Shown: positions 1-64,000 of the stretch, piece after piece
Layout of the letters: each line of letters starts with the position of its first letter
How positions within the stretch are numbered: position 1 is the first letter of the stretch
Assembly: GCA_019217005.1 (NCBI GenBank)
Contig: JAHBNG010000007.1
Coordinates: 159,150 to 223,149, forward strand
Source of the DNA: Chloroflexi bacterium TSY
GTDB taxonomy: Bacteria > Chloroflexota > Anaerolineae > Caldilineales > Caldilineaceae
DNA length: 64,000 nt
Direction: 5' to 3'
The notes under the pieces: generated by a model
The model's database searches: none
Told to the model about the DNA's origin: nothing
The model's input: the letters and a program-made list of their open reading frames with translations, nothing else
Made by a program: the position numbers and the translations under genes

Positions 1-804
1 GACAGTATAGGCTGCCATTTGGGGTCCCCAATCAGTGATACCAAACTGTGACGTAAATTCTGTCAGCCCGACAGAGACAACCTGCATACTTGAGCTGTTG
101 ATGGTTAAGAGGGGCCAGATGAAATCGTTATAAGTGCCAACCAAATGCATGATGGCAACGGTCACAATGATGGGCCAGGAGAGCGGGACGGCAACTTGTG
201 CGTAGAGCTGAATTTCATTCGCCCCATCAATCTTGCCGGATTCGAATAATTCCTGAGGAAGCGTTGCAAAAAATGTACGGCAAAGCAAAATACCAAATAC
301 TTGACCGCCGGCAGTCCAAGGCAGAATCAATGCCCAGGGCGTGTTGATGATGCCGAGTTGCTTCACCAGGACAAATTGTGGAATCAGAGTCAGAATTCCC
401 GGAATCATCAACAGAGCAAGCACAGCCAGATAGATCGGTTCTTTAAAGGGAAATCGGTGGCGTGCAAAGACATAGCCGCTTAAGGAAGCCAAAAAGGTGA
501 CCATGATCACCGAAGCGATGGAATAAATCAGCGAGTTGATAATATAGCCAATCATGGCGTCGAAACCAACCGGATAGTTCTGCCACCGAGTCGGGTTTGG
601 CAGCGCCCAGAAACGCCCATAGATTTGCCCGTTGTCCTTCAATGACATGAAGATCATCAACCCAATCGGGATCAGCGTGAGGATTAAGAAGATGATCAGG
701 GCACCTACAATTAGAATCTGAGCAAAACTCACGCGCCCCAAGGAGATCGTGGAGCGCTCGGTCGTACGCTCTGGCACTGTCACATTCGTATCTATTGCGC
801 TCAT
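1..804 (-). CDS. Sugar ABC transporter permease, MalG-like (partial, 3' end outside window)
   Basis: First 268 residues of an inner-membrane permease of the binding-protein-dependent sugar ABC family. Reading opens at an ATG at 804 and stays open to the left edge, so only the last few tens of residues are missing (MalG-type proteins are about 280 residues). A hydrophobic segment lies at about residues 25-50, with several more following. The cytoplasmic loop that docks on the ATPase is visible as ELFESGKIDGA at about residues 183-194. It is the last visible gene of a minus-strand set with the solute-binding protein (3622-5343) and the other permease (1195-3204). No ATPase gene is visible; such systems often share an MsmK-like ATPase encoded elsewhere. 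The substrate is probably a sugar or oligosaccharide, which is family-level inference. Confidence 0.9.
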   Translation of the reverse strand, partial: MSAIDTNVTVPERTTERSTISLGRVSFAQILIVGALIIFLILTLIPIGLMIFMSLKDNGQIYGRFWALPNPTRWQNYPVGFDAMIGYIINSLIYSIASVIMVTFLASLSGYVFARHRFPFKEPIYLAVLALLMIPGILTLIPQFVLVKQLGIINTPWALILPWTAGGQVFGILLCRTFFATLPQELFESGKIDGANEIQLYAQVAVPLSWPIIVTVAIMHLVGTYNDFIWPLLTINSSSMQVVSVGLTEFTSQFGITDWGPQMAAYTV

Positions 805-1194
805 GCATCTCCTTACGCCTCGTAGGTATATTCTGGGGTATGTCACTAAACGAAGCAAGTATAGCCACCAACAACAAATCCACTGACCGGAAATTCAGAA
901 CTGGACGATTCCCCCAAAATAATGATCCACAAACGACAGAATGAACAGACACTATGTTTGCACTGTTCTTCATCGAAGCTGAAATAGCACGCAGATGAGA
1001 CAGATTAGGCGGGTTTTCGCGGATTGAATCAGACAAAATCCGCGAAATTCATCCAAATCCGTGTTCTATTTGAAATCTACAAAGATAGTGAACAGGATTA
1101 GAGGAGTGAAAATCTAGTCAATCCTGTCTATCTGTGGATCATTTAAGAAGCGGATTGGCCTAAACTCAGTCTGAAGCCGAACTTCATCCTATCT
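805..1194. other. Intergenic spacer within the sugar ABC operon
   Basis: No gene is supported in these 390 bases; open frames here are antisense or lack coding character. A stretch around 1017-1070 (forms of 'AATCCGCGAAATTC' and 'AATCCGTGTTC') resembles 20078-20112 ('AATCCGTGAAATCTGTG'), suggesting a low-copy dispersed intergenic repeat. Confidence 0.5.
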
Positions 1195-3204
1195 CTACGC
1201 CTCGTACTCTGTCTGCGAACGGATATAGCGCAAATTAATCATGGTGCCAACCAGAATGATTAGAAACAAAAATGTGCCCATGGCGGAGGCCAAGCCAAAA
1301 TTGGTAAACCGGGTTGCGTTGTAATAGAGCTCCAACGCTGGCGTATAGGTTGAACTGCCTGGCCCGCCAGCCGTCGTCAGGAAAATAAGCTGAAATTCTT
1401 GCATACTGCCAATAAAGGCCAGGATCAAGAGTAATTTCGTTTGGCTCATCAACAGTGGCAAGTCGATCCGAATGATGCGTCTCCACCAGTTTGCGCCATC
1501 TACCTTCGCAGCGTCAAAGAGTTCTTTGGGGATGGAGATCAGCCCACCGTAGAAGATCAGCAAGGCAAAGGGATTGATCCAAGGAAAGCCAATCGCCACG
1601 ATGGATCCCATCGCCGTATTGCGATCCCCCAGCCAGACACGCGTCAATTGTTCCAATCCCAATGCCTCAAGCGATTTATTCAATAACCCAATGTTGGGAT
1701 CATATATATTCACCCACAACAAAATACCGACCACGCTGGGCAGAACTAGCGGCACAATGAACAGAGTCCTCAAAACATATTGCAGCGCGCTGTGCCACAC
1801 ATTGAAGATCAGTTCGGCAACAATGAGCGGAAAGAGCAGTTTAATGCAAGCAGCCAGAACCAGAATGAGAGCGTTTTGCATACCGCCCCAGAAATATGGG
1901 CTATCAAACATCTCACGAAATTGCCCAAGGCCCACCCAGGTTGTCTCGATCCCTGGCTTCCATTCGGTGAAGGAATGATAGAGTCCCGAGGCCGCTGGAT
2001 AATAGTTAAAGACAAACAAAAAGATAAAAGTTGGCAACAGCAAGATATAAGAAATCCGGCTGCGCCACATTTGAACGCCCACATCTCGTACGGGAGTTGA
2101 AACCGAGATCCAAGCGGCCTGGCCACCATCGGTGCGCCGAATCCATAGCGCAAGTATCGCGATGACCAGGCCACCGATCGACAGGATGCCGATGAAGAGA
2201 TTGCGCCGTGATGCCTGCAATGCCTGAGAAACCGCCGTCGCCTCGCTGGTTGAGGTGGACAGAACCACCCCTTCAGTCGTTCCAACAAGCCAAGCCTCAC
2301 CATCCAGCGCGATGGCCACCGACGACGGTATACCGTCCAGACTGTACTGTTGCAGGACGTTGCCATCCGCACCATTCAGCAAATACAAATCCCCATTCTT
2401 CGTGCCGACAAGCACGCGTCCGCCATCACCGGCGATGGAGACATTGAGACAGTTGGACCGATTGCGTGCCGTACAGCGTGGAGGGGTGGGCAAGTCAATT
2501 TGCCAGAGGATCTCGCTTGTCGCACCATTGATCAACGTCACTTTACCATCGAGGGTGCCAGCTATCACTTTTGCACCATTCCGATTGACGTCGATGCTGA
2601 CCAAGTCCTGGTCGAGTTGAGCAGACCATAGCTGCTGCCCATCAGGACTGTATAGGTTAACCTGTGCACCTCGTGTACCCACGAGCGGCCGGATAGTTTC
2701 GCTTCCATAGATGGCAACTGTATCCGAGATATCTCGCAAGGTTGCAGTCCAGATTGGCTCTCCATTTTCACGATCCAGAAAATAAGCCGTTCGGCCTTCA
2801 TCAACGGCGAAAATACGCGATCCATCACGCGAAATCGCAACATCTAAGAATATACGTGAGGAACGATAGGACCATACTTCCTGACCTTCACCATCTAACA
2901 GATAAAGATGCCGGTCTTCGCTGGCAACCGCTGTCCATTGACCGTCTTCCGAGGTATCGATCCCCCAGACCGTGCTCTCTGGAAAAAATTCCCACAGCAA
3001 GTTGCCTTGCGCATGATACGCTCGAACACCATCCGTGCGGGTGCCAACCACCTGAATGCTGCCATCGCCGGAGAGTGCGGTGCTGTAAATGACACTACCA
3101 ACGGCTTCCTCCCACTGCCCATCTTGCGCCCGGACAGTGAATGCCGACGCCGTAAACAAGAGCAGAACAAGACAACACAACAGGATCTTGCAAGCCCTGG
3201 TCAC
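1195..3204 (-). CDS. Beta-propeller / ABC permease fusion (MalF-like)
   Basis: About 669 residues. Residues ~4-24 form a signal-like hydrophobic segment. Residues ~30-330 are a run of PQQ/WD40-type blades with repeating 'DG..LW', 'AVASED' and 'LYLLNG' patterns. A membrane segment follows at ~335-357, and residues ~380-669 are a MalF-type permease with the loop ELFDAAKVDGANWW. The blades should therefore lie outside the membrane and be tethered to the channel. I chose the GTG at 3204 because GGAGA lies six bases upstream and the signal segment follows at once. The frame stays open to an ATG at 3543, but those extra 113 residues have no recognisable domain and a poor ribosome site. It sits between the binding protein and the MalG-like gene. 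MalF of E. coli also has a large periplasmic loop, but not a propeller. A sensory or sugar-capturing role is inference. Confidence 0.85.
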   Translation of the reverse strand: MTRACKILLCCLVLLLFTASAFTVRAQDGQWEEAVGSVIYSTALSGDGSIQVVGTRTDGVRAYHAQGNLLWEFFPESTVWGIDTSEDGQWTAVASEDRHLYLLDGEGQEVWSYRSSRIFLDVAISRDGSRIFAVDEGRTAYFLDRENGEPIWTATLRDISDTVAIYGSETIRPLVGTRGAQVNLYSPDGQQLWSAQLDQDLVSIDVNRNGAKVIAGTLDGKVTLINGATSEILWQIDLPTPPRCTARNRSNCLNVSIAGDGGRVLVGTKNGDLYLLNGADGNVLQQYSLDGIPSSVAIALDGEAWLVGTTEGVVLSTSTSEATAVSQALQASRRNLFIGILSIGGLVIAILALWIRRTDGGQAAWISVSTPVRDVGVQMWRSRISYILLLPTFIFLFVFNYYPAASGLYHSFTEWKPGIETTWVGLGQFREMFDSPYFWGGMQNALILVLAACIKLLFPLIVAELIFNVWHSALQYVLRTLFIVPLVLPSVVGILLWVNIYDPNIGLLNKSLEALGLEQLTRVWLGDRNTAMGSIVAIGFPWINPFALLIFYGGLISIPKELFDAAKVDGANWWRRIIRIDLPLLMSQTKLLLILAFIGSMQEFQLIFLTTAGGPGSSTYTPALELYYNATRFTNFGLASAMGTFLFLIILVGTMINLRYIRSQTEYEA

Positions 3205-3621
3205 GGATGTTCTCCAGAAAAGCCACCTTCCCGCAGATTGGGAAAGATAGCAGCCTGTCTGATCAAATTCAACGGGGCAAAGTTGGAACAAGACTTTTGT
3301 TGGTGCGACAAATCGATGGGGTAGATCTTCCCAGAAGAGGTCAATTGTGGCTTGGAATTCGAAATCGTTCTTGCCCCCTTTCGGGAAGATCAGCTCGGGC
3401 CAACTATTATCTAGCGGGGAGATATCCCAGCATTTTTTTGGGCCAACAGGCTCTTCTGGGTGAGTATACACGCAACGCAAGGCAATTCTTCTTTTGACCC
3501 CTTCGATGTATCCAATGACTTGGATTCTCGAGTGGTCGTACATAGGAAGTGCCAGAATAATTAATCATTCAATATTCAACAATTAATAATTAATTATTCC
3601 GAGACAACCGATAAAACTCGG

Positions 3622-5343
3622 CTACTGGTTAACAGGCTTACGACTTGGATCTTCAAGATCCTCTGGTGTAATGTTCATATGTTCCAGAATGCCGTCAAAG
3701 TTGTCGAGGAGCGATTGTTGATACTGGTCGAGAAATTCATCCAGAGTAATCTCATCAAGGAAGAACTGGTGTGCGAGATCAACCCATTCGCGCACTGTCG
3801 GCTGGTAATCAGAGACGCCGCGCGCACGATAGGTACCGGCGGTGTCCTTCTCGGTATTGCCGATCAGTCGGATACCATCGAACCGAGCAGCCAGATCGGC
3901 CGGAAGCTCTACATCGCTGAGTGCCAGAGGTCCGTTAACGCCACCTTGGAGGTTATTTGGATCGAGCTTATTGTCGAGATAGAGACCGGCTCCTTCAGGA
4001 CTGGTCACGAACATCAGAAAATCAACTTCCAGATCGTTCTGGGCCACGTCCTTCTTGGGAATACTCCAGAAACCAATATTCACTTCGATGGTGCGTGCCA
4101 AGGCATCGACCTCACCTCCCTCCATGGTGGGGTTGTTGAAGGTCCCCAGTTCAAAGACGTTTGCGGCAGCTTGTAGTGTTTCTTCCTCATCACCGGCTTT
4201 CTCATAGGTGCCTTCGGCAAGACTGCGAATGTCCTTCTCGAACTGGCTTAACAACCAAGCCCCGTCGAGCTTGATGGCGGCTTCACCGGTCAGGAAAAGC
4301 GGGTACGCATCGGTGGTGCCGATCCAACCTGGAGGCGTACAGCGGTCCCCGAATTCCTTGAAGTTGGCATACATCTGACGCCAAGCATCACCATTAACCG
4401 TCTGGATGCCATCACGTAGAGCGATCAGCTTGCGCACTGGATTGAAGGTGATGCTGGTTCTATCATCGTTGCCGGGGTTAGATGGGTCGTACTCCCAATT
4501 GTCGTCAACGCCTTCGCGGAAACAATAATCGCCTGGCTGGCAGCGTACGAGTTCGGCTTCATTGCGTGTGAATTGATCAGCATACATCCGCGCAATCCAA
4601 CCGACGCGCATTTCCCAGAAGGATCGGAAGTCACCCTCAATCGCCACGGGAATGATGCCGGCCTCGGTAAGAGTATCACACCAGCCCAGAAATTGTTCCC
4701 ATGTGGGTTGGTTTCTCGGCGTGGCTGCAACCTCCTCCGCTTCCTCCAGAATGCCAGCGGCCTCGAACAAATCTCGGTTATAGAACCAGAGCACCTGTAC
4801 GGTCTCAATGTTGAGAAGATACAACTCGCCGGTCAGCGGGTCGCGCATGTTCGATAGGCCCACCGAATCAAAGTCCTCACGCCAGGGGCGGTTGCTGTAG
4901 GGATTCGTGCGGTCGAGGTAGGCGCTCATATCGAGGAACGCCTTGTCGTTGACGAGATCCGCCACCACATTGCCGTTCACAAGTGAGAGTTCGGGGCCGC
5001 CCGCCGCAAATTGGGTGCGAATGAATTCCTGATACCCTTCAGTCGGTTTCAGTTCAACGCGGCAGCTTACGTTTGGGTGCATTGCCATGTATGCTTCGCA
5101 CATCGCCTCCCAGGTCTGCGTGTCTTTGCTCTGAAAACTGACGACGATGTCGCCAGAGAGTTCGGTTTCCGCCTCGGGTTCAGCGGCAACCTCGACTTCA
5201 ACTTCCTCAGCATCAGCACTCTCACTGCTCTCTGCACCTACCGTGTTTTCTGCCGCCGGCATCTGTGAGGTTGCGCAGCCAATAAGCGCTAATACAAGAA
5301 GCATCACGATCGAAGTGTTCAAAATTCGTTTTTGATATTTCAT
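3622..5343 (-). CDS. Extracellular solute-binding lipoprotein (sugar ABC transporter, family 1)
   Basis: 573 residues. It begins with a lipoprotein signal: charged MKYQKR, a hydrophobic core, and lipobox LIGC with the acylated cysteine at residue 23. An acidic Glu/Ala-rich linker follows (residues ~30-60), typical of surface lipoproteins in Gram-positive-like and Chloroflexota cells. The rest matches the fold of sugar-binding proteins of ABC importers, with aromatic-rich segments such as 'VQVLWFYNRDLFEAAG' and 'AYPLFLTGEAAIKLDGAWL'. It is longer than the usual 400-450 residues. As the first gene of the operon it is followed by the two permeases and should deliver the ligand to the propeller-permease. 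A palindromic operator pair lies about 100 bp upstream. Confidence 0.93.
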   Translation of the reverse strand: MKYQKRILNTSIVMLLVLALIGCATSQMPAAENTVGAESSESADAEEVEVEVAAEPEAETELSGDIVVSFQSKDTQTWEAMCEAYMAMHPNVSCRVELKPTEGYQEFIRTQFAAGGPELSLVNGNVVADLVNDKAFLDMSAYLDRTNPYSNRPWREDFDSVGLSNMRDPLTGELYLLNIETVQVLWFYNRDLFEAAGILEEAEEVAATPRNQPTWEQFLGWCDTLTEAGIIPVAIEGDFRSFWEMRVGWIARMYADQFTRNEAELVRCQPGDYCFREGVDDNWEYDPSNPGNDDRTSITFNPVRKLIALRDGIQTVNGDAWRQMYANFKEFGDRCTPPGWIGTTDAYPLFLTGEAAIKLDGAWLLSQFEKDIRSLAEGTYEKAGDEEETLQAAANVFELGTFNNPTMEGGEVDALARTIEVNIGFWSIPKKDVAQNDLEVDFLMFVTSPEGAGLYLDNKLDPNNLQGGVNGPLALSDVELPADLAARFDGIRLIGNTEKDTAGTYRARGVSDYQPTVREWVDLAHQFFLDEITLDEFLDQYQQSLLDNFDGILEHMNITPEDLEDPSRKPVNQ

Positions 5344-5444
5344 ACCTTGCTTGTCTCCTCCGAAGATCAGTGATTTGAGTGGTATCTCAATTTGTGCGTA
5401 AATTTGGTTTACCTCTGAGAAACCGATTCGCTTTTACACAATTT

Positions 5445-5506
5445 GTGGTATACCACCATGATTTGGGATGGGAAATTACAGCGGGTTGAATCCATACAGT
5501 ATACCA
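5445..5506. promoter_or_regulatory. Paired palindromic operator sites, GntR-type
   Basis: GTGGTATACCAC at 5445-5456 is a perfect 12-bp palindrome. A second site, CAGTATACCA, lies at 5497-5506, its centre 51 bp (about five helical turns) away. A weaker form (TGGTATCTCA) is at 5380-5389. TGGTATACCA-like palindromes are typical of GntR-family (FadR-type) regulators. The sites lie just upstream of the solute-binding protein gene, so substrate-controlled repression of the ABC operon is likely. No GntR gene is in this window. Confidence 0.5.
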
Positions 5507-5617
5507 AAATAATCGCAATGCGTAAATAAAAAATTTCGCATCCGATTCAGTGGAAGGATGGGTATTATCCATCGAGTAATGTATAATAGTCCATTATGTC
5601 AAATCAATTCTCAGTCT

Positions 5618-5833
5618 CAGTAGATCCAAATTTCAGGTTTAGAGAGAGAATTTGGGCTAATTAGTTGACATAAATACGTATTTGCCAGTCAATACCTAGC
5701 ATTTACGTAAAATTTAAGCGATTTCTAGATATGAAATTGGCTGTTTTTGGCAACTGAGATCTGAAAAAATGGCCCCAAAATCCCTTACTCTCCCGACTGA
5801 AAATAGTCAAAAACGCCAAATTTGGATCTACTG
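5618..5833. mobile_element. 215-bp MITE-like element, copy A (216 bp)
   Basis: Ends are the inverted repeat CAGTAGATCCAAATTT and its complement. It is flanked by AGTCT on both sides (5613-5617 and 5834-5838). It belongs to the diverged subfamily also seen at 56722-56936 and has one extra base inside. It lies immediately after the kinase stop codon (5837-5839); the right duplication overlaps that stop without changing it. Confidence 0.9.
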
Positions 5834-5836
5834 AGT

Positions 5837-7987
5837 CTATAATTGAGAAACTGAGAGTAGGCTGATATAGAGAAATTGAAAGACGAGTAAACCGAGGACA
5901 ATATAAAGAGCGATCCAGCCTGATTGAAAAAGAAACCCGCGCAGATGCGATTTAGCTCGTCGCGGACTGATTCGTAAGTGAACCAAAGCATGCCAAAAGC
6001 GAATCTGCGCGACAAATCGCCGCTCACTACACATCCAAACGAGCAGTCCACCTGTAATCAGCGTATACAGGCCGATGCCAACGAACGCCCAGAAAATTTG
6101 ACTCGCCAAAAGCGCAGCACCTCCCGTCATATCACCCGTCAGGATGCCAGGCAACTGATTGTTTATACCAACTAACAAACAATACCCAATACTGATCCAG
6201 CCCCAAGCACAGACGAGTATCCAACCGTATCTCTGACGGGCTCGAACTAGACGCTGACGCAAGAGCAGCCACTGCAAGACTCCGACGATTGTGCCAAACG
6301 TCATGGCAACCAATCCAATGTCGATGCCCATCCATAGTTCACCAAGATGTTCGGTGATATCAAATCGCATCAAGAAGTGTGCAACAGTGGCAGCACCTCC
6401 TCCCGCCAAGCAGAAAGTTGCGACCCACAATAGACCATCACGGGAATGAATGAATACTCGATGACGAACGCCAAGCCATTGAGCCATGCCAAAGACAGCT
6501 GCTGGTGCTGCACCATTAAGCAAAATTAACCAACGATCAATGCTGGTAATTGCCTCGGAATTGGTCATTACTGAGGTGGCCGCTTGTTCGAACGGATTTG
6601 TGAAATAGCTGAGAATAAACAATACCACGATTGCACCACCTCCCCCCAGTAGATTTGCAATGAGCCAAGAGAGCCCAAGGCTTCCTTGCTGTGCGAGAAT
6701 CACCCGCCAGGTACGGACAGTCTCGCTCATTTGTGTAGGGATTACTGACAGTTTGCCGCCCGCTGTGCTCGCCGTAGATGCAAGGGTCGACAGCGCTACC
6801 TTTGAGTTGTGCTGTAAGATTTGCCAAAGATCGTTAGCGTCTATTTCTGTGATCTTGGTGCGCATTGCGTGGACTCGTTTGGAACGAACAATTTTTTGTA
6901 CTTGAATGGAAACAGGCACCCGTACATGTGGGATCGTTTCCGGTTTACAGAAAGGACAGTCCCGTAAGTGTGCACTATAGATATGCTCACGATCCGATTC
7001 GCAAGCAATGAGTGCTTCTTCGGCTCCTTTTAGCCCTTTACGCCACTCCGTTGCGCTGGGACGTCTTTGTGCATGATGATGACCCCGCACAAAGCATTGT
7101 ATAAAGAGTTCTTGCAGATTGGGAGCCAGTAGAGCCACTGAAGGTGCGCTGGGTGGCGGGGTAACTTCCAGATTGGGTCGATGTGGAAAGAGACCCTTTC
7201 GGACACAATGAAGGTCAACTCGTTCGGTTGAGTGGGGAGTTGTCAAGACACCAGCAAAGGGATGAACGCCTTCCATTAATAAGTAGAATAGCATAACCGC
7301 CAGACCAAAATAATCCTGTTCTGGGCCCCGATCGACAGACTTGAAATCGACTCCCTGCATTTCTGGTGCCGTAAATTCGGCTTTGCCAACGGTGCTTCGA
7401 TAGAATTGGAGATTGGATTGAGAAACCAATGTGCTCTGATTCTGGCTTTTCAAATTTGTTCCATTGGGTGATGTCCCGTTGGATATTCTCACTTGAAAAG
7501 AATCAGTATCGACCAGCGTGACAAGTGCTTGTGAATTGACCAACACATTTCCTTCGTTCAAGTCGCCAACGATGTGTCCTTGCGCGTGAACAGCCTCAAT
7601 CGCCGAGGCAAGATTGTAGGCAACCCGGTGAAGAAAGTAGCGCCAAGGAACGATCTGCGGAAGGCGTGTGCGTCTGACAGGATTGTAGTAGTGAAAGACA
7701 GAGCGACAGTCGTGGACCTTGGGCATCACGAAACCGGAGAAACATCCATCCCGATAGATTAAATCTGTGGGCCAAGCGATGGCTCGATGTGTCCGCGGTT
7801 GGGATGGTGGACACATCAGCATGGTCGTGAGCTTTGCCTCGCGCTCGTCAGAAGGCTGATGGTATAACTTTGCAATCAAGTGTGGCTCACGCCGAATTGA
7901 CCAGATTTCGGCTTCACCCCCTGCATTGATCTGTTCACCCAGCTCGAGCTGTTCACCGCTCTTGGTTGTTAGCTGCATGAGAGTCAT
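5837..7987 (-). CDS. Ser/Thr protein kinase with zinc-binding motif and multi-pass membrane domain (TerY-P triad)
   Basis: The amino-terminal half is a kinase: glycine loop INAGGEAEIW (residues ~20-29), lysine in LIAKLYH, catalytic loop VGDLNEGNVLVN, and DTDSF in place of DFG, so the catalytic residues are present. An H-Y...C-P-F-C motif follows the kinase domain, as in YegI-like kinases. The last ~270 residues hold six or seven hydrophobic segments, so the kinase is membrane-anchored. The ATG at 7987 was preferred because GAGGG lies eight bases upstream; an ATG at 8005 has no ribosome site. The gene overlaps the end of the PP2C gene by 35 bases. With the PP2C and vWA genes it forms the TerY-P triad described for Ter-type stress-response systems. 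Its substrate is unknown. Confidence 0.88.
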   Translation of the reverse strand: MTLMQLTTKSGEQLELGEQINAGGEAEIWSIRREPHLIAKLYHQPSDEREAKLTTMLMCPPSQPRTHRAIAWPTDLIYRDGCFSGFVMPKVHDCRSVFHYYNPVRRTRLPQIVPWRYFLHRVAYNLASAIEAVHAQGHIVGDLNEGNVLVNSQALVTLVDTDSFQVRISNGTSPNGTNLKSQNQSTLVSQSNLQFYRSTVGKAEFTAPEMQGVDFKSVDRGPEQDYFGLAVMLFYLLMEGVHPFAGVLTTPHSTERVDLHCVRKGLFPHRPNLEVTPPPSAPSVALLAPNLQELFIQCFVRGHHHAQRRPSATEWRKGLKGAEEALIACESDREHIYSAHLRDCPFCKPETIPHVRVPVSIQVQKIVRSKRVHAMRTKITEIDANDLWQILQHNSKVALSTLASTASTAGGKLSVIPTQMSETVRTWRVILAQQGSLGLSWLIANLLGGGGAIVVLFILSYFTNPFEQAATSVMTNSEAITSIDRWLILLNGAAPAAVFGMAQWLGVRHRVFIHSRDGLLWVATFCLAGGGAATVAHFLMRFDITEHLGELWMGIDIGLVAMTFGTIVGVLQWLLLRQRLVRARQRYGWILVCAWGWISIGYCLLVGINNQLPGILTGDMTGGAALLASQIFWAFVGIGLYTLITGGLLVWMCSERRFVAQIRFWHALVHLRISPRRAKSHLRGFLFQSGWIALYIVLGLLVFQFLYISLLSVSQL

Positions 7988-9035
7988 CTTTCCCACCCTC
8001 AGCATCTAGCTGAGGCGGACGCTGAGCTAACTCAGTTCGGCTAAGAAGCACTAGCGTCTTGTCGTCGTGCGTTCGAGCGTTGATTCGGGGCGAATCCAAA
8101 AATGCGGTTAACTCTTGTGAGGCTGCCTCTGAGTCTTCTCTGGTCGACACAAAGGCAAATAAGGGGTTAAAGAAAGGCACAAAGGGACGATTCTGGGCAA
8201 TGTTCATGGCAAGTTCTAAAAGCCCATCGGAAAATAGCGCTGCACCTTGAATTGGGCTATCGAATACCTGAATGTCCAACCATTCTAATGCATCCGGTTG
8301 TGTCAAGAAAGCAGTCATATTTGCATATTCGCCCTTTTGGGGTGGACAAGGGCAGTGCAAATCATCTTGTTCATCTAGCAATACAACGGCACAATCTCCG
8401 ATGAGACCACACACAGTCAATTGAGTATCTAACACAACAAGTAGAAGAGTAGTGGCAAACTCATTGAGCGAGCAATCTTGCTGCTCTGCATAAGCAATGA
8501 GGGCTTCACGCGAGCGAACAAAGGCATTTGCAACGATCTGTTGCCAGTCACGGGTGATGGATTGAGTCTGTTGTTTCGGCGAACTCGTTTTTGAATATGC
8601 TGACGGATATGATAGGGAAAATTTATCAAGGTTTGAAACAACGCCTTCAGAAACCGATTGCGCATCCGAGAGCTTTCTCTCTAAACATTCCCGCGGCTGG
8701 GACTCGTTGAAGAATTCACGATGTGATAGTGTTTCTGCAGATTGAGAGCCCTGCTGTTCTATAATAAATTGAAGGGCTTTTTGAACCGCGAGGATGGCTC
8801 CTTCATCTGCGTGAGCCGCGGAGCCAGCACCATCAGCCAGCGCAACAACCATTTCTCCAGAGGACAAAATTACATAATCAAATGCATCTTGGCAGGGCAT
8901 TTGCGCTCGCCGATGGCTTGTGCCGGCCACAGACGCGGCCACAACGCGCCAGAGAGGTGTGAGCGACCTAAATTGCGTCATATAACGATAACATCCCTCC
9001 ACCGTCCTCTTCTTCAGCCTTGGTCTGATAGCCAC
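7953..9035 (-). CDS. PP2C-type protein phosphatase of the TerY-P triad
   Basis: 360 residues. PP2C metal-binding signatures are visible: CQDAF near residue 45, ALADGAGSAAHADEGA near residue 65, LFSDGLLEL, and HDDKTLVLL near the end. The opening 'LWRVVAASVAGTSHRRAQMPCQD' region (residues ~25-50) is typical of the triad phosphatases rather than of sporulation or Stp1 types. It should reverse phosphorylation by the kinase encoded next. The start is uncertain: a GTG at 9035 gives the full frame, while an ATG at 8981 preceded by GGAGG at long spacing would remove 18 residues. It overlaps the kinase and lies 167 bases after the vWA gene, the gap being filled by an 85-bp repeat. Confidence 0.88.
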   Translation of the reverse strand: MAIRPRLKKRTVEGCYRYMTQFRSLTPLWRVVAASVAGTSHRRAQMPCQDAFDYVILSSGEMVVALADGAGSAAHADEGAILAVQKALQFIIEQQGSQSAETLSHREFFNESQPRECLERKLSDAQSVSEGVVSNLDKFSLSYPSAYSKTSSPKQQTQSITRDWQQIVANAFVRSREALIAYAEQQDCSLNEFATTLLLVVLDTQLTVCGLIGDCAVVLLDEQDDLHCPCPPQKGEYANMTAFLTQPDALEWLDIQVFDSPIQGAALFSDGLLELAMNIAQNRPFVPFFNPLFAFVSTREDSEAASQELTAFLDSPRINARTHDDKTLVLLSRTELAQRPPQLDAEGGKDDSHAANNQER

Positions 9036-9108
9036 ATTACTTCAACTTCGAACCATCGTCCCTCGATAAAAACACGCTGATTGTCCGGGGTTTATGTGGC
9101 GTTACTGC

Positions 9109-9193
9109 TAGTGCTTATCCGAAACGTTCTTGACGATGCCTTCTTATTCGAAAAGTGGTTGGACTCACAACCACTTTTTGAATGGGTTCTTAG
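9109..9193. repeat. 85-bp dispersed repeat, copy 1
   Basis: Begins TAGTGCTTATCC, ends GGTTCTTAG, and contains the hairpin AAAGTGGTTG/CAACCACTTT. It is similar along its length to 12968-13053, and its first ~22 bases match 19973-19996 in reverse. The ends are loosely inverted (CTTATCCGAAA against CCTATCCGAAA). Each copy lies at a gene's 3' end, here just past the vWA stop codon. Confidence 0.7.
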
Positions 9194-9202
9194 ACTCCAC
9201 CT

Positions 9203-9865
9203 CTACACAACAGACCATCCAGAGGGCGGCTTGAGCGGAACCTGCTCTCCAATTTGAGAATGAGAAACAGACGTAAGGCTTTGAGAGAGCCAGACAAACA
9301 TATCACGAAAATTGAGTCCCTTGAGCTGGAGTGGCTGACGAACTGCAATTTGTGCAAGCTTTTTCATATCCGCCCGTTGTACGCCGACAGCAAAAAAGGC
9401 AACAGACTTGCGAGCTTCTTCATCTTGAACACGCTGCGCTGCACTGCGCCATTCATCTGTTGGGGCACCATCCGTAATCATAAAGATCCAGGGGCGAAAA
9501 TAGGGAATGCCATGCTGTCGATAGATTGCCTTGCGCGCTTGAAGCTGATCGAGTGCTTGGTTGATCGCCTCTCCCATCGGCGTATTTCCCGATGGACGCA
9601 ATGGTTTGGCCTCAAATTGATATGCGGTGATAAAGTCTTGTGCCAATGCAACGCCGTTGCCGAAAGTGAGAATAGCGACCTCCACACGCATAGCGGCCAA
9701 ATCATCGGACTGAAGCGATTGTTGGAAAGCATCTAAGCCAGCATTGAGCTGTTTGATCGGCTCGCCAGACATGGAACCGGAAACGTCAAGTAACAAGATA
9801 CAAGGACACCGGGGCTCTGGATTGCTGTCATCGAATTGAACAATGTCAAGTAATTGATCGGACAT
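9203..9865 (-). CDS. TerY-type von Willebrand factor A protein
   Basis: 220 residues, essentially one vWA domain. The metal-ion-dependent adhesion site is complete: D27-V-S29-G-S31, the threonine in SGNTPMGEA, and the aspartate in ITDGAPTD. No signal peptide is seen, so it is cytoplasmic. The length and the 'LLLDVSGSM.G.PI..LN' start are characteristic of TerY. It is the first gene of the triad with the PP2C phosphatase and the kinase. TerY proteins are known from tellurite and stress-response loci, but terB/C/D/E genes are not in the window. An 82-bp gap separates it from the broken gene upstream. Confidence 0.92.
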   Translation of the reverse strand: MSDQLLDIVQFDDSNPEPRCPCILLLDVSGSMSGEPIKQLNAGLDAFQQSLQSDDLAAMRVEVAILTFGNGVALAQDFITAYQFEAKPLRPSGNTPMGEAINQALDQLQARKAIYRQHGIPYFRPWIFMITDGAPTDEWRSAAQRVQDEEARKSVAFFAVGVQRADMKKLAQIAVRQPLQLKGLNFRDMFVWLSQSLTSVSHSQIGEQVPLKPPSGWSVV

Positions 9866-9947
9866 GAGATGTGTTGAGCATATCGCGTATATTGTGTTGG
9901 GTTTATGTTAAGATTACTACGCAATTTGAGCAAAAACGTCGCGGCGA

Positions 9948-10576
9948 CTATGTATGTACTGTTTCATACCCCAGCAAGATCGGTTCGCCCCAGACTGCCC
10001 AGTTCCACTGATGTTCACCAAGCGCGTCGGTCATGAATTGGATGATGATCTCTTGGCCCGATAAGCTAGGGAGATCAATCAAGAAACGTTCCCAGGTGTT
10101 TGTTTGCTTGGGCGTGCTCCATTGACATGAATCCGGAAAGCACAAAGATTATCGCCTTCCATCAACGCACCATCGCGAATTCCCACGGCAAAACGCAAGC
10201 GCAAAGCATCTACTGTGGATGGAATCTGAACCTGATATTCACAAACAGCACTGCCAACAACAGGTGGATGTTCCCATAATGCCAATTGTTGAACCATACC
10301 ACAGCTCGCAGTTGCTACCCGGATCTCCATCAATTCTGCGCGACGAGTTGATGCCTGTCTTGCAGTAGGAAAAGCTTCCAAAAAGTCATATTGCCACACG
10401 AGAGACTGTGTCTGCAATGAATCGGTTTCTTGAGCCAGTAAATCATTCCATAGCTCTTCCTGCCATTTTAGATAGCTGATATATTGGGAAAGCTGGGTTA
10501 GAGACTGTTCATTAAGATCGGAAATGCGACGGACAATCGCATCAATTGTTTCTTTTCGAACATCCAAATTGGTCAT
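9948..10576 (-). pseudogene. Frameshifted protein with carbohydrate-binding-like carboxyl end
   Basis: Two overlapping frames join into one protein near 10125. The first (10079-10576) has a helical amino end followed by a beta-rich part ending 'CAFRIHVNG'. The second (9948-10145) continues 'TWERFLIDLPSLSGQ' to 'WAVWGEPILL'. The tail pattern (DGA...F.V.V.G, W......DL, G....I.F..D, W..WG.P) resembles NPCBM-like jelly-roll domains, which is a weak assignment. One single-base indel breaks it; decay and sequencing error cannot be told apart. It ends 82 bases before the TerY-type gene and begins 3 bases after the HNH gene, so all three may have been co-transcribed. Confidence 0.6.
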
Positions 10577-10579
10577 ATA

Positions 10580-11095
10580 TTATGCTGCTCGAACGCCCAT
10601 CAGACGTTCCCATGATGTAGCCGCAATCGGATTGCTAAGCAACACAAGGGCCACATAAGTGGGTTCAAAGGGTTTGCGCATCAACTTCATCATTGCTTCG
10701 TCTGGTGTTCGAGATCCCTTCTTCTGATTACAATGTTTACACGCAGTTACTAGATTGAGCCAATCGTGTGCGCCTCCCCAGCTGCGTGGTCGGACGTGAT
10801 CGACTGTTAAATGATTGCGTCCCGGTGTTGTGCCACAATATTGGCACGCATGGGCATCCCGTAACATCACCGCCGCACGGGTCGGTGGGACTTTTCGATG
10901 GGGCAAACGCACATATTGCACCAGCCGAATCACGAGTGGAACCGCCATACTTTGGGTTGCGCTGCGCAACATTTCAGAGGTCGTCTCGATTAGCTCTGCT
11001 TTTTTTCGCAACACCAATACAATAGCACGACGCACAGAGACTAGACTGAGGGGTTCATAACTGGCATTAAGAACAAGAACCTGCTTCGCCATAGC
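10580..11095 (-). CDS. HNH endonuclease family protein
   Basis: About 171 residues. It opens [18 protein letters not shown], the standard start of a widespread bacterial HNH family. The nuclease core is CQYCG (residues ~80-84), then [13 protein letters not shown], and [13 protein letters not shown]. The two CxxC pairs bind zinc and the His/Asn residues form the HNH site. The ATG at 11095 was chosen because the family starts there; the frame runs 16 codons further upstream without conserved sequence. It is transcribed with the broken gene at 9948-10576, three bases away. The function in the cell is unknown; it is not part of a restriction system visible here. Confidence 0.9.
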
Positions 11096-11332
11096 GTTCT
11101 CGGATATTTTTGCGTGGGCATATGTATTTTCGGTAGACCGCAATCGTTAGATTCTTCGCTCCACTCGAGAATGACACGATTGTGGTCTACTGATTTTACT
11201 ACCGATACCCTATTTTGATGGAATTTTTTCTAAATAGAGTACTTACAGCGATGTTGGGTCATCTATTTGCACAATTTCGTCTGCTGAGCATATAAACATT
11301 GTAGCAGGAAATCTGTAGGAAACCAAACGAAA
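11096..11332. other. Spacer upstream of HNH gene
   Basis: About 240 bases that probably hold the promoter for the minus-strand HNH gene; no clear -35/-10 pair or terminator can be defended. Confidence 0.3.
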
Positions 11333-11722
11333 CTAAAAAGGCAAATAAGTCGCGACGGTTCCACTACGCTGAACAATGCCCCACAAAAAAATACAGACGA
11401 CTGCCATTGCAATCGTCTGTACTCCTTCATCCTCGATGCCACCAAAGTAGGAATATCCTGCAGGTAGCGTAATCACAGCAACCACCCCATACAGAATATG
11501 CAAAAAAGGGCGAGCAAGCGCGCCACTTCCAAATTGAAAATAGAGGAACCAACCAAGCAAAAACTGACCAATCAGCAACAGTTCTCCAATAACGGCAGCA
11601 CCGTACCAGTTCCCATCAAGAGGCTGTTTGCGAATACGTAAAAAAATTGCCCAAATTGCCAAGACAGCAAGAAAATAGGTCGCTGTGCGTGCCAAACCGA
11701 CATGTACAATCAACAGATTCAT
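11333..11722 (-). CDS. Small four-helix membrane protein of unknown function
   Basis: 129 residues with four hydrophobic segments (about 5-28, 40-62, 70-92, 100-122). I do not recognise the family. The start is the ATG at 11722, preceded by AAGGAAG. The same frame runs on to 12244, but that extension is antisense to the IS630 transposase and is accidental. The IS630-type element begins 11 bases upstream (11734), right at the ribosome site, so the gene has been cut off from its original promoter and may be silent or driven from the IS. Confidence 0.6.
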   Translation of the reverse strand: MNLLIVHVGLARTATYFLAVLAIWAIFLRIRKQPLDGNWYGAAVIGELLLIGQFLLGWFLYFQFGSGALARPFLHILYGVVAVITLPAGYSYFGGIEDEGVQTIAMAVVCIFLWGIVQRSGTVATYLPF

Positions 11723-11733
11723 GTTCTTCCTTA

Positions 11734-12967
11734 GTGTTTTGTCAGATAAGTTATAATACGGTAAACTCTGCCAGAAAGTGACTAAAAAAACGAGGAGGCA
11801 GAGAGAAATGAAGCAAGTATATAAAGTTAAACTAAGTGATAAAGACAGAAATGAATTAAGGCGAATAACGGCAAAAGGAAAAGAGAACGTAAGAAAGATA
11901 AGAAGGGCACATATTCTGCTCTTGTCAGATGGAGGAAAAACAGACAGAGAAATCATGGAACGAGTGGGAGTGACGCGAGCAACGGTGGTGCGAATCCGCA
12001 AAAGATATGTGACGGAAGGGCTAACCAAAGCCCTAGAAGAGAGGCCAAGAAGCGGACGACCAGTCGAGATTAGTAACGAAGCCAGAGCCAAAATCACGGC
12101 ACTAGCGTGTACGAAAGGACCAGATGGGCGAAGCCGATGGACTTTAAGGCTGCTAGCAACCACAGCGGTTGAGTTAAAGTTTGTGGAAGACATTTCACAT
12201 GAAACCGTGAGTGAAATTCTGAAAAAAACGAACTGAAACCCCATTTGAAGGTGCAGTGGTGTATCGGAAAGTTAACACCTACATACTTGTGGCACATGGA
12301 ACAAATCTTGGACCTCTATGCACAGCCCTATGACCCCAAGAATCCTCTCTGGTGGGTGTTACGATGAAAACCTTGTCAGCTCTTGGGCGATACAATCGTG
12401 CCGATTGAGATGAAACCAGGCAAGAAATGGCGCTATGATCATCACTATGAACGCAAGGGCATCTGTTACATCTTGATTGCTTACCAGCCACACACTGGAC
12501 AGCGGGTTGTTCAGATTACCGAACGGCGCAGAGGCCAAGAGTATGCTCGCTTCATGCATGATCTCAAAACGAAACACAATCCTGATGCCGATTCATTACA
12601 GATTGTTCAGGATAATCTCAACATTCATTCACCCAGTTCCTTCTACACCATCTTTTCGCCTGAGGAAGCTTTCGCTCTGGCTCAGCACTTTCAGATGGTT
12701 TATACCCCCCGTCAACGGGAGTTGGCTTAATATGGTTGAAATTGAACTCTCGGTTATCACTCGCCAAGTTCTTGATCGCCGCATTGATTCCAAAGAGCTT
12801 CTTGAGACTGTTGTCCTTGCTCTTGTCAACGAGCGCAATGAACAATCCGCTACCATTCAATGGCAATTTACCCCCGCTCTCGCTCGCCAGAAGTTCCAGC
12901 GTTTCTATCCTGTTTTGGATACCGATTCTGATGACCAACCTGTATCATAACTTATCTGACAAAACAC
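11734..12967 (+). mobile_element. IS630-family insertion sequence (decayed, 1234 bp)
   Basis: Inverted ends GTGTTTTGTCAGATAAGTTA and its complement are flanked by TA on both sides (11732-11733 and 12968-12969), the TA duplication expected of IS630/Tc1-type elements. It carries one transposase reading broken by several indels. Its right end abuts an 85-bp dispersed repeat at 12968. Confidence 0.88.
11778..12950 (+). pseudogene. IS630-type transposase, multiply frameshifted
   Basis: The helix-turn-helix amino part (11778-12236, 'TDREIMERVGVTRATVVRIR') is followed by frames holding the DDE core: an Asp in DEKPCQLLGD after a shift near 12365, then an Asp in VQDNLNIH near 12615, and the Glu in NMVEIELSV after a shift near 12725. 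Breaks lie near 12230 (an A-rich run), 12365 and 12720. All catalytic residues remain, so decay looks recent, but no single protein can be made. The true start may be the ATG at 11808 (MKQVYKVKL), after AGGAGGCAG. Confidence 0.8.
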
Positions 12968-13053
12968 TAGTGCTTATCCAAAAAGTTCTGTGACGATGAC
13001 TTCCTGCTCGAGAATCTGGTTGGATTCACAACCATTTTTCGGATAGGTTCTTA
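12968..13053. repeat. 85-bp dispersed repeat, copy 2
   Basis: Same family as 9109-9193. It starts with the TA that is also the IS630 target and ends exactly at the stop codon of the glycosidase-like lipoprotein gene (13051-13053). It contains the hairpin GGTTGgattcaCAACC. Confidence 0.7.
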
Positions 13054-14469
13054 ACCCGGTGCGTGAACGCTCAAATATTGTTCTAAGACGCCGGCCGCAG
13101 GGCCTGCCAGATCATAGCTCAACCACTGTGCGCTTGTTCCCAACCCATAAATAGAGCCGCCGATCACATAATCATCCTGCTGCATCGCCTGATCAAACCA
13201 GACCAACTGTTCGATATAGGCCCCTGGTCCCCACAAACCATACCCATTTTCTGCCCAGTAGGACTGGAAATCACGCCAACCACGCACATCCGAAGGTCCA
13301 GGACGACCGGCCTGAACCAATCCATCCACACCACACTCGGTGAACACGAGCGGAATTGCTAGTTGAGCAGGCTTCAGAAATTGATTATAGACTTTGCGGT
13401 ATCGCAACGTCAACCATCCATCGTCTTGAGGCGACACGCCGGGATAACGCCCTTTATCAGCGCTTGTGCTTAGATAATAGATCGTTGGGGCTGAGTACTC
13501 GTGCAGCCCCAGCCATCCATTGTACTGCTGGGCGGTACGGATTGCAGGCAAAAAATACTCCCAGAGAGGCAAATCCGGCCCACCAGTGGCAAAATTTCCG
13601 ACTACGCTTCGAATGCCACGATCACCCAATAAGCGGATGCGCTCCGACTCAAAATCGGCTAAGCGTTTCATCTCATCAGCGGAGTTGGCAACTGGTTCGT
13701 TATAGGCAATCCAACCATCAAAATAGGGGCGACGTCGATCATCGTCGGCAAATGGCAACAACTGTTCTACAAATGAACGAGCGGTTCCATAGGGATCGCC
13801 CATTGCACTCAACTGGAGCTGTTGAATCGGGAGTCGTCCAATCAATGCCGTTCGAGGTGACGTTTGCTTGATCTGCGCAGCGAAGTTTGCATCCAGCTCC
13901 AATGTTGTAACAACCGTCATGGCTTGCGTTTGAAGGAGGTCAAAAAGTTCAGGTACGTTGCGCTCGACGTGAACACCCAGTTTGCTTGGTGGTCCAGGCG
14001 GAAAGGGTGTAGCCTGCGGCGTAGGGGTAGGAAGTGGCTCTGTTGGTGTGGGCGTCTCTTCGGGCGTGAAAGTTGCCGTAGGCTCCTGTGCGACTGCCAC
14101 TGCTGCATCATCACCGCTATTTTCCACATAGGGTAAATAGGTCTTATGTTGCGCATCTTTCGGTGTTGCAAGCAAGCTCGAACGAGCAACGGGTGTTGAT
14201 GTTGCTGTTGAGAGAGGCGTGGGTGTTGGTATCGGCGAAGAAGGAGAGGTGGGCGAAGGCGTGGGTGTCTCCCGATTGCGTCCACAAGCAGTTGCAATCA
14301 ACGTGACCATACTGCTCAACGTCGTAGTCAAAAAATGCCGTCTGTTCCACCGACCTTGCTGAGAATCATCAACATCTTGCTCCATGCTGTCGGGCAGCTC
14401 TCTCTCATGCTGTTCTGATGGTTCTTCAGTATTATCTTGTTCCAACTCGTATGCTTTATCGATTGTCAC
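13051..14469 (-). CDS. Secreted glycoside-hydrolase-like lipoprotein (clan GH-A-type barrel)
   Basis: 472 residues. After an acidic start comes RRHFL and a hydrophobic stretch ending in the lipobox-like ATAC, which suggests export (possibly Tat) and lipid anchoring. Residues ~68-165 are a Pro/Thr/Ser-rich linker. The rest looks like a TIM-barrel glycosidase of the GH-A type: YNEPV supplies a candidate acid/base Glu and FTECGVDG a candidate nucleophile Glu, each at the end of a hydrophobic strand. The substrate cannot be told. The stop codon coincides with the end of an 85-bp repeat. The acidic first 40 residues could be artefactual if a later start is used; I kept the longest frame because no better ribosome site is seen. 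Confidence 0.75.
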
Positions 14470-14655
14470 CCTCTCACCTTCTCATCTTATCAGGAAAGCA
14501 GCCTGTTTGAGATTGCCCCAAATTCAATTATGACTTACAATAAGACGTAATGCCAATGTGAATCTGTTCCACATGGCGTTGACTCCGTCTGGCTCATCTA
14601 TCTCAAATGTGCTCTGTTGTACATGAGCCTCATTCAATTCATTTTGGAGGACAAC

Positions 14656-14922
14656 ATGCAAAAGTATAAGGTTTCGATCGAATACTGTGTACAGTGAAAC
14701 TACACGCCTCGAGCCGTCAGTTTGACGCAACAACTAACAGAGAATTTCACCCCGGCAATTGAATCCCTCACCTTGATTCCATCAGGTGGAGGTCGGTTTG
14801 AAGTCATGGTTGGCGATGAGTTGATCTATAGCAAGCTAGAAACAGGTCGTCATGCCGAAGATGGCGAAGTAGCTGGCTTGTTTGAGAAGAAGGTCGGCCT
14901 TGAGCCTGTTGCAGCTGATTAG
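14656..14922 (+). CDS. SelW/Rdx-family selenoprotein with in-frame UGA (selenocysteine)
   Basis: The ATG at 14656 follows TTGGAGG with five bases between. The frame reads MQKYKVSIEYCVQ, then TGA at 14695-14697, then NYTPRAVSLTQQL and on to a stop at 14920-14922: 88 residues counting selenocysteine at position 14. The CxxU motif, 'Y.PRA..L...L', 'LIPSGGGRFEV' and 'IYSKLETGRHAE' are hallmarks of the SelW/SelT/SelH (Rdx) thioredoxin-like family, where this position is Sec or Cys. Translation from a later start would lose the redox motif. A small stem-loop follows the UGA at bacterial-SECIS distance. Sec machinery is not in the window. The role is probably redox; partners are unknown. Confidence 0.85.
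14713..14728 (+). promoter_or_regulatory. Candidate bacterial SECIS stem-loop
   Basis: CGTCA (14715-14719) pairs with TGACG (14723-14727) around the loop GTT, with a further G-C pair if one C is bulged. The loop G lies 22 bases after the UGA, inside the short window used by bacterial SECIS elements, and the hairpin is within the coding sequence as expected. Confidence 0.5.
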
Positions 14923-14930
14923 AAATCAGT

Positions 14931-14980
14931 GGTCAGTATTCAGTATACGGCGACGTTTGGCTGATTACCGAATACTGACC
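14931..14980 (+). terminator. Hairpin after the selenoprotein gene
   Basis: GGTCAGTATTC (14931-14941) and GAATACTGACC (14970-14980) form an 11-bp perfect stem with a 28-base loop just after the stop codon. It lacks a strong T-run, so it may be a terminator, an mRNA stabiliser or a palindromic repeat. Confidence 0.4.
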
Positions 14981-15007
14981 AACTGTCGTTTATCTATACC
15001 TGATTCC

Positions 15008-15926
15008 TCACATTCCGGTTGGTAAATCCACAAATTCAAATGTAATGTCGAACCGTTCAGCCAAGTGTTTGCCTAATGCTTGGACGCCCACGGTTTCAGT
15101 GGTATAGTGTCCTCCATAAATCACATTAATTCCGGGGTGGTTCAGAATTAGGTTTACACTTTTGATACATAGATAAAAATCTATATGAGGTCATTTTCTG
15201 CCTGAGCATGGCTCAAAGTAGAAAATATAAACATCTTTTCTCTTTGCAAAAATGTAAACCTAATTGTCCGCCTAAAATGAACCACCCCTTAATTCCGGCA
15301 TTCAATGCATCATAATATTGAGCGTGGCTCGTCTCGCCCGTTAGGAAGGTATCGCACCCAAGCACAGCTGCATCTTCGATGTGGTTTGCGCCCGAACCGC
15401 TTAAAATCCCCACTCGTTGGACCGTTTTCGGTCCATGAGCCAATACAACCTTGACTGGCCCCACCATTTTTTCAAAACGAACAACCAACTCGTCTACATT
15501 CATCTTCTCGGGTGCCATACAGAGGGCCGCAAGATTGGTGCCATTCACGGCTCCCCACCAATCGATCACGTCAAGTCCTAATCGCCGTGCAAGTTCCGCG
15601 TTATTGCCGATTTCAGGGTGTGCATCAAGAGCAAGGTGGGCAGCGTACAGGTTGAGGCTGGCCTGCATAAATGAATGCACGAGCTTGGCGTAGGAACCAA
15701 CGAGTCGTTTTTGGGGCCCCCAGAAAATGCCATGATGAACAAGCATCAGATCGGCATGTCGGTCCAATGCAGCGTCAACACAGGGTTGGTGAGCATCTAC
15801 CAACCCCACGATTCGTTCAATATCATCACGGCCTTCAATTTGCAAACCTTGCGGGCCATAGTCTTTGATTTCGCTGATGCGAAGATAGTCGTCCAAATAA
15901 GCAACGATGTCTGTGCGTTTTGCCAT
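15008..15926 (-). pseudogene. Nif3-like dinuclear metal protein, interrupted by a 155-bp element
   Basis: Nif3/YqfO family: LVHHGIFWG near residue 65 and [19 protein letters not shown] near residue 97 supply metal-binding His/Asp residues, and [12 protein letters not shown] supplies the late glutamate/histidine. The frame stops inside an inserted element, giving a 237-residue product with a foreign tail. Removing 155 bases plus one 8-bp duplication joins the frame at 'ALNAGI' to '[15 protein letters not shown]' and ends at 15008: 756 bases, 251 residues, normal for the short Nif3 form. The lost part holds the conserved GGHY.TE motif needed for the metal site, so the current gene is probably inactive. 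Confidence 0.88.
15134..15288. mobile_element. 155-bp non-coding insertion element with 8-bp duplication
   Basis: Ends are GGGGTGGTTCA and its complement, with a second matching block (AATTAGGTTTACA) further inside each end. It is flanked by TTAATTCC on both sides (15126-15133 and 15289-15296). It is not related to the 215-bp family. No coding sequence. Confidence 0.85.
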
Positions 15927-16110
15927 TTTTATATTTACCTGTGAGTCATAACATGGACATCCGAATCATACGCTATTATAACGCAAATATCGTATTCTCC
16001 CATTCCTGCTCCCAAACCAAAACGCACCCCCGTTTGGCGAGGATAGGCCAATCACGAACTTTGCCGCCCAGCGTTAGCGAAGCGCCGGTTAAGCGAAAAA
16101 ACACCAGACT
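15927..16110. other. Spacer upstream of Nif3 gene
   Basis: No gene. The promoter of the minus-strand Nif3 gene should lie here, but no clear motif stands out. Confidence 0.3.
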
Positions 16111-16325
16111 CAGTAGATCCAAATTTGGCGTTTTTGGCGATTTTCAGTCGAGATTGCAGGGATTTTGGAGTCATTTATTCAGATTTCGGTTACAGAAAAC
16201 AACCTATTTCATATCTGAAAATCGCCCAAATCTAACGCAAAAACTAGATATCGACCGGCAAATTTGTATTTATGTCAACTGTTTAGCCAGAATTCTCTCT
16301 CAAAACCTGAAATTTGGATCTACTG
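16111..16325. mobile_element. 215-bp MITE-like element, copy B
   Basis: 215 bp in reverse orientation to copies A, C, D and F, with CAGTAGATCCAAATTT ends. Flanks are AGACT (16106-16110) and AGTCT (16326-16330), one mismatch in the duplication. Intergenic insertion between Nif3 and the glycosyltransferase gene. Confidence 0.9.
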
Positions 16326-16384
16326 AGTCTAAAAAACAAGAACGGTTTTTTTGGAATCCGTGTGGTTGACAAAGGCCAGAAAGA

Positions 16385-16434
16385 TTAGCGCCGGTTGAGT
16401 AGCCGAAGGCGTATCGAAACCAAAGCGGGTCAAC
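16385..16434 (-). repeat. REP-like repeat (GGTTTCGATACGC family), copy 1
   Basis: Reverse-strand copy of the motif GGTTTCGATACGC..CTACTCAACCGGCGCT, also present at 25211-25300 and 46130-46208. The following bases (GAGATCCTGTTGA, 16440-16452) recur at 23409-23421. Confidence 0.6.
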
Positions 16435-16545
16435 CACATGAGATCCTGTTGAATCACAAAAACCCGCTAAGGCGAGCCGAGGAAACTATGAATCACGCTA
16501 CTAGGTTTTTCCGTGTTTTCACCCTTCATCGGGTAGAATGCAATC

Positions 16546-17772
16546 ATGCATATCGGCGTTTTAACCCATAACTATCCACGATTTCCAGGCGATTTTAGCG
16601 GCATCTTTGTCGAGGCGCTTTGCGAAGAATTGGTGACGCAACGACAGGACGTCACCATTTGGGCGCCCTACGACCCAGCCTATCAGCGTCCTCTCAATGG
16701 GACGGTTCGCCTACAGCTTTATCGTTATGTATGGCCCAGGCATCTTCATCGACTTGGCTATATGCGTTCTATGGAGTCGGATCTTGCTCTACGCTTCGAC
16801 TCCTATCTTCTTGGTCCTGCCATGCTGAGTTCAGCAGTCGGGACAATCCTTCGCCAAGCGCGTCGGCAACGGCCAGATGTACTCCATGCCCATTGGCTGC
16901 TACCCAATGGCTTTGTCGGTGCGATTGTGAGCCGCATCTTGGGGATTCCGCTCGTGGTGTCCGTTCCTGGTTCAGATGCGCTGATCGCCAAGCAGAATGC
17001 TCTCTTTCGCAATATGGCTCGCTTTGTCTTCAACCAAGCTGATTTGTTGACGGCTAACAGTGTGGCCCTGCGCGACAGCATTGTCGAGATTGGTGCTGAT
17101 CCGGCTAAGTTCGATATGATTATCTATGGTACAGATCCAAACGCATTGCGCCCTGATCCAACTGGGGTTACAGAATTGCGAACCCGTTTAAAAATTCCAG
17201 ATGAGGATGTCATTTTCCTGGTGGTTGGACGTATGGTGGTGAAAAAGGGTTTTGATATATTCTTGCGCGCTCTGGCCTCTCCTGCACTGCAGAATCGCCA
17301 CATCACGGCTGTTTTGGTTGGTCAGGGCGATGAGTGGCTGGTTTGGCAACAACTTGGTGCAGAGTTGGGGCTTGCAGAGCGACTTCGTTGGGTGGGCAAT
17401 GTGCCCATTAATGAGATCGCAATTTACTATAATTTGGCCGATGGTTTGGTGATGCCTTCTGTGAGCAAACCTGCCGATGGACTCAACGTTTGTGTGCTGG
17501 ACGCAATGAGTTGTGGCAAACCAGTGGTGGGGAGTAACGTGGCGGGCAATCCATTGGCTATTGTGGATGGCAAGACGGGGTTGATCGTTGCGGAGCAGGA
17601 TGCAGACGCGTTGGCAAGTGCGCTGATTCGTTTGGTAGACGATTCTGATTTGAGAAGACGTATGGGGAGAGCGAGTCGGGCGCGGATTGAGAATGAGCTT
17701 GGGTGGCCACATCTGGCACAACGGTACATTGAGCATTTTGGGCGGTTGCGAGGTAGAGCCGCGGTTCTATGA
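16546..17772 (+). CDS. Glycosyltransferase family 4 protein
   Basis: 408 residues with two Rossmann-like halves. The amino half starts MHIGVLTHNYPRFPGDFSG (acceptor side) and holds HAHWLLPNGFVGA. The carboxyl half has FLVVGRMVVKKGFD (start of the nucleotide-sugar side), WVGNVP, VMPSVSKPADGLNVCVLDAM and CGKPVVGSNVAGNP, the usual GT4 donor-site pattern with Asp at the second acidic position. No signal or membrane segment is seen, so it acts at the cytoplasmic face. It overlaps the epimerase gene by four bases (ATGA), showing translational coupling. With the epimerase and aminotransferase it probably builds an amino- or deoxy-sugar into a surface glycan or lipid. A start with no strong ribosome site was kept because the family begins there. 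Confidence 0.93.
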   Translation: MHIGVLTHNYPRFPGDFSGIFVEALCEELVTQRQDVTIWAPYDPAYQRPLNGTVRLQLYRYVWPRHLHRLGYMRSMESDLALRFDSYLLGPAMLSSAVGTILRQARRQRPDVLHAHWLLPNGFVGAIVSRILGIPLVVSVPGSDALIAKQNALFRNMARFVFNQADLLTANSVALRDSIVEIGADPAKFDMIIYGTDPNALRPDPTGVTELRTRLKIPDEDVIFLVVGRMVVKKGFDIFLRALASPALQNRHITAVLVGQGDEWLVWQQLGAELGLAERLRWVGNVPINEIAIYYNLADGLVMPSVSKPADGLNVCVLDAMSCGKPVVGSNVAGNPLAIVDGKTGLIVAEQDADALASALIRLVDDSDLRRRMGRASRARIENELGWPHLAQRYIEHFGRLRGRAAVL

Positions 17773-18761
17773 CACACACCACCTTCTATCGCAAAAAATC
17801 CACTTTACTAACAGGTGGCCTCGGCTTCATCGGCTCCAATCTTGCGCGGCGCCTGGTCGATCTTGGTGCCAATGTCACCTTGGTTGATTCGCTGATTCCA
17901 GCTTATGGTGGCAATCGCTTTAACATTGCTGGATATGAAGATCGTCTACACATCAACATCGCCGATGTGCGCGATCCAAACGCCATGCGAGCACTCGTGC
18001 AAGGGCAGGATATACTCTTTAATCTGGCCGGTCAGGTGAGTCATTTGGATTCAATGGAAGATCCCTTTACAGATTTGGAGATCAACGCGCGCAGCCAGCT
18101 TTCAATATTGGAGGCGTGTCGACATGAAAATCCCACCATCAAAGTCATCTATGCTGGCACGCGTCAACAATATGGAAAACCCGACTACTTACCCCTCGAT
18201 GAACAGCACTTACAACATCCGACCGACATCAACGGCGTCAACAAATTGGCTGGTGAGTGGTATCATGTTGTCTACCACACGGCTTATGAGCTACGTACGA
18301 CATCTCTGCGTCTCACCAATACATATGGTCCGCGTCAGCTATTAAAACACAGCCGACAGGGATTTATTGGTTGGTTTATTCGGTTGGCTGTTCAAGGAGA
18401 AGAAATCCAGCTTTATGGAGATGGTCAGCAATTGCGCGACTTGACCTATGTTGATGATGTTGTCGATGCATTTTTACGTGTGGGAGCAAACGAAGTAACA
18501 AATGGTCAAGTCTATAATTTGGGTGGTCAGGCACCGATTAGTTTACTCGATCTAACCAGTCTCATTGTCGAGATTGCAAGGCGGGGCAGCGTACGACTCG
18601 TGCCCTGGCCCCCTGCCCGCAAACGCATTGACATCGGCAACGTTTACTCCAGCTATGCTAAAATAGAAGCAGCATTGGGATGGAAACCAACAACTCCGCT
18701 CGCCGACGGTCTCGAAAAGATGATTCGGTATTACCAAGAGTATGGAGAACATTATTGGTAA
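17769..18761 (+). CDS. NAD-dependent nucleotide-sugar epimerase/dehydratase (extended SDR)
   Basis: 330 residues. The cofactor loop TGGLGFIGSNLARRL lies at residues ~15-29, followed by an acidic residue in LVDS. FNLAGQVSH and LTNTYGPRQ are typical of extended SDRs, and YVDDVVDAF and YNLGG mark the substrate domain. The usual catalytic YxxxK appears as INGVNKLAGE, with Asn in the Tyr place, so chemistry may differ from standard epimerases. It is coupled to the glycosyltransferase (4-base overlap) and followed 105 bases later by a sugar aminotransferase. This points to synthesis of a modified NDP-sugar. Which sugar cannot be told. Confidence 0.9.
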   Translation: MTHTTFYRKKSTLLTGGLGFIGSNLARRLVDLGANVTLVDSLIPAYGGNRFNIAGYEDRLHINIADVRDPNAMRALVQGQDILFNLAGQVSHLDSMEDPFTDLEINARSQLSILEACRHENPTIKVIYAGTRQQYGKPDYLPLDEQHLQHPTDINGVNKLAGEWYHVVYHTAYELRTTSLRLTNTYGPRQLLKHSRQGFIGWFIRLAVQGEEIQLYGDGQQLRDLTYVDDVVDAFLRVGANEVTNGQVYNLGGQAPISLLDLTSLIVEIARRGSVRLVPWPPARKRIDIGNVYSSYAKIEAALGWKPTTPLADGLEKMIRYYQEYGEHYW

Positions 18762-18866
18762 GTGAAATCAAGAGAGAAAATAGAAAAGTGCAACCCCATG
18801 AGTTCCAAGCACTCTCATTAAACATTCATCAATTCGACAATTCGATAGGCCCTCAAGGGATCAATT

Positions 18867-19994
18867 ATGTCACCCACAATTCAAATTCCCGCTATCGATC
18901 TACATGCCCAATATCTCGCGTTGAAAGACGACTTGGACGCGGCCGTTGCGCGCGTGTTGGACAGCGGCTGGTATATTCTCGGACAGGAGGTTGCAGCCTT
19001 TGAACAAGAATTTGCTGCTTATCATGGACTGGAATCGTCTGCGTGTGTTGGACTCAATTCGGGGACAGACGCGCTTTATTTGGCGCTACTCGCTTGCGGC
19101 ATTGGACCGGGTGATGAAGTCATCACCGTTTCTCACACGGCAGTAGCAACGGTTGCCGCCGTTCGGCTGACTGGTGCAACACCTGTTTTGGTCGACATTG
19201 AGCAAGAAACTTACACGCTCGATCCGACTGGGCTTGAACAAGCGATCACACCACGAACACGAGCAATTGTACCCGTTCATATCTATGGGCAATCGGCTGA
19301 TCTGGCCGCAGTCAATCAGGCAATCGCAGGACGCGATATCTATGTGATTGAGGATTGTGCGCAAGCTCACGGCGCCCGATATCAGGAGAAGTCCGTGGGC
19401 ACGATTGGGGATTTAGGCTGTTTCTCCTTTTATCCCACCAAGAATTTAGGCGCATTGGGAGATGGTGGTGCCGTCATTGGTCGCAATGCCGAACTGCTCG
19501 AACAGATTCGCCTTCTGCGCGAATATGGGTGGACACCGCAATCTCGCTATGTCTCCCAAATCGAAGGCACCAACAGCCGTTTGGACGAGATGCAAGCCGC
19601 ACTCTTGCGAGTCAAACTCCAGCATCTCGATGCGTGGAATGACGCCCGTCGTCACTGTGCCGCACTCTATGCGAAGCGACTTCCAGAGCAGATTGCGAAG
19701 CCAGTTGAACGACCTGGCAACCGGCATGTCTATCATCTCTATGTGGTACGCGTTTCGCAGCGCGAGCAGCTGCGAGCACAACTCCAAATAGCAGGCGTCG
19801 GAACCGGGATACACTATCCCGTCCCTGTTCATCAACAACCAGCATATCAGGGCGATCACGTTGTGGTTCATACCATGAGCAGTACAGAGCAGGCTGCTGA
19901 ACAGATCTTGTCTCTTCCGATGCATCCTTTCTTAACAGAGGCCGACGTGGCGTACGTCGCCAATTCGATACAGAACGTTTCGGATAAGCATTAG
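18867..19994 (+). CDS. DegT/DnrJ/EryC1/StrS-family sugar aminotransferase
   Basis: 375 residues. PLP-dependent fold type I enzyme: LNSGTDALYLAL (residues ~63-74), VIEDCAQAHGA with the Asp that contacts the PLP ring, FSFYPTKNLGALGDGGA with the Schiff-base lysine, and NSRLDEMQAALL. It transfers an amino group (usually from Glu or Gln) to a keto-NDP-sugar, the likely product of the preceding epimerase/dehydratase. The last codons (NVSDKH) and stop overlap 22 bases matching the end of the 85-bp repeat family (reverse orientation, 19973-19996), so the original carboxyl end may have been altered by that repeat. Confidence 0.94.
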   Translation: MSPTIQIPAIDLHAQYLALKDDLDAAVARVLDSGWYILGQEVAAFEQEFAAYHGLESSACVGLNSGTDALYLALLACGIGPGDEVITVSHTAVATVAAVRLTGATPVLVDIEQETYTLDPTGLEQAITPRTRAIVPVHIYGQSADLAAVNQAIAGRDIYVIEDCAQAHGARYQEKSVGTIGDLGCFSFYPTKNLGALGDGGAVIGRNAELLEQIRLLREYGWTPQSRYVSQIEGTNSRLDEMQAALLRVKLQHLDAWNDARRHCAALYAKRLPEQIAKPVERPGNRHVYHLYVVRVSQREQLRAQLQIAGVGTGIHYPVPVHQQPAYQGDHVVVHTMSSTEQAAEQILSLPMHPFLTEADVAYVANSIQNVSDKH

Positions 19995-20151
19995 ACATGA
20001 TTAGGATTGAAATTAGATCACGGATTTCTCGGCTTTTCACGAATTGGGCATTTCGCCAACACGGACCATTTCAAAATCAATCCGTGAAATCTGTGTTCAT
20101 CCGTGTCCCATATTCTGAATCCTTATCATTTCTACTAGACGAGAAAGAGCA
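19995..20151. other. Spacer with dispersed-repeat sequence
   Basis: 157 bases containing 'AATCCGTGAAATCTGTG' and related words shared with 1017-1070. No gene. Confidence 0.4.
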
Positions 20152-20685
20152 ATGATTGTCGTTTTCATACATGGACCCACTGCATCTGGTAAGCACACAA
20201 TTGGATCGATACTGAGCCAGAAAATCGGATTGCCTTTGTTCCACAATCACCTGACTGTCGATCTTGTCAAAACTCTCTTTGAATTTGGCACACTCCCGTT
20301 TGTGAAACTCCGCGAAGAAATTTGGGTATCATCCTTTGCCGAAGCAACAAAAGCGAACCAGTCGTTTATCTTCACCTTCCAACCTGAAGCGACGGTAACA
20401 CCTGACCTCATTGATCGATTTGTACAGATAATCGAATCATCCAGCGGCTCTATTTTCTTTGTGGGATTACTCTGTTCTAAGACAGAAGTCTTGAACAGAC
20501 TCGGAAATGACAGCAGAGGAAATTTTGGTAAACTTCAGGATGCACATCTTTACGAACAAATCGACGCTCAAGGCGGCTTCGATTTTCTGGCACTACCAGA
20601 AGCTCTGATTACGATTGATACTGAGACACTGTCGCCTGAAGAAGCGGCTTCTGCAATAGAACAAGCGTTGTCCAATGTCGTCTAA
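20152..20685 (+). CDS. P-loop kinase-like protein of unknown substrate
   Basis: 177 residues. Walker A is GPTASGKHTIG at residues 8-18. The segment 'LPLFHNHLTVDLVKTLF' resembles the substrate region of shikimate/gluconate-kinase-like small-molecule kinases, and 'IFFVGLLCSK' could be a following strand. It is shorter and more divergent than true shikimate kinases, so I do not assign a substrate. It overlaps the following DUF2079 gene by 11 bases, which suggests co-translation. Confidence 0.8.
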   Translation: MIVVFIHGPTASGKHTIGSILSQKIGLPLFHNHLTVDLVKTLFEFGTLPFVKLREEIWVSSFAEATKANQSFIFTFQPEATVTPDLIDRFVQIIESSSGSIFFVGLLCSKTEVLNRLGNDSRGNFGKLQDAHLYEQIDAQGGFDFLALPEALITIDTETLSPEEAASAIEQALSNVV

Positions 20686-23347
20686 CAATCTGTTGCAATG
20701 GATCCGACAACCACATCGTCTGCTTCTATTTCTGCTGCTCTTCCTCTACACTCTGCTCTTTACCAACCTGGCCTGGACCCAGCATCTAAGCATGAGGACT
20801 CACAAAGCCGACCTGGGACAGATTGCGCAAGCCATCTGGAACAGTAGCCGCGGACGTTTTGTGGAGATGACCGATAACGGTTTTGTGGCTTCGCGTCTGA
20901 CGGATCATGTAGAACCCATCTTGTTGCTGGTCAGTCCCATTTTGTGGTTATGGAGCGATGTACGAGCGCTGCTTTTGCTTCAAGTTGTCTTTGTCGCAAT
21001 CGGTGGATGGTTGTTCTATGAACTCGCTCTGGTCCGGTTGGCGAGGATTCGGGTCAAGTCTAATGGCTCTCGCATCTTGACACTCGCATTGGTCATTGCT
21101 TATCTGCTTGCTCCACAGCTCCAAGCTGCTGTTTTAACCGAATTTCATGCCGCACCACTGTCAGTGCCACTCATCTTGTGGGCATTCTGGGCAATCGAAA
21201 CTGATCGCCGGATACAGGCTGTGCTCGCTATTTTGCTGGTTGCTGGTGTGAAGGAGGAGATGGCGCTCCTGGCTGCAGGATTGAGTGGATTTGCGATTTA
21301 CGATTTGTGCATTGCAAGGCGTCATGACGATTCGTCACGCTCTCGTTTCATCTTGCCACTTTTTGTTCTCCTGACGATTGTCTGCCTTGCATGGTTCTAT
21401 ATCACCACCTTTGTGATTGTTCCAGCCCATGCAGTCGGCGTTTATGGGGTCGAAGAAAGCGTCTATCTTGAACGATATGGTGCCTTGGGCAACTCGCCAC
21501 TCGATATCATCAAGAGCTTTGTACTGCGACCAGGACTCGTTTGGCGGATTGTACTGGAACCAGCCCGCACTCATTATCTTTTATCACTGATAGCTGGCTT
21601 TGGTTTTCTGGGATTGATTGCACCGGAAATTCTAATTCTATGCTTGCCATTACTCTTTGCGAATTTATTCAGTTCCTACCCCCCCCAATATTATGGAGAC
21701 TTTCACTACAGCGCCCCACTTATACCTTATATGGCTGTTGCAGCAACCGTCGGTGCTGCGCGCCTTTGGTGGATTCTGCATTATCCTTTTGCGACATCCG
21801 GTGGTCCCCCTAATCCTGAAGGATGGACGCGAGCAGGTTCGGCAATTGTTGTATCGATCCTCGCGCTGATCTTGATTGGCGGTGCAATTGGCCAGTATCG
21901 TCAAGCAGGACGCGGTCCGTGGGGAGGACGCCATGCGCCAGCAATTGTGACCGATCACCATCGATTACTGCCCCGTTTCGTTCAACAAATTCCGGCTGAC
22001 GCTGCCGTCATGGCGACTGCTGCTGTACATCCACATGTTGCTTTACGCCGCTATGTCTACCAGTTTCCTCAAGGTCTGGACCCTTCTGACCTGGAGCCAC
22101 CCAATTCCAATATCCCTTACTTTACACCGGGGCAACCACCGACATGGGCATTGCTTGATGTGACGACAAATACGGATATGGCACCGGGCGATTTGAAAAC
22201 GCGTGTCGATGAGATGTTGGCAGGGGAATGGGGGGTTGTTGATGGTGAAGATGGATTCTTGCTCTTGCGGAAGGGAGGCACAGCCAAAATGATTCCAGAC
22301 ACCTTCTACGATTTTGCGCGAATGCCTATCGCTGCATTGGGAAGCGCCGGACTATCAGCGCCGTCATCATTACAGTTAGAGCAACTAGAGCAAGGCTCTT
22401 TGACCTATTTGGATAGTGAAATAGAAGATTGGTCATTGTGGCGACAAAGCAAGGTGACGACTGTTTGGGCAGTTGGGAAAAAATTCGATCCGATGGGGGT
22501 GGAACCATTGATGGAATTGCGGACACCGAATGCTAAACCATTTTATGGTGACGTCCTCTTTCGCTCTCCTTCGCTCATCTGGTATCCAGCGACCCAGTGG
22601 CAACCGGGGGAAGTGATTCGGGTTACGACCCCTTGGCTTTATTTGCCCCGCTTTTGGGGAATCGCACTCCCAGAGTCACGGGTGATGTCTAAGCAACCTA
22701 CATCACCATTCAATCTCTTTGTCGTTGGGGATGCGTTTCAGCGTCGTGCCGACGGTCGACTTGCTCCAATAAACTTGTCAGACCACAATCGAGACAATAA
22801 CGCAGACGATGATCTGAGAGCATTCTTTCCGTACGTGACACAACATCAGGGCCGATTTCAACTTCATGATCATCTGAGCGGACAAACGATTGAACTCTCT
22901 GTTGACGCTTGGTTGCCCGATCGAACGTGGCCACATCACACATTAGACCTTATGCTACGATGGCAAGGGGCAGTATGGCCAGAAGGACTGACCGTCTTTG
23001 TCCATCTGCGGCAAAATCGGGAGACCTTGGTACAGGCAGATGGTCTACCTCGCTGGTTTGTTTTGCCATTGGCGACCGCTCAATTGACCAACGAGGAAGT
23101 TCTCTACGATTGGCGTCAGTTGAAGATGCCCAATCGTGCCACAATTGAGGAGGGCGATACTTGGCAAGTCGTTATTGGTCTTTATGACGCGCAAACCGGA
23201 CAACGGGCGGAGCTGTTGGATCAATCTGGTCAAATAGTTGGAAATGAATTGATTGTAGGAGAGATGATCGTTGAAGAGGGGCCAATGCCAGATTTAGCCT
23301 GCGCGATGATTCCGTTAACCTGTGCGGCGCAGCCGCTTAAAAATTAA
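20675..23347 (+). CDS. DUF2079 multi-pass membrane protein
   Basis: 890 residues. The first ~400 hold about nine or ten membrane helices, with the conserved early loop 'HKADLGQIAQAIWNSSRGR' and 'DHVEPILLLVSPIL', hallmarks of DUF2079. The remaining ~450 residues are outside-facing beta-rich sequence, unusually long, ending in a domain with 'VFVHLRQNRE' and 'WQVVIGLYDAQTGQRAELL' as seen in polysaccharide-related membrane proteins of Chloroflexota. It is probably a glycosyltransferase-C-like or glycan-handling protein, inferred from topology and from the neighbouring sugar genes. It overlaps the P-loop gene and converges on hypD. Confidence 0.85.
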   Translation: MSSNNLLQWIRQPHRLLLFLLLFLYTLLFTNLAWTQHLSMRTHKADLGQIAQAIWNSSRGRFVEMTDNGFVASRLTDHVEPILLLVSPILWLWSDVRALLLLQVVFVAIGGWLFYELALVRLARIRVKSNGSRILTLALVIAYLLAPQLQAAVLTEFHAAPLSVPLILWAFWAIETDRRIQAVLAILLVAGVKEEMALLAAGLSGFAIYDLCIARRHDDSSRSRFILPLFVLLTIVCLAWFYITTFVIVPAHAVGVYGVEESVYLERYGALGNSPLDIIKSFVLRPGLVWRIVLEPARTHYLLSLIAGFGFLGLIAPEILILCLPLLFANLFSSYPPQYYGDFHYSAPLIPYMAVAATVGAARLWWILHYPFATSGGPPNPEGWTRAGSAIVVSILALILIGGAIGQYRQAGRGPWGGRHAPAIVTDHHRLLPRFVQQIPADAAVMATAAVHPHVALRRYVYQFPQGLDPSDLEPPNSNIPYFTPGQPPTWALLDVTTNTDMAPGDLKTRVDEMLAGEWGVVDGEDGFLLLRKGGTAKMIPDTFYDFARMPIAALGSAGLSAPSSLQLEQLEQGSLTYLDSEIEDWSLWRQSKVTTVWAVGKKFDPMGVEPLMELRTPNAKPFYGDVLFRSPSLIWYPATQWQPGEVIRVTTPWLYLPRFWGIALPESRVMSKQPTSPFNLFVVGDAFQRRADGRLAPINLSDHNRDNNADDDLRAFFPYVTQHQGRFQLHDHLSGQTIELSVDAWLPDRTWPHHTLDLMLRWQGAVWPEGLTVFVHLRQNRETLVQADGLPRWFVLPLATAQLTNEEVLYDWRQLKMPNRATIEEGDTWQVVIGLYDAQTGQRAELLDQSGQIVGNELIVGEMIVEEGPMPDLACAMIPLTCAAQPLKN

Positions 23348-23357
23348 GGTTCTTCTG

Positions 23358-23413
23358 GATCTCAGGGGGTGACAACCGGCGAGCGAGCATTTCTCTGTCA
23401 ACCCCTTGAGATC
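23358..23413. terminator. Bidirectional hairpin between convergent genes
   Basis: GATCTCAGGGGGTGACA (23358-23374) and TGTCAACCCCTTGAGATC (23396-23413) form a long imperfect stem between the ends of the DUF2079 gene and hypD. It probably serves both strands. Confidence 0.5.
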
Positions 23414-23431
23414 CTGTTGAGCCACAATTAA

Positions 23432-24526
23432 TTAAGCCGATACGAAACGACCGTATTGATAGTAGGCCGCGCATGCACCTTCGTCAGAGACCATGGTTGC
23501 ACCAAGGGGTTTGCGGGGCGTACATTCCTTACCAAATGCTGGGCATTCATTGGGCTTGATCAACCCTTGTAATACTTCACCGCTGCGGCAAAATGACGAT
23601 TCTTGCGTGTGAATGTCTGCAACAGCAAACTTGACCTCGGCATCGTAGGCGCGGTACTTGGTGCGTAGACACCAGCCGCTCTGAGGAATGGTGCCAATGC
23701 CACGCCAGCCACGATCAGTTGTCTCGAAAACTTCCTCAAGCATCCGCTGTGCAGGTTGATTCCCCTTGGCATGAACTGCGCGGGCGTAGGCATTTTCCAA
23801 TTCAGCGCGTCCATCTTCAAGCTGCGTCACTGCCATGCGGATACCCTCAAGCACATCTAGCGGCTCGAAGCCGGTGACTACAATCGGTACACCGTAGGTC
23901 TCGACCAGCGGACCATATTGCCAGGAGCCCATGACGCTACAGACGTGCCCCGCTGCAAGAAAGGCCTGAACACGGGTGGCCGGTGACTCCATAATGGCGG
24001 CAATCGCAGGCGGAACCAGCACATGAGAGACCAGCATAGAGAAGTTGCCGATATTCCGCGCCTTGGCTTGAAACACAGCCATTGCATTGGCGGGGGCCGT
24101 CGTCTCGAAGCCGATGCCGAAGAAGACCACTTCGCGTTGAGGATTCTCTTGGGCAATTTTGAGCGCATCCAGTGGGGAGTAAACAATACGTACGTCACCT
24201 CCTTCGCTCTTGACGCGGAAGAGATCTTTTTCGCTGCCGGGCACGCGCAGCATATCCCCAAAAGAACAGAAGATAACGTTAGGTTGGGCGGCAATGGATA
24301 GTGCCTTGTCGATAATTTCCAGTGACGTCACGCAGACTGGACAACCTGGACCATGGATGAGCGTGATCTGATCGGGTAGCAATTGGTCGATGCCGTTGCG
24401 GATAATCGAGTGGGTCTGACCACCACAGACCTCCATAATGGACCATGGATGCGTGGTGATACGGTGGATGTCATCCAGGATATATTTAGCTAACTCCGGA
24501 TCGCGGAATTCATCAAGGTATTTCAT
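23432..24526 (-). CDS. hypD: Hydrogenase maturation protein HypD
   Basis: 364 residues, normal length. Conserved cysteine motifs are in order: [10 protein letters not shown] (residues ~32-41), [10 protein letters not shown] (~58-67), FCSFGDM, and the late cysteines near 'CRSGEVLQG', '[11 protein letters not shown]' and '[11 protein letters not shown]' that bind the [4Fe-4S] cluster. HypD works with HypC to assemble the Fe(CN)2CO group for NiFe hydrogenase. hypC lies upstream on the same strand, separated by about 300 bases. HypA/B/E/F and hydrogenase genes are not in the window. The ATG at 24526 is taken as start; no stronger site is near. Confidence 0.97.
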
Positions 24527-24833
24527 TTGTTGTTCTCTTGATCTAACAATCCCATTGAATTGGTTTGCTCTAGCTTAAGGCCATTCCAGAAAAAAGATTA
24601 TCCATTGAGACAGGCTCTTGTCCCTGAAATGGCTTGGGCTTTTCCATCCGAATTGGGTACTTTATTTCTTGGAAAAGCCTAATACGGAAGTCAGGGGGCG
24701 CTCCAGCTTTTGTTCTTTCACCCAACGCGTAGATATACTGAGCAGCGCCATAAAATAACACGTTTTAGTCGAGAAAGAATGTTATAATGTGCCGCTGAGG
24801 AGTATAAATAGCCAGGATGCAAATCACACCTTA
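24527..24833. other. hypC-hypD spacer
   Basis: 307 bases. A 63-codon minus-strand frame (24570-24761) has no recognisable features and is not called. The gap is longer than usual for a hyp operon and may have lost a gene. Confidence 0.3.
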
Positions 24834-25112
24834 TCATAACGGGATCGGGTCCACCACAGCGTCCTCTTCCAAGCCCAATTCCTCTTCCAGCACACCCATC
24901 TCGCGGAAAAGGTCGAGCGTCTCCTGAGCAGACTGTTCGTCGAGTTCGGTAATTGCAAAGCCCACATGAACAATGGCATAGCGGCTAATTTCAATGTCCG
25001 GCACGTAAGCTAGGCAAACTTCCTTGGTCACGCCGCCAAAATCGACCTTACCCATAGGCATACCTTGGGTTTCATATTTTTCGACAATTTTGCCAGGGAC
25101 ACCGAGACACAT
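24834..25112 (-). CDS. hypC: Hydrogenase maturation chaperone HypC/HupF
   Basis: 92 residues. The start at 25112 gives MCLGVPGKIV, the invariant HypC amino end whose Cys2 carries the iron ligand complex; AAGGA lies seven bases upstream. A frame six codons longer exists but would bury the essential cysteine. The internal 'GKVDFGGVTKEVCLAYVP' and 'YAIVHVGFAITELDE' match HypC. HypC forms the HypC-HypD complex and delivers the Fe group to the large subunit. The acidic tail of about 20 residues is slightly longer than usual. Confidence 0.96.
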   Translation of the reverse strand: MCLGVPGKIVEKYETQGMPMGKVDFGGVTKEVCLAYVPDIEISRYAIVHVGFAITELDEQSAQETLDLFREMGVLEEELGLEEDAVVDPIPL

Positions 25113-25210
25113 AGTGATTTCCTTGAACAAGTTTAGTGAGTCGCGTACGCGTGAAGTAGATTAAATTGTAACAGTTTGGAATGCTGTGGTCAATAGAGAT
25201 TGAATCTTTG

Positions 25211-25300
25211 GTTCAACCCGCTTTGGTTTCGATACGCTTCACTACTTAACCGGCGCTGATCCTGATTTTAGTCACCAACCACGGACATTCCCAACGAGCC
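25211..25300 (+). repeat. REP-like repeat (GGTTTCGATACGC family), copy 2
   Basis: About 90 bases, close to 46130-46208: GGTTTCGATACGCTTC, ACCGGCGCT, CCACGGACATTCCCAA and GAGCC occur in the same order. Both copies lie just upstream of a tyrosine-recombinase element, here only ten bases before the AGACT flank. Confidence 0.65.
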
Positions 25301-25350
25301 TGATTGTAAAGACTCAGTCGATCCAACTTTTCATGGAGTAGACGTTCTCT

Positions 25351-27450
25351 ATTACACGCAGTAGGCCAAAAAAGGGGTAAAATAGCCCTAGGAGGCCAAA
25401 ATGAACCAAGAATTTAGCGCCGCAGTAACAGGATTCTGTGCCCATGTGAGAATGCTTTCTCCGCAAAGCGAAACTGTAAAACATTACGAAAGTGACCTAA
25501 ATCAATTTGGCCAGGTGATAGAAAAAAGGCCAAGAGAGATAGGTCGCCAAGAGATAACGACGTTTGTAACGGCGCAACTCGAAGCGGGGATGAGCAGTGC
25601 GACGGTCAATCGCAGAGTGGCAACGTTGAGCCGATTTTTCGACTACTTGGCGGATGAGGCAGAAGACGAAAGCTGGTCAAACCCGGTGGTGTGGCGTCTA
25701 CACCGACTGGATACAGGTTGCCATCTTCCCAGAGATATAGCGGAACGCATCGTCCGCCAGTTATGGGGGAGCGTGAGTCAAGGTCAGATAAGAGACCAAG
25801 TGATGTTGGCCTTGATGCTCGACGTTGGCCTGCGGGTGGGCGAAGTGTCGAAACAGAGATGGGCGATATTGAAGCTGCCATAAATCCGGACGAACTGTGG
25901 TCACTGCGCGTACGCGGCAAAGGGAACAAAGAGCGTCGAGTCTGGTTGACGCCAGAAACCACAGCGCTGTTGGTGAGCTATATGGATGAGCGTCCTGATG
26001 CAGTCGATAGCCATCTGTTTCTGACTCGTCGTCACAAAGGCATCAGTGTCCGCGGAATCCAGGAGCGCCTCGATTATTACCGTCAGCAAGCCGGACTCTC
26101 CGAGAACGAGGTCTCCTGTCATCGCCTGCGCCATACCTTCGCCAGACGAATGGCAGAGTCGCGTATGCCACTGCCTAGTCTCTCTCATTGGTTGGGCCAC
26201 AGTCAATTGAAAACGACCCAGATTTACATCGATGGTGCCAATCCTGATATGCGAGCCGACTATGAAGCTGCTATGGAGCAGTTGTCTCGCCAAGCCGCAT
26301 GCTCGGATATTGAAGGAACGACATCTGCAATAGAGACAGAGAATACTGTGCCTTCTGAACATCGCACAGTGGAGCCAGCTGTTGGCATCTGTTTGTCTGC
26401 TGATGAGATCCGTCAACGTCTCACCTCATTGCCGCTCTGGCTTCATCAACCCATCATCTCATTACTTCTCCACCAGCAATTACGCTGGAAAGCCCTCTAT
26501 CGGCGGGAACGAGCCCTTCAGTGGCGGCGAACTCCAACGCGGTTGGCAATGGATGCTCGACCAGCGCATGCTCTCCAGCTTATCCGAACTAAGACGGCGC
26601 GATCTCCAAGACTACATCACCCACCTATGTGACTTAGAGTATTCCGTCCATACCATCAATCATTTTATTTGTACCCTCAAGTGTTTTCTGCATTTTGCTG
26701 AAGAATGTGGCCAGTCGATCGCTCCGGCTTTATATCGCATTCAACGTCTCAAACGACCCACTACCTTACCTCGTCCGTTGCGCCAGCATGAATTTGCTCA
26801 ACTTGAACAGTTCGTCTTAAACTCAACGGCTCAGAGCCTTTCTCCTTCCGACCTCCTTGACCGTGCTTGGTTTCTTATTCTGGTTGATGCTGGGCTACGT
26901 ATGGGCGAAGTGCAAGCTCTGCTCGTTTCTGACTGGAATTCGGATACAGACTCTGCTCGTTCGAGATGCCAAATCCCATCGTGACCGTCGGTTGCCTGTT
27001 ACCCAACGCACTGCTCTTGCCATCGATGCCCATCTGCAACATCGCACCGATGACCTGGCTACTCATTCCCCGCTTTACTACGCGATGGCTTACCTCTTCG
27101 AGCCAATTATGTGCGCAACCATCTTCATGCCTTTGCCGCCCAACTTAGAGGGCGTCACTCCTCATCGCTTGCGCCATACCTTTGCCACCCGTTTGCTCAA
27201 CAGTGGCCTTATGCCCATCACTACCTTGCAGAAACTCATGGGGCACACTCATATCGATACCACCATGCTTTATGCACAGCTCTACGATGAAACCATTCAG
27301 CAGCATTATTTAGCCGCTATGGCTTCACATTCTGTTTACGCTATCCCTGAACCTGACCCCGCTATTTGGGGTCCCACTTTGGAGAATGCCTTTGAATCAA
27401 CTTTTCAATAGCAACCACTTTAACTTTTATGTCTACTGCGTGTAATCTCT
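25351..27450 (+). mobile_element. Tandem tyrosine-recombinase element, copy 1 (2100 bp, decayed)
   Basis: The unit runs from ATTACACGCAGTAG (25351-25364) to CTACTGCGTGTAAT (27433-27446), inverted repeats of 14 bp, with CTCT just outside the left end (25347-25350) and just after the right (27447-27450). It aligns with copy 2 (46316-48424) base for base except for five small indels that sum exactly to the 9-bp length difference. It carries one broken recombinase gene. Confidence 0.88.
25401..27411 (+). pseudogene. Double tyrosine recombinase, multiply frameshifted (copy 1)
   Basis: Compared with copy 2, this gene has lost single or paired bases near 25852 (T), 26524 (TT) and 26947 (CA), and five bases near 27149 (GCTAA); it also has a different indel at a C/T run near 27072. 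The start ATGAACCAAGAA follows AGGAGG with five bases between. Both recombinase domains can be read across the breaks, each keeping the HRLRHTF box and its arginine, lysine, LGH/MGH and tyrosine motifs. No full-length protein can be produced, so the copy is dead unless another copy supplies protein. Confidence 0.88.
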
Positions 27451-27585
27451 AATGCTACCTCCGCGATTATGTGACACATTTTGGATCGACTGAGACTGCG
27501 AGAAAGAGTATCGAGTCAAGATGTCGCCCTGCCAAAACTATGCTCCAGAAAGAAACGAGGCATGACCTGGAGCAGTTCACTATAA

Positions 27586-28597
27586 TCATATCTCGGGCTT
27601 CCAGGCAACCAGTAGGGTATCTTCGCTGGGCGACAACCCAATCTCCCTAGAGTTCTCAAAACCAGACTCAGTAGATCCAAATTTCAGGTTTTGAGAGAGA
27701 ATTCTGGCTAAACAGTTGACATAAATACAAATTTGCCGGTCGATATCTAGTTTTTGCGTTAGATTTGGGCGATTTTCAGATATGAAATAGGTTGTTTTCT
27801 GTAACCGAAATCTGAATAAATGACTCCAAAATCCCTGCAATCTCGACTGAAAATAGCCAAAAACGCCAAATTTGGATCTACTGAGACTCGGATAGATAAC
27901 TGATCATTTCACCCAGTGTCGAGAGATCGCCCGCATCGGTAGAGAGCAGCATGTGCAGCGAAGCAAGGGTTGATTCAGGCGGTCCAGTGCGCTCCTCGTC
28001 CAACCAAAAGCCGCGAATGGCAACTTGACCAGTCGGATTGAGCGCATTGTAACTCTTGTGCAACAGATCACGTTTGCCATCCGGCGTCTCGCTCACGAGC
28101 ACACCAAAAAGGAGCAGCAGATCATACCCTTTTCCCAAATCTTCTTTTTGGAAATCGCCTTCTTGTACAGCGACTCTTGCCGTCATCCCTCCTTGCTCAA
28201 TAATGCGTCTTGCAACTGCCGCGGCAGCCGGTAGCTCATAGACAGCCGCTTCGACATTCGGGTAGCGACGGGCCAATGCCATGCTGTAGCCGCCGTGACC
28301 CCCACCCACATCCAGCACCCGCAGAGGTCGATCTGTAGGCAAATTGAGCGCCTCCGCCACCAGCGGTCCGTTGACGCGTGCCGCATCGAAGAGCGCCATT
28401 TCAAAATCCCAAACCCAATTCAGACAACTCATGGCCAGCGGCCCATTCATGTAGACATCACCGTTTCTGTCCAGCAGGTCAAAAGCAACCGCAGCATTGA
28501 GCAGGCGCGCCAGTCCACGGCAATTCACCCCCAGCTTCTCCGCCAATGCCGCTGCCGTGAGTGGTTCATCAACCTCAAGACCAGCTTTTGTGAAATG
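27586..28597 (-). pseudogene. SAM-dependent O-methyltransferase remnant, split by MITE copy C
   Basis: The SAM-binding core is clear: LRVLDVGGGHGGYSMALA, then AAVYELPAA, then VQEGDFQ and a late 'LLLFGVLVSE' strand, the pattern of class I plant-type O-methyltransferases (family 2). The frame now ends in the MITE, which supplies a stop. Excising 215 bp plus one AGACT restores 'SYLSES' to 'GFENSREIGLSPSEDTLLVAWKPEI' and the natural end (792 bases from 28597). The amino-terminal dimerisation domain is missing: an in-frame stop lies just before residue 'HFTKAGLEV' near 28597, so the gene was truncated there as well, next to the copper promoter. Confidence 0.85.
27669..27883. mobile_element. 215-bp MITE-like element, copy C
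   Basis: 215 bp, CAGTAGATCCAAATTT ends, flanked by AGACT on both sides (27664-27668 and 27884-27888). It is inserted in the methyltransferase gene and provides its premature stop. Confidence 0.93.
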
Positions 28598-28626
28598 TTA
28601 CTATCATTATTGAATAAAATTGCCTC

Positions 28627-28658
28627 TTGACTCCGTACCTATGTACAGGGTGTATACT
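28627..28658 (+). promoter_or_regulatory. MerR-type promoter with 20-bp spacer
   Basis: TTGACT (28627-28632) and TATACT (28653-28658) are 20 bp apart, longer than the normal 17. The spacer holds the dyad-like CTCCGTAC/TGTACAGGG. Overlong spacers with an internal dyad are the hallmark of MerR-family activation, in which the regulator untwists the DNA. It faces the copper operon. Confidence 0.75.
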
Positions 28659-28788
28659 ATAGTCGTAAGCTCAATCGTTATCGAAGTTTGGGCAGTATGT
28701 CCCAAAGTGTGTAGATAGAAACCGATCAGTCAGAGAGCCCACTCTATTATACACTTTGTGGTACACACTCAAGTTTGAGAGGAAAACA

Positions 28789-29208
28789 ATGAATGGTCTT
28801 CGCTCCGGTCAGCTTGCCAAAGCAGCTGACGTCAACGTAGAAACCTTGCGTTACTATGAACGCCGTGGCCTGTTGCCCGAACCACCGCGCCGCGAGTCTG
28901 GCTACCGCATCTATCCTGAAGATAGTGTATCCCGGCTGCGCTTCATCAAGGGCGCGCAGGAGCTGGGTTTTACGTTGGAAGAAATACAAGAGCTATTGGC
29001 GCTGCGCGTGGATGAAAATGCAAGCAAGATAGATGTACGTCAGCATGCCCAGGATAAAGTTGCTCAGATTGATGCCAAAATTGCCGCTCTTCAACAGATG
29101 CGGAACGCGCTCGTCCACCTGATCGATCAGTGTCATGGTGATGGACCGACCAGCGACTGTCCCATTCTGGAAGCAATGGAACTTCATACATTTGATAAAA
29201 CAGATTAA
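28789..29208 (+). CDS. MerR-family metal-responsive regulator of the copper operon
   Basis: 139 residues. The winged-helix DNA-binding part reads SGQLAKAADVNVETLRYYER (residues ~6-25) followed by the GYRIYPEDSVSRLRFIK wing. A long dimer helix leads to CHGDGPTSDCPIL, a C-x8-C metal-binding loop as in CueR/PbrR/MerR. The additional cysteine at the start of the dimer helix found in mercury MerR is replaced (DENASK), arguing against Hg(II) and for Cu(I)/Ag(I) or similar. The start at 28789 follows GAGAGGAAAACA. It is the first gene of a set with the CopZ-like and CopA genes and probably controls its own promoter at 28627. Confidence 0.9.
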   Translation: MNGLRSGQLAKAADVNVETLRYYERRGLLPEPPRRESGYRIYPEDSVSRLRFIKGAQELGFTLEEIQELLALRVDENASKIDVRQHAQDKVAQIDAKIAALQQMRNALVHLIDQCHGDGPTSDCPILEAMELHTFDKTD

Positions 29209-29228
29209 ATCATCAGGAGATAAATTTC

Positions 29229-29435
29229 GTGTCAGGCAAGACATTTACAATACCCAATATTAGCTGCAGCCACTGCACACACACCATCGAAATGGAGGTA
29301 GGGGAACTCGACGGCGTGACCAGCATACGAGCAGATGAAGCCACGAAGCAGGTAACAGTCGAGTGGGAAGAGCCTGTCACTTGGGACGATATTCAGGAAT
29401 TGCTTGTGGAGATCAACTACCCACCTGAAGCATGA
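29229..29435 (+). CDS. copZ: Heavy-metal-associated domain copper chaperone (CopZ-like)
   Basis: 68 residues, one ferredoxin-like HMA domain. The metal motif is ISCSHCTHTIE (residues ~11-21), CxxC but without the usual GM before it. The start is a GTG at 29229 preceded by AGGAGATAA. It lies 20 bases after the regulator gene and 38 before copA. It is expected to carry Cu(I) to the amino-terminal metal domains of CopA. Acidic residues around the metal loop suit docking. Confidence 0.88.
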   Translation: MSGKTFTIPNISCSHCTHTIEMEVGELDGVTSIRADEATKQVTVEWEEPVTWDDIQELLVEINYPPEA

Positions 29436-29473
29436 CAATTGAACAAACGTGAACCATCAGAGGAAGATGACAT

Positions 29474-32011
29474 ATGTCCACATTGAAAACGCTCACTGTG
29501 CCCGTTCTTGGTATGACTTGTGCCAATTGTGTGGCCTCGGTGGAGCGCAATGCCAAAAAAGTGAAGACGGTTGGTACGGCGTCTGTCAACTTTGCCAGCG
29601 AAAAGCTAACGGTGGAATATGATCCCGCCACATCGAAACCAAAAGAGGTGTTGGCTGAAGTCATTGAACGCGTCAACAAGGCCGGCTATCAGGTGCCGAC
29701 GGCGATGCTAGACTTGCCGCTGCTCGGCATGACTTGTGCCAACTGTGCCAATACGATACAGCGTAGATTGAACAAGGTAGAGGGTGTGTTGGAAGCCAAT
29801 GTAAACTTTGCCAGCGAAAAAGCGACGGTCGAGTATGTGGCTGGGCTTGTCACTCGCAGTGACTTGGTAGCCGCCGTGCGTCAAGCCGGTTATGATGTAG
29901 TCGAGGCCGCGTCGGACGCCGAAATGGAGGACGCCGAGGCCACGGCACGCGAGGCGGAAATCCAGCACGAGTGGACACGATTGATCGTTGGTCTCGTCTT
30001 CTCACTGCCCCTCTTTGTGCTGAGCATGTTGCGTGACTTTGGGCTGGTCGGCATGTGGGCACACGCGGCTTGGGTCAACTGGCTTTTCTTCGCACTGGCC
30101 ACGCCTGTTCAGTTCTATGTGGGATGGGATTACTATGTCGGTGGGTGGAAAAGCCTGCGCAACGGCAGCGCCAATATGGATGTGCTAGTGGCGATGGGCT
30201 CGACTGTTGCTTATGTTTACAGCGTAGCTGTTCTGATTGCCAAAACGTTTGGGTCCACACTTCTTGGCGAGCATGTCTATTTCGAGACATCAGCAGTGAT
30301 CATTACGTTGATCGTACTAGGCAAGCTGCTAGAAGTAAGCGCAAAGGGGCGCACGAGCGAGGCCATTAAAAAGCTCATTGGTCTCCAACCTAAGACAGCT
30401 CGCGTCGTGCGCAACGGAGAGGAAATCGATTTACCGATTGCCGAACTAGTCACAGGTGATGAGATCATCGTCCGCCCTGGCGAGAAGATCGCCGTTGATG
30501 GAGAGATTCTGGAAGGGCGTTCCGCTGTAGACGAGAGCATGATCACGGGCGAAAGTCTACCTGTCGACAAAGCTATAGGCGATAGCGTGATTGGCGGGAC
30601 TATCAACAAACAAGGTCTGCTGCGCTTCAAAGCCACCAAAGTTGGTCGCGATACGGCGTTGGCCCAGATTATCCGTCTAGTAGAGCAGGCTCAAGGCAGT
30701 AAAGCCCCCATTCAGCGTATTGTGGCTCAGGTGTCGGCCTGGTTTGTGCCTGCTGTTATCAGCTTTGCCTTGCTGGTTTTCATCATCTGGCTGGCTGCAG
30801 GTGCAGGATTCGTTCCCGCACTACTGAGGCTGATTGCTGTGTTGGTGATTGCCTGCCCTTGTGCAATGGGGCTGGCGACGCCGACCTCTATCATGGTGGG
30901 TGTGGGCAAAGGGGCTGAAAGCGGCATTCTTTTCAAGAACAGTACAGCGCTGGAACAGGCTCACAAACTGACGGCCGTTGTGTTGGACAAGACAGGTACA
31001 ATTACCAAAGGCGAGCCAGCCGTGACGGATGTAGTTGTCAGTCGTCAATATTCCGTAAAAGGTCCTCAGCTATCTGCAAATATCGACCCACCAACTACCG
31101 ACCTATCGACTACGGACTACCTACTCCGTCTAGCCGCTTCTGCTGAACGTGGCTCGGAGCATCCATTGGGTGAAGCCATTGTGCGTTCGGCCAAAGAACA
31201 GGGATTGACACTCAGCAGCCCTGTGGCCTTCGAGGGAATTGCTGGGCACGGCATTTCCGCTCAGGTGGATGGTCACAATATTTTGCTCGGCAATCTACGT
31301 CTCATGGAGCGAGAATCAGTTGGCCTGAACGGACTGAGCCCCAAAGCAACCCAACTCCAGTCCGAGGGGAAGACAGCCATGTGGCTCTCGGTAGACGGAC
31401 AAGCTCATGCCATCATTGGCGTGGCCGACACGATCAAACATGGCTCCAAAGAGGCAATCGCTGCCATGCACCAGTTGGGATTAACCGTGGTCATGATGAC
31501 TGGCGACAACGAAGCAACAGCCAACACCATCGCCCAGGAAGTTGGGATTGACAGAGTCTTTGCCGAAGTACTACCAAGTGATAAGGCTGATTACGTGGCT
31601 AACTTGCAGCGAGAAGGTTATGTGGTGGCAATGGTCGGCGACGGGGTCAATGATGCGCCTGCCCTTGCCCAAGCCGATGTTGGCATTGCCATCGGCACAG
31701 GGACAGATGTCGCCATGGAAACAGCAGACGTTACGCTGATGCGCGGTAACTTGCACTCGGTGCCTCAAGCCATCGAACTCTCCAAAGCCACGATGCGCAA
31801 TATCAAGCAGAATCTGGGGTGGGCGTTTGGGTATAATATCGCGTTGCTGCCCATCGCCGCCGGGATTTTGGCTCCGTTTGTCTGGGCACCTGAATTTCTG
31901 CGTCAGCTGCACCCGATTCTAGCCGCGGGGGCGATGGCATTTTCCAGCGTCAGCGTTGTGACGAATGCGTTAAAATTGAAAAAGACATCGCTACAGCTGT
32001 TTCAGGATTAA
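29474..32011 (+). CDS. copA: Copper-exporting P1B-type ATPase CopA
   Basis: 845 residues. Two amino-terminal HMA domains each carry GMTCANC (cysteines 16/19 and about 87/90). Eight membrane helices follow in P1B order. The transmembrane metal site is [11 protein letters not shown]. Other motifs are TGES (actuator), [11 protein letters not shown] (phosphorylated Asp), SEHPLGEA (the P1B-specific HP motif), MTGDNEATA and [13 protein letters not shown] plus the double HMA indicates Cu(I) export. A segment near residue 530 (around 31070-31115: '[15 protein letters not shown]') is a small insertion between the P and N domains. It is translated with the two upstream genes. Confidence 0.97.
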
Positions 32012-32264
32012 CGGCAAGATAGTCCTGAAACGTATCCGACATTGTGAGAACTCCCGTTTCCGGACCATCGACGTTTTTGCCATACTGCTGAACGATTTTC
32101 TCCTTAATTTCTTCCCGCACGCGATGGGGCAATAGAGCCGCTATTTCAAGCTGTATTGCCCCATCGTCTATGGAAGATGCTTGCGTTTCTAGCTCCTCCT
32201 TTTCCCGTAATGAATGTGAACTAACAATAAGTATCGTCAACCTCTGGAATGGAATTATTATGAT
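32012..32264. other. Spacer after copA
   Basis: A 96-codon minus-strand frame (31950-32240) has a protein-like stretch ('EEIKEKIVQQYGKN') but overlaps copA, has no ribosome site or known family, and is left uncalled. It could be a gene remnant. Confidence 0.3.
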
Positions 32265-35200
32265 CTATTGAAATTGGCTCATTAATCTGTCAACAATTGG
32301 CTCTAACGACATACCGTTTCTATTGCTTAAGCAAACCTCAACCTCATCTTCTCCCAAAATCACTGCTAATTCATGCTTGAGCGATTGGAGGCGGGAATCA
32401 ATAATTTCAAATGACGTATTCTGATGATTCCATATAGCATAAAGTAATTCCGCACTCTGCTTTATATCACCGAGGGCCAGATACAGACGAGCATAACCCG
32501 CTATTGCTTCATTCAGGACGGCCTTTGTACCGGTTTCATGAGCTAACACTAGTGCCTCATGCAGGTAGGACTTGGCAGACTCAGTCTCGTTGGTTGCCAA
32601 TAGATTAAAAGCTAGATTTACCGAAGTTTCGGCTATCATCTGCCTAGCATTGATGCGACGCGAGATGTCTAAACTTTCATTAAACCGCTTGCGTGCAAGT
32701 CCATGTTCGCCTTGCAGGTCATTCATGAGTCCCCAATTATTGAGTGTAATTGCTGCGCCGCGTAGATGACCAGCCTGATTAATTATCTGCCAACTTTCGG
32801 CAAAGTAAGCGCTTGCTTCACGAAAATCGCCGCGCTGAAAAGATAACCAGGCCAACCCTCTTAGCGCGCGCGAAGTATCGGGCGGATGTCCTTTTTTGCG
32901 TGCCAGTTCGAGGCTTGCGGTATTGTATTCACTTGCTCTTTCGAAATTTCCTTGCTTGAGGTCGATCCAAGCCAACGCACCTAGAGAGCGCAGAGTTAGA
33001 TGTGGACTGATGTGCTGTGTATTCTGTAGTTCCTGAGAGAAATAATCTCTCGCCACATCAAATTCACTCTGATGAAGCGCAATAATACCAAGGTGGCCTA
33101 AGGCGCTTGATTCCATCGGGTCTCCTACCTCACGTGCAATTCGGAGTGCTCGCTGAAGATATGCTTTCGCTGAAGTATAGCGGCCGTAGTTGCGTTCAAT
33201 GGCACCAAGTTCAATCAGAATATATATTTCTTCATGATGTAGCTGGAACTGAGACGCCAACTCAAGCCCACAGGTGAACTTTTCTTGTGCAACTTCATAC
33301 TTTCCTAAACTAGCCATGCCGACGCCACAAACTCGCAATCCAACAACTTCACTTTGGTCATCCGACGCCATTTGTGCCAGTTCGATGACTGTTAGCGCAG
33401 TATCAACGGCTTGTTGATAGCGCCCAAGACGTGTCAAAAAATGCGCCCACTGTGCCAACAGTTGGGCATAGATTCTATGGATACGTCTATCTACTCTTTG
33501 TCCAGTATCAATTTCGGTTGGCGGAAAGGGGATAAGCATTTGTTTCCACCCTAATGCTCCCTCGCGATGTAAACCATTCAAATCGTAAAAGTGCATTAAT
33601 GTCCAACTACAGTTTTCGAGATTCACCGCATAGTCAAGATCAGCGGCGACCTGATTCACTGTCCACTCCCATGCTTGACGTATATTATCCAACTCTTCCC
33701 TCAGTTGAGGGAGCACTTGGGCAAAGTTTCGTTTAGTCAAATTGTCTTGATGCTCATTGAGTAGATGTAGATAATATTCTGCGTGGTGGCGACAACCGCA
33801 CTCATATTTCTCCACGTCCTTTAGCTGTCTAACAGCAAACTGACGTAGCAGTTCATGCATCCGATAGATGCCAGGCTTTGGTTGCGCTAACAATGACTTT
33901 CTGGTTAGCATTCCTAGATCAGCAACTTCTGCGCCCGTAACGACCATCGCCGCTTCTCGACTAAAATTACCACGGAAAATTGCTGCTAAAGCAAGTATTG
34001 TTTGTTCATATGACGATAGCCAAGTCCATGTATGGTCAAGTAGGGCCCTTATGCCTCTGTGTCGGTCAGGCAGATCAACGGCGTTACTTGACAGAAAGTT
34101 TACGTTTTCTCGTATGGAATCTAAAATTTCACGACAGCTAAAGTCATTTGTATAGCTGGCTGCGAGTAGTATGGGTAAGGGGGCACCCCCTACTAACCGA
34201 CATATTTGAACAATCGCCCTCATTTCGTCCTCATCTGGGGTAAAAGCTATGTTTTCATGGGTTGCTTGCTGAAGGAAAAGGCGGATGCTGTCAGAGCAAC
34301 GGGCCTCTGCAATATTTTCCGTTTCTGGAAGTGCAAGACCCAGTAGATCCAAATTTCAGGTTTTGAGAGAGAATTCTGGCTAAACAGTTGACATAAATAC
34401 AAATTTGCCAGTCGATATCTAGTTTTTGCGTTAGATTTGGGCGATTTTCAGATATGAAATAGGTTGTTTTCTGTAACCGAAATCTGAATAAATGACTCCA
34501 AAATCCCTGCAATCTCGACTGAAAATCGCCAAAAACGCCAAATTTGGATCTACTGAGACCATTAAGTTGAATCACCTGCCCTTGGAGCAATTTGAGTCGC
34601 TCGCGGCTGGTAATAAGGATTTTTATGGTTGGTGCGACCTGTAGAAGATTCAGCACCAGCGACGTAGCATCTAGTAAATGTTCAAAATTATCTAGGAGCA
34701 GCAGAATTCGTTTTGCCTTCAAATATGTAAGAACACGCTCTTCAGGGTCTGAGTCAGCATCCAAAGATAGGCCAAGTGTTTCAGAAATCACTATCACCAG
34801 GGCTGTGGCTGCACCCTCAGATTTTGGAACCACTTCCGCTAGGGAAACATACCAAATCCCGTCTATAAATGGTGAATCCTCGGCATCAACGATTCTTCTG
34901 GCCGCTGCCTGCGCAAGTTGTGTCTTGCCTATGCCACCCATACCGGTCAAGGTGAGTAGGCGAACGTGCGAGTAAAGTAACTGATCACAAATACTGCTTA
35001 GCTCTGCGTCTCGTCCGATTAATGATACCGAGCGGATAGGAACATTATTAGGTAGCGAACAAGTATTATTAATTGTTTGTTGCTGCGTTTGTACATGCTC
35101 GATAGGTAGAGGGCTTTGCCTCCGAAGGATATTTCCGCTCTCAAAGTGTCCAGCCTTAATTTGTGCATAAAGGCTATGCGTTTCTGCGTCTGGTGCAACA

Positions 35201-35877
35201 TCTAGCTTCCGTAGCTCCTGTTGACAATTACCATATTGGTGCAATGCTTCAGCACGCCGTCCACTATGGGCCAAAGCGAACATGAGCTGTCGATAAGCTG
35301 GCTCTCTGGTATTATCTAGTTCCAGTTGTCTCTTCGCAAATTGCTGGGCCTTGATGTAGTTCTGGGAAATAATTAATGCACTTGTTAGTTTATTTAGCAT
35401 ATCTAAGGCAAGACGGCGAAAATATTCCCGTTGGACAAGAAGCCATTGTTCAAATTCTGGGCAATCGGTCAATTGGTAGCCAGCTAGAAAATCTCCTCTA
35501 TATAATCCTATGGTCTCTTCGAGAACTTTATCGTCTTGTGAGTTTGCTGAATGTGCGAAGAGCGCCGTATCTCGTCTGTTATCAGAATGGGGATTGAATT
35601 GGATGGTCTTAGACGTGACCAAAAGATAAGGTGGCGAAGCCTCTTGATCGTTAAGCGCCCTGCGAAGTTGATACAGCGTTTGTCGCAGATTCGTACGAGC
35701 TGATTCTCTTTTATATCCAGGCCAGAAAAGATCGCTCAATGCATCGCGTGTATGTACTCGCTCTACTTCAACGGCAAGATAGGCCAAAATACCAATCGAT
35801 TTTGTGTTGCGGAACTGTGTTCGTATTGCACGGTCCACTACAACCTCGCAATCCCCCAGTAAGGACAGCTGAAGCAT
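32265..35877 (-). pseudogene. BTAD / NB-ARC / TPR giant transcriptional regulator (SARP-AfsR type), split by MITE copy D
   Basis: Removing the 215-bp element and one AGACC joins the halves at 'VIQLNGL' and 'ALPETENIAEARC' to give 1130 residues (3393 bases). Order: OmpR-like winged helix (1-95), BTAD domain (~95-245), NB-ARC ATPase with Walker A GMGGIGKTQLA, Walker B RILLLLDNFEHL and ITSRERL (~290-440), then many TPR-like repeats to the end. These are signal-integrating activators, often of secondary metabolism in Actinobacteria and abundant in Chloroflexota. It is divergent from the lectin-toxin gene and three spaced direct repeats lie between them, so it is the likely regulator. The insertion falls in the ATPase region, so the product is probably inactive. 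Confidence 0.92.
34341..34555. mobile_element. 215-bp MITE-like element, copy D
   Basis: 215 bp, CAGTAGATCCAAATTT ends, flanked by AGACC on both sides (34336-34340 and 34556-34560). It disrupts the regulator gene. The variant duplication AGACC matches on both sides, which proves the flanks are target duplications, not part of the element. Confidence 0.95.
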
Positions 35878-36022
35878 ATCGATTCATATCTCCTGAGTCA
35901 TTCGTCTGATTCGCCATTTACAATGCTTGACAATTTTACTTCTGGTTTACGGAAACGGCCGAATCAGTTTAAGAAGGGTATCCAAACGACAATTATGAAA
36001 TTATAACGCAAAATTATGAATC

Positions 36023-36064
36023 GATCACGCTCTGATCACGCTTTGACTGATAAGGAGATCACGC
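36023..36064. promoter_or_regulatory. Direct repeats GATCACGC (SARP-like operator)
   Basis: GATCACGC occurs at 36023-36030, 36034-36041 and 36057-36064, with steps of 11 and 23 bp (one and about two helical turns). SARP-type regulators bind direct repeats at 11-bp steps near the -35 region. The array lies in the shared promoter region between the BTAD regulator and the lectin-toxin gene. Confidence 0.5.
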
Positions 36065-36113
36065 AGAAATGGTACGATCCTGAACAGGTTTGTATAAAGT
36101 CTATAGGCTCCGC

Positions 36114-36165
36114 ATAAAGTAACATTTTTCTCTCTGGTAGCGGTGTTACTTTATCGCGACCGCTA
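36114..36165 (+). promoter_or_regulatory. Possible pseudoknot in the leader of the lectin-toxin gene
   Basis: ATAAAGTAACA (36114-36124) pairs with TGTTACTTTAT (36144-36154), an 11-bp perfect stem. TAGCGG in its loop (36138-36143) can pair with CCGCTA (36160-36165) outside the stem, the arrangement of an H-type pseudoknot. It ends 26 bases before the start codon, next to the ribosome site. It could regulate translation, or it could simply be an operator dyad. Confidence 0.4.
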
Positions 36166-38613
36166 GTATAGTAAGAGACGGAGAGAAAAATATGAAAATT
36201 TTTACCACGCGAGAAATGCTAAGTCGCAGACGTCTTTTTTGGATGACAACCGGAATCATGATGATTTGGGGGCTTACCATACTCTTCAGCGATCCAGTTC
36301 AGGCTAGTTCACCATTATATCGACCTGTTTACCCCTGTGAAGGGATTCACAATCCCGAGATTACCTATCTGGTGAAATACCAAGGAAGTGAATCTGAGTA
36401 TGAAGGTGGGTGGCAAAGAGCCTGCGATGGACTTAAAGCAGGAACGACAGGCGAGAGCCTCCGATTGGAGTCGATTGCAATCAGATTGCGTGCGGACATC
36501 GGTTCGATCTGTTATCAAGTACATGTTAGCGAAGATGGATGGCTTAAGGAAGTCTGTGATGGCACAATTGCTGGAAATGGACAAATTGTCAATGGAAGAG
36601 AAATTGCAAACCGTCAAATTGAAGCCATCCAGATAACGTCGCCCCATGTCAGCCTCTGCTATAGAGTACATATGGAAGATGCTGGCTGGTCTCAAGAACA
36701 GCAATGTGATGGCATTATGGCTGGGTCAACTGGAAGGGGACGCCGCCTGGAAGCAATATGCATATCCACAGGCGGAATCAATACAAATAAATGTCTTGGA
36801 GAAGAGAGATTGAATGAAGCAGTGCCAAGTGAGCTGATTAGCGTATTAGCACCTGTTTTCGATTTTGACGGAGATGGTTGTTTACCTAGTGCTGGTATCA
36901 ATAGATACGGTGAGCCAAATAAAGGATTAAAAATAGGTGGAACGATAACCGGGCAATGTCGTGCACGGAATTTTCTAGAAACATCCAATACACTTCATCG
37001 CTCTGCGTGTTCCATCCATAACGACTCTGTGTTCTGTGGCCACTTTTATGCGCTCTACTTTAAAAAAGATCAAACGGCTGATGGGATATGTTGCGGACAC
37101 AGGCATGACTGGGAACATGTAGCGATATGGACAACCGATGGCATAATTACCCATGGCAGTGTCAGCGAGCATGGAGGGATGAACACGAGAAATGTTACAG
37201 ATATACCCTTTGAAGGTACTCACATGAAGGTTGTTTACCACAAAGATGACGGATTGACTCATGCCATTCGCTTTGCCCAACCTGGTGAAATAGCTGAAAA
37301 TCCAACTGAAGGATTTGTCACACCACCATTGGCAAGCTGGTACAGCTTAACTGGGGATGCACTTGATAATGCAGCAATGAGGGAAAGGCTCAATCGCTTT
37401 GATTATGGCAGCGGTATACTCCCCATTAAAGATGGTAGATTTTATGAGAAGCTAAACGAGTTTAAGCCTTCAAATTATCCTGTCTTTTTAGAACAGAATT
37501 CTGATATCCCTCTAGGCGACAGCCACGGTGTTTACCAGATTGTTTCCGCAAATAGCGGTCTTTGTCTGGACATTAGCGCTCATTCGATAGAGAATGGCGG
37601 CAATATCCAACAATACGAGTGCCACTATGGCAATAACCAACGATGGCAGTTGGTAAAGCTAGGTAGTCACTACAAAATCGTTTCGGTACACAGTGGTCTT
37701 TGCCTGGATGTGAGTGGGCACTCAGTGGCCAATGGCGGCAATATCCAGCAATATGGTTGTCATTATGGTAAGAATCAACGTTGGCGGTTGGTGCAGGTAG
37801 GTAGTGAGTACGAGATAATTTCAGTACGTAGTGGGCTTTGTTTGGACGTGACTAGCCTTTCGGTAGAAAATGGTGGCAATATCCAGCAATATGGCTGTCA
37901 CCAAGGCGCTAACCAACGTTGGCGGTTGGTACAGACAGATAGTGAGTACGAAATAAGTGCAGTGCATAGTGGTCTTTGCTTGGATGTGACGAACCATTCG
38001 GTGGAGAATGGCGGCAATATCCAACAATATAGGTGTCACCAAGGTGATAACCAACGTTGGCGGTTGTTAAAGATAGGTAGCGACTACGAGATAATATCAG
38101 TGCATAGTGGTCTTTGCCTGGATGTAAGTAGACATTCGGTAGAAAATGGTGGCAACATCCAACAATATGAGTGTCACCACGGCGACAACCAACTTTGGCG
38201 GTTAGTAAAGGTAGGTAATGATTACGAGATAATGTCGGCACACAGTGGTCTTTGCTTGGATGCGTATAGGCATTCGACAGCGGATGGTACCAATATCCAA
38301 CAATATGGCTGCCACCATGGCAATAATCAACAGTGGAGAATTGTGCCAACGGATCAGCCCAACCTGATAATTTATGATTTGGTATTTGGCAGTTATGTGC
38401 CTCCGGTTGAAGATCCGTTGCCATTAACAATAACACTTGAAGTTCAAATCTGGGAGGACAAAAACAGAAATGGGCTTCAAGATGAAGATGAGCGAGGTAT
38501 ATCTGGTGTAACGATCCGGCTATTGGATGCTCTTGAGGAATTGGTTAGCGAAACCAAATCGGATGTTGATGGTTTGTACTCATTCACTAGTTTAGCCCCT
38601 GGCAATTATGTAA

Positions 38614-39912
38614 GGCTAAACCAAAAAAATAATTATACGCGAACGAGAGAATGGAGAGGGGGAATAAGGACAAACCATTTTTCTAAACCAGGTAAACGTT
38701 GGAAGCGTTGTGCCAAACGGTCCATCTCTTTCTGAGTGAGTTTGACGCCGGTCTCATAAAGAGTGGAATTCAGGTGAACGAAGGGTTGTAGTTGGTTAAA
38801 GCGAAAAGAACGGGCAAAATTGAGAACGGTCTCAAGAGAATCGAGAAGAGAACCGTTCCAGTGTTTTTCAAGATGGCCCCAAACCCGTTCGATGGGGTTG
38901 TATTTACTGTGATAAGGAGGGTAGCAGGCGAGCTGAATAGAGAGACGATAGTGCTCAACAAACTGAGTGAGACGATACATAAACTGAGTCCGACGGGTAT
39001 GATTTTCGGGACCATTGTCCTGATTGATCACGAGGGTCTTGACGTGAGGAAAGTGTTCACGTACGCTTTCCCAAAAATCAATCAGGCAGTCGACAATAAA
39101 GTCACTCGTCACTTTCGACTGAGTCAAGTAAAGAAAGAGTTCCTTGGTTGAAGGGAGGTAAATGCCAAAAGGAGTGACTTTCTCGGTCTTCTTATCTTGA
39201 AAGTCATGATCGAGCGCTTTGACAACCACTCGACTTATCCCTTCTCTCGAGAAACGGTCAAGTAAAATCGTCGCTTTGGCATCCCAAGAGAGGCGCAGAA
39301 CCGTCTCGTCTGCATCCGCTTCTTGATTGATCTGATGAATTCTATCAAAGATCGCATCGGTCTCTGGGATCTTTTTCACTGGTTGACTTTTTTTGACCCG
39401 GTTTGAGCCATAGCCTAACTCATTGAGCTTCAAGCGGATGGCCTCTTCGCCAGGCAATTCCTCATCTGTGTATCCTTTCTGCTCGATGAGCTGGGTACGC
39501 ATTTCGGCGGCGGTTAGTCGAGTGTACAATTGGGGGGGTCGAAAGGTGGGATCGGTCTGGCTGAATTGATCGGCGATTTCAACCATATCGGCCAGTAAAG
39601 TGGGGATATGGTCTTCGGCTTTTGCGACCACGTCGGTGGCTTTGGTCGACATAACAGAAGCCGCCTTCTAGTTCTTCCAGGGCTTTGGCTATCGTCGCCC
39701 GATTCCAGCCCAACTCTCGTTCTGCTTTCGTCGGACTCCCTTCGCATATCGTTTTGACCGTTTGGGCCATGAAGTGCCTTCTTTCGTATCCACTTAACAT
39801 GGCCTTCGTCTCTTTCAAGACTTCAACCATTTCTGGCGAGATTGTCATTTTTGCTCCTTTTGGAGAGCTAGTTTAACACCTTCTCGCGTATATTTTATTT
39901 TTTGGATTGGCC
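38614..39912 (-). mobile_element. ISAzo13-type insertion sequence (1299 bp)
   Basis: Loosely inverted ends: GGCTAAACCAAAAAA at the left and the complement of GGCCAATCCAAAAAA at the right, with TATACGCGA further inside on both sides. It is flanked by TAA on both sides (38611-38613 and 39913-39915). Removing it and one TAA joins the host gene in frame. It holds one transposase gene on the minus strand. Confidence 0.9.
38633..39848 (-). pseudogene. ISAzo13-family transposase with one frameshift
   Basis: The amino part (39579-39848) and the main part (38633-39652) join near 39615 in 'RGRK' to 'AEDH', one base out of frame at an AAAA run (CGCAAAAGCC). Main features: 'QFSQTDPTFRPPQLYTRLTAAE', 'IEQKGYTDEELPGEEAIR' and the DDE-like core with NQDNGPENHTRRTQFM and YHSKYNPIERVWG, typical of ISAzo13. 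The single shift at a run could be programmed +1 frameshifting or a mutation; both halves are otherwise intact, so the IS may still be active. Confidence 0.85.
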
Positions 39913-40242
39913 TAATAGAAATAGAACCCGTTAAAGGATATAGCCTTGATCAGCATAATTTGAGTGAGGATGAGAATATAGATAGCGAAGGTGATTCTAT
40001 AAAGGGCAAAGAAGCCGTGTTGCGGATAGAACTAAATGAATCAAACTCGACATTAGATGTAGGTCTAATTCCTACGGATGTTTTTTTGCCGTTAATTCGT
40101 CATTGATGGAATCGCTATTTGATTGTAATTTTCACGGTTTACAAGAACTCTCTAATTTGGATATTTTTCATAAATCTACTGACGGAGAGGAGCATGATAT
40201 TGCTAATTTGCCATAACGAATCTTAACCTTCATACGTGTAAT

Positions 40243-40280
40243 GAAACAGCCGCACAGCTAGGCAGTTGTGCGGCTGTTTC
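40243..40280 (+). terminator. Strong hairpin terminator of the lectin-toxin gene
   Basis: GAAACAGCCGCACA (40243-40256) and TGTGCGGCTGTTTC (40267-40280) form a perfect 14-bp stem with a 10-base loop, about 140 bases past the stop. The T-richness after it is weak (TCTC). Confidence 0.7.
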
Positions 40281-40463
40281 TCTCAATAAGGCAATCGATT
40301 TACCTGCGAGAGTTTGGTTAAGCTGTGTGGCGAAGACAGACGTGTTGAATTTTAGCTTCGCCAGATTCAAGCGGCGGAGACGATGGGGTGTCTGATCTGG
40401 AGGTTTTTGTTGTTTCCAATGCCTTGCGCCTTCGAGGAGTGAAGTTGTAAAACGTGTTATGTG
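40281..40463. other. Spacer between two hairpins
   Basis: 183 bases with no supported gene; a small transcript ending at the next hairpin is possible but unsupported. Confidence 0.3.
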
Positions 40464-40503
40464 AAAATGTGCTGCGTGAACCGAATATGACGCAGCACAT
40501 TTT
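40464..40503 (+). terminator. Second strong hairpin with T-run
   Basis: AAAATGTGCTGCGT (40464-40477) and ACGCAGCACATTTT (40490-40503), a 14-bp perfect stem followed by T. It has A- and T-tracts on both sides, so it can act in both directions; on the minus strand it would end the DUF433 transcript. Confidence 0.65.
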
Positions 40504-40611
40504 TATCGCAGACAGCTCAAACTTTGCCTGATTGGAATGTCTACATTGGTAGACGAGTGACACGGAGCAAATGACCACGTAGTTCATCATATTCTTGAAT
40601 CGCCGCATCGC

Positions 40612-40941
40612 TTACGCCATTTCGTTCTCAGCAATTTGCTGTTCAATCTCTTCTTTGTATGCAAGATAGTAAGCCCAAGCATTCGCGAGATCCTCTGCAC
40701 GAAGTGTGGGATAGGCTCGGAGAATATCTGATTCGCTGCTTCCTGCTTGCTTCGCCTCCACCAGTAGCCACACAGGAATCCGTGTTCTGACGATGCATGG
40801 ATCCCCACCACACACGCCAGGTGTGCTCTCGATACCAGGAAAGGTATTTCCTATATCCTTTGCAAGCCACTGCAATGCCTGGGCTTTTTCTCCAGGTGAT
40901 AGTTCAGGGATAAACTCCCGCACTTGCTCTAAAATTGTCAT
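40612..40941 (-). CDS. DUF433-family protein (antitoxin-like)
   Basis: About 109 residues. After a short helical start comes FPGIESTPGVCGGDPCIVRTRIPVWLL, the standard DUF433 core ('I...P.V.GG.P.I.GTRIPV'), followed by 'ILRAYPTLRAEDLANAWAYY', the helical part. DUF433 proteins are often antitoxin partners of PIN-like toxins. The start ATG at 40941 was chosen because 'MTILEQ' opens the helical part and AGGA lies upstream; the frame extends 27 codons further with no support. No PIN toxin gene is next to it; the upstream 428 bases hold none. Confidence 0.85.
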   Translation of the reverse strand: MTILEQVREFIPELSPGEKAQALQWLAKDIGNTFPGIESTPGVCGGDPCIVRTRIPVWLLVEAKQAGSSESDILRAYPTLRAEDLANAWAYYLAYKEEIEQQIAENEMA

Positions 40942-41369
40942 CGGATTTTTTCTTCCTCGTTCACTGTATTGATGACGATTATATAGCCTTTCAGAAAAAG
41001 AATTTCCTGTCGTTGATGGCATTTCAGCCAGTCAGCTCTCTGGCTGACCGGCTGAGATGCTGACAAGCTTCTGTTTTGCGTGGAAAAACATTATCTGAAC
41101 ATCTATAGCAGAAAGTTTTAGCAAGTTCCAGACGATGCTTGCTCAACAGGCATGGGGAAGATCGAGGCAGTCAATAATCGATTTCGAGGCTGACGAGATA
41201 ATGGTCGCACTGGCTTTGCCATCGGGGCCAATGCCCACTGACTGGAGATCCACGACGTATCGTCTTCGCCTAAAATAGATCCGATCCGATTACGCTGCTT
41301 GTGCCAATGTCTATAGTATGTATAATAAGCAGAGTGCATTTCTCCAATTAAAACTAGGATGACAATATT
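40942..41369. other. Spacer, possible gene remnant
   Basis: A minus-strand frame around 41145-41270 reads 'VVDLQSVGIGPDGKASATII' and stops near 41142, which looks like the end of a lost protein, but no start or family can be given. The remainder is unassigned. Confidence 0.3.
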
Positions 41370-42035
41370 ATGGCATTTAATGTAAAACAGCGTGGCAAGC
41401 TCACCTATTATTATGAAGGCGACGCACCGGTTCTTTCCGCGCTGGTAACCGAAGAGCAAGCTGACGGTGATCTGAAGATCTATTTTTCTGGCCTGACTGG
41501 CGGTTATTCGGCGCAGAACGTGTTGGGATTAGATGAAGTGGTCACGATGGATCCCGTGCGAGAGATACCTCTTGTCTTTCGCTGTTGGGAGTCGTGGCTA
41601 CAGGAGGCTGGGATCTGCGATTCGATTCGTGATATCGATTTTATTGAGATCCATGCCTTTGGTTGCCAGCCCAAGGGACCAAATCCATTGCTCGACCCAA
41701 CCGGGTTTGCCGAAGAACAGCAGCGCCTCTATACGGCCTATCGAGAGGCATTTTCTGACTGGTTCAGAACCAATTGCCCAGAAAATGGAGTTCCGGCTCG
41801 CTTTACCGTCCATGTGGTGGATGTACCGGACAAAGCTGCTTCATATGAATTTTACGGAACCGCCCTTTATCAGCCACGCGTGAAGGAACCCTCGGCTGTC
41901 ACACCCGATGATCTGAATCAGCTTGTGCGAGAGGCCGTGCGTGACTTACCACGTGAAGAGTTGAAAGATCTAATCGCAGAAGTTCTGCGTGAGCCAGTTT
42001 ATGCAGGTGCAATGGCAAGTAGCGAGGAACACTAA
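41370..42035 (+). CDS. Hypothetical protein
   Basis: 221 residues; I do not recognise a family. It is soluble and lacks a signal or membrane segment. The opening 'FNVKQRGKLTYYYEGDAPVLSALV' is beta-rich; the middle ('FIEIHAFGCQPKGPNPLLDP') looks structured; the last 40 residues are acidic helices ('TPDDLNQLVREAVRDLPREE', 'LKDLIAEVLREP'). The ATG at 41370 follows AGGATG at moderate spacing. Flanked by unrelated genes; its role is unknown. Confidence 0.75.
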   Translation: MAFNVKQRGKLTYYYEGDAPVLSALVTEEQADGDLKIYFSGLTGGYSAQNVLGLDEVVTMDPVREIPLVFRCWESWLQEAGICDSIRDIDFIEIHAFGCQPKGPNPLLDPTGFAEEQQRLYTAYREAFSDWFRTNCPENGVPARFTVHVVDVPDKAASYEFYGTALYQPRVKEPSAVTPDDLNQLVREAVRDLPREELKDLIAEVLREPVYAGAMASSEEH

Positions 42036-42142
42036 ATTAGCCCATGCCTGGCTGCTTGCCCTGCTTCAGATCAGTTCCGTGATCTCTGGGGCAACCCGTT
42101 TGGAGCAGGTGCAGAGCAACGCAGCGGCAAGCGACTGGGTGC

Positions 42143-43435
42143 TTAATGAGCAGAAATTGGCAGAGGTAAATCAAGTGCTGGGTTGATCGATCGTGCCTTT
42201 TGCAGGTACTCTTTTGCGCTTTTGACATCCCCGAGGGCCTGGGCAATCGCACCAGCATGAAAATGCATAGATGCGTCTTGGGTACCTAACCTCAATGCCT
42301 CTTGACTGTAGGTCCAGGCTTCTTCGTTTATTTGATTTTGATGGAGCGCCCAAGCAAGCGTGTCTGCGGCGTAAATCGTTGGTCGGGCTGCGTAGACTGC
42401 TTTTGCTTGCGCCAGTGCAATGACAGGCTCCCCATGATCTGCATTGAAACGAGCCAGTTCTAGCCCCACATCTTGACCCGCATCCGCGTTTAGCTGCTGT
42501 ATCACCCGTACGAGATCGTATTGTTCTCGGGCCAGTTCTAGCTGTCCCGTTGTCACGTAGAGTTCACCCAAAGCGATCACAAATTCTGGCAATGGCAAGC
42601 GTTCAACAAGCTCTCGATAGCTTGCGATGGCCGCCTGATGGTTGCCTCTGGCTGTCTGAACCTGAGCAAGACCCGCCACAGCATAGGCATATTTGGTCTG
42701 ATGACGCAATGCAAACGTGTAAATCTGCTCTGCCGTATCCAGATCACCTCGGTTGAAATTGAGATGACCAAGCTGAACTTGCGCCCAGAGCCATTCTTCG
42801 GTACCGGGAACACCTGCATCAACCGCCGCCCGCATCGCTTCGATGGCGCCATCGACATCCCCATGCAATTCGCGGATATATGAGATGCGGCTATAAGAGT
42901 GAAGGTCTGGTCGCAGGTCAACCATTCGTTGTGCAGTCTGGACTGCCTCATCATAACGTCCCAACTCCACGTAGGCATCGACTAGAATGCCTACAATTTG
43001 CGCCCGAAACGGGTTGAGTGCTTGTTCGGCCCATTCGATTGCCTGGTGAAAATCATGGAGAGCAAGAGCTAGAATCCCTTGACCGATCAGAGCATCGATT
43101 TGGTGTGGATTCAGCTGAAGTGCCTTGTCGAATGCTTCTTTGGCTTGCGTATAGAGCGTTGCATCGCCAGTGATGCGTACGCGTTGTAGCAGGCCAAGGC
43201 CAAGCTGGGCGTAGGCCACTTCATCATTCGGGTTGCGTTGTAGTCTCATGCGTAGCTGTTCGATGGCCATAAGCGAAGAAGGCTCAACTGCATTGACAAA
43301 CACGACCTGCTTTGAACGTGAGTTGTGGAAAAGCGATGCACCCACAACGGTGGCGGTTAGCAACAATGCAAAGAACAATCGACGCCAGGGTCGCTTTGAT
43401 TGTGCTCGTTGGTATTGAACTGTTGATGCAGTCAT
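42143..43435 (-). CDS. TPR-repeat membrane-anchored protein
   Basis: About 430 residues. One membrane segment near residues 18-35 (LFFALLLTATVVGASLF) anchors it; the rest is outside-facing. At least seven TPR-like repeats are visible from residue ~60 on, with clear units such as 'AKEAFDKALQLNPHQIDALIGQ' (residues ~95-117) and 'AKEYLQKARSINPALD' near the end. The start at MTASTV (43435) is preferred since GGAG lies 12 bases upstream. It lies 153 bases after the DUF4331 gene on the same strand. Such TPR proteins often accompany DUF4331 proteins, probably as scaffolds; this is inference. Confidence 0.85.
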   Translation of the reverse strand: MTASTVQYQRAQSKRPWRRLFFALLLTATVVGASLFHNSRSKQVVFVNAVEPSSLMAIEQLRMRLQRNPNDEVAYAQLGLGLLQRVRITGDATLYTQAKEAFDKALQLNPHQIDALIGQGILALALHDFHQAIEWAEQALNPFRAQIVGILVDAYVELGRYDEAVQTAQRMVDLRPDLHSYSRISYIRELHGDVDGAIEAMRAAVDAGVPGTEEWLWAQVQLGHLNFNRGDLDTAEQIYTFALRHQTKYAYAVAGLAQVQTARGNHQAAIASYRELVERLPLPEFVIALGELYVTTGQLELAREQYDLVRVIQQLNADAGQDVGLELARFNADHGEPVIALAQAKAVYAARPTIYAADTLAWALHQNQINEEAWTYSQEALRLGTQDASMHFHAGAIAQALGDVKSAKEYLQKARSINPALDLPLPISAH

Positions 43436-43587
43436 GATGAAATTTGTCTCCATGATATTCAATGTAGAACAAATGACTCAGTCAGATGTCGGGGGGTGAA
43501 CAAAAAAACAGAATGACCATGAAGGAACTGAAGAGAGTGAAGGATGGTCTGCCTCTTCTTCAATTCCTTCATGGTTCGATTCGGTTC

Positions 43588-45936
43588 TTAGTCTGATAGG
43601 AGCGGAATGAAGACTGTTTCTGTTCTTTTGGCGTCTTCGGTTTCGCTCTCAATTACAGTATTGGCATTTTCCTGGTCGTCATCGTCGGGCATGAGTTCCA
43701 TATTATTGGCCATGTTCGATCCCGTCAGGATTGTGCTGCTTACTGCGCTGTTGACACCGTGACTGTTGCTGCTAGCGGTGATATTTTTTCCATTGGTGGT
43801 GTATTCCACATAGAGAGTTGTCGCACTGCCAGGCTTACCGTCGAATGACCACGCCGAACGTGTGCCAGTACCCGTAACCATAAATGAAACTGCATTGCCA
43901 CTTTGCCATCCATTGCCGCTGATGATCTCTTGCACGATGGAGGCGAGATTGGGTGTCCAGTGCATTTCGCCGATTTTGTTCCAGGCTGGAACGTCAGACC
44001 AAGTGACGCTGGCATCAGTCGATATACGATTCGAGATGTTTTGCTTCTTGTTGGCGTAGGGTGCTGCATTTTTCGCTGCCTCACCTGTGAATGTCAGTGT
44101 AGCAGGATGACTGTTTTTGCCCTCCGCAACGAACCCGATGTAGGCATTGACGATTGTGGCATCGGCCGGAACGTTGACTTTGGCAAAGCGCACACCAACT
44201 GTCTGGTTGAGTCCACTCACTTGGCCTAGCTCCAGATCACGACTGGATATTCTGACAAGTCCGTTATGAAGCTCCTCGGCATCATCCTTGCGATTCGAAA
44301 TCTGAGTGGAAATCGATTTTGTCTCTCTATCCGCTTTGACTGGATTTGTGTGAATGTGTTCCTGTCCGCTTTGAGCGAGAGTCATATAAGGGAATGTATT
44401 GCGAAAGCGCTTGTCGTTGAAATCGATCCCATCATCCAGGATGTCGATCAATGCGGGGTTGAACTGGAAGCTGACGTCGCGACCATCCAGAATTTGGTAA
44501 CCTGCACCAGCTACTGCCAATAGTTCGATTTCTACAATGTCATCGGCCAAACGTCGTCCATTCGGAAAGCCGCAAGCGTCGCCACCAAAGACACCCAATC
44601 GGCTTGGGCTTGGCGAACAGAGATCGCCTTTGATTGCCGTGTTGATGCGCAACATATCTGCCGGAACGACATTGGCTGGCTGATTGACGTTGAAGCCGGC
44701 GGGCAAGGTCACGGGACCGTTGGCGGTCTGAATTGTGAACTCATTGGCCAGCACCATACCAGTCAGGAAGATGTCGAAGATGTCGCCACGCCCAGAGCGA
44801 GGGGTGCCGATCTCAACGTCGGTCTGACAATCGTTGTTGCTGTCGGCAGGCAATGGGATGCCATATAGAGTACAGAACAGATTGCCCACTTCTGGATCTT
44901 CCACCGCACCTTGCAGAATTGGCCCAAAGGTCGGATCCAGGTAGATGGCTAAGTCTTGGGAGGGCGCCAGTGTGTTAAAGGCATCCTTGAGCGCATAGGG
45001 CACGACAACTTCGTTGGTCAAGGGCATGCCCAGGCGCGAGACCTGTACTGGATCTCCGCTATATGTATCGGTACCCAAACCAGCCAGTCCATTCAAGACA
45101 CGCATGGAAGGGCGACTTGCCGTGGCCCATACACCAAGCACTGGATCATCGCCTTGCGTCAAGCGGTCGATTGGCATTTCCATAACCAGACTGTGAACGT
45201 TGAACCCTGCGACAGAATCGACGGGAATGTTGTTGCCCAGGCTATAGCCAAGAGGTGGTTGCTGTCCACGCAAGGTGAGCAGGTCGAAGATTTGAAGATC
45301 GACCCAAAAGGCGTCATCCATTTGACCAGCAAAGAGCTTAATCTTGTCGCCCCCATCATTTTTGGTGTAGATGAACTTGTTTGAGAGTGCTTCATAGTCA
45401 GGTGTAGATTTGCTGCCGATGTTGACTGGTGGCGATAGCACATTCGAGACCAGTTCCTTTGATCCCTTTGCGCTTGTTTCGGTCACGGTGTAGCGTTGTG
45501 GGCGGCTCCAGTTTTCGCCATTCGCACCAATTGGTCCCGTGTTGTAGAGAAAGGTAGCGGGATTTGCATTTTCTGTCTTGCTCCGCAACGTATAGGTGAA
45601 GTCGGCAATTGCGTCGCCATTGTTGTCTACATGGATTTCGTAGAACACGTTATCATCCCACTCGAAGTAGTTTGGGCCACCCTCCGGTGCCTCAAAGGGA
45701 ATCCAGCTTGCCGCCAAGACAATGTTGTCTGGGTTTTCCGGTGAGATAAAGGCGTATGTGTCTGTATTATCAGCGTAGGCGTCTTTCGAGATCAGCGGTG
45801 CCTCGCGATGACTAGACGCATCAGCCTCGTCTGTTTGTACAAAGACGGCTGAGGCGGTAAGCAGCATGGGGGTCAAGGCGACGCTTAGCGCCAGACCGAT
45901 GCGCTGCCAAATAATAGAAAGTGATTTGTGATTCAT
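43588..45936 (-). CDS. Secreted DUF4331 protein with DNRLRE-like carboxyl part
   Basis: About 782 residues. The start at 45936 (MNHKSL) has TTAGGAG six bases upstream. A signal peptide covers ~1-38 and the mature part begins near 'ASSHREAPLISKD', the signature opening of DUF4331. A DUF4331 body runs to ~residue 540. Residues ~570-700 resemble the DNRLRE surface module ('VGVRFAKVNVPADATIVNAYI', 'WNKIGEMHWTPNLASIV'). The tail is TVFIPLLSD, the same F-[LI]-P-L ending as in the lectin-toxin. DUF4331 function is unknown. It should be co-transcribed with the TPR gene and once perhaps with the NicO gene. Confidence 0.92.
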   Translation of the reverse strand: MNHKSLSIIWQRIGLALSVALTPMLLTASAVFVQTDEADASSHREAPLISKDAYADNTDTYAFISPENPDNIVLAASWIPFEAPEGGPNYFEWDDNVFYEIHVDNNGDAIADFTYTLRSKTENANPATFLYNTGPIGANGENWSRPQRYTVTETSAKGSKELVSNVLSPPVNIGSKSTPDYEALSNKFIYTKNDGGDKIKLFAGQMDDAFWVDLQIFDLLTLRGQQPPLGYSLGNNIPVDSVAGFNVHSLVMEMPIDRLTQGDDPVLGVWATASRPSMRVLNGLAGLGTDTYSGDPVQVSRLGMPLTNEVVVPYALKDAFNTLAPSQDLAIYLDPTFGPILQGAVEDPEVGNLFCTLYGIPLPADSNNDCQTDVEIGTPRSGRGDIFDIFLTGMVLANEFTIQTANGPVTLPAGFNVNQPANVVPADMLRINTAIKGDLCSPSPSRLGVFGGDACGFPNGRRLADDIVEIELLAVAGAGYQILDGRDVSFQFNPALIDILDDGIDFNDKRFRNTFPYMTLAQSGQEHIHTNPVKADRETKSISTQISNRKDDAEELHNGLVRISSRDLELGQVSGLNQTVGVRFAKVNVPADATIVNAYIGFVAEGKNSHPATLTFTGEAAKNAAPYANKKQNISNRISTDASVTWSDVPAWNKIGEMHWTPNLASIVQEIISGNGWQSGNAVSFMVTGTGTRSAWSFDGKPGSATTLYVEYTTNGKNITASSNSHGVNSAVSSTILTGSNMANNMELMPDDDDQENANTVIESETEDAKRTETVFIPLLSD

Positions 45937-46129
45937 GTTATCTCCTAACTTGCTTATCAAAATGATACTGTTCATTCGTAAGGATTTTGACCAAGTGTCA
46001 AATCAAACAATTAATTATCGATCATTCTTTGTTTGTGATTCATTATTCGATACAAACTATCAATACAATTAATAATGAATACCAAATAACGAATAATGGC
46101 TCAATGGGATCTTCCGTGGTAAACTCGCA

Positions 46130-46208
46130 TTGGTTTCGATACGCTTCGCTACTCAACCGGCGCTCGTCTTGATTTTGGTCACGGACCACGGACATTCCCA
46201 AAGAGCCC
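46130..46208 (+). repeat. REP-like repeat (GGTTTCGATACGC family), copy 3
   Basis: Close to 25211-25300 over about 79 bases: GGTTTCGATACGCTTCGCTA, ACCGGCGCT, CCACGGACATTCCCAA and GAGCC. It lies about 100 bases upstream of recombinase element copy 2. Confidence 0.65.
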
Positions 46209-46299
46209 GAATAATTAATGTTTCGATCGCAATTTACATAAGCCCCACCCCCTTTCAAGGTAGATATCGCTACAACGCACTCAATGTCATGAAGTTAGT
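46209..46299. other. Spacer before recombinase element
   Basis: 91 bases without a gene. It includes an A/T-rich stretch followed by CTTTCAAGG. Part of the ~380-base gap between the DUF4331 start and the element. Confidence 0.3.
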
Positions 46300-46315
46300 G
46301 GAGGAGGCATTCTCT

Positions 46316-48424
46316 ATTACACGCAGTAGGCCAAAAAAGGGGTAAAATAGCCCTAGGAGGCCAAAATGAACCAAGAATTTAGCGCCGCAGTAACAGGATT
46401 CTGTGCCCATGTGAGAATGCTTTCTCCGCAAAGCGAAACTGTAAAACATTACGAAAGTGACCTAAATCAATTTGGCCAGGTGATAGAAAAAAGGCCAAGA
46501 GAGATAGGTCGCCAAGAGATAACGACGTTTGTAACGGCGCAACTCGAAGCGGGGATGAGCAGTGCGACGGTCAATCGCAGAGTGGCAACGTTGAGCCGAT
46601 TTTTCGACTACTTGGCGGATGAGGCAGAAGACGAAAGCTGGTCAAACCCGGTGGTGTGGCGTCTACACCGACTGGATACAGGTTGCCATCTTCCCAGAGA
46701 TATAGCGGAACGCATCGTCCGCCAGTTATGGGGGAGCGTGAGTCAAGGTCAGATAAGAGACCAAGTGATGTTGGCCTTGATGCTCGACGTTGGCCTGCGG
46801 GTGGGCGAAGTGTCGAAACTAGAGATGGGCGATATTGAAGCTGCCATAAATCCGGACGAACTGTGGTCACTGCGCGTACGCGGCAAAGGGAACAAAGAGC
46901 GTCGAGTCTGGTTGACGCCAGAAACCACAGCGCTGTTGGTGAGCTATATGGATGAGCGTCCTGATGCAGTCGATAGCCATCTGTTTCTGACTCGTCGTCA
47001 CAAAGGCATCAGTGTCCGCGGAATCCAGGAGCGCCTCGATTATTACCGTCAGCAAGCCGGACTCTCCGAGAACGAGGTCTCCTGTCATCGCCTGCGCCAT
47101 ACCTTCGCCAGACGAATGGCAGAGTCGCGTATGCCACTGCCTAGTCTCTCTCATTGGTTGGGTCACAGTCAATTGAAAACGACCCAGATTTACATCGATG
47201 GTGCCAATCCTGATATGCGAGCCGACTATGAAGCTGCTATGGAGCAGTTGTCTCGCCAAGCCGCATGCTCGGATATTGAAGGAACGACATCTGCAATAGA
47301 GACAGAGAATACTGTGCCTTCTGAACATCGCACAGTGGAGCCAGCTGTTGGCATCTGTTTGTCCGCTGATGAGATCCGTCAACGTCTCACCTCATTGCCG
47401 CTCTGGCTTCATCAACCCATCATCTCATTACTTCTCCACCAGCAATTACGCTGGAAAGCCCTCTATCGGCGGGAACGAGCCCTTCAGTGGCTTGGCGAAC
47501 TCCAACGCGGTTGGCAATGGATGCTCGACCAGCGCATGCTCTCCAGCTTATCCGAACTAAGACGGCGCGATCTCCAAGACTACATCACCCACCTATGTGA
47601 CTTAGAGTATTCCGTCCATACCATCAATCATTTTATTTGTACCCTCAAGTGTTTTCTGCATTTTGCTGAAGAATGTGGCCAGTCGATCGCTCCGGCTTTA
47701 TATCGCATTCAACGTCTCAAACGACCCACTACCTTACCTCGTCCGTTGCGCCAGCATGAATTTGCTCAACTTGAACAGTTCGTCTTAAACTCAACGGCTC
47801 AGAGCCTTTCTCCTTCCGACCTCCTTGACCGTGCTTGGTTTCTTATTCTGGTTGATGCTGGGCTACGTATGGGCGAAGTGCAAGCTCTGCTCGTTTCTGA
47901 CTGGAATTCGGATACACAGACTCTGCTCGTTCGAGATGCCAAATCCCATCGTGACCGTCGGTTGCCTGTTACCCAACGCACTGCTCTTGCCATCGATGCC
48001 CATCTGCAACATCGCACCGATGACCTGGCTACTCATTCCCCTTTTACTACGCGATGGCTTACCTCTTCGAGCCAATTATGTGCGCAACCATCTTCATGCC
48101 TTTGCCGCCCAAGCTAACTTAGAGGGCGTCACTCCTCATCGCTTGCGCCATACCTTTGCCACCCGTTTGCTCAACAGTGGCCTTATGCCCATCACTACCT
48201 TGCAGAAACTCATGGGGCACACTCATATCGATATCACCATGCTTTATGCACAGCTCTACGATGAAACCATTCAGCAGCATTATTTAGCCGCTATGGCTTC
48301 ACATTCTGTTTACGCTATCCCTGAACCTGACCCCGCTATTTGGGGTCCCACTTTGGAGAATGCCTTTGAATCAACTTTTCAACAGCAACCACTTTAACTT
48401 TTATGTCTACTGCGTGTAATCTCT
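46316..48424 (+). mobile_element. Tandem tyrosine-recombinase element, copy 2 (2109 bp)
   Basis: From ATTACACGCAGTAG (46316-46329) to CTACTGCGTGTAAT (48407-48420) plus CTCT (48421-48424); the same CTCT stands at 46312-46315. Left junction GCATT-CTCT-ATTACACG and right junction CGTGTAAT-CTCT-AATGC imply an element joint CGTGTAAT-CTCT-ATTACACG and an empty target GCATT-CTCT-AATGC. It lies between the NicO and DUF4331 genes. Confidence 0.9.
46366..48397 (+). pseudogene. Double tyrosine recombinase, one frameshift (copy 2)
   Basis: Restored length is 677 residues. The first recombinase domain (~1-305) has an amino SAM-like core-binding part, then GLRVGEV (Arg), GKGNKERRVWL (Lys), HRLRHTFARRM, LGHSQLKTTQIYID (His and Tyr). 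A linker follows (~305-385), then a second complete domain (~385-660) with GLRMGEV, DAKSHRDRRLPV, HRLRHTFATRL, MGHTHIDITMLYAQ. All usual R-K-HxxR-H-Y residues are present twice. The reading frame breaks at 48039-48045 in a C/T run; comparison with copy 1 suggests loss of two bases. The start follows CCTAGGAGG with five bases between. A single polypeptide with two full tyrosine-recombinase domains is not a standard architecture. Confidence 0.9.
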
Positions 48425-48485
48425 AATGCCGGATTGAGTCGAGTAGCGCCGCATTAGAGAATGCTCCTTCCTCCACGAATCGATC

Positions 48486-50126
48486 TTAGCTTAACGACAT
48501 TGACAACGCGCTGACCAAAGCCTGCACTGTGATGCCAACACCAACCACAGTGATGAAGAGCGCACTAACCATTGGTAGTGCCTGTAACAATCGACCGCTC
48601 TGTGGCAACCGCTCCACCAATCGTTCGGTGAAACGGCTGGCGTAGACGATGACCAGGCCGATTCCGGTTAATACGCTTGCCAGTCCTAAACTAAAGGCCA
48701 CAATCAGCACTAGACCAAAGGTAACTCGGTTTAAGGCGATTGCACCCAACATCACCACGAGTGCGGAGGGGCAGGGCAACAGTCCACCGGAAATGCCGAG
48801 CGCAAGCAGGCTACGCCAAGTAACGGGCGTTCCATCCGCACCGGGTACATCGTGAGTGTGCCAACTGCCAGATCCGTGACGGTGATAAACGACACCCTGC
48901 TCATCTGTATACGTATCATCATGCTCATCATGGTGAACATGGTCATGATGATGGTCACCGTGAAGATGCGTGTGATGATCATAGTTGTGTTGATGAAGAT
49001 GCCCGTGACTAGCTTGAGCTTGACCGTGCGAACGACTCGGATGACTTCTATGCAGACTTTGCAGCCATCTCCAGGCCATATAGAGGCCGATTCCCAACAC
49101 CAGCAATCCCGATAGCACGCTCAACCAAGGGAAGAGCTTTTCTGGCAGAATAAAGCGTGATGCAAAGAGCGTGATTACACCCAACAGAAAGACTCCAGCG
49201 GTGTGGGTGATGGTTGTTGTCAGCCCCAGGAAGAGGGCGTGCCATGCCGTCCCACGCGAGCCAACAAGATAGGCGCCCACGATTGTCTTGCCATGACCGG
49301 GCGACAGGGCATGAGCGGCACCCCAGCCTGCCGCCGCGATGAGAGCCAGCAACATGGCCAGCGGTCCAAGCCGGGGAATGCGGATCAGTTCGGCAAATGG
49401 ATCGACTATGCGTTCATTGTTGAGATCTGCCGCTGCTGGAGCACTTTCAATGCTTGAGGTAGAGAATGTGTTGCCAGCAATACGCTCAAAGCGAACGCTT
49501 GCTTCATGAACAGTAGGTGGAGTTTGCAGCAGATCGTCAGGATAGTTTTGCAATTCGTTGCTTACGTCAACTGATGGAACAGTTGAGCTGATCAAATTAA
49601 TGCCGTCACCAGCCTGTACAATCACCTCCTGCCACCCAAGACGTTGGGCGTAATTGTTATCGAGAAAGTCGATCTGATGTGGACCGTTGTTCGCTGGCAA
49701 TGCAGTCGACATGGTCAAAACAAGCCGTTGAATTGGGAGTGAAGCCTGGCCTTCCTCAACATCGAACTGTGCATCGATGAGTATCCACGCAAGCTCCGTG
49801 TCCTCGATTGTCAAATGCAGATTGCTTTGTATCTTGAGCACTTCTTGCTTAATATATAGAGCCTCTTCATCCTCGCCGATCGCTCCATCCTTGTTGGCAT
49901 CCATGCGCAACCGTTCCTGTTGGGTCGGGATCTCGGCCATGTCGACAATATAGCGAAGATGAACGGCATCTGTGTCAACGGTCAGGCGGCTGTAGCGATT
50001 GATCGTAAAGTTGCCGAGAGGATGTGCCAGCGCTGGTGCTGCGGTAACGACAAAGAGCGCCATGACCAGTGCAACGATCGCTATTCTTTTTACGCTTGTG
50101 TGAGTTTGTTTTTGTCTTGTGTTCAT
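48486..50126 (-). CDS. NicO/RcnA-type nickel/cobalt exporter with EF-hand-like and His-rich segments
   Basis: 546 residues. A signal peptide (1-34, ending 'APALAHPLG') precedes an outside domain of ~200 residues, which includes a calcium-type loop 'DANKDGAIGEDEE' (~75-87). Membrane helices start near residue 250. Motifs: HALSPGHGKT in the first helix pair, a His-rich cytoplasmic loop with many H-D-H runs (~360-410), and GGLLPCPSALVVML later, the NicO/RcnA pattern. It likely exports Ni(II)/Co(II) or a related metal. It once probably led the operon with the DUF4331 and TPR genes; the recombinase element and its hairpin now lie 10 bases past the stop, cutting read-through. Confidence 0.92.
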   Translation of the reverse strand: MNTRQKQTHTSVKRIAIVALVMALFVVTAAPALAHPLGNFTINRYSRLTVDTDAVHLRYIVDMAEIPTQQERLRMDANKDGAIGEDEEALYIKQEVLKIQSNLHLTIEDTELAWILIDAQFDVEEGQASLPIQRLVLTMSTALPANNGPHQIDFLDNNYAQRLGWQEVIVQAGDGINLISSTVPSVDVSNELQNYPDDLLQTPPTVHEASVRFERIAGNTFSTSSIESAPAAADLNNERIVDPFAELIRIPRLGPLAMLLALIAAAGWGAAHALSPGHGKTIVGAYLVGSRGTAWHALFLGLTTTITHTAGVFLLGVITLFASRFILPEKLFPWLSVLSGLLVLGIGLYMAWRWLQSLHRSHPSRSHGQAQASHGHLHQHNYDHHTHLHGDHHHDHVHHDEHDDTYTDEQGVVYHRHGSGSWHTHDVPGADGTPVTWRSLLALGISGGLLPCPSALVVMLGAIALNRVTFGLVLIVAFSLGLASVLTGIGLVIVYASRFTERLVERLPQSGRLLQALPMVSALFITVVGVGITVQALVSALSMSLS

Positions 50127-50196
50127 GGTGATTGATTGTGCTCCTTAAACTTTCCCGTTTTCATTCCTTTCTCATGGCCTGATGCAAGAATGTCTC

Positions 50197-50418
50197 TCAA
50201 TTTACAATCCTCTTGACGGAGATCAGCTGAATCCCCAGATCGCGGATGCGCTCTAAAATGCCATGTAGGGCAGCTTGATCCGCAACTGCTCCCGTGATTA
50301 ACGTTGTGCCGTGGTCTTCGGGCGTGATCGTCAATCCCTCAAACCAATCTGACCAGCGTTCGTCCAGATGACCGGTGATTCTAATCTGATAGTTCTGTGG
50401 CTGACTGTTCGTTGACAT
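50197..50418 (-). CDS. Small protein with ACT-like pattern, NicO neighbour
   Basis: About 73 residues from an ATG at 50418 (MSTNSQ), 13 residues after the first possible start at 50457, which lacks a ribosome site. 'YQIRITGHLDERWSDWFEGLTI' is followed by 'TTLITGAVADQAALHGILERIRDLGIQLISV', a pattern seen in small Chloroflexota and actinobacterial hypothetical proteins and resembling a beta-alpha-beta fold. It is cytoplasmic and lies 70 bases upstream of the NicO gene on the same strand. The function is unknown. Confidence 0.75.
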   Translation of the reverse strand: MSTNSQPQNYQIRITGHLDERWSDWFEGLTITPEDHGTTLITGAVADQAALHGILERIRDLGIQLISVKRIVN

Positions 50419-50820
50419 ATGGTCAGATGGATTCCTTTTTCTCAACCAAAATTGCATTTTTTTGGTCTTCGTGATTGTTTCGTTTTAATGGTCTTACGGA
50501 GTCGTTCGTGACGTGGAACAAACAAGCTGTTTGTTCTGCAATTGGCCCACACGCCGCCGTTTCTTTCTGCTGTACTTGTAGAGAATCGAGGGAGATCCTC
50601 TACGAATGATTGATTTGTTCTCGTGCTGTGTGTTGATAGTGTTGCATAGATGCGGGTGGAATTTCGTCAACCTTGGGGTGGATTGTGGGTGGAATTCTGG
50701 AAGGAGAGAGGGGTGGAGGAAATAAAAGAATCCACCCTAGGGCGGATCGAAGCTGGGAATGTATCGGCCTATTTCTTGGCGGTTGGTCGGGAAGCGGTTC
50801 GGGTGACAAGGTGACTGGAC
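50419..50820. other. Spacer downstream of the ATPase-nuclease gene
   Basis: About 400 bases. No gene is supported; plausible frames have no domain. The promoter of the small protein and NicO gene should lie here (T/G-rich stretch 50458-50540). Confidence 0.35.
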
Positions 50821-50867
50821 GAAGGGATGACGAGATGGATCTCATCCACTCATCTCGTCATCCCTTC
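50821..50867 (-). terminator. Hairpin at the end of the ATPase-nuclease gene
   Basis: GAAGGGATGACGAGATG (50821-50837) and CATCTCGTCATCCCTTC (50851-50867): 17-bp perfect stem, loop 13. It overlaps the last codons and stop of the gene at 50858. Confidence 0.6.
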
Positions 50868-52486
50868 ATCTTGTCATCGGATTGGTTCTCTGTTGCCACG
50901 AAGAGAGGATGGACTGTGACGTCTGTCTCCTGGTCTGTATAGATAGTCTCAAATTTGCGCCTGTTTGCATCGTCCACACGCTCTACAAATAGAATCAACC
51001 ACATTTCCTGCTGCTCCATTTCTTGTCCATAGCGTGCGGCTTGTACAAGTGCTTTGCGGTATTCGCGCTGATTGGCAAAGCTCTTGACCTCTAGACCATA
51101 GACGCGTCCTGCATGGCGAATGAAGATATCGAGCTTGCCGTTGCCGGTGGGAAACTCTGGCACGACAGATGCATCATAGCTACGGAGAAGTGAAACCAAG
51201 TAGAGAAACAGATTGAAATGATAGACTGCTTCATGAATCCGTAGGTCCTTTTTGCGCTGGGGTGCGTCACGCAGAATCCATTCTCGATTCTTGTGGAAAT
51301 AGGTTTCGTAACGTTGGATCAGAGCCTTGACGTTTAGACTTGTATCAGTGATGGTATCGCTCAAATCGTCAAAGGGATCGTGTAGCACTCCGATCTGGGG
51401 GAATAGCTCACGTGCGAAATAATTGAAGAGTCGCTTTTGAACCAGCGAATTCGCAAAGCGAGCCAACAGTCGATCTTCGTCCTGATCCTCCTCAACGTCG
51501 ATCGCACCATTGAGATAAAGATAGTTGTGTGATGGATCATCGAACGAAAATTCGAGTGGGTTTTGGGTGTCAAACAGAGACAAAATCGTCTCGCGATGCG
51601 GTTTCTGGCGAACTTTGCTAATAATGTGTTGAACATTATTGCTCGGCAGACCCTGTGTGGCCCAAAGAAAAACGCGATCGAAATTCTTTGAGGTAATCGG
51701 CTGATCAGGTGTGTCGTTGTATGTTTCGGTCAGCAATTCGCCCAGCCAAGAGACAAGACCAGGCTGTCCGCGCGTCTCATAAAAGAGCCGATCAATCACA
51801 ATTTGCTCGACCGTCTGTCCGCTCTCCTTCTCGTACCAGTGGAACATGTAATTCACCTCGTCAAAAGTAAGGTTTGGAATGTGAATGCTGCGCTGCACGT
51901 TAAAAGGGGAACCAGATTCATTCCCGATGCCGAGTACAGCGCGTATCCCAATCAGTCCCACGCTGTGAAGCAAGTAATCGCGTTGATCTGTTGGCTGGTT
52001 TGCCTGCTGTCTACGACGAAGGTGGATATTGCGAAAGGCAGAAACAATGGTATGGATGGTCTCACTTGATAAGGCATCAAACTCATCTATTATCAACACC
52101 AAGGGACGTGCTAATATTTTGTTTGTGAAAATGGCTTCGAAGTCGTCAGGTAAATGAATGGATGGTACATCTATACCGAGTTCTCTAGCCAGTTCGCGAG
52201 CAATTACTTGGATTGAATGTAGCTTTTCAGCATCGGTGAGATGTTGCAAGTTCAGCTTGACAACGTCGAACCGCTCTGACACAGGTGGCTCCTGAAAACG
52301 CCAGAGCACTTGGTTCATGATCCACGTCTTGCCTGTTTGGCGCGGTGCCCAGATGGTTATATAGTGTCCGCCATTATCTGGATGTTCGCCCAACAATTGA
52401 GTGGAGGCATTGTCTATCAGTTTTCTGCGCGGCGCATAGTAATTCGTTTTTGTGTCGACAGGGCCATAGGATGAAAATCTACGCAT
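50858..52486 (-). CDS. AAA-like ATPase with PD-(D/E)XK nuclease domain
   Basis: 542 residues. The amino part is an archaeal/bacterial ATPase_2-type domain: Walker A IWAPRQTGKTWIM (residues ~44-56) and Walker B LVLIIDEFDAL (~130-140), followed by a helical lid to ~280. The carboxyl part (~420-520) has 'EFPTGNGKLDIFIRHAGRVYGLEVKSF', whose D...ExK pattern is that of the PD-(D/E)XK fold seen in predicted ATPase-nucleases. These proteins are widespread and mobile, and are possibly defence- or housekeeping-related; the role is not known. The ATG at 52486 follows GGAGAAATC. The group II introns lie just upstream. Confidence 0.9.
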   Translation of the reverse strand: MRRFSSYGPVDTKTNYYAPRRKLIDNASTQLLGEHPDNGGHYITIWAPRQTGKTWIMNQVLWRFQEPPVSERFDVVKLNLQHLTDAEKLHSIQVIARELARELGIDVPSIHLPDDFEAIFTNKILARPLVLIIDEFDALSSETIHTIVSAFRNIHLRRRQQANQPTDQRDYLLHSVGLIGIRAVLGIGNESGSPFNVQRSIHIPNLTFDEVNYMFHWYEKESGQTVEQIVIDRLFYETRGQPGLVSWLGELLTETYNDTPDQPITSKNFDRVFLWATQGLPSNNVQHIISKVRQKPHRETILSLFDTQNPLEFSFDDPSHNYLYLNGAIDVEEDQDEDRLLARFANSLVQKRLFNYFARELFPQIGVLHDPFDDLSDTITDTSLNVKALIQRYETYFHKNREWILRDAPQRKKDLRIHEAVYHFNLFLYLVSLLRSYDASVVPEFPTGNGKLDIFIRHAGRVYGLEVKSFANQREYRKALVQAARYGQEMEQQEMWLILFVERVDDANRRKFETIYTDQETDVTVHPLFVATENQSDDKMKG

Positions 52487-52747
52487 GATGATTTCTCCGC
52501 TCCGAGATAGTCAGGCGTCAGAGAATTCCAGACATCCTCGTGCGAGCATATGGTAACCGATCAGACAGGCCAAAGCAACTTGCAACGTTTGCTTGACCAT
52601 GAGGAGGGATTGCGCGCGGTAGAGAAACAGTTAGGCCAACCACGACGTGAATCGTAAATGGAACAACCCGGTTCGCATGAACGGGGATATTTTATGGACG
52701 ACCAAATCAAGGAAGTTGCTTGAGGAATTGTATGGTTTGCAGTTGAT
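52487..52747. other. Spacer with gene fragments upstream of intron 1
   Basis: A plus-strand frame 52550-52660 reads 'QSNLQRLLDHEEGLRAVEKQ' and stops. A second short frame starts at 52660 (MEQPGSHERGYF). These look like tails of lost genes. CCCGGTTCgcatGAACGGGG (about 52669-52687) is a hairpin; the intron starts about 60 bases further on. Confidence 0.4.
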
Positions 52748-53250
52748 GTGCGCCGTAGAAAGCGATATGAGAGGATACCTCAAAGGAGGTGAACACTAGA
52801 GAGACGTGTTGTAAAGCATCCATCTTATCCAGAGCTGGAAACAGACTGGGGAGTGTAGCATGATGGAAAAGGCTCAAGTTTGACAATCCATAGTCAACGA
52901 CTGAGAGCCAAGCTAGGCTGGATAAGGCAAAGGTCAAACTACTTGAAGACTAGTTCCGAGCGGTGCCTGCAAAAACACTGGGGAAAGTGGATTGAAACCC
53001 CAGCCAAAGTTCTCATCAGGTTAAAATCATCGACTTGGTGACTCTCTGAAGGATGGGCGATCTGCAACGAGCAGATTCAACGGAACGAACGGTCTGCCTA
53101 AGTCCAGCGAAGACCTTTTATATCGAACTACGGGATTGACCGAACCAACCTGACGTATATCCGTGAATGTGCGTCGGAGGGAGAACCTGAAATGGTTGCT
53201 CTGAAAATGGCGGTTAACGGAATGCTCATACTACTCAACGTCTCAGCGTA

Positions 53251-55151
53251 ATGGCTAAGGCAAGGGGAAGGAGCATAGCCAATCCTAGATATTCAAACGG
53301 AAGGGGATCATGCGAAATGATAGAAGCCCGAGAAGTGCTGGATATCATACAGAAGAAGAATCAAGCGAATCCAGAAGCAGTGAATCGAAATCTCTATCGG
53401 TTGTTGTACAATCCATCCCTGCACATAATGGCATACGAACGAATCAAGAGTAAGCCAGGCAATATGACAGCGGGGAACGGATGACAAGACCTTGGATGGA
53501 TATAGTCTTGAAGTAATTCAGGAGCAGATAGGGCTATTACGTCAAGAACAATACCAGCCAACGCCAGTGAGACGCAGCTATATTCCCAAAGAAAAGGGGA
53601 AGCGTCCGTTAGGCGTGCCCTCACCGCGGGACAAAATCATACAGGAATGTGTGCGGCTCATACTAGAGGCTATCTATGAACCGAGTTTCCACAAAAAATA
53701 GTCACGGCTTCCGCCCAGAAAGGAGTTGTCATACGGCTCTAAGCAGCCTAAAACATAACTGGGTGGGAACCAAATGGGTACTCAAAATCGACATCGCAGA
53801 ATGCTTCGAACGCATCAACCATCACTACCTGTTGGATACTCTGCGTGAAAGAATTCAAGATGATCGGTTCATCAATCTGATTCGGCGGTTCCTGAAGGCA
53901 GGATATCTCGAAAACTGGGTCTACCATCAGTCGTACAGTGGGACACCCCAAGGCTCAGTCATCTCACCGATTCTAACCAATGTCTATCTGGATAAATTGG
54001 ACTGGAAACTGGCCAGCATCTGTGACGAACATAGCCAAGGTAAATATCGGAAACCGAATGGGCGAAAAGTCAGCCTGATGCAAGAGAGAAAACGCTTGTT
54101 AGAACAGGGCGAGATTCAGCCGGAATCCAGGGTACAACTCCAACCAGAACTGGCAGAAATGAATCGTCGTATCCTGGCATCACCCGCCGCAGACTATCAA
54201 GACGTAGGATACACCAGAGTCAAATTTCTCAGGTATGCGGACGACGTCGTGATTGGCGTTATCGGTCAGAGGAGACTCGCAGAGCAAGTCAAGGCCGAGG
54301 TGGCTAGCTTCCTGCAAGAAGAGCTGAAGCTCCAACTCAACGAAGAAAAGACGCATATCATCCATCTGGCGACTGCCAAGGCGCGCTTTCTGGGCTATGA
54401 TTTCAAGACAGCATCTGGGCGATTGCGAAGGCGCAACCTACAAGAGAAAGGGTCACCCCATAACGTCAAACAGACTGTCGTAATGGGGTCACGAAACATC
54501 ACACTCTTGGTGCCACTCAAAGAACTATCGGTAAAGTTGCAGAAATACATGGCAAATGGACAGCCGACCAGTATGGCAGGGTTCATCAACCAGCCGATTG
54601 ACCATATCATTGAACATTTCAATGGCGTCATTCGTGGATGGTACAACTACTACCAACTGGCCGAAAACGTGGGTCACCTCAACTATGCGCGGTATATTCT
54701 CCAATACTCTTTGGCCAAGACAATTGCTCATAAAGAACGCTCTTCTGTGAGCAAAGTCTTCCGAAAATATGGGAAGAATCTTACCTTCACTAAACCCAAT
54801 GGCCGAGACATTCACTTCTTCAACCAACCCTTGAAGCAAGCGAAGAAAGTCAAACAATCGCTCGCTTCTCTCGCTTCGCTTCCCGTCTGGTGGCCTCGCA
54901 AGACACGCTCTCGGCTCTTGGACCACTGTGCTATCTGCAACAGTCCAGAAAACATCGAGATGCACCATGTTCGACACATCCGCAAGCGCAATCAACCGCT
55001 TCGGGGGTTCACTTTCTATTTGGCCGCTATCAATCGCAAGCAGATTCCGGTCTGCAAGCAATGCCATCGAGACATTCACAAGGGCAAGTACGACGGCCCG
55101 AATCTGGCTGTCGTTTTGGAAAAGCTCGAAACAGTTTCTTCTGTTCTATAG
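53251..55151 (+). pseudogene. Group II intron reverse transcriptase/maturase 1, two frameshifts
   Basis: The frame is broken twice by single-base gains in runs: GGGG at about 53466 and AAAAAA at about 53693. Correcting both gives 632 residues. Reverse-transcriptase blocks are clear: 'YIPKEKGKRPLGVPSPRDKI', 'HGFRPERSCHTALS', 'IDIAECFERINH', 'GTPQGSVISPILTN' and the active site FLRYADDVVIG (near 54228). A maturase domain X follows, with 'GWYNYYQLAENVGHLNYARY'. The carboxyl HNH nuclease reads CAICNSPENIEMHHVRHIRK and VCKQCHRDIHKGKYD. As both breaks are in short runs, sequencing error cannot be excluded; if real the intron is immobile. Confidence 0.9.
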
Positions 55152-55198
55152 GATTCCTCATTTTCGAGGGGCAAGTAGACACGGCTACTTGTCGGGGG

Positions 55199-55233
55199 AA
55201 AGCCCGCTGCTCCGAAAGGCGCATGGCGGGTTT
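55199..55233 (+). ncRNA. Domain V of group II intron 1
   Basis: AGCCCGCTGC, then CCGAAAGG (GAAA-capped), then GCGCATGGCGGGTTT. It has the AGC triad and closes as AAGCCCGC/GCGGGTTT, the length and shape of domain V. Confidence 0.65.
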
Positions 55234-55280
55234 GGCGGGGAGGTGTTGGGTGCGCCGTTTCACGGCGTAGTGGATGATTT

Positions 55281-55610
55281 ACGAAGTAAGTCACGGGCAG
55301 GAATTCGACACCCGTGAGTCAACTCTGGTTAGCATGACGGGAAACCAATATGTGAACACAGCATCCAGAGAAAGCAGATTGAGAGAGGCTAGAGACTCTC
55401 AAGAGGATTATGCAATGGCTGTCTACCAAGGTAAAGGCTATACAGCTTGAACTCTAGTTCCCAGTGAGGAAAGCTCCCACTCTATAGGCAGACTAGCTGA
55501 TACCTGTAGCCTGATGACAGAGTGTAATTCCAACTGACACTCGAAAAGAATTCCCATCAGGAACACGTCTCAAGGAGAGATGGCAAGGGGACGAGCGGAG
55601 TACCTAAAGT
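55281..55610. other. Start region of group II intron 2
   Basis: About 330 bases of likely structured intron RNA. A 5' GUGYG-type start is not certain; GTGAACAC at about 55351 is a candidate. Confidence 0.4.
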
Positions 55611-55615
55611 AGACT

Positions 55616-55830
55616 CAGTAGATCCAAATTTGGCGTTTTTGGCTATTTTCAGTCGAGATTGCAGGGATTTTGGAGTCATTTATTCAGATTTCGGTTACAG
55701 AAAACAACCTATTTCATATCTGAAAATCGCCCAAATCTAACGCAAAAACTAGATATCGACCGGCAAATTTGTATTTATGTCAACTGTTTAGCCAGAATTC
55801 TCTCTCAAAACCTGAAATTTGGATCTACTG
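55616..55830. mobile_element. 215-bp MITE-like element, copy E
   Basis: 215 bp, reverse orientation (as copy B), flanked by AGACT on both sides (55611-55615 and 55831-55835). It is inserted in the RNA part of group II intron 2, upstream of its maturase gene. Confidence 0.93.
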
Positions 55831-56009
55831 AGACTAGATACGTCCACTACGTACGGAATTCGGGAAGGCCTGTCGGGCGAGAGCCCTATGGTCTCGGAGC
55901 CATCGTAAGAGTCGTGCGAGTCACGCCGCACCAGGGAGACTCGGAAAGCGAGTCACAGGGCAAAGGATGGCAGGTTGGTCATATATTTATTGAATGGAGA
56001 GTTAGCCGG

Positions 56010-58033
56010 ATGGCCCACAATCAGAAGTTCATAAATATAGTTCACAAGTTAGGACGAAGTCGATACCCACTGACAGGTATCTATAGACGAATTCAGGATA
56101 AGGAGCTATTCCTGGTTGCGTATGGAAAACTCTACGCAAATGCAGGAGCCACAACACCTGGAACCGACCCTCAGGACACGGTGGATGGCATGTCCCTGGC
56201 TCGTATTGACACCATTATAGAGCAGCTACACAGCGGCACCTATCAATGGACTCCTGTCAGGCGAACCTACATTCCAAAAAGTAACGGAAAACGCGCACTC
56301 GGCCTACCTTCCTGGAACGACAAATTGCTCCAGGAGGTAATTCGCATGGTTCTCGAGACCTACTATGAGCCTCGGTTTTCTGACTACTCACATGGATTCC
56401 GTCCGAACCGGGGATGTCATACTGCGCTAATGCAAATCCGCCAAAACTGGCGGGGAACCAAATGGTTCATCGAGGGCGATATCAGGGGGTGTTTTGACAA
56501 CATTGATCACGATGTACTGCTAGACATCCTGGCACGTGATATCAAGGATAATCGATTTCTCAAATTGATCCGACAAATGTTGAAAGCAGGATATATGGAG
56601 GACTGGCGCTACCACAAGACCTATTCAGGCGCTCCGCAAGGAGGTGTGGCCAGCCCGGTACTCACAAACATACTCCTCCACGAACTCGATACGTTCGTGG
56701 AAGCGAAACTGTTCCCAGACTCAGTAGATCCAAATTTCAGGTTTAGAGAGAGAATTTGGGCTAATTAGTTGACATAAATACGTATTTGCCAGTCAATACC
56801 TAGCATTTACGTAAAATTTAAGCGATTTCTAGATATGAAATTGGCTGTTTTTGGCAACTGAGATCTGAAAAAATGGCCCCAAAATCCCTTCTCTCCCGAC
56901 TGAAAATAGTCAAAAACGCCAAATTTGGATCTACTGAGACTACAACAGAGGAAAAGTAAAGACAGTCAATCCAGAATATAAACGTATCAACGAAAGCGTT
57001 TGCCGTGCCCGTAAACGAGGCAATCCTGCAAGAGTCAAAGAACTGGCCCAAAAACGGCGTCAGTTTCCGAGCAAGCTCACGCATGACCCGAACTTTCGTC
57101 AATTACGATTTTCTAGATACGCGGATGACTTTATTCTCGGATTGGACGGACCTCGTCATGAAGCCGTGCAAATCAAAGAAGAAATCACGGCATTTCTGTC
57201 TACCATCGGCCTGGAACTATCTGAGGAAAAGACCCTCATCACGCATGCGATGACACAAACAGCCAGATATCTTGGGTATGATATTCGCATTGCCAAAGAT
57301 GATAACCAACTTACCAATGGTCAACGATGTCTCAATATGTCCCCTGTACTGCGCGTCCCTACAGAAATAGCAAGCCATTGGCGGCGCAAGTATACGAAGA
57401 AAGGGAAACCCTTCCACCGTGCAGCGTTAATTCATTGCTCAGACTTTGAAATAGTGCGTACCTATGGAGTGGAATTCCAGGGGGTTGTGAACTACTATAG
57501 TCTGGCTTACAACGTATCCAAGGCTTTCTATCCAGTCAAACTATCCAGTCAAAAATGCCTTTATCCAATCGGCAGCGATGACCTTAGCCGCTAAACATAA
57601 GAAGCGGGTGAAATGGGTACTCGCAAGGTATTGCCGCAAATCGGCACATGGTCTGAAAGCCTTAATCGTTGAAGTCGATAACCCCAATCATCCTGACAAA
57701 CCCTATCGAGCCATGTTAGGTGGTTTACCGATTCGTGCTAATCACAACGTCAAAATAACGGATCGCATCCCACAGTTCGGTCAGCGAGGCAATGAACTAA
57801 TCCAACGGCTGCTTGCCAATGCATGTGAGTTGTGTAGCTCACCCGATAGGGTAAGCGTCCATCACATCAGAAAGCTAGCTGATATCAAGAAGAAGTACCG
57901 AGGCTGGAAAGACCCTCCCCCTTGGGTTAGATTCATGATGGAGCGCAACCGCAAAACTGTGGTTGTGTGTCATCGTTGTCACAACGATATTCATGCGGGA
58001 CGCTATGATGGTCAAAAGGTGAGTCAAGACTAA
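56010..58033 (+). pseudogene. Group II intron reverse transcriptase/maturase 2, split by MITE copy F and a 13-bp duplication
   Basis: Removing 220 bases (element plus one AGACT) joins 'AKLFPD' to 'YNRGKVKTVNPEYKRI' exactly. Deleting one copy of CTATCCAGTCAAA (duplicated at 57528-57553) repairs the second break: 596 residues. RT motifs: 'YIPKSNGKRALGLPSWNDKL', 'HGFRPNRGCHTALMQ', 'GDIRGCFDNIDH', 'GAPQGGVASPVLTN', then FSRYADDFILG after the MITE. Domain X and an HNH nuclease (CELCSSPDRVSVHHIRKLAD, VCHRCHNDIHAGRYD) end it. It differs clearly from the RT of intron 1. With two independent breaks it is dead. Confidence 0.93.
56722..56936. mobile_element. 215-bp MITE-like element, copy F
   Basis: 215 bp of the diverged subfamily (with copy A), flanked by AGACT on both sides (56717-56721 and 56937-56941). 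It is inserted in the maturase gene of intron 2; excision restores the frame exactly. Confidence 0.95.
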
Positions 58034-58038
58034 CTGGA

Positions 58039-58072
58039 GAGCGGAGTGCGCTCAAAGGCGCACGCTCCGTTC
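58039..58072 (+). ncRNA. Domain V of group II intron 2
   Basis: 34 nt, GAGCGGAGTGCGC / GCGCACGCTCCGTTC around CTCAAAG, with the AGC triad near the start. The length and shape are those of group II domain V. Confidence 0.8.
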
Positions 58073-58252
58073 GGCAGGCGAGACTTGGAAAAGTGCTCAA
58101 CAAGAGTAACTCGCTGGGTCTCGACCCGACAGAAGCGTCGTAGCTTATCCCTGCGGGCTGCTCGCCGGCACCTTACCCGACTTGCTGGTTAGATGGTGGT
58201 GAACAAACCAACAAACCAATCAACAGTTACCCCACAAAAGCTCGAAGAACCA

Positions 58253-58993
58253 TTAAAGATCCTGATTCTGGGGCAGAATCACGAGATCGCGAATGGTTAC
58301 GTGTGGTGGCTGAGAGAGCATAAAGACAACGGCCTCGGCTACATCTTCTGAGCGAATGGAAGCTCGTTCGGCCACTTGCTGGTCGATTGCCGCTTGCTCG
58401 GTAAAGCCCCATAGTTCATTGGCCACCCGACCCGGTGCGATGGCACCAACCCGAATGCCATCAACCGCTACTTGACAGCGCAGGGTATGCACAAATCCCT
58501 GAATGGCGTGTTTGGAGGCGCTATAGACAGGCTCCCAGGGGATGTCGATAAAGCCTGAAATTGAACTGGTAATGAGGATATCGCCAGATTTCTGGGCCAG
58601 CATGTGGGGCAACACAGCATGAGCCGATCGCAGGACACCATCCACATTGATATCCATGAGCGTGGCCCAAGCATCTGGGTCGCCATCAGCTATATCTCCA
58701 GGGATGTAGATGCCAGCGTTGGCAAAGAGTACATCCACCTGTCCAAAATGCTCGACCGCTTGCGCCACCATTTGTGTCACATCCTCGCCACGTGTGACGT
58801 CGGTTGGCACCACGAGTGGTCTATTTGTCGCTGCGTTATCAAGTTCGTTGGCCAATGCCTGGAGTTTGTCTGCCGAGCGAGCGGCTAACGTCAATCGACA
58901 GCCATGTTGGGCCAATGTGCGTGCCGTGGCGGCTCCAATCCCGGAACTCGCCCCGGTAATGATGACAACTTTGTCTGACAAAGGATGGCGCAT
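58253..58993 (-). CDS. Short-chain dehydrogenase/reductase (SDR)
   Basis: 246 residues. Cofactor loop TGASSGIGAATARTL (residues ~13-27), then LAARS (Arg favours NADPH), VLFANAGIYIPGD, ITSSISGF (Ser), and YSASKHAIQG (catalytic YxxxK). The PGRV loop follows. This is the clan of the CtrA/YdfG-like classical SDRs with unknown alcohol or carbonyl substrates. The start at 58993 follows TAAGGAGACA at close spacing. It stands alone, convergent with the introns and divergent from the TA pair. Confidence 0.93.
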   Translation of the reverse strand: MRHPLSDKVVIITGASSGIGAATARTLAQHGCRLTLAARSADKLQALANELDNAATNRPLVVPTDVTRGEDVTQMVAQAVEHFGQVDVLFANAGIYIPGDIADGDPDAWATLMDINVDGVLRSAHAVLPHMLAQKSGDILITSSISGFIDIPWEPVYSASKHAIQGFVHTLRCQVAVDGIRVGAIAPGRVANELWGFTEQAAIDQQVAERASIRSEDVAEAVVFMLSQPPHVTIRDLVILPQNQDL

Positions 58994-59163
58994 AATTGTC
59001 TCCTTAAGGTGGATGGTCTTGTTCTACACTGTTTGCATTTTACCATCCCTCTATCCAATTCAGATATCTTGGTCACGATTCTTTGGATTGCGCTTGCCAT
59101 TGTATTATACTCACACAGCAGTTTACAACCAGATACAATTTAAATTTAATTTGGAGGCAAGTT

Positions 59164-59490
59164 ATGAACGAAGTACCGCAGATCGCCCCGGTTAGCGATA
59201 TGCACCACAAGCAGAGCGAAATCTTTGCGATGATGGACAAGGCCCCTGTCATTCTCGCACAACGTAGTAAACCGCGCGCCGTGCTTGTCAGTGTTGAGCA
59301 GTGGAATCGAATCAACGCAGAATTGCGTCGGGCTCGCTTACTGATCAAGGCAAAACAAATTTACGAACGCAACAACAAATCCGACAGTTGGATCGATTTC
59401 GAGGAATTGCTGACGCAGTTAGAGGAACGTCACGATCCGGAAATCATCAAGCAGATTCGTCAAGGACTTTCCGAGCATGTGGCTGGTTAA
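59164..59490 (+). CDS. Phd/YefM-type antitoxin
   Basis: 108 residues. The start at 59164 follows TTTGGAGG with seven bases between; a longer frame reaches 59083 but passes through the promoter. 'NEVPQIAPVSDMHHKQSEIF' followed by 'PVILAQRSKPRAVLVSVEQWNRI' is the Phd/YefM DNA-binding fold. The carboxyl half ('WIDFEELLTQLEE') is longer than in short antitoxins and should wrap the toxin. An A/T-rich palindrome (AATTTAAATT, about 59139-59148) just before the gene is a likely operator. It overlaps the toxin gene by 14 bases. Confidence 0.85.
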   Translation: MNEVPQIAPVSDMHHKQSEIFAMMDKAPVILAQRSKPRAVLVSVEQWNRINAELRRARLLIKAKQIYERNNKSDSWIDFEELLTQLEERHDPEIIKQIRQGLSEHVAG

Positions 59491-59746
59491 ACAATCTGAT
59501 GAAGCCGCCTACTATATCGACAACAATCTGCCTCATATTGTGGAATTGATGCTTGCCATTGGGCGGCTGATGTTCACCAATGATGGAAAACCAACAGAAG
59601 GAGTTCTGGAACCTCTGGAGGCTGGACGGTATCGATGGTTAGTTGCTGGTCACGAGGTCATTCTCAAACTCGAAACCGACCGAACGCTGATTGAGTTTAT
59701 CCATCTTCAAGATGATGATGATCTTTCTCAATTATTTCAACCTTGA
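59477..59746 (+). CDS. ParE/RelE-like toxin
   Basis: 89 residues. Small, beta-rich with an amino helix: 'AYYIDNNLPHIVELMLAIGR', then 'LEPLEAGRYRWLVAGHEVILKL', resembling ParE/RelE toxins in length and strand order though the usual catalytic His/Arg residues are not obvious. It overlaps the antitoxin gene by 14 bases, the usual toxin-antitoxin arrangement. The assignment rests on size, order and coupling more than on motifs. Confidence 0.6.
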   Translation: MWLVKQSDEAAYYIDNNLPHIVELMLAIGRLMFTNDGKPTEGVLEPLEAGRYRWLVAGHEVILKLETDRTLIEFIHLQDDDDLSQLFQP

Positions 59747-59835
59747 CGACATCTCGGGTTGCTGTTTTGGGTCGGTTGCCATCGTTTGTTGGTTCCTACA
59801 AATGTAAGAAATCATGATCAAGGCCAGGTTATGTT

Positions 59836-61011
59836 TCACTTGATAATGCTCCTGGCACCAATTTGCTGGATGAAGAGTGAGCGGAACCCTGGTAAAAACG
59901 CCATCTTCAGAAAGAGATAGGTCAAATAAATCGATAATTGATTTGCTGGGACGAATGAGTTTGCTAATTTCTGCGCCGCTTGTTGCCTACGCTGGATTTC
60001 AGGTTTTAGCTTCGCCTGGTAGGCAGGAAATGCTGTTTGATAATCCCCATTGGCTCGTTGTAACTCATTTGCCAAAAGATAAGCCCCTGCCATTCCCATT
60101 GAAGCCCCTTGACCGGCCAGCAACGTTAAGCATTGACAGGCATCTCCAACCAACACAACGCGATCGTTGTGCCAAGAATTGAGTTTAATTTGCGAAACTG
60201 CATCGAAAAATAACTCGGGCGATTCTTCGGTTGCCTTTGCCAATTGAGGAGCGATCCAACCCCGATGGCCAAACACCTTCCCAAGCATCTCGTGTTGTGC
60301 TTGGCGGCCTTTTAACGCCAGTCGTTCTGACTTGAAGGCGAAGAATGCCGTGAGCTTGTTCTCCCCGATGCTATAGACCATCACCTGAACGTTTGGCTCA
60401 AAGTGTCCGAAGCAAGCATCTGGTTGCTCAAGAAAGTTGTCAATCACGCTACACGCCACATAAAAGCCGAGAAAATTTTCGAACTGATCCTCATCGCCCC
60501 ACAGTAGATATCGAACGCAGGAGTGTATGCCGTCTGCGCCAATCACGAGATCAAACCGTTGCTCTTCTCCGTTGGATAAGTCCACATCCACACCATCTGG
60601 ATGAGGGTGTAATCCTTTGATGCTTGTATTGAAATGGACGGGAATCAAATCCTTTACAGACTCATACAAAACAGATGCCAGATCGCCCCGCATCAAGCTA
60701 AGAAATCTGCCGTGCAATAGTTTCCGGATCCGGTCGACGTCAAGATGTGCACGTGTGTTGCCATGATTATCCACGAACGATAACTTCGAAATTGGATATT
60801 GCGCTGTCCGCAATCTGAGCGCTTCGATCAGACCCATCTTTTCCGCCACATCAAACCCCGAACCGTAGAAGTCGATCATATATCCTCGGTCACTTAGATC
60901 TGGGCGTTTTTCGACAATGACGGGCGTAAAGCCAAACTTTTGCAACCAGTAGGCGACGGTCAACCCCGCAATCCCCGCTCCACTAATCAGCACCTTTTTG
61001 TTTGTTGTCAT
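59836..61011 (-). CDS. FAD-dependent monooxygenase (UbiH/TetX-like)
   Basis: 391 residues. FAD-binding GAGIAGLTVAYWL (residues ~10-22) with VIVEKR after it, the LVIGADGIHSCVR motif (~155), and VVLVGDACQCLTLLAGQGASMGMAGA (~285-310), the three signatures of flavoprotein hydroxylases of the PHBH class. The length and the 'RGYMIDFYGSGFDVAEKMGL' segment are close to TetX-like enzymes, which hydroxylate small aromatic or polyketide compounds. The substrate cannot be told. It stands alone on the minus strand, with its start at 61011; no AGGAG-like site is evident upstream. Confidence 0.92.
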   Translation of the reverse strand: MTTNKKVLISGAGIAGLTVAYWLQKFGFTPVIVEKRPDLSDRGYMIDFYGSGFDVAEKMGLIEALRLRTAQYPISKLSFVDNHGNTRAHLDVDRIRKLLHGRFLSLMRGDLASVLYESVKDLIPVHFNTSIKGLHPHPDGVDVDLSNGEEQRFDLVIGADGIHSCVRYLLWGDEDQFENFLGFYVACSVIDNFLEQPDACFGHFEPNVQVMVYSIGENKLTAFFAFKSERLALKGRQAQHEMLGKVFGHRGWIAPQLAKATEESPELFFDAVSQIKLNSWHNDRVVLVGDACQCLTLLAGQGASMGMAGAYLLANELQRANGDYQTAFPAYQAKLKPEIQRRQQAAQKLANSFVPANQLSIYLTYLFLKMAFLPGFRSLFIQQIGARSIIK

Positions 61012-61748
61012 AAGTAAATTTTAGACAGTCATTAGAAATAAATGTACTCAGATTTTACGGATTCCTCAGATAAATCCTGGAAATCTGAGATATCTGAGTA
61101 CAAGTACTTTCGACGCACAATTGGGGATACCACCGTCAATGACGATGCAAGCACAGACGACCTGCTTCTTTCGTTCTCTGACAGCATACCAGATTGGTCA
61201 CAACGACGCAACCGTTTTTTGAAAATCAGATACCATTGCGTTTAGGGACGAGATTAGATTTATGCAGCGCGAAAGGATTGTTGTAACTGAAAATCATCGA
61301 ACATGCCATTCTGAGCCAGAGTTGACGAACCAATTTTGTTGTGCACATATGGCATGTTTGACCATTCTATCTCATAGACGAGAGCGAAGAATCCCACCTT
61401 CCAAGCAGCACCCTAAGCCTAGTCTTCTCGCTCGGGAAGGTCGGGAACGGTTGATTTGGAGCTTGGGATTCTTCGCCTTCCTCGAACAAAAATAGTTGGT
61501 TTCCGTTAATTCCAGTGCAGAAACAATACTCTCTTCGTCGCGGCTCAGAATGACAGACTTGACGCAAACGTTGCCTTGAACACTCACCTCTATCGCAAAA
61601 TGCACCTCGAAAATCCAGGGATGGGTTTGAGCGACACTAAAATTCGTTATGCGCAATAGAACCCTAGCAGTTGGCAACAGAAGCACCGTCGGTTGTATAC
61701 TCATAAGACAAGAACCCAAAATACTTTCTGACCATTTAGGAGATTCCA
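61012..61748. other. Long spacer with nested inverted repeats
   Basis: No gene. TGTACTCAGAT (61043-61053) and ATCTGAGTACA (61092-61102) form an 11-bp perfect inverted pair. CATTCTGAGCC (61307-61317) and GGCTCAGAATG (61542-61552) bracket an inner pair GCGAAGAATCCCA / TGGGATTCTTCGC, a large nested palindrome of the kind often dispersed in Chloroflexota intergenic DNA. Confidence 0.55.
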
Positions 61749-62660
61749 ATGACAACACCCAAAGGCGTTTACCTAATTCTTCCTACTCCTTTTACAGACC
61801 AGGGCGCTCTAGACATTCCCAGTCTACGGCGGCTGATTGATTTTCAACGCGAGGCGCGCGCGAGTGGCGTGGCGATTCTCGGTTTTCTGGGTGAAGCGCA
61901 TAAGCTTGCCGAGTCCGAACGTCAGACAGTAGTGGAGACGGTGATTGAGCAGGCAGAGGGCCAACTCGAGGTTTGGGTTGGTGTGCGGGCGTTGGGAACG
62001 ATGGGCGCGGTCGAGCAAGCGAAAAGTGCCGAATCGTTGGGCGCAAGCGCTGTCTTTGTGGCACCCATCGGCGTGCAAAATGACAAAGCCCTCTATGCTC
62101 ACTATAAAGCGGTGGCCGAATCGATCTCGATCCCCGTGATCATTCATGACTTTCCAGCTTCTTTTGGGATTACTCTCTCAGTTGATCTGATTGCTCAGCT
62201 GGGGCGTGATGGACATTGTCCCTATATCAAGCTAGAAGAACCGCCTGTTGGACCCAAGTTGAGCCAGATACAGGAACTATCGAATGACACAGTCGGAATC
62301 TTTGGCGGGCTAGGTGGTGTCTATTTCTTGGAAGAGTTGGAACGCGGTGCGCTGGGCATTATGACAGGTTTTGCCTTTCCCGAAGTGCTGGTGCGCATCT
62401 ACGAGCTTCATCGTGACGGACAACGTGAGGCCGCGGCAAAAACGTTCGATCATTATGCCCCATTGATGCGGTATGAATTCCAACCCAACATTGGGTTGGC
62501 CTACCGCAAAACCATCTACCATCGACGCGGAATCTTCGACTCCACTTTTGTGCGTCCGCCGGGTGCCGCATTGGACGATTATACTGCGGCTGAATTGGAA
62601 CGAACGATTCAGCGAACAGGGTTGCGCTTGCATAAGAGTGGCGTGCAAGACGTGCTGTAA
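61749..62660 (+). CDS. Dihydrodipicolinate synthase-family aldolase/lyase
   Basis: 303 residues. A (beta/alpha)8 barrel: 'GVYLILPTPFTDQGALDIPSL' opening, GFLGEAHKLAESER in place of the usual GTTGE loop, and catalytic Lys in YIKLEEPP. 'GLGGVYFLEELERGALGIMTG' follows. The altered GTTGE loop (G-F-L-G-E-A-H) and absence of a DapA operon argue against lysine synthesis; an aldolase acting on a 2-keto sugar acid or similar is likelier. The start at 61749 follows TTAGGAGATTCC. It may be transcribed with the SDR that follows 155 bases later. Confidence 0.9.
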   Translation: MTTPKGVYLILPTPFTDQGALDIPSLRRLIDFQREARASGVAILGFLGEAHKLAESERQTVVETVIEQAEGQLEVWVGVRALGTMGAVEQAKSAESLGASAVFVAPIGVQNDKALYAHYKAVAESISIPVIIHDFPASFGITLSVDLIAQLGRDGHCPYIKLEEPPVGPKLSQIQELSNDTVGIFGGLGGVYFLEELERGALGIMTGFAFPEVLVRIYELHRDGQREAAAKTFDHYAPLMRYEFQPNIGLAYRKTIYHRRGIFDSTFVRPPGAALDDYTAAELERTIQRTGLRLHKSGVQDVL

Positions 62661-62815
62661 GGTCAATTAAAAAATAAGGGTGAGAGCCAAGGATACCCTT
62701 TTTGACGCCGCTGACCCGCTCTATCTTGTGATGCGAGAACTCAACCTGCTCAACTTGCTATAGGGCGTCTGGGCGCCAGGTATCTTTTCATGCATTAACA
62801 GGGTTGAAGGAGTAA

Positions 62816-63589
62816 ATGATCATGTGGCTCGCAAATAAGATCGCACTGGTAACAGGTGGTGCAACCGGTATTGGCCGTTCGATAGCCTTGCGCTTTGCCC
62901 AGGAAGGGGCCGAGGTTGCTATTGCTGATATTAACGACGATGTGGGGCAGAAGACGGCCACAGATGTGCAGGGATATTTTATCCACTGCGATACCGCCAA
63001 TTCCACCCAGGCTCAGACCGCCGTTGCCCAGACCGCAGCTACCTACGGAGGACTCGACATACTCGTAAACGCTGCGGCTCATATTGGTGGAACGCACGAC
63101 GTGGCGCACATGCCGGAGTCCGAGTGGCGAGCCGTACTCAGCGTCACGCTGGATGGGGTCTTTCTTTGCTCCAAGTATGCGGTGGCGGAGATGTTAAAAC
63201 GGGACAGCGGCTCGATTATCCACATTGCGTCCGTCGAGGGGATGATGGGCGTGGCTGGACACGCGGCTTATGTCACGGGCAAAAGTGCCCTCTTTGGATT
63301 GACCCGCTCAATGGCCATCGACTATGGCCCGTACAACATCCGCGTCAACGCCATCAGTCCCGGTATCATCGACTCGGGACGCTCCGATATTGAACGCTAC
63401 AAACAAGATCCGACCATCATGAAATTCTGGCACGACATGACGGTTCTGAAACGGTTGGGGCAGCCGGAGGAAGTAGCGGCGACCGCGCTCTTTCTCGCCT
63501 CGGACGAGGCGTCCTATATTACGGGACAGAACCTGGCAGTGGATGGCGGGTGGACGATTGGGCATCCGCCGTTGCATCTGTCAGAGTAG
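62816..63589 (+). CDS. Short-chain dehydrogenase/reductase (classical SDR, FabG-like)
   Basis: 257 residues. Cofactor loop TGGATGIGRSIALRF (residues ~14-28) with ADIND (Asp favours NAD), ILVNAAAHIGG, IHIASVEG, YVTGKSALFG (YxxxK) and PGIIDSGRSD. Carboxyl 'ITGQNLAVDGGW' is typical of FabG/BDH-type enzymes. Two close starts exist: the ATG at 62816 lies only three bases from GGAG, while 62822 has nine and may be used. Its neighbour, the DHDPS-like aldolase, suggests a sugar-acid pathway in which this enzyme oxidises a polyol or hydroxyacid. Confidence 0.93.
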   Translation: MIMWLANKIALVTGGATGIGRSIALRFAQEGAEVAIADINDDVGQKTATDVQGYFIHCDTANSTQAQTAVAQTAATYGGLDILVNAAAHIGGTHDVAHMPESEWRAVLSVTLDGVFLCSKYAVAEMLKRDSGSIIHIASVEGMMGVAGHAAYVTGKSALFGLTRSMAIDYGPYNIRVNAISPGIIDSGRSDIERYKQDPTIMKFWHDMTVLKRLGQPEEVAATALFLASDEASYITGQNLAVDGGWTIGHPPLHLSE

Positions 63590-64000
63590 TGAACTTAAAT
63601 CCTTGCTCGGTGGGCAAGAAAATCTCACGCAAAGGCGCCAAGAGTTTACTCACCCAACTGACGAACGACAGCCGATAGAGCGGGGTATATTAGCATGACC
63701 CGTGTGTAGCTGCAAATGGGATTTCTTTACGATGTTCGTAAGGAAAAACAGCCCGGCCGTGGGGTTACAAACTGCATCGTCATTAGGCATGGATCTGTCA
63801 ACCTAACTTCTCTCGCGATGTGAACCACCCTTGCATTTCGAGGCAATAATATCGCACTGGGATCGAAATGATGACTGAGGTGGAAAGCTCCGTTATCTTC
63901 CCTTATCTATGGATTGATAGTCAGTGAGAATGGACCATTTATTCTGAGTTCTGCATGAGAAGATGGTTTTACTCTACCTGGTATAGGAAACGGAAAAACC
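63590..64000. other. Spacer to the window edge
   Basis: 411 bases with no supported gene. Around 63797-63830 the sequence GTCAACCTAACT..GTGAACCACCC resembles one end of the 155-bp element in the Nif3 gene. Confidence 0.3.

Follow-up and report, generated by a model that had tools for sequence, protein, structure and literature searches.

Can two tyrosine recombinases (YRs) joined in a single polypeptide be all that a transposon needs to move? The question is raised by a 2.1-kb unit in the genome of Chloroflexi bacterium TSY (TSY presumably denotes the source, the sponge Theonella swinhoei), within a stretch of 64,000 nucleotides that was analysed as a whole and is called the window here. The first-pass annotation of this DNA described the unit as a minimal mobile element, in which one gene encodes two complete YR domains between 14-bp inverted ends, and proposed a self-contained new type. 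Our analysis points to a one-gene transposon of insertion-sequence size, the movement of which is probably driven by two covalently linked Xer-like tyrosine recombinases and passes through a circle with a 6-bp spacer.

That the unit behaves as an insertion is supported by two near-identical copies at separate places. Besides the copy described at first, copy A, the window contains a second one, copy B, which the first-pass annotation had missed (Table 1). The copies are 21 kb apart and 99.1% identical over an alignment of 2132 columns, with 5 substitutions and 5 indel events between them. Copy B has the same ends and the same flanking TCTCTA as copy A, and the aligned similarity ends close to the 6-bp repeats, within about 12 bp on the left and 4 bp on the right. 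The terminal repeats of copy A are perfect over 13 bp, and the following base is mismatched. The annotated inverted ends therefore exist, at 13 bp instead of 14 bp, as the outer A/T pair is part of the direct repeat TCTCTA; the predicted circular joint retains the same letters and is better parsed as CGTGTAA-TCTCTA-TTACACG. When ATTACACGCAGTAG was searched with up to 2 mismatches, the 64 kb yielded four occurrences, all of which are the four element ends. Terminal inverted repeats and recurrence at separate sites, which together characterize an insertion sequence in the broad sense, are thus both present, and the short unit with a transposition gene alone is seen in copies A and B (one broken gene) as well as in the relatives L001, L132 and L133.

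Table 1. Positions in the window of the two element copies, their ends, cores and targets, and the reading frames of copy A.
Feature	Start	End	Strand	Remarks
Element copy A	46317	48419	+	2103 bp; ends located, second copy aligned
Left terminal inverted repeat, copy A	46317	46329	+	13 bp, TTACACGCAGTAG
Right terminal inverted repeat, copy A	48407	48419	-	13 bp
6-bp core TCTCTA, left of copy A	46311	46316	.	
6-bp core TCTCTA, right of copy A	48420	48425	.	
Target palindrome left arm, copy A	46300	46310	.	GGAGGAGGCAT
Target palindrome right arm, copy A	48426	48436	.	ATGCCGGATTG
Unoccupied inverted target-like sequence	48451	48464	-	GCATTCTCTAATGC on the - strand
ORF of 583 aa	46366	48117	+	YR domain 1 and first part of domain 2
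ORF of 190 aa	47825	48397	+	remainder of YR domain 2 (HxxR, H, Y), other frame
Element copy B	25352	27445	+	2094 bp, several breaks
6-bp core TCTCTA, left of copy B	25346	25351	.	
6-bp core TCTCTA, right of copy B	27446	27451	.	
Outer arm of the palindrome holding copy B	25311	25326	+	
Outer arm of the palindrome holding copy B	27481	27496	-	

The gene of copy A starts 50 bp inward from the left end, and a -10-like TAAAAT (46343-46348) and an AGGAGG (46355-46360) were located by eye between the two. Both YR motif sets are in the sequence as annotated, but copy A does not contain them as one open gene: the frame is broken within domain 2, with the R and K region in the 583-aa ORF and the HxxR, H and Y elsewhere. 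The reading frame of copy B is interrupted at several points. Because both frames are broken, neither window copy has two complete domains in one open frame, and the window copies probably no longer make active protein themselves. A programmed frameshift in copy A was considered and rejected, since the relatives have one continuous frame and copy B is broken elsewhere too. The ORF list shows no second gene within the copy A unit, which agrees with the first reading of the 2.1 kb. The closest protein match, annotated as 'site-specific integrase' in Chloroflexi bacterium TSY, has 590 aa and 97% identity over 84% of the query; its cluster comprises 40 member sequences, suggesting that it comes from the genome of the window, or from a close one, in which copies are numerous.

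The relatives revealed that one protein with two complete YR modules, forming a minimal element, is real. Two homologue searches were evaluated through the best 120 of 594 matches (E up to 1e-20) and the best 120 of 804 (E up to 1e-60). The search for more two-domain proteins, as proposed in the first-pass annotation, was productive: 224 of the 240 listed homologues have 600-760 aa (114/120 and 110/120), and the other 16 have 381-590 aa. Catalytic residues were counted by alignment in these 224 listed proteins. The R-K-H-R-H-Y set of domain 1 is complete in 222 of them; domain 2 retains R, K, R, H and Y in 222, but 60 proteins have another residue in place of the first H of HxxR, so that all six residues are found in 162. 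The Phage_integrase fold (PF00589), which together with this residue set identifies a tyrosine recombinase, is present in 19/19 alignment members. An assembly or annotation artefact as the cause of the fusion was rejected, given the 224 separate clusters. In the first search, 14 of the 120 clusters have a longest contig above 5 kb, and many contigs span 2.0-2.9 kb, as would be seen with an assembly-breaking repeat but equally with ordinary metagenome contigs. Among the listed matches, the source names include Chloroflexi, Anaerolineales, Deltaproteobacterium, a Planctomycetaceae MAG and a cyanobacterial MAG, and the annotations are confined to 'site-specific integrase', 'XerC', 'XerD', 'tyrosine-type recombinase' and 'hypothetical protein'. 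With such generic names, these elements are easily overlooked.

Both halves of the protein resemble Xer recombinases. The AlphaFold2 model, based on a 19-row alignment, displays two CB+CAT-like modules (mean pLDDT 77.8, pTM 0.53) joined by a linker at about 301-333 that is predicted with low confidence. The best Foldseek matches are XerA, an integron integrase, an archaeal Xer, XerH on difH, lambda Int and the Tn1549 integrase with circular-intermediate DNA, and the matches of a PDB sequence search are Xer proteins. The profile search by domain that had been suggested at the outset likewise gave XerA-, XerC- and XerD-like halves in NCBIfam, with Xer profiles scoring best; no Tn554 or recombinase-in-trio (RIT) model appears in the NCBIfam match lists for either domain.

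We traced the descent of the two halves in a quick tree of 62 rows, made without bootstrap and without the recombinases of Tn554, RIT, Tn916 or the strand-biased circularizing integrative elements (SE). In this tree, the first domains of 18 fused proteins form one clade (SH-aLRT 97), and domain 2 forms another (SH-aLRT 99), which includes gene B of a two-gene pair, on a long branch. Gene A of the pair is the sister of the domain 1 clade (SH-aLRT 95). Since domains 1 and 2 form two separate clades, the tree suggests one old fusion of two already distinct recombinases. The two-gene form consists of adjacent single-domain genes in L144 (1193-3512; genome G684), and it recurs in L145 (G002) with the second gene cut short; no inverted ends of at least 9 bp were found around the pair. 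At E up to 1e-50, gene A has 1048 single-domain relatives, and the 120 of them that were listed measure 272-327 aa. The state before the fusion may be represented by this single-domain sister family, which occurs as two neighbouring genes in one genome. The first-pass annotation had stated that intact relatives made of two genes would speak against it. The close relatives are fused and the separate pair is their sister, so that the objection fails for the former, while a distant two-gene relative does exist. A profile scan of genome contigs yielded at least 80 loci, mostly single-domain Xer-like genes. Other arrangements were also encountered: L042 (2989-6922, an Anaerolineales MAG) carries a run of four Xer-like recombinase genes, two per strand, and L002 (1438-3373, a Syntrophaceae MAG) carries two separate overlapping Xer-like genes.

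Both ends could be read at nine insertion sites: A, B, L001, L132, L133, L137, L138, L139 and G457, the last assembled from two contig ends. The subfamily ends resemble TTACACGCAGT or TTACANTGAGTTG. The stop codon lies within the right inverted repeat in nine of the ten relatives with a readable right end, L138 being the exception, and a C-terminal [CSYF][VM], matching the right repeat, is found in 150 of the 224 listed proteins. The 6-mers beside both ends are identical at six sites (A, B, L001, L132, L138 and G457); the core length of 6 comes from this direct repeat and was assumed for the other three, where 5/6 (L139), 4/6 (L133) and 4/6 (L137) positions agree. The core of L139 is uncertain because the site lies within a short direct repeat. 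The unequal cores at the three sites would fit 6-bp sequences carried over from elsewhere, as in SE, Tn554 or Tn916-type elements.

How new is such an element? No description of a two-domain YR element was found in the literature searched, from which most subscription papers and ISfinder lay outside the scope. The 'self-contained new type' of the first reading nevertheless goes beyond the evidence, as Tn554, SE, RIT or Tn916-type elements already provide examples of Xer-type modules, inverted ends, a 6-bp spacer and co-operating YR pairs. Each half of the fused protein resembles one Xer protein (XerC/XerD, XerA or XerH) in its profile and structure matches. Those are separate proteins serving chromosome dimer resolution, whereas the pair of the fused element is joined and resides in a mobile unit. 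The dif site is near-symmetric, serves two related recombinases and has a 6-bp centre. Tn916/Tn1549-type elements are alike in having a YR, a 6-bp circle spacer and sometimes unequal flanking cores, which among our nine sites occur at L133, L137 and L139 only. The Tn916 type has a single integrase, extended at its N terminus by a part of its own, and carries an excisionase gene among many others. The integrase and excisionase set of such a conjugative element is not seen in the copy A unit, which holds no further gene.

The multi-gene transposons were compared within the classification of YRs set out in PMC8138268. Tn554 shares the need for two YRs, the target choice, the inverted ends and perhaps the 6-bp footprint, according to PMC10214605 and PMC3414803. 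It differs in carrying cargo and in encoding tnpA, tnpB and usually tnpC separately, whereas the fused element is a single gene and nothing else, with a single fused frame in 224/240 listed relatives. SE also employ two YRs and a 6-bp spacer at the circle joint, and their imperfect inverted repeats of 13-19 bp are comparable to the 13-bp ends of the fused element (PMC10214605). On the other hand, SE have four conserved genes (intA, CDS2, intB and CDS4) in addition to cargo, and this four-gene set was not found in copy A, L001, L132 or L133. RIT elements are alike in consisting of YR genes alone with terminal inverted repeats. However, they use three separate recombinases and 34-bp repeats (PMC10214605), while the fused element has one pair, 13-bp repeats, and one gene with two domains in place of three adjacent genes. 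The fused element would work like Tn554, SE or Tn916-type elements, yet falls within none of their tested definitions, which concern gene make-up.

It is therefore worth asking whether a known YR transposon group (Tn554, SE or RIT) has simply had two of its genes joined and moves by copy-out with one strand-exchange pair active. The apparent 6-bp footprint, the inverted ends and the two YRs have counterparts in SE and Tn554 (PMC10214605), and the unequal cores in L133 and L137 fit 6-bp copying from the donor. We regard this explanation as unlikely, since the unit contains no third gene and no CDS2/Tfp or TnpC/Srap-like gene (copy A, L001, L132 and L133), and the NCBIfam lists, led by Xer profiles, hold no Tn554 or RIT model. 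Moreover, Tn554 TnpA is long through an N-terminal extension and not through a second YR, as described in PMC3414803.

The target sites are palindromes centred exactly on the 6-bp core, and the element seems to insert there. In the rejoined empty sites, 30 of the 36 inner arm pairs (four positions per side) are complementary about the core centre, while 16 shifted axes (0.5 to 4 bp either way) gave 5-14 complementary pairs. When the right arms were dealt among the sites, the mean was 14.0, and 30 was reached in 0/20000 deals. With eight arm positions, the observed 46/72 pairs were reached once in 20000 deals, and for a five-site subset the dealing control reached the observed value in 157/20000. 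The unbroken arm pairing per site is 10, 7, 6, 5, 4, 4, 1, 0 and 0, with L139 and G457 showing none beside the core. The test omitted L134, L135, L146 and a broken copy in L004. L135 and L146 provide one end each, and the right flank of L134 is masked beyond CGTC, agreeing so far with its left core CGTCTC. At the copy A site, a long hairpin pairs the occupied site with the unoccupied inverted sequence listed in Table 1.

The surroundings of copy B deserve a separate description. Its site is an imperfect 86-bp palindrome (25311-25351 and 27452-27496), the outer arms of which match the ends of an unrelated 223-bp repeat, while the middle differs. The window contains six 223-bp units (5614-5837, 16107-16329, 27665-27887, 34337-34559, 55612-55834 and 56718-56940) with inverted ends GACTCAGTNGATCCAA, for which 14 end matches were counted in 64 kb against 0.18 expected. 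These repeats of about 223 bp look like a MITE family.

A palindromic target could also be read as a folded single-strand hairpin, in the way that attC is read by integron integrases, and not as double-stranded palindromic half-sites. Seven of the nine empty sites were folded as ssDNA: four fold far beyond shuffles (z -6.65, -5.96, -5.05 and -4.77), and the core is in or near the loop at several sites, but the other three are weak (z -2.19, -1.59 and +0.37). An integron integrase structure is among the best Foldseek matches, which also agrees with this possibility. However, any palindrome folds, so that symmetric half-sites would account for the hairpins with no need to invoke single strands. 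The window targets, furthermore, share core-adjacent letters, suggesting ordinary sequence recognition. Recognition of a folded single strand thus appears quite improbable to us.

Fused matches in genomes, defined by E up to 1e-100 with the two best candidates per genome scored in the 400- and 396-genome samples, are scattered. They were obtained in 3 of 400 genomes from the phylum of G001 and in 9 of 396 from its class, with G755 represented by the second half only and G457 cut by a contig end. The two samples overlap, and all genome searches together gave 10 different genomes with a fused match. Smaller genome sets were positive in 1/20, 1/41, 3/25, 1/10, 1/158, 1/3 and 1/1 cases, all among the known genomes. 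No fused match was found in 395 genomes from another phylum, that of G005, in a search run without a positive control. The nine genomes fully searched with the family profile contain one clear element each, so that a high copy number is not general. That the fused proteins are chromosomal Xer-like resolvases or host genes, with incidental ends and repeats, is scarcely credible: both domains are XerC/XerD/XerA-like and most genomes searched have one copy, but the window has two near-identical copies with the same ends 21 kb apart, the presence is scattered (3/400 and 9/396 genomes in overlapping samples), and the relatives have conserved ends and matching 6-bp cores.

A phage or plasmid origin was also rejected, given the lack of plasmid matches and the separate genes of the viral two-domain loci. 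No plasmid match was found for the DNA, nor for protein P0002 at an E limit of 1e-30, and three single-protein scans found no relatives in viral sequences. P0112 matched six phage records at 40% coverage apiece. A profile scan of viral contigs gave 41 loci, among which L081 and L099 alone span both domains, as separate genes. In the viral contig L099 (4899-7954), a 367-aa recombinase gene precedes a frame of 814 aa, which encodes a single recombinase domain together with a long N-terminal part; this arrangement is Tn554-like.

How the fused pair might move its unit can be outlined from these features. Each domain would bind one half-site, and two fused molecules would thereby make up the usual four-domain YR synapse. 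The left end (target arm, core and inverted repeat) would recombine with the right end (inverted repeat, core and target arm) across the 6-bp core. A circle would be released with a symmetric joint of inverted repeat, core and inverted repeat, and the excision would rejoin the palindromic empty site; in the reverse reaction, the circle would enter a new palindrome. The analysis revealed neither a circle nor an excision event nor a natural empty site. More speculatively, the domains may divide the task, with the element end held by domain 1 and the target arm by domain 2, in which case the fusion would tie donor to target. Domain 1 is more conserved than domain 2 (mean identity 0.505 versus 0.436; larger in 2727/3000 sampled pairs), the pattern to be predicted for a domain 1 that reads conserved ends and a domain 2 that reads varying targets. 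The greater conservation of domain 1, taken with the conserved ends and varying targets, makes this division of labour likely, though short of proof.

A further-reaching proposal, which we put forward tentatively and consider possible although somewhat doubtful, is a new insertion-sequence family in which the fused heterodimer is the whole machine. Its halves would sit on the end and on the palindrome arm, two molecules would bridge the circle and the target and place the element at the palindrome centre, and the 6-bp cores would be lineage-specific. If true, the family would offer a natural single-chain recombinase pair, with palindromes or hairpins setting the target choice.

To conclude, if the one-gene transposon with its fused Xer-like pair is correctly described here, YR-driven movement would require one gene and about 2.1 kb, and the element would close the gap that separates simple insertion sequences from YR transposons with several genes. 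The fusion would fix the ratio and the pairing of the two recombinases, and the question of which partner acts on which half-site would therefore be directly testable by single-domain mutants. The conserved target rule, a palindrome with a 6-bp centre, would moreover allow new sites to be predicted simply.
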